This document shows positions 1 to 32,411 of a DNA stretch of 32,411 nt, piece after piece. Every line of letters begins with the position of its first letter. Within the stretch, counting starts at the first letter, position 1. A model generated the notes under the pieces. It did no database searches. It was not told where the DNA came from and saw nothing but the letters and a program-made list of their open reading frames with translations. Location of the stretch: IMG/VR virus record IMGVR_UViG_3300025789_000904, positions 1 through 32,411 of that record; one strand, 5' to 3'. The DNA comes from a virus. The translations under genes and the position numbers were made by a program.

Positions 1-3734
<3,734 letters not shown>

Positions 3735-4058
3735 TTATACTCCAAAACTGCTTCCGCAGCCGCATGTGTTTGTTGCGTTAGGATTCTTTATAGTAAAATT
3801 GCTACCCATTAGCTCTTCTTTATAATCTATCACTGCACCATTTAGATATGTCATACTCATGGCATCCACAAGTAGTTTAAATTCATCTAATGGAATTTCA
3901 AAATCGTCTTCGTTTGCTACTTCATCTAGGGTAAATCCATAGCTGAAACCTGCACATCCACCGCCTTGGACAAATGTACGTAGTGCTAAATTGGGGTTTC
4001 CTTCTTCGTAAAGGATATCTTTGATCTTTGTTTTTGCTGAATCTGTAATTGTAATCAC
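3735..4058 (-). CDS. iscA: A-type iron-sulfur cluster carrier (IscA/ErpA/HesB family)
   Basis: Small protein (107 aa from the chosen start) of the A-type Fe-S carrier family, which holds and passes on 2Fe-2S or 4Fe-4S clusters. The three cluster ligands are visible: Cys35 in [12 protein letters not shown], and Cys99 and Cys101 in the C-terminal TCGCGSSF. The full domain is present at normal length. I choose a GTG start at 4058 because AGGG lies 6 nt upstream and the family begins with a segment like ITITDSA; a TTG at 4088 would add ten residues with no ribosome site. A late-type box (GATAAATA) lies at 4079-4086. It sits directly before the giant structural gene. A-type carriers (hesB-like) are known auxiliary genes of aquatic T4-like phages; the family assignment is firm, the client protein is unknown. 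Confidence 0.93.
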
Positions 4059-4078
4059 ACTTATAGCCCTCGATATGA

Positions 4079-4086
4079 TATTTATC
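4079..4086 (-). promoter_or_regulatory. Late-type promoter box GATAAATA
   Basis: GATAAATA on the minus strand, one base from the T4 late consensus TATAAATA, about 20 nt before the GTG start of the IscA-like gene. The same octamer precedes the genes starting at 8959 and 28158, which supports its being real. Confidence 0.55.
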
Positions 4087-4120
4087 AAATGCTTTTTATA
4101 ATCTTAATGTAAATAAGTGT

Positions 4121-4408
4121 ATGTACTTGGGCATGGAATATCAACAAACTCAACACATACGTACAAGTAAAAAGGGTAATTACCACAGTTACTTTAGAAA
4201 AAAACGTATTGTGATCTTTCGTTGCGACTGTTGCCAGGGAATTTTTAAACGTGACAAGGGCGACGTAGACCCTAAGCGTTTAGATAATAATTATTACCAT
4301 GTATGCGGTAATTGTGATGCTAAGAAGTTTGCCCAGAGTAAAGGCGTAGAAGCTCGGCGAGTTTGGGATATGCCAGTTAGTAGTCTTAAGACTCTAGACC
4401 AATTTTAG
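4121..4408 (+). CDS. Small Zn-finger-like protein, function unknown
   Basis: Up to 95 aa, basic, with two Cys pairs (C35-x-x-C38 and C62-x-x-C65) that form a four-cysteine zinc-binding pattern. Lys/Arg-rich segments around it (TSKKGNYHSYFRKKRIV; YHVCGNCDAKKFAQSKG) suggest nucleic-acid binding. It resembles small conserved proteins of aquatic T4-like phages, but I cannot name a function. Neither possible start (ATG 4121 or ATG 4133) has a good ribosome site. It is one of few plus-strand genes here and its last 23 bp overlap the end of the convergent SOD-SGNH gene. An HNH-type nuclease remnant is possible, but no HNH histidines are seen. Confidence 0.7.
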   Translation: MYLGMEYQQTQHIRTSKKGNYHSYFRKKRIVIFRCDCCQGIFKRDKGDVDPKRLDNNYYHVCGNCDAKKFAQSKGVEARRVWDMPVSSLKTLDQF

Positions 4409-5402
4409 ATTTAATTGCGCTAGCTACAGCACCGTAACTTGTAGGATGTAGTTTGTCTGCGGTACTTGATATTTGTGCTAAATCAACAGAATCATCTCCG
4501 ACAATTGCTGTAGAAACATCCTTAGCGGCGCTTCTATTAAAAGGTAGTATCCAAATGTATCGTTTAGCTTTTAGAGCAGATTTAATATGTGCTATATTCG
4601 AAATAGTAGCTTGAGGATTATTATTTTTGCCGCCATTAGCTAGCGGATAATCGTTTGTTCCAGCACTTACTATTGCTAAATCTGCACCTTGTAAGTCTGG
4701 ATTAGACATAACAGCAGACAAAATTGCTTTAGTACTGCGCCCGACTACAGCATCGGTATGTGCAGTAGGAAACAACTTACTAGTACCGAGCGCTATACTA
4801 TCACCTACTACAACTATTTTAGAAAACTTACTCTCTGAAATAACCTTTGTAAACCCAATTCTAGAACTAATAACATTCCAGTTGATAATTTTCCATTGAT
4901 TAGCTAGATAGCCTTTCTTATCTGCTTGATAATCCAATACGAATGCGTGTTCCCACCAGTCAATTAACAAGACAATATCCATCTTAATTTCGTGGTTCTT
5001 GATTGTTTTGATTTCGCCTCTATGCGACAAATAGACCCATCCACTACCTTGCACTGCCATAGCTTCTTTTTGAAACTTATCTTTAAAGTTATCAAAAGTT
5101 TTAAAGTGCTTGGTAATAAATTCGCCAGCAGATCCATCTGGCTTGTTAGAACCTGCGGGTGCTTGAAATTGTGTAAAATAAATGTCGTGTAAAAAGGCAC
5201 CTGCTTCATTAAAATCAGCATCGCCTTCGCCTTTATTAAATCTGTCCACATAGGCTTTGTACAATTTACCGTAATGATAATCTATAGTATCTTCGCTAAG
5301 ACTAGGCTCTAAATCATCGCGAGCATAGGGCAACTTTGTTTGGACTAAAGTTTTAGGAGTCTTACCTTCGTTAAATGTAATGTGGCGTATAAAGTTGTAC
5401 AT
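4386..5402 (-). CDS. Fe/Mn superoxide dismutase fused to an SGNH/GDSL hydrolase
   Basis: Two recognisable enzymes in one 338-aa frame. Residues ~20-185 are an Fe/Mn-type superoxide dismutase: LPYARDDLEP, then the four metal ligands His43 (DYHYGK), His72 (AFLHDIYF), Asp148 and His152 (IDWWEHAFVLDY), and the typical ending QWKIINWNVI. The position normally held by the outer-sphere Gln (TIKNHEI) is His137, a variant I recall from some archaeal-type SODs. Residues ~190-338 are an SGNH hydrolase: VVVGDSIA (nucleophile Ser202), SAGTNDY (Asn250) and DKLHP (Asp316, His319). There is no signal peptide and no stop or frame change between the halves. ATG 5429 would add nine residues; neither start has a clear ribosome site. 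Role unknown: superoxide removal, or a virion or tail esterase on an SOD-like scaffold. Confidence 0.88.
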   Translation of the reverse strand: MYNFIRHITFNEGKTPKTLVQTKLPYARDDLEPSLSEDTIDYHYGKLYKAYVDRFNKGEGDADFNEAGAFLHDIYFTQFQAPAGSNKPDGSAGEFITKHFKTFDNFKDKFQKEAMAVQGSGWVYLSHRGEIKTIKNHEIKMDIVLLIDWWEHAFVLDYQADKKGYLANQWKIINWNVISSRIGFTKVISESKFSKIVVVGDSIALGTSKLFPTAHTDAVVGRSTKAILSAVMSNPDLQGADLAIVSAGTNDYPLANGGKNNNPQATISNIAHIKSALKAKRYIWILPFNRSAAKDVSTAIVGDDSVDLAQISSTADKLHPTSYGAVASAIKSKIGLES

Positions 5403-5417
5403 AGTGTATTTATTCGG

Positions 5418-5425
5418 TATAAATA
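5418..5425 (+). promoter_or_regulatory. Late promoter box TATAAATA
   Basis: Exact T4 late consensus on the plus strand, 19 nt before ATG 5445, with GGAGG at 5430-5434 as ribosome site. It lies in the divergent gap next to the SOD-SGNH start. Confidence 0.7.
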
Positions 5426-5444
5426 TCATGGAGGATAAAACACT

Positions 5445-5702
5445 ATGATTAAATTTATCAAAAGTTTCTTTAAAAAGAAGGAAGACCCAGTTGCACCTTA
5501 CAAGGTAGAAACACCAGTTAGCCCTGTAGCCGACGATGTTACTCGTGCAATGTTAGAGTCTATTCCAGCGCCAGTTCCTGCTAAAAAGCCCGCGGCTAAA
5601 AAAGCTAAAACGACTAAGCAAATAATTGAGGAAAATCCTAATTACTTGCCAGAAACCAAAGCTAAAAAGCCACGTGCTCCTAAAAAGCCTAAAGCAGAGT
5701 AA
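5445..5702 (+). CDS. Small Lys/Pro/Ala-rich late protein
   Basis: 85 aa with an amphipathic start (MIKFIKSFFKKKEDP), an acidic middle and a strongly basic C-terminal half made of repeated K-x-P and A-K-K units (KKPAAKKAKTTK; KAKKPRAPKKPKAE). It has no known catalytic motif. GGAGG 10 nt upstream and an exact late promoter box indicate strong late expression, so a DNA-condensing or head-associated protein is a reasonable guess, not shown. Its last 14 bp overlap the end of the convergent UV endonuclease gene. Confidence 0.85.
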   Translation: MIKFIKSFFKKKEDPVAPYKVETPVSPVADDVTRAMLESIPAPVPAKKPAAKKAKTTKQIIEENPNYLPETKAKKPRAPKKPKAE

Positions 5703-6714
5703 GAGCCTTAGCCTGCTCGTATAGAGCGAAACTAGCTAAGTTTTTGCCTTTGCTTTCGCACATGATATCGTGCGAGTTTAAAAAGCTCAAAGCCCATTCA
5801 TTCGTAGATGTATTCCAGTAAAAGTCCGAATGTGCTCTGAGCTTTTGCTTTTTGTATCCGTCTAAAAGTAGTTGGGCATGAACAGGTGCGGTAGTCCGGT
5901 CATGCTCCACAAGATAATCTTCACGACTAACTGAATAGTGACAAGTAGGCCGAACACCACGCCAACTATCAACAACACGTTTAACACGGTCATCGTTGGC
6001 GTCAATATACTCTCCTTCCCGAATCCAATGATGATGTATATCAAGGACAATAGGAACAAGGTCGCTAATGCTAAGGCAATCATTTAACCCCCACGAGTTT
6101 TCTTCGTTTTCGATAGTAATACAGTTTCTTGCTTCTGGCGATAGTCGTTGGTATGCACGGCGGATACCTTCTGGACCTTGTTTACCGGAGATGTGGACGT
6201 TGATCTTGAAATCCTGAAAGGACTTGCCGTAACCCATCCAACGTGCCATATCCGCATGATATTCGAATTCCGCTATCGACCGTTCGACAATGCCTGGGTT
6301 ATCACTTGCCAAAACTGTAAATTGACCAGGATGCATAGACAAGCGAATACTGCTATCGAGAGCAATGTCGCCCACTCTCTTAAAGTGGGTTTCGGCGTAT
6401 GATACAACGTCAGGTTTACGCCAATAATCAGCAAAGTCATCGTGAGTATAAGCAGGGAGAATGTCACTGCTAATCCTAAACATCCGAAGAGAAGGGTCAA
6501 GGGTGCTAACACGCTCTACCAACTTTCTTGTTGCTTCGATATTGCCTACCATTAGGTCCCATAATCTTTGCTCCGCGACATCTCTTGATTGTTTATTTAA
6601 CCAAGAAATAGTAGTTGTGCCAGTGTTGTATTGTTTGGCATCGTCATCTTTGCCAATACCGTCGACCTGATGAGGATGGTCAATCCATTTACATGCGAAG
6701 CCTATACGTTTCAT
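5689..6714 (-). CDS. uvsE: UV damage endonuclease (UvdE/UvsE family)
   Basis: 341 aa, full length for the family, which nicks DNA 5' of UV photoproducts and some other lesions using a TIM-barrel metal centre. Family signatures in order: RIGFACKWI at the start, NTGTTTISWLNKQ, MFRISSDILP, LSMHPGQFTVLAS, EFEYHADMARWMG, INVHISGKQG, CITIENEE and VLDIHHHWI, giving the His/Glu/Asp metal ligands. I choose ATG 6714 because it forms TAATG with the end of the gene before it and has AAGG 8 nt upstream; a longer frame to 6792 only reads backward through that gene. It would give a phage in sunlit water a one-enzyme start to repair independent of UvrABC. Confidence 0.93.
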   Translation of the reverse strand: MKRIGFACKWIDHPHQVDGIGKDDDAKQYNTGTTTISWLNKQSRDVAEQRLWDLMVGNIEATRKLVERVSTLDPSLRMFRISSDILPAYTHDDFADYWRKPDVVSYAETHFKRVGDIALDSSIRLSMHPGQFTVLASDNPGIVERSIAEFEYHADMARWMGYGKSFQDFKINVHISGKQGPEGIRRAYQRLSPEARNCITIENEENSWGLNDCLSISDLVPIVLDIHHHWIREGEYIDANDDRVKRVVDSWRGVRPTCHYSVSREDYLVEHDRTTAPVHAQLLLDGYKKQKLRAHSDFYWNTSTNEWALSFLNSHDIMCESKGKNLASFALYEQAKALTLL

Positions 6715-6899
6715 TACCAATGCCTTATGACGCCTAAGATTATAAAAGTGTTTGTAAGTACATATGATAACACAATTAAGGTACGAATGCAAGCAATTCG
6801 GTCCGATTCTTTATCCGTATTGCCTGTTTTCTCACCTAATGCTTTGGCCCAAAGGCGCCAAAAATACTTAACCTTCGTACGTAGCTGAATTACCAGCAT
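6714..6899 (-). CDS. Small single-span membrane protein
   Basis: 61 aa from ATG 6899. The basic/aromatic N-terminal part (KVKYFWRLWAKALGEKTGN) is followed by DKESDRIA and one hydrophobic span at residues ~38-58 (TLIVLSYVLTNTFIILGVIRH). The gene overlaps the end of the QueD-like gene by 32 nt and ends in TAATG with the UV endonuclease start, so it is sandwiched in an operon. A TTG at 6914 would add five residues. I recall similar small proteins with a closing IRHW in aquatic T4-like phages; function unknown. Confidence 0.65.
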   Translation of the reverse strand: MLVIQLRTKVKYFWRLWAKALGEKTGNTDKESDRIACIRTLIVLSYVLTNTFIILGVIRHW

Positions 6900-7395
6900 G
6901 TTCAAATACTTCAACTGATTTAATTCTTACTGTTGGGTTTAAGGGATAACGATGGTTGCCATTTACTAGCAAGTCTGCCATTTTGTCATAGCACATTTTG
7001 GCAAACAGTTCGCAACCTACTCCAGGTACAATACGCAGGTCGCACACCCCTGATCTACGATAGGGTTCTGTTTGTACACGATCTGGATTGCCATCGTGTT
7101 CTGGATTTGAACTCCAGCCTGCCATAGCTTTGAATCGATCTAACAATGGATCGTCTTCGGCAATTACTGTAGTATGATCAAACATATAGTCTGCCCAGGC
7201 TTTGAATTCTTTAAGTCCGCCAAAGTCCATACCCCAGTTCTTTTCGTCTAGTGTATCGCATTCAAAGATTAGTTTGATACCAATCGAGTATCCGTGTAGT
7301 AACGAGCAGTGGCTATGTGTGGCACGCCATTGTCTAAAACAGCATGAAAGTCCGCGGTCGTTACCGTATGTTTTTGTTGAATAAAATTTTGCCAT
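6868..7395 (-). CDS. queD: 6-carboxytetrahydropterin synthase-like protein (QueD/PTPS family)
   Basis: 175 aa of the QueD/6-pyruvoyl-tetrahydropterin synthase family, which turns dihydroneopterin triphosphate into a tetrahydropterin, the second step toward preQ0. Visible features: HSHCSLLHGYSIGIKLIFE (zinc site with catalytic Cys30), NWGMDFGGLK, FDHTTVI (Asp73-His74) and the closing VEVFEHAGNSATY. The usual H-G-H is H-G-Y here, which I recall as typical of the branch found in alphaproteobacteria and aquatic phages. AGGAG lies 6 nt before ATG 7395. No queC, queE, queF or folE is visible in this window, so whether it feeds tRNA queuosine, DNA deazaguanine modification or another pterin cannot be told. 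Confidence 0.9.
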   Translation of the reverse strand: MAKFYSTKTYGNDRGLSCCFRQWRATHSHCSLLHGYSIGIKLIFECDTLDEKNWGMDFGGLKEFKAWADYMFDHTTVIAEDDPLLDRFKAMAGWSSNPEHDGNPDRVQTEPYRRSGVCDLRIVPGVGCELFAKMCYDKMADLLVNGNHRYPLNPTVRIKSVEVFEHAGNSATYEG

Positions 7396-7468
7396 TGTCT
7401 TCTCCTAAAAGTAGCAATGACATGCAGAGTTTATATTGCGGGATGAATGCCTAAGTCCGCATAGTATA

Positions 7469-7496
7469 ATTATACAGACTTATTTATAGAAGTCAA
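7469..7496 (-). promoter_or_regulatory. Overlapping early (sigma-70-like) and late promoter
   Basis: On the minus strand TTGACT (7491-7496), a 16-bp spacer, then TATAAT (7469-7474). The spacer itself contains an exact late box TATAAATA (7481-7488). The promoter touches the stop codon of the fibre-like gene and drives the QueD-like/membrane/UV-endonuclease operon after a leader of about 65 nt. Confidence 0.8.
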
Positions 7497-7498
7497 CT

Positions 7499-8959
7499 TT
7501 ACTGAGCGGCAATTTGTCCAAAGCCCGACCATTGTCCAGGTGTGCCTGTTGCTACACATACCCATCCGACATAGTCGTCGGCTTTTGGTTCAGCGTTCCA
7601 GCAGATGTCCCCAACTACGTAACTTCCGGTAGTAGGAGCGGCAATGTGTGTGGTAAAGCGTTTGCCACCAATACTAACATCTCCATTTACGCTAAAGTTC
7701 AAACTAGGATCTGGGTTGTTAATACCAACACTTAGTTTGCCAAATACTTTTACTGGCTTAGACTGTAGTGTATTATCTCCAATGCTGATTTGATTATGGT
7801 CACCGTAAATAACTTTTGCAGTAGCTTGTGTTAAAGATACAGTATTATTAAAATTCAATCCTGCATTTGTTATTTGTAAACTGTTAACACCATCGTTGAA
7901 TACGATGTCTGTAGCTGTAACTAGACCATTTACTTGTAGTTTACCCAGTAAAGTAGTATCACCTGTAACTGATAAACTATGTAGTGCGCCCACACTGGTT
8001 AGACTAGATTGTACTACAGTTGGACCTAAAATAGATTCATTTAAAACAAACTGCCCATTGGCATAGTAGCCTTTGCCTAAACCAATGTCAAAACTTTCAC
8101 TAGAGTACAAACGATCAGGACCGCTAGACATAACCAATTGACGTGTAGCACCTGTGCCAGTCCATTGTATACCCAATCCGTAGATACTTGTGTCAGCTGT
8201 TGCTGTAAATTGTAGCGGATGTGTACGGTCAATTCTATTGTCAGTTACAATATTAGTAGCAGTTAACGTACCATAGACGTTAAGAACACCGCCGCCTCTA
8301 TACTGATCGCCAACATTAACTTCGCCGCTTTGTTTGATTGTAACACGTGATAAGCCATCTGTAATGATACTAAAATCGTGACTGCTATCAGTTCCAACGT
8401 AAGCACCTGTAATATTAGGACTGCCTAATACAATGCTTATATTGTTTTCTAAAATATTAACTGCGGCACTAGGCTCGTCTGTGCCAATGCCTAATCGATT
8501 AAATGTACTGCTAAAGAAAGCAAAATTACCTAGTCTAGTATCGCCGCTTACATTAAGATTAACCAGTGTACCCAATGCACGTAGTTTGCTGTTAACAATA
8601 GTGTCGCCCAAACCACTGCTAGTAATTACTGGAACATTGTCTATCTTGTAAGTTTGATCTGGGCCTGTATCAAAACCACTACTTGCCCATAAACGTCCGC
8701 CTGTTCTATACTGTAATTGTGTTGCACCATTAGGCCAACTCCAGCTAAAACCTTGTCCGTTTAATTCTTCTTCACTAGCGGCTTGCCAATTGTTTAGATT
8801 AGAACCGTTTTCTGTAAGTATATTTCTTACATTAATAGTATCGGCTGTAATTGAACCGTTAATAGTATAGTCGCCATTGTGCGTAAATGAGCCTGTAGTA
8901 TTGGCTAATTCAGTATTAATTAACTGTACAATGCCGTCTTGAATTGATAGTTGGGTCAT
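7499..8959 (-). CDS. Fibre-like virion protein
   Basis: 486 aa, rich in Gly/Ser/Thr/Asn with repeating beta-strand segments typical of trimeric phage fibres: LGIGTDEPSAAVNI and VGINNPDPSLNFSVNGDVSI are two copies of a motif V-G-I-x-x-x-x-P, and VNLNVSGDTRLG and HSLSVTGDTTLLGKLQVNG are two more related units. The C-terminal end (YVVGDICWNAEPKADDYVGW then a G-x-W-x-G-F-G ending) resembles terminal domains of phage fibre and appendage proteins. A late-type box lies at 8981-8988, fitting a virion role. No enzymatic motif is visible. Whether it binds the host receptor or decorates the head cannot be decided. Confidence 0.82.
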   Translation of the reverse strand: MTQLSIQDGIVQLINTELANTTGSFTHNGDYTINGSITADTINVRNILTENGSNLNNWQAASEEELNGQGFSWSWPNGATQLQYRTGGRLWASSGFDTGPDQTYKIDNVPVITSSGLGDTIVNSKLRALGTLVNLNVSGDTRLGNFAFFSSTFNRLGIGTDEPSAAVNILENNISIVLGSPNITGAYVGTDSSHDFSIITDGLSRVTIKQSGEVNVGDQYRGGGVLNVYGTLTATNIVTDNRIDRTHPLQFTATADTSIYGLGIQWTGTGATRQLVMSSGPDRLYSSESFDIGLGKGYYANGQFVLNESILGPTVVQSSLTSVGALHSLSVTGDTTLLGKLQVNGLVTATDIVFNDGVNSLQITNAGLNFNNTVSLTQATAKVIYGDHNQISIGDNTLQSKPVKVFGKLSVGINNPDPSLNFSVNGDVSIGGKRFTTHIAAPTTGSYVVGDICWNAEPKADDYVGWVCVATGTPGQWSGFGQIAAQ

Positions 8960-8980
8960 GGATAAACACTCTCTTTGGAG

Positions 8981-8988
8981 TATTTATC
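8981..8988 (-). promoter_or_regulatory. Late-type promoter box GATAAATA
   Basis: GATAAATA on the minus strand 22 nt before the ATG of the fibre-like gene (8959), in the 45-bp gap after the gene at 9005-10195. Confidence 0.6.
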
Positions 8989-9004
8989 CACGATTTGCTC
9001 TACA

Positions 9005-10195
9005 TTACTGCACTTTCAACAGTACTGTATCTTCGTTAATGCGTCCATTCATCTTAGTGTCTGTAGCATTAATGTCTTCCAAGAACTTGCGTAGTTGGAC
9101 TTTGCCTGCTGACTTAAACTCTTTGAGCTTGTCTTCGGGCTTACGTACAGTCTTTTGAACGCTTTTGAATTCGTCAAATCCTGTAATTGTAGTTCCCTTA
9201 ACACCCAAGTCGTTAAACTCTGCGGCAATGTATTTGCCCAATTTACGTGTCTTAGTGTTAAACACCCAAAGTTCCTTTGAACCAATAATGTCCGCAGGGT
9301 TAATGGACACTAACTTAAGAGGCTCGTTCGATTTCATGTACTTGAGCTTGGCAACCAATTTGTCTTTAGGTACAACTTTAGTTTTACGTGGCTTACGGTT
9401 AACTTTGGCTTCCTGTGCCAACATATCACACGCACTCATAATCTCTTGGTAAAACGCAATCAAATTACGAATTTGCTTCTTTGTACGGTGGCTATAGCCC
9501 TCTTTAAGCTGTTCATCTGCCTTGCCGCTAGCCAACTCTTCAAGTTCAGCTAAATCCCTGCTGTAGAGGGTTTTAATAAGTCTAGCATGGGCGGCTTTGA
9601 CTTCTTTGCCCTTGAGCAAGTTCAAAATTTTGAACGCTTTTGGATCAAAATTTTCTGGGTCCGTTTGGAAGCCTTCAATAGCATCTTCCAATTCCTCAGT
9701 CATTTTGTAAGCAGATTCTTTAACACGCTCTTGAATTGTAGGCTGTACTACTAAGGGTTTAGTTTCCTTAGCTTCTGTTTCTTCAATATCGTTTTTACCT
9801 GCTTCAATAACTTCTACAATCTGCTCACGCAACCAAACAGTTGTATCACGACCTTGATTAAAGTCTGCTCGAACTGCGGGCATACCGCGAAGTAAACAAC
9901 TTGCAATGGCGCCCATAGTAACATTGGTACGTCCATCTTTGGTACGCTTGTAAGCGGCGATATCTTCTTTAGTGCAACCAACAGTAGCCATCCATTTTAG
10001 AACTGCGGGCTTCAAATCCTTACCGCTAAATTCCAAACGGTAGTATTGCATGGCAGTATGCCAGTGTCGCAGAAATTGTTCAGCAGTCATAGACTCAGCA
10101 TTGTCCCAAACTGGGCTGTGATCTTTTACTGCTCGTGTACGATGCGCAATTACCTGCTTTTTGGTAACGCGAGTTTTGGTAGCTGTTTTAGCCAA
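9005..10195 (-). CDS. Conserved phage protein of unknown function, early
   Basis: 396 aa, very charged, mostly helical. The N-terminal part is Lys/Arg-rich (AKTATKTRVTKKQVIAHRTR); residues ~140-250 are charged helices likely to form coiled coil; the C-terminal quarter contains SINPADIIGSKELWVFNTKT then KLGKYIAAEF and KGTTITGFD, which I recall as a conserved block in proteins of aquatic T4-like phages, unnamed. I choose a TTG start at 10195: GGAG lies exactly 6 nt upstream, while the TTG at 10201 abuts it. A perfect-consensus early promoter sits just upstream, so this is probably made early and in quantity; a DNA-associated takeover or scaffolding role is a guess. Confidence 0.82.
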   Translation of the reverse strand: MAKTATKTRVTKKQVIAHRTRAVKDHSPVWDNAESMTAEQFLRHWHTAMQYYRLEFSGKDLKPAVLKWMATVGCTKEDIAAYKRTKDGRTNVTMGAIASCLLRGMPAVRADFNQGRDTTVWLREQIVEVIEAGKNDIEETEAKETKPLVVQPTIQERVKESAYKMTEELEDAIEGFQTDPENFDPKAFKILNLLKGKEVKAAHARLIKTLYSRDLAELEELASGKADEQLKEGYSHRTKKQIRNLIAFYQEIMSACDMLAQEAKVNRKPRKTKVVPKDKLVAKLKYMKSNEPLKLVSINPADIIGSKELWVFNTKTRKLGKYIAAEFNDLGVKGTTITGFDEFKSVQKTVRKPEDKLKEFKSAGKVQLRKFLEDINATDTKMNGRINEDTVLLKVQ

Positions 10196-10226
10196 TTTCA
10201 ACTCCTGCTTTGTTTAACATGTATAT

Positions 10227-10255
10227 ATTATAGCGCCGTCTAGCTATTCTGTCAA
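10227..10255 (-). promoter_or_regulatory. Perfect-consensus sigma-70 promoter
   Basis: On the minus strand TTGACA (10250-10255), exactly 17 bp, TATAAT (10227-10232). The expected start is about 25 nt before the TTG codon at 10195. The -35 box overlaps the last codons of the upstream radical SAM gene. Confidence 0.9.
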
Positions 10256-12352
10256 GTTCTGAATACCCTTCAAATACTTGGCTTTTTCGGCATCTCTTTT
10301 GAGCATAGCTTCTAAAAGAACTTTTGGATCGTTTGGATCTTGTTGTTTTTCTGCAACAATAGGTATTATATTTTTTCTACGACGATTATGTACAGTTTCT
10401 CCAGTTTGGTTGTCTGGGCTAATCCAATCCGATATATTACCTGCCATGTTTATTGTTTCACTAAATGATTTATCATATTGCGAAGTTTCCCAAGCGTACA
10501 CACTTGATTTAGTTTCATCCAATGCACGGTGGTGGTCAAACTTATGTATCAATTTCAAATCGTAAGATCCGTCAGATTTTATTGATATACTAAAATCGGC
10601 AGTGTAATCATTTGTTAACCAACTACCAAAAGTAGCAACATCTGAAGATGGATCAAATCTTACAAAAATATCCCCCGAACCAAAATACAAATATATTGCG
10701 TAAGCTAATGAGAGATATTCATTAGCAAGGCCAAGATTGTTTGTAAATTGTTTTAGATTTACAAAATTATCGTAAGTACAATATTCTTTACTTTGTCCTA
10801 GATTTGACACACTGTAAAAACTATTAATATTTGAATACTTTTGACTATTAACAATAGTTGACCCGGCATGCGTTTCTAAAATATCCAACCAAACATGCAA
10901 TAATTTTATTCTTATAAATCGATGCAGAATAGTATTTTTAAATCCATCAGTCCACCAAGTACTTAAAAAAGTTTTATCACTTAATCTATCTTCACCGACC
11001 ATCCCGTATACTTTCCAATCTGTATACATATGACTAGCAGTAGCAGGCCCTGCTCCAAAACCAGGACTAATAGCTCCTATATGAGTTCTAGCATTTGATA
11101 TTAGTTGCAAACTGTGTAAAAAATCTATAGGTTCTTCTGTAGGAAACCCAACCATCCAGTTAACATGATTAAACAGTCCTACTTCTGCACCATCTCTTAG
11201 ATTGTTTTCAATTTCCCATATTTCAATTTTTTTACGCATATCAAGTAAGACTTTTTGACTACCTGATTCTACACCGTAACTTAAACATGTACAACCACTA
11301 TCTCTTATTTTTTCAATAAAAGCCTTATCCATGCGACCGTCACATCTTACATAACTGTTCCATCTAATATCAATTTCTTTTTCTAATACTAAATCGATCA
11401 ATCTTCTAAAATTTTTAAGATTTCCGTTAGCTAAACTATCTACAAACCAAAAACGTTTAACTCCAAATTTTTTAATTTGATGTTCTATTTCTTCTATAAC
11501 ACGTTCAGGTGTATTACTTCTAAATTTCCAAAAATATGTTTCAGCACAAAAACTACATTCTGCTATGCATCCTCTAGATGTTTCTATACTAACACCATCT
11601 GGATGTTGATAGTTAGATAAATTATAATCTGAATAATCTGGGAAAGGCAATTCTTCTAATTTTAATCGACTGTCAGTTGTGCCTATTCGTTGTCTTAGCG
11701 GAAATGTTTCTGGTAAGTTATCTAGTAGATCTATCAGGGTACCTTCGGTTTCACCTACGAAGAAATAATTAAAAGGCAAATCAAATATAGTGGATCCAGT
11801 TAATGTTTCGGGCCCACCGGCTATGAAACATGTTTCAGGCAGTTTTTCTTTTAATTCATTAAACAAGTATTCTACAGCAAATAAATTAGTATTATAAACA
11901 CTAAATCCAATTACTCGGGGGCTGTCTTCAACTAATTGATCAATAACTCGATCAAACAAGGGTTTTAAATGTGGCAATACTTTTTCAAAGAAATTTTGTC
12001 TATTAGTCCAGAGAAAATATTTTTCACCTCTCCAATAGTCTTCTCCTACTTCTTGTTTAATAACATGATACGATTCTATGTTTAAATCATATACTTTGGT
12101 ACTGTAATTGTAATGCCTGATCAACCCCACAAGTTTTGCTAGATTATAGGGAGGAAATAATATACCCCAGGCTGGCGCCATAATCATTGCTACTCGGAAT
12201 TTATCTGTTTCGTCCCAAGGTTTATCAAATATGTCAAACTTTGTATTTTTTGTTTCAAAATTTCCTAGATGACTATTAGCATGATTAATGTTATCTTTTT
12301 CTAGGATATGTTCGAGTATAACCTGATCTCTGTCTTTATTAAGATTAGTCAT
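10244..12352 (-). CDS. B12-binding-domain-type radical SAM protein
   Basis: 702 aa. Residues ~50-215 look like a cobalamin-binding-type Rossmann domain (VAMIMAPAWGILFPPYNLAK; VIGFSVYNTN; CFIAGGPETL; YFFVGETEGTL). The canonical DxHxxG cobalamin motif is not obvious, so B12 itself may not be bound. Residues ~253-470 are the radical SAM barrel: SIETSRGCIAECSFCAETYF with C262-x3-C266-x2-C269 for the 4Fe-4S cluster, then RFWFVDSLANG and YGVESGSQKVL. The last ~230 residues match nothing I recognise. The family includes methyltransferases, cyclases and thioether-forming enzymes; the substrate is unknown. It is the third of three consecutive radical SAM genes and overlaps the second by 4 nt. Confidence 0.88.
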   Translation of the reverse strand: MTNLNKDRDQVILEHILEKDNINHANSHLGNFETKNTKFDIFDKPWDETDKFRVAMIMAPAWGILFPPYNLAKLVGLIRHYNYSTKVYDLNIESYHVIKQEVGEDYWRGEKYFLWTNRQNFFEKVLPHLKPLFDRVIDQLVEDSPRVIGFSVYNTNLFAVEYLFNELKEKLPETCFIAGGPETLTGSTIFDLPFNYFFVGETEGTLIDLLDNLPETFPLRQRIGTTDSRLKLEELPFPDYSDYNLSNYQHPDGVSIETSRGCIAECSFCAETYFWKFRSNTPERVIEEIEHQIKKFGVKRFWFVDSLANGNLKNFRRLIDLVLEKEIDIRWNSYVRCDGRMDKAFIEKIRDSGCTCLSYGVESGSQKVLLDMRKKIEIWEIENNLRDGAEVGLFNHVNWMVGFPTEEPIDFLHSLQLISNARTHIGAISPGFGAGPATASHMYTDWKVYGMVGEDRLSDKTFLSTWWTDGFKNTILHRFIRIKLLHVWLDILETHAGSTIVNSQKYSNINSFYSVSNLGQSKEYCTYDNFVNLKQFTNNLGLANEYLSLAYAIYLYFGSGDIFVRFDPSSDVATFGSWLTNDYTADFSISIKSDGSYDLKLIHKFDHHRALDETKSSVYAWETSQYDKSFSETINMAGNISDWISPDNQTGETVHNRRRKNIIPIVAEKQQDPNDPKVLLEAMLKRDAEKAKYLKGIQNLTE

Positions 12353-13464
12353 GGTACAAGAGCAGCCATATTACCTAATTTGACTTGCTCATTTTTAAAA
12401 ATTGGATCTTTAAGAATTTCTATTAATTGAGATCTCTCAGGATGGTTGTCCTGCCAAATAGCCATAGTTTTAAATTGTTCATCGCCTATATGCCACCACT
12501 GTGCAATTAAGTTAGTCCAAATTACCGGTTTAGATTTAAAACCCATTTGCCATTCTACAAAGGGTTTAAGTTCCATATAGTTGTCTTTTTGAACTATTAG
12601 ATTACTTTGCCAACCATTTATATTTGGAAAACATCCATCTATAATCATTTGATCTAACAGGTCTAAATTCTTTTGTAGACGTTTAAAGTTTCCGTTCTTA
12701 CGAACAATTTTGTAAGTTTCTTCTGTTGCGGCATCTACGCTTATATTAACATAGGCAATATGCGGCCACAAAGGTTTTATAGCGTTCCAATTTTGCTCTG
12801 TCATCATAACTCCATTAGTTTGGAGATTAATGAATAAATTAGGAGGTACAGGCTTGCTGGCTAACTCTTCTAGGTAACTCCAGTACAAAGGACTAGCAAA
12901 TGGGTCACCACTACCTGTAATACTCAGTACAACTTTTGGATACTGTGATATTAGCAGGTCGACAAGTTGTTTTACACGCTCATGTATACGTACGGCTTGT
13001 TGCGCTTTATAATCCGTAAGATCTGTAGGATCCCATACAATAAGGCCGTGCCTGCAACTTGGACATTGCAAATTACAACTAGGGTCATAACTAAAATATA
13101 CATCTACCGATCTATGGGCTAGATAGTTATCTAAGTTTTCTATCGGAACAATATCCCAGTAGTATTCTCTTTTTTGATTATGTAATAAAGAATTTAGTTG
13201 CGGGCATTGATCGTTACATTCGGTAAATTTACCCTGACGCATATCGTCTTGTATACGGCGTCTGTCCATATTATTAAGGACTTCCTCCGCACTATCAGTG
13301 AGTAAATCTCCAACCCAAGTGGGTAACCAAGTTTGGCAACATGCACTAATCTTTCCGCTCATGTGTATTTCAATGTGCCTAAAAGGTGCGGCACACGCAT
13401 GTCGGGATAATACTTCTTCAGGATTACCGTAAGCAGATTCAGGTTTAATAAGATATTTGGCCAT
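12349..13464 (-). CDS. Radical SAM protein with N-terminal SPASM/twitch-like Cys domain (second of three)
   Basis: 371 aa. An N-terminal Cys region (C24, then SGKISACC at C42-C43, VGDLL, and C83/C87) looks like a half SPASM (twitch) domain for an auxiliary Fe-S cluster. The radical SAM core follows with C130-N-L-Q-C134-P-S-C137, SITGSGDPFASP in place of the usual G-G-E-P, LQTNGVMM and VNISVDAATEET. SPASM-type enzymes usually modify peptides or proteins, and here the auxiliary domain is at the front, as in the next gene, so the two look paralogous. It overlaps both neighbours (4 nt and 1 nt), which indicates translational coupling. Confidence 0.88.
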   Translation of the reverse strand: MAKYLIKPESAYGNPEEVLSRHACAAPFRHIEIHMSGKISACCQTWLPTWVGDLLTDSAEEVLNNMDRRRIQDDMRQGKFTECNDQCPQLNSLLHNQKREYYWDIVPIENLDNYLAHRSVDVYFSYDPSCNLQCPSCRHGLIVWDPTDLTDYKAQQAVRIHERVKQLVDLLISQYPKVVLSITGSGDPFASPLYWSYLEELASKPVPPNLFINLQTNGVMMTEQNWNAIKPLWPHIAYVNISVDAATEETYKIVRKNGNFKRLQKNLDLLDQMIIDGCFPNINGWQSNLIVQKDNYMELKPFVEWQMGFKSKPVIWTNLIAQWWHIGDEQFKTMAIWQDNHPERSQLIEILKDPIFKNEQVKLGNMAALVP

Positions 13465-14681
13465 TAACTTAGAATTTCCTTTAGTTCGGGAATAGTATTT
13501 AATGTATCTTCTCCACGCATTTTATCTACAGTAGCAGTAAAGTTTTTAAATTCTTCTAACCATTTTATATTTTGTGGTTTTTCCAAATGCCAGAATAAAT
13601 GTAAAAACAAATGTCTGATATCCGTATTATATTTCATACGATAGTCAACAATATAATTTTCTAGTCGCTGTCTAATTTCTTTTCTATAACTATCTGGTAA
13701 TATGCTTACGTGGAATCTAGGACTATACTCTACTACGTTAATTGAAAAATTAAGCATACGCTCGTAATCTTTTTTAATAACACCTATTTCAATTAGACGA
13801 TCAAGTATTTCTGGAATTCTGAATACATTCATGGCACTGACAGTAATACTAGGACGTATGTGTATCTTAAGTTCATTTACTGCCCTTAAGTTAGCTTCTA
13901 CATTAGCCCAATTAGTTCCGCTACGTATTAGTTCTGCTCGTTCATCAATTTCATCTATGCTGGGCCATAACCAGATTCGTTGCCCCCATTTGCGCCAATA
14001 ATCTAATACATTTTTATCTTTATAAGTTAGTTTGCTTAAATTACTATTATAAGTTAAGATAACATTGTATCTCTGTGCTTGGTCTAGCATTTCTAAAATT
14101 TGCCAGTGTTCGTCCATAAGTAATGGCTCACCGCCTGCAAAGTAAATTTTTTCTACAGTATCGATGTATTTTTTAAGAAAGTCTACGTTAGTAGCCTCAC
14201 CAACATTTTCAATTTCAATTACTTTTCTATCATTAGTAATCCAACCTAATCGTTCTGCATCTGGCAACCATGAACTACTAAACTCGGGACCACAAGTTCG
14301 ACATTTGTAATTACAAAGATTACTAAATCTAAAATCCCAATATTTTAAATCTACTTGGTCAACATGGCCATCGGGTGCAGTAATAATAGGAATATCTGCT
14401 AATTTTTTATTAAAATATTTGTTATGATTTAATCGTGTACTGCCACCACCGCTACGTTCTGATTCAAAGCATTTAGAACAAATCTTAGGTTCAATACCAT
14501 TAATCATGTCCTTGCGGAGATTTTTCATGTAATCTCCATTCCAAATTTCTTCGATAGTCTGTGTAGTTAAATCGCCTGCATATTCTTTATAATCACTAGT
14601 CATGCAACAGTGATATACTTTACCGCGAGGAATAATGTTTAGGTGTACCCAAGGAATAGCACATATAGTATTTGAAGTCAT
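13464..14681 (-). CDS. Twitch-domain radical SAM protein (first of three)
   Basis: 405 aa. N-terminal auxiliary Cys domain (C7 in CAIPWVHLNIIPRGKVYHCC, C25-C26, AGDLTTQTIEEIWNG, C68-x-x-C71), then the radical SAM core with RFSNLCNYKCRTCGPEFSSS (C123, C127, C130), IYFAGGEPLLMDEHW (the G-G-E-P SAM motif) and LTYNSNLSKL. Proteins with the R-F-S-N-x-C-N-x-K-C signature are known in aquatic T4-like phages, where the substrate is unknown. It starts 10 nt after the preceding gene ends, with only a weak ribosome site, which fits coupling. No obvious short precursor peptide lies beside it. Confidence 0.88.
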   Translation of the reverse strand: MTSNTICAIPWVHLNIIPRGKVYHCCMTSDYKEYAGDLTTQTIEEIWNGDYMKNLRKDMINGIEPKICSKCFESERSGGGSTRLNHNKYFNKKLADIPIITAPDGHVDQVDLKYWDFRFSNLCNYKCRTCGPEFSSSWLPDAERLGWITNDRKVIEIENVGEATNVDFLKKYIDTVEKIYFAGGEPLLMDEHWQILEMLDQAQRYNVILTYNSNLSKLTYKDKNVLDYWRKWGQRIWLWPSIDEIDERAELIRSGTNWANVEANLRAVNELKIHIRPSITVSAMNVFRIPEILDRLIEIGVIKKDYERMLNFSINVVEYSPRFHVSILPDSYRKEIRQRLENYIVDYRMKYNTDIRHLFLHLFWHLEKPQNIKWLEEFKNFTATVDKMRGEDTLNTIPELKEILS

Positions 14682-14691
14682 ACTGTACTTA

Positions 14692-15513
14692 TTAAGTCCA
14701 AAGACTCTGACGAATTTTTATTAGACGAATCATCATAGCTTCGTCTTCTGCTTCGTAAGCCTCTTCCATCTTGTGCATTTTGTCCATGGCAATCTTGCTC
14801 ATTTCGGCAAGCTCAGGACTTTTGTCACCGCTGAAACTTAGTCGACCACCATTGGCCATTCGTGCGGCTTCACAGTAAGCAGTCCAGCCACTTGCTTCCA
14901 TCGGCTCTGGACGATTTCGATAGACAGTAGTCCACCAAATATAAAGCTCGATAATCTCACGAGCGGCTTTGGCTTGATGTGTCAGCTCTGGAGTTTCACC
15001 TTCTTCGAGAAACTCGCTGTTGTCCAAATCTTTAGCCCAATTCAAATAAGCCATACCAGCTTCTGGACAGCGCCATGTGCGCCAGCGCAACCAGCCACTA
15101 CGCCACCAAGGAGTTTTGAACTTCTTACGTTCTTCGGCATTCCACATTACATAGTGCCATGCTTGTTCGATTTCCACGAAGTCCACAAGTTCGTTAAAAA
15201 GACAAGGGAGAAACCGATTACCAAGGTCACTCCAACGGCCAGGGCGGATATCACGAGGATGGGCAGTAAGGGCATGAGCCTTAGAAACCCAGCGGTTGTT
15301 AATGTAATACCTGACATCATTTAATCTCTCCGGAATATAAAGTAAGATGCCTTGGATGTTGTCTAACAATTCTTCGGCAATCCAATAACGCACAGGATTG
15401 TAACGCTCTGCTTCATTGCGCCACTGATCCCAATCTTCGCTGGTCTTTGCGCCACCCTTAGGGGTACCGCGAACCCAGTCTGCAAATTTTGTACAACTCC
15501 AATAATTTCTCAT
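14692..15513 (-). CDS. Conserved phage protein of unknown function, Trp-rich
   Basis: 273 aa, unusually rich in Trp and Arg (WWRSGWLRWRTWRCPEAGMA) and helical. The opening MRNYWSCTKFADWVRGTPKG is one I recall from hypothetical proteins of many large aquatic phages. No catalytic motif or membrane span is visible. AAGGA precedes the ATG and the start overlaps the previous stop as ATGA. It sits between the ligase/membrane pair and the radical SAM trio in what appears to be one early operon. Confidence 0.85.
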   Translation of the reverse strand: MRNYWSCTKFADWVRGTPKGGAKTSEDWDQWRNEAERYNPVRYWIAEELLDNIQGILLYIPERLNDVRYYINNRWVSKAHALTAHPRDIRPGRWSDLGNRFLPCLFNELVDFVEIEQAWHYVMWNAEERKKFKTPWWRSGWLRWRTWRCPEAGMAYLNWAKDLDNSEFLEEGETPELTHQAKAAREIIELYIWWTTVYRNRPEPMEASGWTAYCEAARMANGGRLSFSGDKSPELAEMSKIAMDKMHKMEEAYEAEDEAMMIRLIKIRQSLWT

Positions 15514-15779
15514 ATTACTTCCTTGTGTAATGATGTATTACGCTCTTGCACATCATCATCTGTACAGCCGACAGGCTTACCATTGTCATCTAAATAGGTA
15601 GTACCCCAAGTGTGTCCATTGTGCTCAAACTCGACATATACTTGTCCATAGGCACAAAACCTATGAGTATGTATATCGTCATTGAATGAGTCCTGCAACG
15701 GCCATACAATTAGGACTACTAGGATAGCTAGTAGGAACCAAAATACTCGTTTGAATTTATCCCAGTTAAATTTTTTCAC
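15510..15779 (-). CDS. Small membrane-anchored protein
   Basis: 89 aa from a GTG at 15779: KKFNWDKFKR, then one hydrophobic span at residues ~12-28 (VFWFLLAILVVLIVWPL), then a ~60-residue polar domain with two cysteines (HRFCAYGQVY and GKPVGCTDD). A basic N-terminus followed by one span suggests an inner-membrane anchor with the Cys-containing part in the periplasm. I prefer GTG 15779 over ATG 15836 because the latter would overlap the ligase gene by 71 nt without a ribosome site. It overlaps the ligase end by 14 nt. Function unknown. Confidence 0.75.
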   Translation of the reverse strand: MKKFNWDKFKRVFWFLLAILVVLIVWPLQDSFNDDIHTHRFCAYGQVYVEFEHNGHTWGTTYLDDNGKPVGCTDDDVQERNTSLHKEVI

Positions 15780-17091
15780 CAGCTTGGAATCCTCTAAATC
15801 CTTTGAATCGTGGAAAACGTAAACTATACGTTCCATCTTGATTTTGTGTAATAGCGTCAGCTCTTACCTCGACGATATTACCAAGTAGTTGATTACGTGA
15901 ATCCCAAAAAGAATCACGATTGCTATCAGTAAAACCTGAACCCACATTAACTTTGATCGCTTTTCCATCATCAATTCCTTCACATACAAACGCACCAAGT
16001 CGACCTACATTCTTGCCTGTGCCTTCTTCAACAGCAACAACAGACAAGGATACTTCGATAAATGGCTTTAACTTGAGCCATGCTACACTACGCTTACATT
16101 CATAAGGAGCCTGTGGATCCTTGATCATAATGCCTTCGTAGCCGCCATCAATTGCTTTTTGGTTAATTTCTTTAAAACGCTTTTGTCCTTCAGGTGTATC
16201 CAAGTCAACAAGTTCATTAGCAACATAGGTAACACTAGGCAACAGGGCCTGATTAGTTTCTACCCAAAATTTAACCATACTGCTACGAGTAGCTTGATCT
16301 TTGTTGTAGATGCCTTTCTCAAAGTCTTCTAATGGCAGTACATCAAACAAGTTAAGAACAGCATCACCTGCTTCTACATTGTCCTTGCGGTGTACCTGCT
16401 TCATCAAGTCTTGGAAACTGCTAGACATAATCTCGCCGTCTAGGACAACATCCATGCTCTTGCTAGAACCTTTTTGTTTAATTACAGAACTGATCTGTTC
16501 TACAATATGTGGAAAATTGTTAAGCTCTTTGCCGTTACGACTAAACATATCAACACGGCCGTCGGCACGGACAACAGTAATAACTCGTACTCCGTCAAGT
16601 TTGACTTCGATAAGTTTCTTCCCAGATACCTTAGTCTCATGATTAGCGGAGTCATGAGCAAGCTGGCACCCAAAAATAGGAATAGCATATTTCGCATATT
16701 TCTTCTCCACTACTTTGTTAATTGTTTTTTCACTTACACCACAGCGCAAGTCTTTGATTAAAATTCTACGATACCATCCATTCCACTCTTTCTTAGTGGC
16801 ACTCTTCATTAAGGATGCAATGACATCCCTGGCAGTATTTCCGGTGACATTACGAGTAACGAAGCCAGTAAGAGCGAGAGTAAAACTATCCCAAGGTAAC
16901 CCAGCACCATCTTCATCTGTTTTCTCCGGTATTTGTTTAAGTCCAAAAGTAATCATTGGATCTAGTGCTAGGCGACACCCTTCAAAAAACTCATCATCGC
17001 CATCCTGGGCAATGACTTCAATTATGCCTTCTTTGTTCAAACGGCTTGCATGGGATTCTAATGCCCAAATATGGCTAGCGCAACGACTCAT
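15766..17091 (-). CDS. ATP-dependent DNA ligase (T4 gp30-like)
   Basis: 441 aa; seals nicks in phage DNA during replication and repair. Residues 1-~150 are the helical N-terminal domain of T4-type ligases (WYRRILIKDLRCGVSEKT is the diagnostic stretch). The nucleotidyltransferase core follows: motif I IEVKLDGVR with Lys164 as the AMP-bearing residue, DGEIMSSSF, GGYEGIMIKDPQ (motif IV) and AWLKLKP (motif V). The OB domain closes with NVGSGFTDSNR and GNIVEVRADAITQNQDGTYS. It is slightly shorter than T4 ligase (487 aa). GGAG lies 5 nt before ATG 17091, behind a strong early promoter. It heads the operon that runs into the radical SAM genes. Confidence 0.95.
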   Translation of the reverse strand: MSRCASHIWALESHASRLNKEGIIEVIAQDGDDEFFEGCRLALDPMITFGLKQIPEKTDEDGAGLPWDSFTLALTGFVTRNVTGNTARDVIASLMKSATKKEWNGWYRRILIKDLRCGVSEKTINKVVEKKYAKYAIPIFGCQLAHDSANHETKVSGKKLIEVKLDGVRVITVVRADGRVDMFSRNGKELNNFPHIVEQISSVIKQKGSSKSMDVVLDGEIMSSSFQDLMKQVHRKDNVEAGDAVLNLFDVLPLEDFEKGIYNKDQATRSSMVKFWVETNQALLPSVTYVANELVDLDTPEGQKRFKEINQKAIDGGYEGIMIKDPQAPYECKRSVAWLKLKPFIEVSLSVVAVEEGTGKNVGRLGAFVCEGIDDGKAIKVNVGSGFTDSNRDSFWDSRNQLLGNIVEVRADAITQNQDGTYSLRFPRFKGFRGFQAGEKI

Positions 17092-17122
17092 TTTAGCTCC
17101 AATAATTTACTGTACAATGTGT

Positions 17123-17151
17123 ATTATACAGAGTAATTATCAATAAGTCAA
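17123..17151 (-). promoter_or_regulatory. Sigma-70-type early promoter for the ligase operon
   Basis: On the minus strand TTGACT (17146-17151), 17 bp, TATAAT (17123-17128). The -35 box lies over the last codons of the upstream metallopeptidase-like gene. I see no further strong promoter before 10244, so it may drive ligase through the radical SAM trio. Confidence 0.88.
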
Positions 17152-17865
17152 GTAGTAGTTAGTTCTAAATGGTTTGCCTTCATAGGCATTTTCCAAATTA
17201 CGCATGATTAGATTTCTCATTCTGCGTATGATTGGATGGTTATGGTTCCAGTTGAAAGTTTTCAAATAGTAGCACCATGTACTATTTTTATGTCTACGGC
17301 AATCAAATGAATCTAAATATTTGCCAATAGTGTTTGGATCATAGCCAAAACGGTCTAACAGTTCACAAGCGGCATTAAACGAATGTGCGCCCATTTCGTC
17401 TGTGTCACCATAATAGTTTTGTTGTTTGCGTTCTTTACTTAATTCTGCCGTGCTTTGATAGCCTGGTAGACTTTTAAAATTGCGGGCTCTGAATTGTCTC
17501 ATATGTACTATTTCGTGCAGTACAACATCAGCAAATCTAGTGGCCATACGTTTGAAACGATAATCGGTTAATTTAAGTTTTGAATCCTTAGGATTATAGT
17601 TAAAATTAACTTCTATGCAGGGCTTACTTTGCTTGTCTAAATGACTGTAGTAACACCCGCCCATAAACACATAACCGGGGGTAGTAGGGCTGTACAAGCA
17701 CTTTTTTAATTTAAGCGGCATATGAGCTTTAATATGCTTGTTGATGCGCTTTTGTATTTGTCCTGGAGATAAGTCTTTCCCTACGATTTCACCGTTAAGT
17801 GAATAGAACATAGAGTACAGGTTACTGCGGGTTAGTTCCGACCAATCGAATGGTAGTTGGGCCAT
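17140..17865 (-). CDS. HExxH metallopeptidase-like protein (SprT-like), late
   Basis: 241 aa. VVLHEIVHMRQ carries a zincin motif H117-E118-x-x-H121, and a downstream D-E-M-x-A-H (Glu157, in GDTDEMGAHSF) could supply the third ligand, as in gluzincin-type folds. The N-terminal half is basic (KRINKHIKAHMPLKLKK). A sister gene at 25865-26527 has the same layout (VVHEYRHQYQ, then YDEMDAYS). A late box at 17886-17893 and AGGAG before the ATG mark it as late, whereas its sister sits in an early operon. Possible roles are virion maturation or SprT-like processing of DNA-bound proteins; neither is shown. Confidence 0.78.
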   Translation of the reverse strand: MAQLPFDWSELTRSNLYSMFYSLNGEIVGKDLSPGQIQKRINKHIKAHMPLKLKKCLYSPTTPGYVFMGGCYYSHLDKQSKPCIEVNFNYNPKDSKLKLTDYRFKRMATRFADVVLHEIVHMRQFRARNFKSLPGYQSTAELSKERKQQNYYGDTDEMGAHSFNAACELLDRFGYDPNTIGKYLDSFDCRRHKNSTWCYYLKTFNWNHNHPIIRRMRNLIMRNLENAYEGKPFRTNYYLTY

Positions 17866-17885
17866 AGCACACTCCTAGACATAGC

Positions 17886-17893
17886 TATTTATA
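17886..17893 (-). promoter_or_regulatory. Late promoter box TATAAATA
   Basis: Exact late consensus on the minus strand, 20 nt before ATG 17865, with AGGAG in between as ribosome site. Confidence 0.72.
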
Positions 17894-17930
17894 GTGTACT
17901 ACGGCTTACCATTATATACGCACTTTATGG

Positions 17931-18206
17931 CTATCTATACCAAAGTACTTTTGTTTGATCAGATACAACTGCTAGAATTGGTATTCCAAGAAAGCATAGC
18001 CAAAACATCAAAGGACCAAACATCCAAGAAGCAAGTAATCCTAGGAAAAAACCGCCTACAAGTCCTCCAAAAAAAGCACCAATTTTAGCACCTACACTAT
18101 CGTCAATTTCTACACGCCTTTCAGCATGACAATTTCTACAGATACTAGCGCCTTCATATTGAGGTGTTGCACAAAATCCACACTTTTCTCCGGCTTCTGC
18201 TCCCAT
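17931..18206 (-). CDS. Zn-ribbon membrane protein
   Basis: 91 aa. A four-cysteine Zn ribbon (C9-x-x-C12 and C23-x-x-C26, as CGFC and CRNC) is followed by a Gly/Phe-rich pair of membrane spans (residues ~41-60 and ~64-82). The ribbon would face the cytoplasm. AGGAAC lies 6 nt before the ATG, 8 nt after clpP ends, so it closes the SPFH/ClpP operon. It could be an adaptor tying a cytoplasmic partner to the membrane; no specific family recognised. Confidence 0.78.
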   Translation of the reverse strand: MGAEAGEKCGFCATPQYEGASICRNCHAERRVEIDDSVGAKIGAFFGGLVGGFFLGLLASWMFGPLMFWLCFLGIPILAVVSDQTKVLWYR

Positions 18207-18214
18207 GTTAGTTC

Positions 18215-18802
18215 CTATCGTTTAGTTACAATCTCGTCGATCAATCCAAAATCAAGTGCTTCTTGGGCACTCATAAAGTTATCCCGTTCCATAGCATTGT
18301 AAAACTCTTCAAAAGTTTTACCCTTAGAATTATGGTTAACATAAATTTGAGTGAGATTTTGTTTCATCTTCAAAATCTCTTTTACTTGGATTTCCATATC
18401 TGTAGCCTGTCCGCCAGCACCACCCGATGGTTGGTGAATCATGTGTCTAGCGTTTGGTAGCATTTTACGCTTGCCAGGAGCACCAGCAGTAGCAAGCAAA
18501 CTTCCCATACTACAGGCTTGGCCCATGACGATTGTGGATACATCAGGCTTAATGAATTGCATAGTATCGTAAATAGCCATGCCCGCTGTAACTACACCGC
18601 CCGGGCTATTGATAAAAAAGTTAATGTCTTCATTGCCCTGACTTTCTAAAAATAACAACTGTGCTACAATCAAACTAGCTGAATGTTCGTTTACATCTGT
18701 ATCCAGCATAACAATACGGTCCTTTAACAAGCGACTGTAAATATCATAACTACGTTCTCCGCGAGCTTCTTGCTCGATTACCATCGGCACTAAATTAGGC
18801 AT
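18215..18802 (-). CDS. clpP: ATP-dependent Clp protease proteolytic subunit
   Basis: 195 aa, full length for ClpP, the barrel-shaped serine peptidase that works with ClpX or ClpA. The catalytic triad is intact: Ser98 in [11 protein letters not shown], His123 in MIHQPSGG and Asp174 in [13 protein letters not shown]. The sequence is close to bacterial ClpP throughout ([17 protein letters not shown]). No Clp ATPase gene is in the window, so it would have to pair with the host ATPase, mix with host ClpP, or act alone on small peptides. GAGGA precedes the ATG inside the end of the 44-aa ORF. ClpP genes are known in some aquatic phages. Confidence 0.95.
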
Positions 18803-18803
18803 C

Positions 18804-18938
18804 TTATTCCTCTATTTTATCTAATGAATGAAAACTTTGAAAGGGCGCTTTATACACTGAGTAATTAATTGCTTCACTTAGTGTATTAAAAATCTTTGTT
18901 TGTAATGAGTTGAGTAACCAGTATTTTAATTTATACAT
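18804..18938 (-). CDS. Possible 44-aa gene between the MazG-like gene and clpP
   Basis: Opens with ATG 18938, 8 nt inside the end of the MazG-like gene, and stops 1 nt before the clpP ATG, with the clpP ribosome site (GAGGA) in its last codons. The product starts [20 protein letters not shown] and has no recognisable motif. The tight fit is what a coupled small gene would show, but the DNA also contains a hairpin (18852-18886), so it may be regulatory leader instead. Confidence 0.5.
18852..18886 (-). other. Hairpin upstream of clpP
   Basis: Inverted repeat with 11-nt arms (18852-18862 and 18876-18886, one mismatch) and a 13-nt loop, about 50 nt before clpP. It lacks a following U run, so it is not a classical terminator. 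Confidence 0.5.
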
Positions 18939-19302
18939 TCTTTTTTACAAACGGTTCTAAATTTGGTGGAACCCAACCTACTGGCTTTAACACCTTGCCG
19001 TCCTCACGCTTACGCACGAGTCCAGTCTCTTTATCAATCTTAGCAAAGTTAGTTGACATAACTTCACGCCATGCACCTTCAGCATCAAACCCTGCACTAT
19101 GGATAGCACCAATTGTAACAACTAGAATATCAACGAGTGCATCTAGTGTTTCAACTGTGTCATTATTATTGATAGCTTCTTTGAGTTCTTTAAACTCTTC
19201 TTCGATTAAATTGACATAAAGCGCAAACTGGTCTTTATTAAAAGTGTCAACTGTTTGGCCACAGGCCTTCATAAACTTTTCTTGATCTCTAAACGGATTC
19301 AT
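18931..19302 (-). CDS. MazG-like nucleotide pyrophosphohydrolase
   Basis: 123 aa, all-alpha NTP-PPase type. The metal-binding acidic pattern is present: E36-x-x-E39 in NLIEEEFKELKEAI and D54-x-x-x-D58 in ETLDALVDILVVTIGA. The C-terminal part (NFAKIDKETGLVRKREDGKV then LKPVGWVPPNL) matches the phage branch of the family. These enzymes hydrolyse nucleoside triphosphates or related nucleotides and are common in aquatic phages; the actual substrate cannot be read from sequence. It overlaps the membrane protein gene before it by 4 nt. Confidence 0.88.
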   Translation of the reverse strand: MNPFRDQEKFMKACGQTVDTFNKDQFALYVNLIEEEFKELKEAINNNDTVETLDALVDILVVTIGAIHSAGFDAEGAWREVMSTNFAKIDKETGLVRKREDGKVLKPVGWVPPNLEPFVKKNV

Positions 19303-19772
19303 TCTTCTTCCTCGATGCCTTCGTATTCGGCAAGTTGTTTTTGGAAAGTCTTTAACTGCTCAATCAAATTAGTAATGCCGCCATAGTTCATAGTGATAGC
19401 ACTATAACCCATTTTGAACTCTAGCCTGTTGTCACTGTTCATTCCTAGCGTGTAATAAGTCACAGTAGGCTTCTTAGGTTCTGGAATATATCCACCGCCA
19501 TCTCCACCACCATGTTCAGGCTCTTTAGGAAATGGAACTACGTTATTAGGTTTCTTAAAAAATAATTTATCAAACATATGATTCTCTCTCATATTAAGCC
19601 AGCGAGCTAGCGGATTACAAATTAACGGTAATGACATCAGAAATATCCATACCGTCTGTGTACACCAAGTATACTGTCTATAGGGACTGTTTACAACCAA
19701 TACGACTGAACTAATATAAAATACACCGCACCAGAACAGCCAATGCCCTCCAGTGCGGTCAAACAATTTCAT
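19299..19772 (-). CDS. Membrane protein with cytoplasmic tail, SPFH neighbour
   Basis: 157 aa. Two hydrophobic spans (about residues 10-27 and 40-56) are followed by a basic stretch, a Pro/Gly-rich linker (VPFPKEPEHGGGDGGGYIPE) and a ~60-residue soluble domain (TVTYYTLGMNSDNRLEFKMG; LIEQLKTFQKQLAEYEGIEE). The ATG follows the SPFH gene stop by 1 nt and its own end overlaps the MazG-like start by 4 nt, so it is firmly in the operon. The gene order suggests a partner of the SPFH protein. No known family recognised. Confidence 0.8.
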   Translation of the reverse strand: MKLFDRTGGHWLFWCGVFYISSVVLVVNSPYRQYTWCTQTVWIFLMSLPLICNPLARWLNMRENHMFDKLFFKKPNNVVPFPKEPEHGGGDGGGYIPEPKKPTVTYYTLGMNSDNRLEFKMGYSAITMNYGGITNLIEQLKTFQKQLAEYEGIEEEE

Positions 19773-19773
19773 T

Positions 19774-20703
19774 TTACTTGCCTACGTTGATGAACGGTAC
19801 AACACCTGACATAGTGCTAGGCAACTTGCCATCCCACTTTTCAATTGCCTGCAACTGAACATATTGTGCGCCACCATTTGACTGGATAGCCTGTGCTTGG
19901 ATAGCAATAGCCTTAGCTTCACCATCTGCTTGTGCAATACGTTGTTCAGCTTCTACTTTGATACGAGCCAAGTCTTGTTCAGCCTTTTGCTTGTTCTGTG
20001 TAGCAATAACTTTCTGTTCAACAGCCGCTTGGTACTCTTGGCTGAATCCAAAGTTAACCAAACTGATTTCACTAATGTCCAAACCATACTTGCCTACTTT
20101 GTTTTGTAGTTCAGTATGGATAGCAGAGCTAACTTCATCACGCTTGGTTACCAATTCTTCACTATTATAGTGGGCAGTGGTAGCTTTGAATGATTCGTTA
20201 ATAGCTGGCAACAGGATCTTGTTTTCCAAATCTAGTCCAAACTCCTTGTACATAGTAGCCGCTTTGGCACCATCAATGCGATAGTTAACCACAATGTCTG
20301 TATGTACAACCTGCAAGTCCTTAGTACCCGCTTGAGCACCTTTCAAGTCTGCTTTTACAACACGAACTTCAACTTCCTTGACCTGACTGATTGGGTTTAC
20401 AAAATGCAAACCTTCACTTAAAGTTTCTGGATTAACAGTACCTAGCGTAACCTGTACACCGATATAACCTGCTGGAACGATTGTAAATGATTCAAACAAT
20501 GTAAACAAGATTACAGGCAACAAAGACAATACCCAAAGACGTTTGAGCATACTTGGATGTGCTTTGATACTATCTGTATCTTCTTTATAACGCTTAGCCG
20601 ACTCAATAGCGTTTTCATAATTAGTTTTATTGTTGTAATCAATCAAGGCAAGCCCTGCCAAGACTACAATACCGAGTAATACTCCGAGAACGATTGTGAA
20701 CAT
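19774..20703 (-). CDS. Prohibitin-like SPFH/Band 7 membrane protein
   Basis: 309 aa. Hydrophobic N-terminus (residues 1-22) and a second span (~52-72, LWVLSLLPVILFTLFESFTI) lead into the SPFH domain (VPAGYIGVQVTLGTVNPETL; GLHFVNPISQVKEVEVRVVK; DIVVNYRI; YGLDISEISLVNFGFSQEYQ) and a long coiled coil (~225-285, KQKAEQDLARIKVEAEQRIA). SPFH proteins form large ring assemblies in membranes; in bacteria HflK/HflC ring and restrain the FtsH protease. AAGGA lies 6 nt before the ATG. Prohibitin-like genes are known in large aquatic phages, role unproven; here it sits with lipoproteins and clpP, which suggests control of envelope state or membrane proteolysis. Confidence 0.93.
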   Translation of the reverse strand: MFTIVLGVLLGIVVLAGLALIDYNNKTNYENAIESAKRYKEDTDSIKAHPSMLKRLWVLSLLPVILFTLFESFTIVPAGYIGVQVTLGTVNPETLSEGLHFVNPISQVKEVEVRVVKADLKGAQAGTKDLQVVHTDIVVNYRIDGAKAATMYKEFGLDLENKILLPAINESFKATTAHYNSEELVTKRDEVSSAIHTELQNKVGKYGLDISEISLVNFGFSQEYQAAVEQKVIATQNKQKAEQDLARIKVEAEQRIAQADGEAKAIAIQAQAIQSNGGAQYVQLQAIEKWDGKLPSTMSGVVPFINVGK

Positions 20704-20711
20704 ATTTTTCC

Positions 20712-21263
20712 TTAATTAAGTTCTTTAAATGCTTGTTCTTGGCGACTAGCCGCAAACTCACGTTGTTTAGCTTCTTCTTTTGCACGGCGCAAAATGTTAG
20801 CGTCACCTGTAGGCAATGCTACCAAAACGTATACACGGAAACGAGTTCCTTCTGCTACACGCTTGATTTCTTTAACTTCAACGCCTGTAAGGTCTACAGT
20901 TGAGCAACTGGTACGCATAGCCATTTCTGACATTTCTGTACTTGCACGTTCGCTATCTGTACGATAGATCTTTGTACGTTGACTTACAGTACCGCCTGCC
21001 GCCATACAAATCTTGCCATAAGCATCTGCTTTGGCTTTGATATCAGCCATGCTAAAGTCTGAACTTACAGCACTACCGGCTTCGTAAACAGCACTATTAC
21101 TCAGTGGAGGTTGTGACATCCACTTTGGTGCTTGATCAATTGCACGTTCGACATAACGTTCTTGACGTTCGCGTTCGTTATCAGCACGTTTTTGATACGG
21201 ATCAGTTGTACCACAAGCCGCAAGAATTGCAACTACAGGAACTAGCAATAACATCTTTTTCAT
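20712..21263 (-). CDS. Outer-membrane-type lipoprotein, LPP20-like
   Basis: 183 aa from ATG 21263. A lipoprotein signal peptide MKKMLLLVPVVAILAACGTT has the lipobox L-A-A-C with Cys17 as the lipidated residue. The mature part resembles LPP20-type lipoproteins: WMSQPPLSNSAVYEAGSAVS, ADIKAKADAYGKICMAAGGT, then YVLVALPTGDANILRRAKEE and a helical tail. A frame from 21293 would put ten polar residues before the signal, so it is rejected. The ATG overlaps the entericidin-like stop as ATGA; GGTGG lies 6 nt upstream. Probably carried to the periplasmic face of the inner or outer membrane. Confidence 0.87.
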   Translation of the reverse strand: MKKMLLLVPVVAILAACGTTDPYQKRADNERERQERYVERAIDQAPKWMSQPPLSNSAVYEAGSAVSSDFSMADIKAKADAYGKICMAAGGTVSQRTKIYRTDSERASTEMSEMAMRTSCSTVDLTGVEVKEIKRVAEGTRFRVYVLVALPTGDANILRRAKEEAKQREFAASRQEQAFKELN

Positions 21264-21385
21264 TTTGAACCACCCATCTTTTCTTTTGTCCACTCTGCTG
21301 TGGATTGAATATCCTTACCTACACCTGCTACTGTTGAGCAAGCGGCAAGGGCCGAAATCAAAATAAGAGCAACTACCATTCTCAT
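21260..21385 (-). CDS. Entericidin-like mini-lipoprotein
   Basis: 41 aa. MRMVVALILISALAACSTVA has a lipobox L-A-A-C (Cys16), and the mature peptide continues GVGKDIQSTAEWTKEK. This C-(S/N)-T-x-x-G-x-G-x-D-I pattern is the signature of the entericidin A/B family, tiny bacterial lipoproteins encoded as an antidote/toxin pair in enterobacteria and linked there to lysis in starved cells. AGGAG lies 8 nt before ATG 21385; both ends overlap neighbours as ATGA. A phage-borne copy could act in lysis, lysis timing or envelope shielding. Family call by motif only, since the peptide is short. Confidence 0.82.
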   Translation of the reverse strand: MRMVVALILISALAACSTVAGVGKDIQSTAEWTKEKMGGSK

Positions 21386-21510
21386 TTTGCTAACTCCTGA
21401 CTTTGTGTTTTAACTGTGTCTACACCTTTGTCTAACATACGAGCAATACCGCTGAACCCAACAGTAGCCAGTATCAATCCAAAGATAGTGCCTGCTATAA
21501 ATGCCTTCAT
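21382..21510 (-). CDS. Tiny membrane protein, first gene of the SPFH operon
   Basis: 42 aa: MKAFIAGTIFGLILATVGFS forms one membrane span, followed by a short amphipathic tail (GIARMLDKGVDTVKTQSQEL). AGAGG lies 5 nt before ATG 21510 and the strong early promoter at 21539-21567 is immediately upstream. The stop overlaps the next start as ATGA. Too short for a family call. Confidence 0.8.
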   Translation of the reverse strand: MKAFIAGTIFGLILATVGFSGIARMLDKGVDTVKTQSQELAK

Positions 21511-21538
21511 AAGTGCCTCTCTGTGTGTTTAAAATTTA

Positions 21539-21567
21539 ATTGTACATGAAACCGTGCCAAACGTCAA
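21539..21567 (-). promoter_or_regulatory. Sigma-70-type early promoter of the SPFH operon
   Basis: On the minus strand TTGACG (21562-21567), 17 bp, TACAAT (21539-21544). The -35 box contains the stop codon of the upstream gene. Apparent reach: 21510 down to 17931. Confidence 0.82.
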
Positions 21568-22004
21568 CCTTCAGATTTACCAATCGTGTCCTTGTATCTA
21601 CATTCGATATTGGCATGACTATTAAACTTGCCGGGTAAATTCAAAAGAAGATTCTTACGTCCGTTTTCTCTAGCATAATAACAGATACTGTTCATCTGTT
21701 CAAGACCGGTTTCGGTTTGATCCACATGATGCATTTGTCCATCTACAGCAATATCATAATGCGCTGTACATTCATTGTTTAAGCCAAATTCAAAACGTTC
21801 TTCTTCTAGATTGGTAATCTGCCCAACATCGTGTTCGGCAACCAAATGACTATCTACATCAATATTGCACCCGTCTTTATCGTAGACTTTTGGTGCTTCA
21901 ACCGAAGTAGTTTGGGGCAAAGCAGTAGGAGGATACGGAGCAAGATTGATATCAGAATGTCCAGTTATCCAAAGAAAAAAGATTAGTAGAACTGCGTACC
22001 ACAT
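21564..22004 (-). CDS. Exported or membrane-anchored protein, function unknown
   Basis: 146 aa. A short hydrophobic N-terminus (MWYAVLLIFFLWITGHSDIN) can act as signal anchor. It is followed by a Pro-rich linker and a polar, acidic domain with four cysteines (DKDGCNID, NNECTAHY, NSICYYAR, NIECRYKD), an even number that would suit two disulfides in the periplasm. It has its own early promoter (22038-22066). No family recognised; its place just before the SPFH operon suggests an envelope role. Confidence 0.78.
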   Translation of the reverse strand: MWYAVLLIFFLWITGHSDINLAPYPPTALPQTTSVEAPKVYDKDGCNIDVDSHLVAEHDVGQITNLEEERFEFGLNNECTAHYDIAVDGQMHHVDQTETGLEQMNSICYYARENGRKNLLLNLPGKFNSHANIECRYKDTIGKSEG

Positions 22005-22037
22005 AATTTAATACTTTCTATCAGTTACGATAAAAGT

Positions 22038-22066
22038 ATTATAACTGAATTAGCGGTACTTGTCAT
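22038..22066 (-). promoter_or_regulatory. Sigma-70-type early promoter
   Basis: On the minus strand ATGACA (22061-22066), 17 bp, TATAAT (22038-22043), in and just past the 3' end of the gene at 22050-22469, serving the exported-protein gene. Confidence 0.8.
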
Positions 22067-22469
22067 CCAATTCGACGCTCGAAAGTCCAGCAATAGTTTG
22101 GAACTTTTCCCAAGCCTTTTTAGCGGCAGGATTTTTGGCTAGCTCACTATTTGGTAATACTGCTTCTAACCAAATTTCTGGACGGCGACTAGGGTGCGCA
22201 CCAAACTTACGTGGCTGGTGTAGTTTACCAGTTTCCCAAAGTTCAATGCTTACACTACGAAAACGGTCTTCGTCTTCATCGGCATAGTTAGCCCACTCTG
22301 GATTACTCCACGGACTGTAGCCATGATATCCGGTCCAAATTCCTGCCCACTGTTCATCATCGTGCGGATCAAAATCTGTACGAGCAATAACAATGAGAAC
22401 ATCGTCGATATCTACCACGCCATCGACGATGTCTCGAACACAACGGCTATAACTAAGTCCGATTTTCAT
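22050..22469 (-). CDS. Conserved small phage protein, function unknown
   Basis: 139 aa, soluble, acidic and Trp-rich: KIGLSYSRCVRDIVDGVVDI at the start, then IVIARTDFDPHDDEQWAGIW. I recall this opening from hypothetical proteins of other phages, unnamed. No catalytic motif. Its ATG overlaps the stop of the coiled-coil gene as ATGA, and it is the last gene of the early run that starts at 25831. Confidence 0.82.
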   Translation of the reverse strand: MKIGLSYSRCVRDIVDGVVDIDDVLIVIARTDFDPHDDEQWAGIWTGYHGYSPWSNPEWANYADEDEDRFRSVSIELWETGKLHQPRKFGAHPSRRPEIWLEAVLPNSELAKNPAAKKAWEKFQTIAGLSSVELDDKYR

Positions 22470-22627
22470 TTTGTTGAATCTTCAAGTTCTTTAATACGAC
22501 CTTCAAGTTGCTTGACAGCACTTTCTAGTTTTTCAATATGATCAGCTACCTGCTTCATAAACTCGGCAGTATTTTCGCCTGTTACTCTTAGCATATCTGG
22601 TACACTAACTACTTGTTCGTTTGTCAT
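22466..22627 (-). CDS. Small coiled-coil protein
   Basis: 53 aa: a short N-terminal part (MTNEQVVSVPDMLRVTGEN) and a heptad-patterned helix (FMKQVADHIEKLESAVKQLE, then GRIKELEDSTK) with Ile/Leu at a/d positions. The ATG follows the metallophosphoesterase stop with no gap, and GGAG lies 8 nt upstream. Its stop overlaps the next ATG. Probably an oligomerising adaptor; no function is evident. Confidence 0.78.
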   Translation of the reverse strand: MTNEQVVSVPDMLRVTGENTAEFMKQVADHIEKLESAVKQLEGRIKELEDSTK

Positions 22628-23488
22628 TTAAATCTCCAATAAAATGTTAGGGTTCCAGCCAGTGTCCTCACTGTAACCATCGTTTTCGTAACCACGTGGG
22701 TTGCATACAACACGAGTCTCACCAATCTTGTAATCAAACGGATGATGAGTATGCCCATGTGTCCACAAGACAATCTGTGGGTGATCCAAAATGAACTCAC
22801 TCAAGTCACTGTGATATCCACCGTTCATCAATGTGTCGCTGCCATACATTGGGTGGCAACTTTGAAAGCTAGGACTATGATGTCCAACTACAACACACTT
22901 CTTGTCCTTGTTCTCACTGAGTACATGACGGAAGTATTGCAGAGTCTTATCATGTCTATGAGCAACGTCTAACGCACTCATAGGAGCATAGCTTCTGTAA
23001 TCATTACGAATGATACGGAAGTCGTTCATCATACTTTCAATGGCATGCATGGTCAATGGGTCACGTTTGTTCATGTTAGTCCAAAGTGTTCCGCCCATAA
23101 ACACTACATCATCGATGACCTTAGTGTCTTGTTCCAGCATATACACGTTGGGAAACTTAGCGCATTCGTCACGCATATAATCAATGCCAGCATAAAACTT
23201 GCCATTGTAGAATTCATGATTGCCCATGATATAAACTACATGGGGAAACTGAAAACTGCAACGCTTCAAAAAGTCACGGAACCGCTGAGCACGTTCTTGC
23301 CTACGACCCAAACCAGTACCATTAGCAATAGCCCGTTGATCAGCTGTATTGCTAGGCTCAGGATGATCGTGGAGATCCTGGGCGATCATAATATCGCCAC
23401 CAAGGATCAGTACATCATAGTTCTGATCATTTTGAATGTTGACGTCACTGAACTCTAAATGGAGATCACTGACCAGTTTGATTCTCAT
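22628..23488 (-). CDS. Calcineurin-like metallophosphoesterase
   Basis: 286 aa from ATG 23488. The full dinuclear metal-site set is visible: D8-x-H10 in LVSDLHLEF, Asp32 in LGGDI, Asn90-His91-Glu92 in MGNHEFYNG, His203 in VGHHSP and H244-x-H246 in HGHTHHP. Such enzymes cut phosphomonoesters, phosphodiesters or nucleotides; in phages they act as phosphatases, nucleases or signal breakers, and this sequence does not tell which. A start at 23536 would add 16 residues unlike the family, so the internal ATG before R-I-K-L-V-S-D is chosen. It overlaps the previous gene by 23 nt. Confidence 0.9.
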   Translation of the reverse strand: MRIKLVSDLHLEFSDVNIQNDQNYDVLILGGDIMIAQDLHDHPEPSNTADQRAIANGTGLGRRQERAQRFRDFLKRCSFQFPHVVYIMGNHEFYNGKFYAGIDYMRDECAKFPNVYMLEQDTKVIDDVVFMGGTLWTNMNKRDPLTMHAIESMMNDFRIIRNDYRSYAPMSALDVAHRHDKTLQYFRHVLSENKDKKCVVVGHHSPSFQSCHPMYGSDTLMNGGYHSDLSEFILDHPQIVLWTHGHTHHPFDYKIGETRVVCNPRGYENDGYSEDTGWNPNILLEI

Positions 23489-24125
23489 TTTCGTTTTCCA
23501 TGTTCTCCAAAGACTGTTCCCACATTCTTTGGTCAAAAGATTTATCTACTGGGAATTTTGGTAACCCGTTTTGCTCTGCCCATTGTTTGGCATCTTCTTT
23601 ATTATACTCGCCTTTTTCAACTTTGTCAATAAATGATTTGAGCATTTTATTCATCCAATCATTGAAAGTCATGTTTTCGGCATGAGCACATTTGAAAGCA
23701 AACATCAACAAGTCATCTGGCAAGTCCAAAGGAATGCTTATGTCTGTGGAATAGTCTTCACCTGCCTTAATAGCAAGACACTTAGAAATAAAGTCGTCGT
23801 CGACTTCTAAATCAACATACTCAACATCGTCCCATGCTTCGTTTAAGCTGATTCCACGAGCTTCAGCTTCTTTACGATGCTTGGCCTGCTTATTCTCAGC
23901 AATCATACGATAAGCACGTTTGTTGGTATAGTCACATACTTCTACTTCATATACCTTTTGTGTCTTAGTACTGAATACAATATTAAAACTCCAGCCGCCT
24001 TTATCGTGAAGACCATTCCAACTAGACAGTTGGTAGGCATTAGGTCCATAGCATGACCAGGTATAATCACCACCTTCGGTGATTCGATAGTCTACCAACT
24101 CCATCCATTCTTTCATTGTAATCAT
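23466..24125 (-). CDS. Early phage protein of unknown function
   Basis: 219 aa, acidic, no membrane span. The N-terminal half is aromatic-rich and likely beta (YTWSCYGPNAYQLSSWNG; WSFNIVFSTKTQKVYEVEVC). Residues ~130-175 resemble a small helical or ribbon-helix segment (ISIPLDLPDDLLMFAFKCAH; FNDWMNKMLKSFIDKV), the kind found in phage DNA-binding or accessory proteins. It overlaps both neighbours. The start ATG 24125 forms ATGA with the previous stop; M4 (24116) is an alternative. Confidence 0.8.
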   Translation of the reverse strand: MITMKEWMELVDYRITEGGDYTWSCYGPNAYQLSSWNGLHDKGGWSFNIVFSTKTQKVYEVEVCDYTNKRAYRMIAENKQAKHRKEAEARGISLNEAWDDVEYVDLEVDDDFISKCLAIKAGEDYSTDISIPLDLPDDLLMFAFKCAHAENMTFNDWMNKMLKSFIDKVEKGEYNKEDAKQWAEQNGLPKFPVDKSFDQRMWEQSLENMENENENQTGQ

Positions 24126-24727
24126 TGTTCGAATCCTTCCTTAAGAATTTTCTGTTCTTCCAATTCATCTTCAGGCGTATCAAAATCCTGACCGCCATGT
24201 TCTATGCATACAGTTTTAATCCATCCGCCGGGTGTTTGTGTTCCAGGCTTACCACATTCTTCACAAGTAACTCCTGACATAGACTCTGCCATGGACACTA
24301 GTCCTCGAATGTAGTCATCTCCGCCTTGGTAGTAAAAACGTAATGTACCAAACTTTTCCTTAACCTGATCTAAAGTTACCTGCGGAATAGGTTCGGGAAT
24401 AGCTACAGGGTACTGATCAATAAGTTGTTGTCTACGCTTTTCTTTGTACTCTTGATTAATCATATCCTTGTACTCTTCATCAAACAATGTAGAGTCGCCG
24501 GCCTTGAGTTGTTCAGCTATTCGGTTAAATTTGATAGATACCTCTCGCTGACGTTCCTTCCAATCAAGGTGATGTTGGATATTACCCATAAGTTGATTAA
24601 GGATTTGAAACCAGCCATCGCCACATTCAAAACCCCAACACATACAAGTCTCTTGCATTGGCTTGTTGCGGTTAACCATCATCTTTGGGTATACCTTACA
24701 TAAGTATTCGTCTAGTTCTTTTTTCAT
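24122..24727 (-). CDS. Conserved phage/prophage protein with Cys motif, function unknown
   Basis: 201 aa. Two blocks I recall from hypothetical proteins of many phages: MCWGFECGDGWFQILNQLMG near residue 30, and VKEKFGTLRFYYQGGDDYIR followed by a C-x-x-C (CEECGKPGTQTP) near residue 155. The middle is a charged helix. The Cys pair plus a later Cys-x2-His (TVCIEHG) may bind zinc. Both ends overlap neighbours by 4 nt. No function assigned. Confidence 0.82.
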   Translation of the reverse strand: MKKELDEYLCKVYPKMMVNRNKPMQETCMCWGFECGDGWFQILNQLMGNIQHHLDWKERQREVSIKFNRIAEQLKAGDSTLFDEEYKDMINQEYKEKRRQQLIDQYPVAIPEPIPQVTLDQVKEKFGTLRFYYQGGDDYIRGLVSMAESMSGVTCEECGKPGTQTPGGWIKTVCIEHGGQDFDTPEDELEEQKILKEGFEQ

Positions 24728-24978
24728 TTTATATCATCCGATGTTTCTGGAAAGTGACTAATAATCAAATCCAGTGCTTCAATAGTACGCATGTTAATTA
24801 CTACATCCTCTGGGTGTAACCAATAGCCATCTGGGTTATTATCTGTCTTTGGATTCTTCTTCCAATTCTTTAATTCTTTTTTAAGATACGCACGATAGTC
24901 TTTCAAGTTAAGACTAGTAATGCGATCAGCAGTTTCACCATCAATCCATTGGTAAGGTTTGTGTTTTGCCTTGCTCAT
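24724..24978 (-). CDS. Small early phage protein, function unknown
   Basis: 84 aa, basic N-terminus (MSKAKHKPYQWIDGETADRI), then charged helices (DYRAYLKKELKNWKKNPKTD) and an acidic end. No membrane span or catalytic motif. It starts inside a TAATG junction with the 57-aa gene and overlaps the next gene by 4 nt, so it is almost certainly translated. Confidence 0.78.
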   Translation of the reverse strand: MSKAKHKPYQWIDGETADRITSLNLKDYRAYLKKELKNWKKNPKTDNNPDGYWLHPEDVVINMRTIEALDLIISHFPETSDDIK

Positions 24979-25151
24979 TAGTATACCTCTTTGGTTATAG
25001 TATATTCCTCTTTAGGCCATTTGGCCTTAAACTCATCTGTCTTTACATATTCATTGTATGCCTTGGCATCAAAGAATACTTTGGTAAATTCTGTTGCATA
25101 ACTACCGCGCTTGGTAATTGTTAAGTAAACCGATTTAGCTGTACCTGCCAT
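24978..25151 (-). CDS. 57-aa early protein, function unknown
   Basis: MAGTAKSVYLTITKRGSYAT, then KVFFDAKAYNEYVKTDEFKA: alternating beta-like and aromatic residues, basic. Starts at a TAATG junction with the end of the 226-aa gene and ends at another TAATG with the 84-aa gene. Perfect embedding between translated neighbours is the main evidence that it is real. Confidence 0.78.
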   Translation of the reverse strand: MAGTAKSVYLTITKRGSYATEFTKVFFDAKAYNEYVKTDEFKAKWPKEEYTITKEVY

Positions 25152-25831
25152 TACTGTGCCGCTTTCACAAAGTTAAGTCTAGTTTCATCATTTCCATGTT
25201 TCCAATGTTTACTATGATCCTTGACCTTAGCTTTAACAATGACACATGGACCGCGTTTTAATTCTGTTTGGCTCATCCAAGAAACCATTTTGTTGTTTAT
25301 TATAGCACAAATATTCCAGCCTGTAAAGTTCTTAGACTTAATTACTTCTAATATTTCGCAATCTAAATCTGCCAAACGATCACCAACTGCCGCCAGCCAA
25401 CCTGCTTCAACAGTTCGTGCGGCCTTCTTAACTTGGTTGTGTACAGCATCCTTGGCCTGCACACTGGGCAAACAGGCAATCCAACCAAATTCATTTTCTT
25501 TAACTGTGTCACTGCCTAGCAGGCTATTGACTTTGGTTAGGAATTCGTTTTCACCTTCGATAGCTATAAACACTAGACGCTTGTAATACTTGCGAATTTC
25601 TTCTGCACGAGCAACATCTTCGGGTTCAACTTTAAGTACCTTGGTGTCAGGTATGACCATTTTGTTATCTAATGTATAAAGCATTAGGGTTTTGTTGGCC
25701 TGTTTGGTATACATGTATACTCCATCGTCGGCATACACACCTTCGGGAACTTTAAGATATTCTCCGTTGATTCGCTGTGCCGCACAGGCTAGTTCTAATA
25801 CCTGCTGTGTGGGAAACTCTTTTGGTTGCAT
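25151..25831 (-). CDS. Phage protein with a possible C-terminal OB-like domain
   Basis: 226 aa, first gene of the early run. The N-terminal part begins FPTQQVLELACAAQRINGEY; the C-terminal ~55 residues (GWNICAIINNKMVSWMSQTE; GPCVIVKAKVKDHSKHWKHG; TRLNFVKAA) have the layout 'N-x-x-G-x-x-V-x-W ... G-x-x-x-x-x-x-A-x-V-K-x-H ... E-T-x-L-x-x-V-K' that I associate with small OB-like domains in phage proteins. That match is by memory and weak. A strong early promoter lies just upstream. Confidence 0.78.
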   Translation of the reverse strand: MQPKEFPTQQVLELACAAQRINGEYLKVPEGVYADDGVYMYTKQANKTLMLYTLDNKMVIPDTKVLKVEPEDVARAEEIRKYYKRLVFIAIEGENEFLTKVNSLLGSDTVKENEFGWIACLPSVQAKDAVHNQVKKAARTVEAGWLAAVGDRLADLDCEILEVIKSKNFTGWNICAIINNKMVSWMSQTELKRGPCVIVKAKVKDHSKHWKHGNDETRLNFVKAAQ

Positions 25832-25861
25832 ATCGCTCTCTGTATGAGTTAATATACAAGT

Positions 25862-25890
25862 ATTTTACATGAATATGAGTTCTTTGTCAA
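25862..25890 (-). promoter_or_regulatory. Sigma-70-type early promoter
   Basis: On the minus strand TTGACA (25885-25890), 17 bp, TAAAAT (25862-25867). It overlaps the 3' end of the HExxH gene at 25865-26527 and drives the run from 25831 to 22050. Confidence 0.85.
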
Positions 25891-26527
25891 GTCGATCTAA
25901 ATGCTGATAGACTTTTTTGGCAATGCGTTTGGTTATTTCGTTTAAGCCAAAATGCTGAATATATGCACGAAGCATTGGGCTAGATAAATTGGATCCTGTG
26001 CGCATCTTGCTCATTATGCTAATCCTGCTCAAATTTCTACGAGCACGGTCCTTATCCATAGTTCTTAATAGTTCGATAGCTATGCTTACACTATAAGCAT
26101 CCATTTCATCATAACTGGCTAGGTATCCGTCATAAGGACTAAAACTGGCTGTATAGTAATCGATAAAACTTCTGCGACTGCTTTGATATTGATGACGGTA
26201 TTCGTGTACAACTGCATCATATATTTCTATGAGAAAACTAGTTATTTGATGTTGCCCAAATTCTTCTGTGCCCGTCAAGTTGTGATGCACAACAATTTCT
26301 ATAGGAGTTTCTCCATGCAAGTCGCTTTCGCTGTCATAGTAGGCCATAACATACCACTTGTCTGGATCCCAGTCTTTTTCACGTTTGGTTTTAATTACTA
26401 GATCAAAATCATTTTTTTTGAATGTGCGTCTAGTTAATGATATTAATTTTTTGAAGTTTGTTAGATCAGGACTCTTTTCTCGAACACTTTTACAAACTTG
26501 GTTTACGCGATCGAGAATGATGTTCAT
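25865..26527 (-). CDS. HExxH metallopeptidase-like protein, early sister of the 17140-17865 gene
   Basis: 220 aa. Zincin motif H108-E109-x-x-H112 in DAVVHEYRHQYQSSRRS, followed ~28 residues later by YDEMDAYSVSIAIELL, where Glu141 may be the third ligand. The same two blocks, with the same spacing logic, occur in the product of 17140-17865 (VVLHEIVHMRQ ... TDEMGAHSFNAACELL), so the two are probably paralogues. The N-terminal part is Lys/Arg-rich. It starts 1 nt after the IF-1 stop with AGG about 8 nt upstream. It may cleave protein or may only bind; the substrate is unknown. Confidence 0.8.
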   Translation of the reverse strand: MNIILDRVNQVCKSVREKSPDLTNFKKLISLTRRTFKKNDFDLVIKTKREKDWDPDKWYVMAYYDSESDLHGETPIEIVVHHNLTGTEEFGQHQITSFLIEIYDAVVHEYRHQYQSSRRSFIDYYTASFSPYDGYLASYDEMDAYSVSIAIELLRTMDKDRARRNLSRISIMSKMRTGSNLSSPMLRAYIQHFGLNEITKRIAKKVYQHLDRLDKELIFM

Positions 26528-26528
26528 G

Positions 26529-26750
26529 TTATAACCTATATGTTATTCTGCCTTTGCTTAGATCATAGACGCTGACTTCTAGTTTAACGCTATCACCTAA
26601 GATGATCCTGATTTTGTTTTGCTTTAGTTTACCGCCCATATAGCAAAGCAAGGGCTTGTCCATATCTCCTACCTTGACTCTAAACATATTGCCAGGTAGC
26701 ACTTCTTCAATTGTGCCTGTAAATTCTAATACGTCGTCTTTATTGCTCAT
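26529..26750 (-). CDS. infA: Translation initiation factor IF-1
   Basis: 73 aa, the same length as bacterial IF-1, a single OB-fold that binds the ribosomal A site during initiation. The match runs along the whole protein: LEFTGTIEEVLPGNMFRVKV, then MGGKLKQNKIRIILGDSVKL, then VSVYDLSKGRITYRL, corresponding to the E. coli blocks ending F-R-V, the G-K-(M/L)-x-x-N-x-I-R-I loop and Y-D-L-S-K-G-R-I. Its ATG lies 11 nt inside the AbrB-like gene, so it is translationally coupled. I see no truncation or damage. Initiation factors are rare in phages; an IF-1 made early could bias initiation toward phage messages. Confidence 0.93.
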   Translation of the reverse strand: MSNKDDVLEFTGTIEEVLPGNMFRVKVGDMDKPLLCYMGGKLKQNKIRIILGDSVKLEVSVYDLSKGRITYRL

Positions 26751-26913
26751 CTTTTACTTTTGTTATGCTCCAAGAGCCATCTCCGTTATCTGTCCACTCA
26801 AGTGTGTCTCCTTCTTTCCAGCCTTGTAGGTCTAGCAATTCTTGTGGTAATGGCAGTACTACGTCTCCGCTACCGTCATCTGCTTCTTCAACTGTTATAG
26901 TCCAATGTGTCAT
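26740..26913 (-). CDS. AbrB/MazE-like DNA-binding protein
   Basis: 57 aa: MTHWTITVEEADDGSGDVVL, then LPQELLDLQGWKEGDTLEW and DGSWSITKV. The pattern (I/L)-P-L-P-x-E-L-L-x-x-x-G-W-x-x-G-D-T-L-x-W is the swapped-hairpin SpoVT/AbrB domain found in MazE-type antitoxins and transition regulators. No toxin gene is beside it; its downstream partner is IF-1, which it overlaps by 11 nt. Possibly an autoregulator of this operon. Confidence 0.82.
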   Translation of the reverse strand: MTHWTITVEEADDGSGDVVLPLPQELLDLQGWKEGDTLEWTDNGDGSWSITKVKDEQ

Positions 26914-26927
26914 AATAATATTTAACC

Positions 26928-27335
26928 TTACACTTTGTCATCGTCCCAAGGAACCGGAAACCATCCCAAACGGTTAAAGTCCTTTTCAACTTCTTCAGTG
27001 ATAACACCTTCGGACACATACTTAGTACGTTCAAAATACTCGGCATCTTCTTTGCCGTCGATACTCAAACCGCCTCTAATACCGGAACAGTACCAGTCCA
27101 TGTAGTCACCGCCCTTGCCTTGCCAATCGGCAACTTTGCCGCCGGCACTTCGCCAGCTACAATGCCACAAGTCTTTTTTGTCATCTTGTCTTAATGCTGG
27201 CACTAGTTCCCTAGGGCACCAACGCATATTACAAAATGCCGCATAGACATTTTGAGCATAGTCGTCACGAGTGCGGATCTTGTTTAGGATCTCATCATCG
27301 CGCCAAATTTCTTCTTCTAAATTTCTCAATGCCAA
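26928..27335 (-). CDS. Conserved phage protein, function unknown
   Basis: 135 aa, Trp/Cys-rich, soluble. Blocks YAQNVYAAFCNMRWCPRELV, LWHCSWRSAGGKVADWQGKG and GDYMDWYCSGIRGG are ones I recall from hypothetical proteins of T4-like and other large phages. A compact fold with buried Trp and Cys is likely. It overlaps the periplasmic HETRH gene by 10 nt and precedes the AbrB-like gene by 14 nt. Confidence 0.82.
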   Translation of the reverse strand: MALRNLEEEIWRDDEILNKIRTRDDYAQNVYAAFCNMRWCPRELVPALRQDDKKDLWHCSWRSAGGKVADWQGKGGDYMDWYCSGIRGGLSIDGKEDAEYFERTKYVSEGVITEEVEKDFNRLGWFPVPWDDDKV

Positions 27336-27655
27336 GATCCTTGAAAACAGTGACGAGTTTCATGTCCTAGTGTATGCATATTAGTAGCCTTGCCTGTAAC
27401 TATAGTACAGACGTTTTCACCTTTATCATTCTTATCCCAAAAGCTACAGGCCTCAACAGCATATCCAAAACCACCAAACTTACGTTTACGGCTTTCACTT
27501 TCGCAACGAGCTTGTACATTATCTACACTGATCCAAGTAATAGTAGTTTGACTAACCTTGTTATCTGATGTAGGAAAATTATGTTCGGGATTTTCGTCAT
27601 ACGCAAATACGTTAGTACTTGCTAACATTACTGCTATTAAGATTGCCTTTTTCAT
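27326..27655 (-). CDS. Secreted small protein with a terminal HETRH motif
   Basis: 109 aa with a clear Sec signal peptide (MKKAILIAVMLASTNVFA, cleavage after VFA). The mature domain has four cysteines (C51, C70, C83, C103), enough for two disulfides, and ends in LGHETRHCFQGSWH, where H98-E99-x-x-H102 is a zincin-like motif right at the C-terminus. I recall short exported proteins with H-E-x-R-H-C-x-x-G-x-(W/F/Y)-H endings in betaproteobacteria, function unknown, so this may have come from the host. AAGG lies 6 nt before the ATG, 24 nt after the tRNA-like element. Confidence 0.83.
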   Translation of the reverse strand: MKKAILIAVMLASTNVFAYDENPEHNFPTSDNKVSQTTITWISVDNVQARCESESRKRKFGGFGYAVEACSFWDKNDKGENVCTIVTGKATNMHTLGHETRHCFQGSWH

Positions 27656-27679
27656 ACTAGCCTTTCTGGTTGCCTAAAT

Positions 27680-27797
27680 TGGTGTGGACGGGAAGATTCG
27701 AACTTCCAAAGTCACTCAATGAGCTAGACCCGTTCCCTCCGTTCAGCTGGGGGACAGCTTACTAGGAGGAGGTTTACCAAGTTACACTCACGTCCAC
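27680..27797 (-). tRNA. Atypical tRNA or tRNA-like RNA, 118 nt, anticodon unclear
   Basis: Both ends are those of a tRNA: a perfect 7-bp acceptor stem (27791-27797 with 27684-27690), discriminator A (27683), encoded CCA (27680-27682) and a canonical 5-bp T arm with loop TTCGAAT (27691-27707). The D-loop-like stretch has the conserved GG. The middle is far too long. I see GCTC-ATT-GAGT closed by GTC/GAC (27711-27729), like a long variable arm. Before it, CCTCC (27765-27769) can pair with GGAGG (27736-27740) around a 24-nt loop that holds its own hairpin AGCTG-TCCCC-CAGCT (27745-27759). No 7-nt loop with T33 and a purine at 37 is clear. A strong promoter lies directly upstream. It may be an intron-like or inserted tRNA, a hybrid of two tRNAs, or a tRNA-like regulatory RNA. 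Confidence 0.65.
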
Positions 27798-27803
27798 GTA
27801 TGT

Positions 27804-27832
27804 ATTATATATTAGATTTGGACGCAAGTCAA
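27804..27832 (-). promoter_or_regulatory. Sigma-70-type early promoter of the tRNA/IF-1 transcript
   Basis: On the minus strand TTGACT (27827-27832), 17 bp, TATAAT (27804-27809), starting transcription within a few bases of the tRNA-like 5' end. It lies wholly in an intergenic gap. Confidence 0.87.
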
Positions 27833-27843
27833 CCTTATTTGGA

Positions 27844-28158
27844 TTAAGGATATGTGGCTAATGTTTCGTATGTAACAGTTTCGGTAATTGTAAAACCGTT
27901 GTGATGTACTTTTCTATCTTTGGTAGTTGCTGTGATTCTAGCATCGGCTAGGAATTCATCTTTTGATGCTTCGTCTTTATAGATAATGATATTATGAACA
28001 GTGAGCGAACCAGTAGCATCTTCGGTTCTATGTATATCTAGTATTTTACCAGTAGAGATGTAATTTGTTTGTATATACTCTCTCACCGAAGCATCCGTTA
28101 CAAAAAATGGATGTGAAAGATTTGATCTGGTCATTGTAATAGTTTGTTTAATTGGCAT
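27844..28158 (-). CDS. Small late protein, function unknown
   Basis: 104 aa, polar, mostly beta by appearance (MPIKQTITMTRSNLSHPFFV; SLTVHNIIIYKDEASKDEFL; FTITETVTYETLATYP). No signal, span or catalytic motif. GGAG lies about 7 nt before the ATG and a GATAAATA late-type box at 28180-28187, so a minor virion or assembly protein is plausible. Confidence 0.75.
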   Translation of the reverse strand: MPIKQTITMTRSNLSHPFFVTDASVREYIQTNYISTGKILDIHRTEDATGSLTVHNIIIYKDEASKDEFLADARITATTKDRKVHHNGFTITETVTYETLATYP

Positions 28159-28179
28159 ACGAATCTCCGATAGACAAAT

Positions 28180-28187
28180 TATTTATC
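28180..28187 (-). promoter_or_regulatory. Late-type promoter box GATAAATA
   Basis: GATAAATA on the minus strand 22 nt before ATG 28158, with GGAG in between. Third occurrence of this exact octamer before a minus-strand gene. Confidence 0.58.
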
Positions 28188-28213
28188 AAGAAAAATTACT
28201 CATAAATAATTTT

Positions 28214-28969
28214 ATGGTACCTTATTTAATTAACAACCAACCCTATCTTAATTTAGAATCCGAGGTTGACTTAGCAGGATTAGAAGCTATAGAATTGGAT
28301 ATAGCACTAGGTTTGACTAAATCTAGACATCTTATAGTTGATACGGGTTCTAGCTATGAAGCTAGCTATAAAAATGAATGGCAAACTGGAAAGAAAAATC
28401 TAATGGATGCTACTTGGGAGGAAGTTTTAAAAGATCCTAATAATCCATTTTACAGCTACTATGAAAAATTAAATTTCAATTTATCTGATTGCAAATTTTT
28501 TACCAAATATGCAGGGGAATATCTACAGCTAGGGCAGATGCTGAACCTAAGATGGTGGACTACTCCTAAAGGTTTTAATCACAAAGGTAGGGCTAATATG
28601 TGCAAGGACACAGAAGCTTACCAATATTTTCCATCATTAAAGGAATGGATCAATAATCAAAAGATTTTTACGGAGATAGGCAGGGTAGTGTTTTTTCTAA
28701 ACGGCCCAGGTGAAGAACCTATAATCCATTGGGATAGATATTTCGGTACTAGAGAACATTACATTTTAATTAACCTGCATCCTGGCACTAGAAAAAATAC
28801 TTTTATTATAGATAATAATGGTAATAAACTTTTTGTAGAACCTAAAGTTTATTATTTTGATACAAGAAATTATCACGGCACAACCGGTTTAGGATTCCCA
28901 TCTTGGACTTTAAGGATAGACGGACAATTTAATCCTGCGTGGGCTAGCAAAATGCAATTAAGTGATTAG
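28214..28969 (+). CDS. 2-oxoglutarate/Fe(II) oxygenase-like protein (first of three)
   Basis: 251 aa. The C-terminal half has the jelly-roll oxygenase set: H172-x-D174 in PIIHWDRYFG, EHYILINLHPG, then FDTRNYHGTTG (distal His221) and WTLRIDGQF (Arg234, where 2-oxoglutarate would bind). The first ~150 residues show no known domain. It resembles aspartyl/asparaginyl-hydroxylase-type oxygenases more than AlkB. The plus-strand ATG has no good ribosome site; CATAAATA (28201-28208) lies too close to act as an ordinary late promoter. The end overlaps the convergent second oxygenase by 12 bp. Substrate unknown. Confidence 0.8.
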   Translation: MVPYLINNQPYLNLESEVDLAGLEAIELDIALGLTKSRHLIVDTGSSYEASYKNEWQTGKKNLMDATWEEVLKDPNNPFYSYYEKLNFNLSDCKFFTKYAGEYLQLGQMLNLRWWTTPKGFNHKGRANMCKDTEAYQYFPSLKEWINNQKIFTEIGRVVFFLNGPGEEPIIHWDRYFGTREHYILINLHPGTRKNTFIIDNNGNKLFVEPKVYYFDTRNYHGTTGLGFPSWTLRIDGQFNPAWASKMQLSD

Positions 28970-29746
28970 AACATTGTCAAAAAGATGTATAGAATCTTTT
29001 TCAATTAATTCATTTAATTCTCGGGTAGGAATTCCAGTTATACGTATTTGGCGGCGTCTACTTGTGACCAATGGAACTCCGTGGAAAAAGTAATCATTAA
29101 ACATGTAAACTTTATCGTTTACTTTATACGGAATACCTGTATCGGAGTCTAATGAATAAAAGATAGGCGAGCCGCCGTCGGTAAGATTTAAGGTAATACT
29201 TATAAAACCTGAATTCCATAATTTGTTAGAATTCAAACTACCACCCTTTTCTTTTAAAAAGTTTAGGTTATCTCTGTGTATACTTGCAAAAGTATTAGGT
29301 GCTAAACTAACACAACGTATTCCTATTAATTTAGAAAACGGCAATGATTTAATCCAATCGGTTATTTTTAAATTTTCATATTCGGGTTTAAAAAAATATT
29401 CTCCTGAATTTAATAATGTATTACGTAGTGCAACAGATCCTAATTTGCTTGCTTCTTTATAATTTGTGTTATCGGTTTGTAATTCTAACATACTAGTAGC
29501 CATCCACGAAGCTACTCCTCGTTCGATAATAGTAGAAGAATCGATAGCCTTTACATTGCATGTATCGTATACATCAGTTGGAACCATATTCCATTTTTCA
29601 TTAATAGGTTTAGTAAGTTCCCAACTCCGAATGCCGTTGGCAATTGCACGACTTCTAGGCAAAATATATTCGTCATATTCTTTTACAAATAAATCTTGAT
29701 CGAAATCTATGTTAAGTTTAGCATAGATAATATTTTCTAATTTCAT
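28958..29746 (-). CDS. 2-oxoglutarate/Fe(II) oxygenase-like protein (second of three)
   Basis: 262 aa. H157-R-D159 in FASIHRDNLNFL, ISITLNLTDGGSPIFYSLDS, then YMFNDYFFHGVPLVTS (distal His222) and RRRQIRITG (Arg235) form the iron and 2-oxoglutarate site. The layout fits the aspartyl/asparaginyl beta-hydroxylase type. The N-terminal ~130 residues are unassigned. Its ATG overlaps the stop of the PP-loop gene as ATGA, so the two are coupled and may act in one pathway. A late-type box is just upstream. It is not close in sequence to the oxygenase at 28214, so this is not a recent duplication. Confidence 0.83.
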   Translation of the reverse strand: MKLENIIYAKLNIDFDQDLFVKEYDEYILPRSRAIANGIRSWELTKPINEKWNMVPTDVYDTCNVKAIDSSTIIERGVASWMATSMLELQTDNTNYKEASKLGSVALRNTLLNSGEYFFKPEYENLKITDWIKSLPFSKLIGIRCVSLAPNTFASIHRDNLNFLKEKGGSLNSNKLWNSGFISITLNLTDGGSPIFYSLDSDTGIPYKVNDKVYMFNDYFFHGVPLVTSRRRQIRITGIPTRELNELIEKDSIHLFDNVLIT

Positions 29747-30627
29747 AATGGACTTAAATTATTTATAGCCTGCTCATAAGTTATTTGCCATTCACCTATG
29801 AAGTATGGAAAAGTTGCCAGTATACGTTCACGCATTGGTATGTTAATTTTGGCAAGTTTTTCAAATCCTGTGTATTTGTCTCTTATTTCAAATTCAGGAT
29901 AATGTTTTTTGTAAAATGAGTGTTTAAATTTATCGTTGCTCCAGTAGTCTGTTTTGTCATTGATCAAATCCAAAGTCATTTCATCTTTAAGACAACTTAA
30001 TATTTGTTCAGGACTAAATTGATGAAAACCAGGAATGCCAGGTATTTGATTAAAAATCCAATATTTGTTCCAACTACAGATACGTTCTTTTTCTTGAAAG
30101 CACCATTTGCCTAAATATTTTACTACTACAGGTTCACCTTGACCTAGTATAGTAAAATTTGGTATTTGTTTTGCTAACCATAAACTTGTAGCACGTTCGC
30201 AGGTAGTTTGATAAGATTTTACAGTATTTTCAAACTCAGAAGATAATAAGTATTCTTCCACATCTAGATCATAAAAATCTATATCTATATTATGATACTG
30301 ACAAAATTTTATAGCATAATCTATATCGTGTTTGTTCTTGCCGTCTTTAAAACGCATAACTGCGGCACGAAATGGAATACCGGCATCTAATAATGCCCAT
30401 GCAGTTATTTCGCTATCTGCTCCTCCACTAAGCATTACACTAATATCATCAGTGGCAATATCTGCAATATACTTGGCGGCATATATATTTGCATCTCTAA
30501 AATCCATCACAGCATCAGCACGACCATAATCGCAAGTAAATGTCTCAGTAGGACTTGTTCGATTTTTAAACCAGCCAGATTCTTTATAGCCAAATTTAAA
30601 ATGATTGTTTTTAGTAAATTCAAACAT
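29743..30627 (-). CDS. PP-loop ATP pyrophosphatase (asparagine synthase-like domain)
   Basis: 294 aa. The PP-loop SGGADSE at residues 67-73 (ISVMLSGGADSEITAWALLD) is the ATP-binding signature of enzymes that adenylate a carbonyl or carboxyl group before amide or thio transfer (asparagine synthase, NAD synthase, tRNA thiolases). The order of later blocks (FRAAVMRFKDGKNKHDIDYA; IDIDFYDLDVEEYLL; TILGQGEPVV) fits the asparagine-synthase-like branch. There is no N-terminal glutaminase domain, so ammonia or another amine would have to come from elsewhere. AAAGG precedes ATG 30627 behind a late box. Coupled to the second oxygenase. Confidence 0.85.
   Translation of the reverse strand: MFEFTKNNHFKFGYKESGWFKNRTSPTETFTCDYGRADAVMDFRDANIYAAKYIADIATDDISVMLSGGADSEITAWALLDAGIPFRAAVMRFKDGKNKHDIDYAIKFCQYHNIDIDFYDLDVEEYLLSSEFENTVKSYQTTCERATSLWLAKQIPNFTILGQGEPVVVKYLGKWCFQEKERICSWNKYWIFNQIPGIPGFHQFSPEQILSCLKDEMTLDLINDKTDYWSNDKFKHSFYKKHYPEFEIRDKYTGFEKLAKINIPMRERILATFPYFIGEWQITYEQAINNLSPL
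29760..29767 (-). promoter_or_regulatory. Possible late promoter box TATAAATA
   Basis: Exact late octamer on the minus strand inside the end of the PP-loop gene, only 13 nt before ATG 29746. The leader would be very short, so this may be chance. Confidence 0.4.
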
Positions 30628-30655
30628 GATGCCTTTCTAGTGATAAGTACTAGGA

Positions 30656-30663
30656 TATTTATA
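30656..30663 (-). promoter_or_regulatory. Late promoter box TATAAATA
   Basis: Exact late consensus on the minus strand 28 nt before ATG 30627, in the divergent gap with the third oxygenase gene. Would drive the PP-loop/oxygenase pair. Confidence 0.65.
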
Positions 30664-30676
30664 AGGTATTTGTTAG

Positions 30677-31555
30677 ATGAAAAAATTCTATATAGCCGAT
30701 GTGCCGCTATCTACTACTGTTACTAGTTGGTTGAAATCAAATACGGATTGGGTTGATCTAATGAAATCTGTAAAACCTAGACAGGATCTTCCTCCTGTTT
30801 TAGCTTTTAAGATAAACGATTTTGATCCTAACACTCTAGCTAATAGTATTTTGGATGCAACTAAGATATATGGTGACCACGGTTGGAAGTCTGCTGAAGG
30901 GGAAGCACCGGGCTATACAGGATTTAGTTTAGTTTATAACCCTAATCAACAAGATGGGTTAGACCCACATTCTAGCACGTTAGGTACTCCTAAAAATACT
31001 GTAGACGAATTCTTTTGGAATAAAACTGCCAATCACAAAATATTAAAAGACAGTTACTTTGATGGTTATGGATTTAATGTGCCAACTCCTGCAAGCGAGC
31101 ATACAGACTTTGGAGTGTTTATGCAACGATGCAAACGCACCCGTGTACGTAGTAGGCTCAGTATACTTAACGGCGAGTACTTTTATGAGTCTCGCAAAGA
31201 TAAACGTGGTTGGCATAAGGACGAACCTATCTTTGAAAATTTAAGAATTAATATTCCTATTACAACTAACGATCATTATAAATTTGAATTAGAAAATTAT
31301 GAACCTGCACACTTAGATGTAGGGTGGGCCTACAGTTGGGATACATTTGTGCCGCATAGAGTCTTTAATGAAAAATCAGATCCAAGCCGTCGCATACATA
31401 TTGTTTTAGGTTTTAGCCCTTGGTGGGACTATTTGCCAGAAGAACAAGCATGGGTACAGAATGAATTCTACGGAGTTAAACATCCATTTGATATGTTAAT
31501 AGATGGAGATGTATTTGCAGGCATTAGTTTTGATCCTATTAAAAAGGTCTATTGA
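30677..31555 (+). CDS. Aspartyl/asparaginyl beta-hydroxylase-like oxygenase (third of three)
   Basis: 292 aa. RGWHKDEPIFENLRINIPIT carries H180-x-D182 in the context W-H-x-D-E-x-x-x-E-N-L-R typical of Asp/Asn beta-hydroxylases; WDTFVPHRVFNEKS gives the distal His227 and RRIHIVLGFSPWW the 2-oxoglutarate-binding Arg239. The first 150 residues have no known domain. AAGG lies 10 nt before ATG 30677. Its stop overlaps the next start as TGATG. Such enzymes hydroxylate amino acids free or in proteins; the target is unknown. Confidence 0.85.
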   Translation: MKKFYIADVPLSTTVTSWLKSNTDWVDLMKSVKPRQDLPPVLAFKINDFDPNTLANSILDATKIYGDHGWKSAEGEAPGYTGFSLVYNPNQQDGLDPHSSTLGTPKNTVDEFFWNKTANHKILKDSYFDGYGFNVPTPASEHTDFGVFMQRCKRTRVRSRLSILNGEYFYESRKDKRGWHKDEPIFENLRINIPITTNDHYKFELENYEPAHLDVGWAYSWDTFVPHRVFNEKSDPSRRIHIVLGFSPWWDYLPEEQAWVQNEFYGVKHPFDMLIDGDVFAGISFDPIKKVY

Positions 31556-32319
31556 TGTTATTCAAAGATTTTAAAAATTTCTATCAGCCTTATTTTTATG
31601 ATCAAACATTAGATGTGATCCCAGTTACATCTGCAACTATGGAGCAAGCAAATAGTTGTGAGTTTATCTCAGAGTTTGATCATAGCCAAGTTTCAGATCT
31701 TCCACTTAAGGAACTAGTTGAAAAACATATTATTGAATTGCCTAAAGGATTTACATTTATTAGTGCAGGACATGATGCGGATCCAACAGACAAATATCTT
31801 CGCCCTATAATATCTAAATTACGACCAGATATAAAATACATTAAACCTGACAGAGAGATTGATTTGGATTTTGTTGAAAAATCTGCAAGTAAGTATTTTT
31901 CAAATCATCCTTTTTTAACTCACACATTGGCAACAGTAGAAAGATTGATAAAAGAAGATATACCTTGCGGACGATTTGGACCATTCATCAGGGGAAGTAA
32001 AATTTTAGATAAATGGCTTATTCAGGAAATATATGATACTATTCCTATGTATATGATTGGTAATCAATACGCAGATATGGTAGTGCCTAATTTTGTGTTA
32101 CCGTTCTCAAGGGCATTTATTAAAAACATAAATTTACCAGAATGCAGATATAAAACTAATCAGATAGGCCCTGTAGTGCTTATGATGGCATTGCTAGATG
32201 ATGTCAGCATCGCTACTCAGCCATTAACTGATGGAGACGATTGGAATTGGTATCCACAACTGGTTAATAGGAATTGGCAACGTCCAACATACTATCAACT
32301 AGAGGATTTTATATGTTAA
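31555..32319 (+). CDS. Unknown protein coupled to the third oxygenase
   Basis: 254 aa from ATG 31555, which overlaps the oxygenase stop as TGATG. I do not recognise a family. Visible: an aromatic N-terminus (LFKDFKNFYQPYFYDQTLDV), a Gly-rich turn FISAGHDADPTDKYLRPIIS near residue 70 that loosely resembles a nucleotide-binding loop, and a C-terminal hydrophobic stretch (IGPVVLMMALLDDVSIATQP). No zinc cysteines, no span. Its position suggests a part in the same modification pathway. Confidence 0.75.
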   Translation: MLFKDFKNFYQPYFYDQTLDVIPVTSATMEQANSCEFISEFDHSQVSDLPLKELVEKHIIELPKGFTFISAGHDADPTDKYLRPIISKLRPDIKYIKPDREIDLDFVEKSASKYFSNHPFLTHTLATVERLIKEDIPCGRFGPFIRGSKILDKWLIQEIYDTIPMYMIGNQYADMVVPNFVLPFSRAFIKNINLPECRYKTNQIGPVVLMMALLDDVSIATQPLTDGDDWNWYPQLVNRNWQRPTYYQLEDFIC

Positions 32320-32411
32320 TGCGTAGAGCTACATTGCAAGAATGTTTGCCTTTAATTAAAACGGCATGGCCAGATTCTTATCACATTCTTCCAATTGATA
32401 ATTCTTTTGGG
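32319..32411 (+). CDS. GNAT acetyltransferase, N-terminal fragment cut by the window end
   Basis: About 31 residues remain (MRRATLQECLPLIKTAWPDS). R-R-A-T-x-x-x-x-x-x-L-I is the usual opening of GNAT N-acetyltransferases. ATG 32319 overlaps the previous stop as TAATG; ATG 32313 in the same frame is an alternative. The CoA-binding motif lies beyond the edge, so the call is tentative. Confidence 0.55.
   Translation, partial: MRRATLQECLPLIKTAWPDSYHILPIDNSFG

Follow-up and report, generated by a model that had tools for sequence, protein, structure and literature searches.

A viral DNA stretch of 32,411 nucleotides (the window; IMG/VR record IMGVR_UViG_3300025789_000904) carries on its minus strand a gene for a protein in which a full Fe/Mn superoxide dismutase (SOD) and a full SGNH-hydrolase domain share one frame. 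That two enzyme folds are joined in one protein is close to certain. The protein is best read, with a probability of roughly 0.6, as an internal head protein that a T4-like phage would express late, package, trim and inject, with the SGNH domain as added cargo. This reading is built on direct observations, namely the fusion, its conservation, the leader pattern, a late-promoter-like element, the gain and loss of the SGNH module and the relatives of the protein; from these we infer packaging, cleavage, injection and both activities. The strongest clue is a leader resembling a head-targeting signal, which is absent from the original prediction. That prediction had placed two enzyme domains, possibly virion-borne, in one phage protein, and this part is supported; its alternative, an SOD fold reused as a scaffold, is not favored, as the four metal ligands are kept.

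Gene and Domain Layout

The uninterrupted frame over positions 4386 to 5402, first described without a strand, is borne out: the gene lies on the minus strand with an exact boundary at 5402, and the plus strand of the same interval contains many stops. The open minus-strand frame extends from 4386 to 5429 (347 amino acids). The start conserved among 80 related loci is Met10 of this frame, at position 5402, from which MYNFI[RK] follows, and the protein therefore comprises 338 residues. No stop or frameshift, which the original prediction had named as evidence against a fusion, is present between residues ~180 and 195. The open-access full texts searched yielded neither a paper describing an SOD-SGNH fusion nor any use of the phrase "phage-encoded superoxide dismutase," and PHROGs yielded no family for the fusion protein. 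The features of the locus are listed in Table 1; here and below, a slash in a sequence marks the candidate cleavage point.

Table 1. Features of the SOD-SGNH locus in the window
Feature	Position	Strand	Remark
SOD-SGNH fusion gene, conserved start codon to stop (338 aa plus stop)	4386..5402	-	In-frame upstream ATG at 5429
T4-late-promoter-like ATAAATA, last base 4 nt before the start codon, without Shine-Dalgarno	5407..5413	-	
N-terminal leader MYNFIRHITFNE/G, residues 1-12, resembling a T4 capsid targeting sequence	5367..5402	-	
Fe/Mn superoxide dismutase domain, residues 13-184; ligands H43, H72, D148, H152; outer-sphere His137	4851..5366	-	
SOD-SGNH linker FTKVISE/SKFS, invariant Glu (residue 190) after Val/Ile-x; candidate second prohead-protease site	4821..4853	-	
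SGNH hydrolase domain, residues 195-338: GDS, GTND, DKLH	4389..4820	-	
11-nt repeat, upstream copy TCTAGAATTGG, end of SOD domain (insertion/deletion junction)	4855..4865	-	
11-nt repeat, downstream copy TCTAAAATTGG, end of SGNH domain	4399..4409	-	
Divergent late-promoter-like ATAAATA, 26 nt before the start of gene 5445-5702 (+)	5419..5425	+	Same spacing class as at other genes

Superoxide Dismutase Domain

Pfam recognizes Sod_Fe_N (3.7e-11, 43.8 bits; cut-off, 27) and Sod_Fe_C (6.3e-23, 81.2 bits; cut-off, 20.9) in the fusion. The four metal ligands named in the original prediction, three histidines and one aspartate (numbered from 5402), are invariant in the alignment of relatives, as are Tyr34 (here Tyr51) and the active-site Trp122. 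In a medium-confidence model of the whole protein, the SOD half matches solved SODs by Foldseek (9e-13), with TM scores, taken by target, of 0.73 to 0.77 for the best dimeric SODs. The first AlphaFold2 model of the whole fusion, with a pLDDT of 63, is too poor for judging the mutual packing of both domains.

The phage SOD has the fold, the four metal ligands and the C-terminal water-coordinating His in common with the SodFM3/SodFM4-like Fe/Mn superoxide dismutases. It differs from them by an extra leader, the replaced His30/His31/Tyr166 gateway and the optional C-terminal SGNH domain. The outer-sphere His137 corresponds to the C-terminal water-coordinating His found in most SodFM3/4 enzymes (PMC10172142). 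This being a common state, the earlier suggestion that His137 indicates an unusual metal preference is weak, and the idea of a catalytic outlier on account of this residue is rejected. The rarer changes, unmentioned in the original prediction, lie in the gateway, where Leu47 replaces His30, Tyr48 replaces His31 and Val155 replaces Tyr166 (numbering mapped by hand); the third position holds Val, Ala, Gln or Met across both phage SOD clades. The encoded protein is likely to show SOD activity at an uncertain rate, and this activity may be altered, His30 and Tyr166 being replaced. Superoxide removal is quite probably the role of the domain.

SGNH Domain and Its Relatives

The SGNH domain alone remains below the Pfam cut-off for Lipase_GDSL_2 (0.0038, 18.2 bits versus 32.9 required), and a stand-alone phage SGNH homologue passes it with 39.0 bits. 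AlphaFold2 modeling with an alignment of 28 relatives gives a pLDDT of 93.5 and a pTM of 0.89, with GDSL acylhydrolases, the C-domain of the peptidoglycan O-acetyltransferase OatA and TesA as the best PDB matches. Both folds are thus supported by structure prediction. The catalytic set described earlier (GDS, GTND and DxxH, here DKLH) is present: blocks I (GDS), II (G), III (GxND) and V (DxxH) show Ser17, Gly36, Asn65 and His134 as invariant or nearly so, with the Asp of block V changed to Glu in L012 and L134. Fold and catalytic blocks are shared with SGNH/GDSL hydrolases such as the OatA C-domain, TesA and Bacteroides acylhydrolases, to which the domain is only 11 to 22% identical.

The closest relatives, with 54 to 62% identity, are domains of a protein of ~1,760 residues encoded by other phages (L134, L135 and L151), in which dCMP deaminase and amidoligase models also find matches, besides weak nucleotidyltransferase and metallopeptidase-like ones. 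With its nucleotidyltransferase-like, SGNH, metallopeptidase-like, amidoligase and dCMP deaminase domains, this protein (L134:3134-8416) looks like an effector polyprotein. The next-closest relatives are domains inside baseplate hub/tail lysozyme proteins, into which they are inserted in L152 (1069-3804), L155, L157 and L160. In a midpoint-rooted tree, the SOD-fused and multidomain SGNH domains are joined (95/97) and fall into one clade with the baseplate domains (100/100), separate from the stand-alone phage SGNH proteins of ~130 amino acids. The members of this clade, up to 62% identical to the fusion domain, reside in virion-type host proteins with different partner domains, whereas the SGNH domain of the fusion is a short C-terminal cargo on the SOD. 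Owing to the tail-lysozyme relatives and the similarity to OatA, an ester of the envelope is the first candidate substrate. No stand-alone gene of exactly this SGNH subfamily was found in viral_contigs. A single genome_contigs scan with the SGNH alignment, made for a cellular SOD-SGNH fusion, returned two 40%-identical SGNH fragments and no SOD.

Distribution and Exchange of the SGNH Module

A viral_contigs scan returned 380 relatives, 80 of which were kept. The full architecture, SOD and SGNH in one protein, is present on 12 other viral contigs with 72 to 100% identity, and a scan with the SGNH half alone returns the same 12. About 380 phage contigs carry this SOD, so that ~97% of the SOD loci are found without the SGNH part. 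The remaining SOD genes examined stop 1 to 7 residues past the SOD domain, except for five (L017 to L021) ending in the scar TKVISESKFSKIGR; in L018, a different gene of ~200 amino acids (6089-6730) follows where the SGNH part was lost. The common gene order is UvdE, a small divergent gene, SOD, a 95-amino-acid gene, an A-type Fe-S carrier and a tail protein. Elsewhere in the window, positions 10244 to 14681 (minus strand) encode three consecutive proteins that appear radical-SAM-like by sequence.

Both domains are under purifying selection, with dN/dS values of 0.04 to 0.16 for the SOD and 0.27 or less for the SGNH part. Synonymous divergence is lower in the SGNH than in the SOD domain of the same pairs (0.01 and 0.29, respectively, between the window and L006), and the fusions sit on at least four SOD branches, which together point to recombination as the way in which the SGNH module has spread. 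Its insertion is clean and flanked by an 11-nt repeat, as can be seen from L014, a near-identical phage without the SGNH part whose junction falls inside this repeat.

N-Terminal Leader and Linker

The phage SODs carry an N-terminal extension absent from the matched bacterial SODs. Among the 59 leader/tail combinations of a second scan, 58 contain [ILVF]-x-E-[AGSN]. The 32 distinct leaders all have Glu at P1, mostly Leu or Ile at P3 (29/32, otherwise Val or Phe) and Gly at P1' (29/32), with nine different residues at P2; examples are MYNFIKTIAE/G, MYNFIKQLQE/G, MYNFIKRVIQE/G, MAYNFIQKFIVE/G and MYNFIRHITLNE/G. The distance from Met to Glu is 10, 11 or 12 residues, and because the [ILVF]-x-E end is kept at all three lengths, the motif survives indels. 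The leader of the window itself has Phe at P3 (TFNE/G), where its orthologues have Leu.

In phage T4, leaders of ~10 residues direct proteins to the prohead core and are then removed by gp21 (PMC5694885, PMC10229621, PMC9958956), and a 10-residue leader is enough for packaging foreign proteins (PMC10229621, PMC5694885). In the T4 record, the translated IPII and IPIII sequences open with MKTYQEFIAE/A. Like these proteins (and IPI and Alt), the phage SODs have a leader of ~10 amino acids that ends in (I/L)-x-E before a small residue. The T4 internal head proteins are nonessential cargo, either enzymes or effectors (Alt, for instance, has ADP-ribosyltransferase activity), targeted to the core and cut by gp21. 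The phage proteins differ in that the cargo is an SOD with or without SGNH, in that the leader is different apart from its pattern and in that their packaging and cleavage are predicted from this pattern. Packaging into the head by way of the leader is on this basis probable.

Peptidase S77 of the gp21 type is present in G001 (6e-27) and G012 (1e-26), two of the SOD-bearing long relatives searched. In G001, it adjoins gp22- and gp23-like genes (named from position and a look at the sequence), and G012 also encodes an SOD starting with MYNFIKTIAEG. The window record is a 32-kb fragment outside the protease and head genes, where absence of a cognate S77 is uninformative. A conserved N-terminal [ILV]-x-E-type motif in all members is found in 5 of 56 orthologue families, whereas two control windows placed internally give 0 of 56. 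A looser motif is weakly enriched proteome-wide in G001 (p = 0.008), not significantly in G002 and G003, and weakly among the MS-detected proteins of Pseudomonas phage PA5oct (9/93 versus 3/87); this loose regular expression is weak and is kept out of the main evidence.

The SOD of PA5oct (EST35_0261) is 41% identical, starts with MNDSIKKYISIAE/A and has the same Leu and Tyr at the gateway, with Met at the third position. The SODs of PA5oct and its kin (Wroclawvirus) thus resemble that of the window in a capsid targeting sequence (CTS)-like N terminus and the same kind of gateway changes; they differ in having no SGNH domain and in their neighborhood (ClpS, sHsp and FtsH). The PA5oct record tags its SOD "ESI-MS/MS." The proteins tagged in this way are mostly called structural and also include soluble enzymes, for example ribonucleotide reductase and thymidylate synthase, possibly as carry-over, and the tag is support for packaging rather than proof.

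A 219-amino-acid protein of the window (23466-24125, minus strand) starts with MITMKEWMELVDYRITE/GGDY, the I-T-E-G end being kept in G002 and G003, and is another candidate head cargo. Some phages have extra genes between the SOD and the 95-amino-acid gene (L041:6590-6877 and 6913-7725; G002 44229-45364), which start with the CTS-like MKTIRDYVRLIENIEAEG and MKIWELLDEG and have no match in Pfam. Gene clusters in G001 (169472-177983), G002 (77875-83422) and G003 (84988-94578) encode products with M[KR][IL]xELLEG-like starts (MRINELLEG, MNLRELFES and MLLRELFL), among them DUF6267 and cytidylyltransferase-like proteins. The SOD of Vibrio phage 2.275 (MG592671; L125:3968-4537) is without a leader and is extended at its C terminus by KMLDE/SVNIRHLINFISK, perhaps the equivalent of a leader at that end.

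A comparison of eight fusion proteins shows the linker as VISE/S, IISE/S, LVSE/G, IVKE/D, IVNE/D or LVSE/A; the Glu and a Lys after it never change, unlike their neighbors. The multidomain SGNH relatives show VDE/G or VDE/A before the SGNH domain and ITE/N, ITE/S or IME/S after it. These [V/I]-x-E motifs are candidate prohead-protease sites, and a possible site in the linker would part the SOD and SGNH halves, which leaves the bifunctional enzyme of the original prediction a hypothesis. Release of the SGNH domain by the prohead protease is a tentative proposal, with odds a little short of even.

Late-Promoter-Like Elements

In almost every relative, ATAAATA or a one-base variant (G/C/T-TAAATA) closely precedes the start of the SOD gene. 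In the tabulated genomes, the SOD genes have such an element 11 to 12 nt before the ATG without a Shine-Dalgarno sequence, and the structural genes have it mostly at 24 to 37 nt with a Shine-Dalgarno sequence. If the T4 late promoter is the right analogy, SOD transcription would begin at or beside the ATG, and the late mRNA of the gene would be leaderless or nearly so. Two distance classes are also seen before start codons in the window (28214 and 5402) and in G001, G002, G003, G006 and G008, namely 24 to 37 nt with a Shine-Dalgarno sequence and 11 to 15 nt without, the latter in 14 cases versus about 0.6 expected (own estimate); this shorter class may give leaderless late mRNAs.

Proposed Role and Alternatives

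The fusion gene would be expressed late, its product being an internal head protein whose 12-residue leader directs it into the core of the prohead before a gp21-type prohead protease removes this leader. The SOD would be packaged with the DNA and enter the host together with it, where it could remove superoxide early in infection; alternatively, it might protect the DNA in the particle. The SGNH esterase, taken from virion proteins, would have been added at the C terminus behind a further [V/I]-x-E site in this subgroup. It would travel as cargo, perhaps to be released by that protease, and its substrate would be an envelope or cytoplasmic ester.

The usual interpretation of viral SODs is that of auxiliary metabolic enzymes (PMC12542629). 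The protein could accordingly stay in the infected cell and limit late oxidative stress, with the leader otherwise used and the SGNH part as a second cytoplasmic enzyme. The neighboring genes for an A-type Fe-S carrier, UvdE and a PTPS-family enzyme fit such a role, and late expression alone does not prove packaging. It is nevertheless unlikely, as it leaves unexplained why a short leader should be conserved at its ends alone, retaining [ILV]-x-E-G despite indels, and why the PA5oct SOD has a CTS-like N terminus and an MS tag. As a component of the tail or outer capsid, the protein could deacylate a surface glycan at adsorption through its SGNH domain, with the SOD domain working outside the cell, and this would suit the wider SGNH clade in baseplate hub/tail lysozyme proteins. 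The protein has no fiber-, OB- or needle-type attachment domain, however, its leader resembles a head-targeting signal and most orthologues are SOD alone, which makes this improbable.

The replacements in both phage SOD clades change the substrate gateway and could suggest that the SOD fold is a noncatalytic structural or carrier domain, but the invariant ligands, Tyr34 (Tyr51) and Trp122 and the low dN/dS of the SOD render this very improbable. Although about 97% of the phage SOD loci are without the SGNH part, the probability of an assembly chimera or single-genome accident is negligible in view of the further contigs, the occurrence on four SOD branches, the purifying selection that acts on either domain and the conserved flanking genes; the same open fusion on 12 other contigs and dN/dS far below 1 exclude chance, frameshift or chimera.

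To our knowledge, few enzymes are cargo of T4-type heads. For the internal head protein proposed here, the wider generalization, in which T4-like and some jumbo phages package and inject SOD, the SOD of this subgroup carries a second enzyme released by the protease and cargo is modular behind [I/V]-x-E sites, has an even chance of holding. If SOD is packaged, this would suggest that superoxide has to be neutralized, or DNA or Fe/Mn chemistry shielded, as soon as a phage begins to infect. With the leader pattern, head cargo of uncultured phages could be predicted from sequence by a simple rule. The fused gene would be a natural case of cargo added to an existing passenger. Some freshwater relatives of T4 may thus deliver two enzymes into the host along with their DNA.

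Follow-up and report, generated by a model that had tools for sequence, protein, structure and literature searches.

Aquatic phage genomes are rich in radical-SAM genes; these are usually classed as auxiliary metabolic genes, with no substrate assigned. In pelagimyophages, radical-SAM cassettes occupy a hypervariable region, the host recognition cluster, together with tail-fibre genes and GT8 glycosyltransferases, the presumed target being the O-chain of the host (PMC7029224). Another study describes a T4-like genome of marine origin that has 12 radical-SAM genes (PMC5332604), and phage radical-SAM or glycosyltransferase genes are mentioned, with the trio reported here absent, in other papers (PMC9301287, PMC7150976, PMC7678222, PMC12619734).

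The trio consists of three adjoining radical-SAM genes, A, B and C, and is a mobile cassette in a variable, tail-fibre-adjacent region of T4-type environmental phages. Since pelagimyophage cassettes have already been described, the kind of locus is known. As in those phages, variable cargo is found beside tail-fibre and glycosyltransferase genes, although the glycosyltransferase assignments at the trio loci are weak; as in the phages of both studies (PMC7029224; PMC5332604), the radical-SAM genes belong to T4-like environmental phages. The present loci differ from both in having a defined A-B-C unit with a B12-binding-type enzyme, which recurs in two contexts, a trio-specific GT9-like insert and an exchange of C. 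As far as our search shows, the A-B-C unit, its GT9-like partner and the exchange of C have no description in the literature searched. A compact trio with a GT9-like partner and natural exchanges of C makes the substrate question testable, and a related question is whether the modification decides which phages can infect a cell.

Organization of the locus

The window (the whole stretch of DNA analysed, a virus fragment of 32,411 bases) carries A, B and C on the minus strand between positions 14681 and 10244, in the order A-B-C. Their features and those of the flanking genes are as follows.

14692..15513, minus strand: conserved 273-aa gene, upstream boundary of the variable cassette site (syntenic in L003, L007, L022 and L026)
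13464..14681, minus strand: gene A, 405 aa, N-terminal-twitch radical-SAM protein, NF033640 member (NF033640, 355.6 bits; PF13186 and PF04055)
14469..14663, minus strand: SPASM/twitch auxiliary-cluster domain of A, residues 7-71, Cys 7, 25/26, 68 and 71 (PF13186, 4.8e-12)
13857..14327, minus strand: radical-SAM core of A, with CNYKCRTC (about 14292-14315) and a GGEP motif (PF04055)
12349..13464, minus strand: gene B, 371 aa, diverged twitch-type radical-SAM protein (PF13186, 26.6 bits; PF04055, 44.8 bits)
12643..13080, minus strand: radical-SAM core of B, with CNLQCPSC (PF04055)
10244..12352, minus strand: gene C, 702 aa, B12-binding-type radical-SAM protein, exchangeable third module (PF04055, 58.8 bits; fold match)
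11726..11953, minus strand: B12-binding-type Rossmann domain of C, Pfam-matched part, residues 134-209 (PF02310, 30.1 bits)
11099..11587, minus strand: radical-SAM core of C, with CIAECSFC (PF04055, alignment)
10247..10855, minus strand: C-terminal region of C, about residues 500-702, no family match (Pfam, NCBIfam, fold comparison)
9005..10201, minus strand: conserved 398-aa gene (phrog_11903), downstream boundary of the cassette site (PHROG, synteny)
7499..8959, minus strand: tail-fibre or virion structural protein adjoining the cassette (PHROG structural and tail-fibre matches)

A preliminary description, made from the letters alone, had reported three genes overlapping by 1-4 nt, each with a CxxxCxxC motif. 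This was borne out by the open reading frames (overlaps of 1 nt for A/B and 4 nt for B/C), by the motifs and by PF04055, which placed all three products in the superfamily (34.7, 44.8 and 58.8 bits for A, B and C; cut-off 29.5) and matched no other protein of the window record. The CxxxCxxC cysteines of A, B and C were invariant across the homologue alignments, so that the loss of cluster cysteines named beforehand as a sign against the idea was seen nowhere. Values of dN/dS were well below 1 for A, B and C, and each gene is under purifying selection. The trio is AT-richer than the sampled flanking genes (GC of 0.33-0.37 and 0.37-0.47, respectively). The 273-aa gene had no match in Pfam or PHROG, and no recognisable sugar gene was found beside the trio in the window itself.

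Genes A and B

Gene A is a full-length member of NF033640 (N_Twi_rSAM), scoring 355.6 bits against a cut-off of 170; B is related and falls below that cut-off (93.7 bits). Both belong to the SPASM/twitch family by PF13186 (46.4 bits for A and 26.6 bits for B; cut-off 21.5), and since the matches are N-terminal, the front-end twitch/SPASM-like Cys domains first noticed in two of the genes were confirmed. The twitch-domain cysteines of A were invariant in 13 homologues, and those of B were invariant too. For the N-terminal domain of A, the best PDB profile match was the auxiliary cluster domain of BtrN, a twitch radical-SAM dehydrogenase of butirosin biosynthesis; BtrN carries this domain C-terminally, whereas A carries its counterpart N-terminally.

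Gene B was found at 12 loci in IMG/VR, and none of the 14 B-bearing records lacked A; among isolate phages there was no match to B. Gene A was also seen with partners other than B-C (L023, L026 and L028). The expectation that twitch radical-SAM genes of phages usually occur singly did not hold for these viruses, 22 records of which carried 2-17 radical-SAM genes each.

Gene C and its family

The reading of C as a B12-binding type fits its predicted fold. PF02310 scored 30.1 bits in the window, just under its cut-off of 32.1, and exceeded that cut-off in the homologue L055 (46.1 bits). A structure was predicted from 27 homologues (pLDDT 86), and residues 50-552 of the model were aligned to B12-type radical-SAM enzymes with Z scores of 17-19; the comparison informs little beyond residue 581. 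AprD4 ranked highest (Z 18.9, rmsd 3.7, 389 residues aligned), followed by MgmA (17.9), OxsB (17.4) and TsrM (17.1), neighbouring ranks being statistically tied, including AprD4 and MgmA. By this comparison the four share with C a B12-binding-type Rossmann domain and a radical-SAM core; C differs from them in its low identity (15-18%) and in about 200 C-terminal residues without a family match. Among NCBIfam models, many B12-radical-SAM families matched C below threshold, the nearest being that of the RiPP radical-SAM C-methyltransferases (TIGR03975, 105.7 bits; cut-off 281.85).

Full-length C had no match among 50,697 deposited phage records. An alignment scan found the C family at 78 viral loci, 45 of them distinct; the family is one of environmental phages. 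Other radical-SAM genes, usually two to four, were present within six genes of C at 38 of the 45 distinct loci, and C stood without a radical-SAM neighbour at the other 7. Of 395 genes less than 4 kb from C, 100 were radical-SAM genes, against 47 of 433 further out. The other recurrent neighbours, several of them of sugar type, were a family designated f2, GT-like by motif only and without a useful sequence match in a profile search of the PDB (24 loci), a carbamoyltransferase (16/45), a family designated f4, GT8/glycogenin-like by a weak match (E 0.009; 15/45), a UDP-sugar dehydrogenase-type gene (7/45), SGNH-like genes (6/45), an APS-kinase-type gene (6 loci), a nucleotidyltransferase-like gene (5 loci) and the GT9/61-like family f11 (5/45). 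Sulfotransferase-like genes were also seen.

Recurrence of the trio in two genomic contexts

The order A-B-C was found in 12 further IMG/VR records, which with the window gives 13 records in about 7 lineages. Because the order and the overlaps recur in independent records, the trio is not a chance arrangement; it is a real unit that moves between phages as one cassette. In the first context, three lineages (the window group, L003/L041 and L007/L045) carry the trio at the same site, flanked by the 273-aa gene and by the 398-aa gene, after which comes a tail-fibre-type gene. In the second, four lineages (L042, L044, L046 and L047, with near copies) carry it in unrelated genome surroundings, convergent with a block that contains GT-like and tail-type genes and a putative baseplate gene, the last so called from the annotation of a homologue in one phage record. 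In both contexts the trio has tail-fibre or structural genes as neighbours, and among the genes seen, the two have in common only A, B, C and, in some cases, one extra gene. T4-type gp23 was present in one trio record.

The trio site is a cargo hotspot. In L026 it is occupied, instead of by the trio, by A together with a different radical-SAM gene and one SGNH-like gene, and in L027 by six twitch genes accompanied by SGNH-like and DUF6492 genes. In phage phiN3, at the homologous site, the homologue of the 398-aa gene comes after a glycosyltransferase gene, and in phage PAC2 it comes before the neck and sheath genes. L116 carries A-B without C, by clean loss.

Relatives carrying each gene alone in unrelated places had been named as evidence against joint function. 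This was found in part: C is alone at 7/45 loci and A may be otherwise partnered, and for this reason A and C are regarded as modules rather than as members of an obligate trio; B never occurred without A. The suggestion of a multi-step modification gained support from the movement of the trio between two contexts, the constant pairing of B with A and the radical-SAM genes around C at 38/45 loci.

Exchange of C against A-B

In the trees the window joined L007 for A and B, but L041 for C, and L046 and L047 were sisters for A and B and not for C. Forced agreement of the trees was rejected (AU p of 0.0285 for A, 6e-7 for B, and 0.024 and 0.005 for C), these values being somewhat generous because the groups were picked after the identities had been seen. 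The topologies indicate at least two exchanges of C relative to A-B. The adjoining tail fibre was considered as a partner tracked by C and was rejected, since the identities do not run parallel: the window and L007 share 73% in the tail fibre and 56% in C, and the window and L041 (or its near copy L003) share 42% and 73%, respectively.

A GT9-like gene between B and C

B and C are separated by a gene of 333-358 aa in L041, L042 and L047, three lineages that span both contexts. No homologue of it was found elsewhere in IMG/VR, and a profile search of the PDB gave no useful sequence match. In Foldseek, the top matches of its predicted structure were GT9 heptosyltransferases and other GT-B enzymes (E 9e-6); because the model is of low confidence (pLDDT 51), the GT9 call rests on this ranking together with sequence motifs. 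The product is a predicted GT9-like glycosyltransferase, and the gene is the closest link of the trio itself to sugars.

Search for a precursor peptide

A peptide had been listed among the possible substrates, with the remark that no precursor was obvious beside the trio and the proposal to look in related genomes for a conserved, co-occurring short ORF. Of the short ORFs (20-100 aa) near the enzymes, those common to both contexts proved to be antisense shadows of the three genes only, and the proposed search yielded no candidate. None of 23 viral records, some of them fragmentary, contained the PqqD/RRE domain (PF05402). These results are compatible with a leaderless protein substrate or a distant precursor. 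With C also failing the TIGR03975 cut-off, a peptide substrate is not supported; the trio loci differ from TIGR03975 systems in the score of C and in the precursor and RRE, neither of which was found.

Possible functions of the trio

We give an even chance to the reading that a glycan is tailored step by step by radical enzymes encoded in the variable host-recognition region. Because the cassette lies beside tail-fibre and sugar-handling genes, the enzymes probably catalyse successive steps in decorating the sugar coat of the phage or of its host. The glycan reading draws on the occurrence of the A-B-C unit in 13 records and about 7 lineages in two unrelated contexts, on the GT9-like insert in three lineages spanning both, and on the sugar-type genes around C in the 45 distinct loci. 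It draws further on the adjoining tail-fibre or structural genes, with a glycosyltransferase gene at the homologous site of phiN3, on the exchange of C against A-B, which is expected of surface-variation modules, and on the solved relatives, which include the aminocyclitol and aminoglycoside enzymes BtrN (for A) and AprD4 (for C). The pairing of radical-SAM cassettes with GT8 in pelagimyophage host-recognition clusters (PMC7029224) points the same way. Against it stand the weak or low-confidence matches by which the insert, f2 and f4 are called glycosyltransferases, the tie of AprD4 with MgmA, the loci at which C is alone and the lack of a sugar gene in the window.

We infer a single pathway with a glycan substrate, and its reactions and benefit may be sketched as follows. 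A and B, each with a second Fe-S cluster, would most likely oxidise, dehydrate or epimerise the substrate, and C would methylate or rearrange it by radical chemistry, the three acting successively on one sugar or glycan. Glycosyltransferases would attach the tailored sugar to a surface, either host polysaccharide or the virion. The benefit could be superinfection exclusion, or masking of the receptor or of the virion.

The main rival, to which we give a minor but real share of the probability, is that the trio radically modifies side chains of a virion protein, for example the adjacent tail fibre, or of a host protein. It would cover C-methylation, cross-links and epimerisation and makes a precursor peptide unnecessary; the structural genes beside the trio in both contexts, the tie of MgmA, a protein glutamine methylase, with AprD4 as the nearest fold, and the nearest NCBIfam models of C, which are peptide or phosphinate methyltransferases, all favour it. 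The similarity of C does not, however, track the neighbouring tail fibre, and sugar-type genes accompany C elsewhere. Rather unlikely is a role of the trio in making or altering a small molecule (aminocyclitol-like, lipid, nucleotide or cofactor) that stays unattached to a surface: BtrN and AprD4 act on free aminocyclitols and aminoglycosides, and lipid and cofactor B12-SAM models match C at a sub-threshold level, but the position beside tail-fibre genes and the GT9-like gene peculiar to the trio argue otherwise.

That the three genes merely share a cargo hotspot and an operon, with unrelated reactions, is improbable; C is exchangeable, sometimes alone, and absent in L116, and A is otherwise partnered in three loci, yet the order is conserved in about 7 lineages, the unit has been transferred whole to another context and B was never without A. 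B12-radical-SAM and SPASM/twitch enzymes co-occur in known RiPP pathways, and the best NCBIfam match of C is a RiPP model; a pathway in which the trio modifies a short ribosomal precursor peptide is nevertheless highly improbable, given the distance of C from the cut-off of that model and the outcome of the short-ORF and PqqD/RRE searches. To return to the glycan reading, a wider form of it is possible but less likely than not: modular pathways of environmental T4-type phages, formed by A-B with a swappable C and sometimes a dedicated GT9-like enzyme, would build radical-tailored, e.g. C-methylated, glycans on the surface of the virion or the host, and the exchange of radical enzymes would generate the diversity of this surface-variation system.

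Cellular relatives of the twitch genes

NF033640 was found above cut-off in 55 of the 192 genomes of the phylum to which a Halobacteriovorax MAG belongs. Sugar-panel genes were as frequent near cellular twitch genes (3/301) as in controls (3/300), in a comparison of 20 loci, taken from other genomes of one phylum, with 20 control loci by an insensitive single-sequence panel, which gave no support to a placement of cellular twitch relatives in polysaccharide clusters. As no enrichment was seen, the claim that twitch enzymes generally act on glycans was removed, and this result weakens the glycan inference. A further locus, L032, resembled a bacterial glycan cluster and was not counted as cellular evidence, because another contig in the same assembly bears phage-type genes. 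The suggestive case was one Halobacteriovorax chromosome, that of the MAG, in which SIS, CTP-transferase-like and carbamoyltransferase genes immediately precede the twitch gene; the surrounding region also has ABC-2 exporter, GT2 and DegT genes.

Sequence identity downstream of the trio

In two related records (L005 and L039), the three radical-SAM genes of the trio (A, B and C) were 99-100% identical to those of the window, whereas identity was only 94-95% over the two genes next downstream of C (window 7499-10201). This drop suggests a breakpoint of recombination immediately past C. A QueD-like gene is also found downstream of the trio (window 6868-7395); compared with relatives at the same position, its identity was about 33-36% in the trio records L003 and L007 and 87% in L015. 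Because these values are uneven, the QueD-like gene, too, seems to have been exchanged.

At the B-C junction, the predicted GT9-like glycosyltransferase gene inserted in L047 (8631-9707) encodes the C-terminal end KLGNMGSLVK, which is nearly identical to the C-terminus of gene B (KLGNMxxL; window 12349-12380). The common peptide may represent either a recombination scar at this junction or a docking tail shared by both proteins.

Neighbors and homologues in other records

In the second genomic context, the trio is adjoined by large proteins with W...DP.EPPYIYVFGNQW modules in repeats (L018:3642-6335 and L019:5780-7969), the C-terminal part of which is related to f2, a partner family of gene C that is glycosyltransferase-like by motif only. 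Homologues of gene C of about 1170 aa were found in L055, L059, L061 and L072 (around 8600-12100), with an N-terminal extension (about 470 residues) without a Pfam match; in three of the four, UDP-sugar dehydrogenase-type and carbamoyltransferase genes follow.

A bacterial genome (L204:6023-8628) carries a B12-type radical-SAM-like gene (464 aa), identified by eye, that shares a 4-nt overlap with a twitch radical-SAM gene; with that assignment, the pair looks like a counterpart, in a cellular genome, of the phage trio's combination of twitch and B12-type enzymes. A Halobacteriovorax MAG (L133:11383-13613) has a twitch gene with two further genes after it, one PqqD-like (116 aa) and one that, by eye, looks like a tail-fibre chaperone domain. 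In the Gammaproteobacteria MAG MED685 (G023; L135 and L136), one contig of 108 kb carries f2, f4 (weakly GT8/glycogenin-like) and f7 genes of phage type together with twitch radical-SAM genes in tandem; it probably belongs to a phage and was assigned to the MAG by binning.
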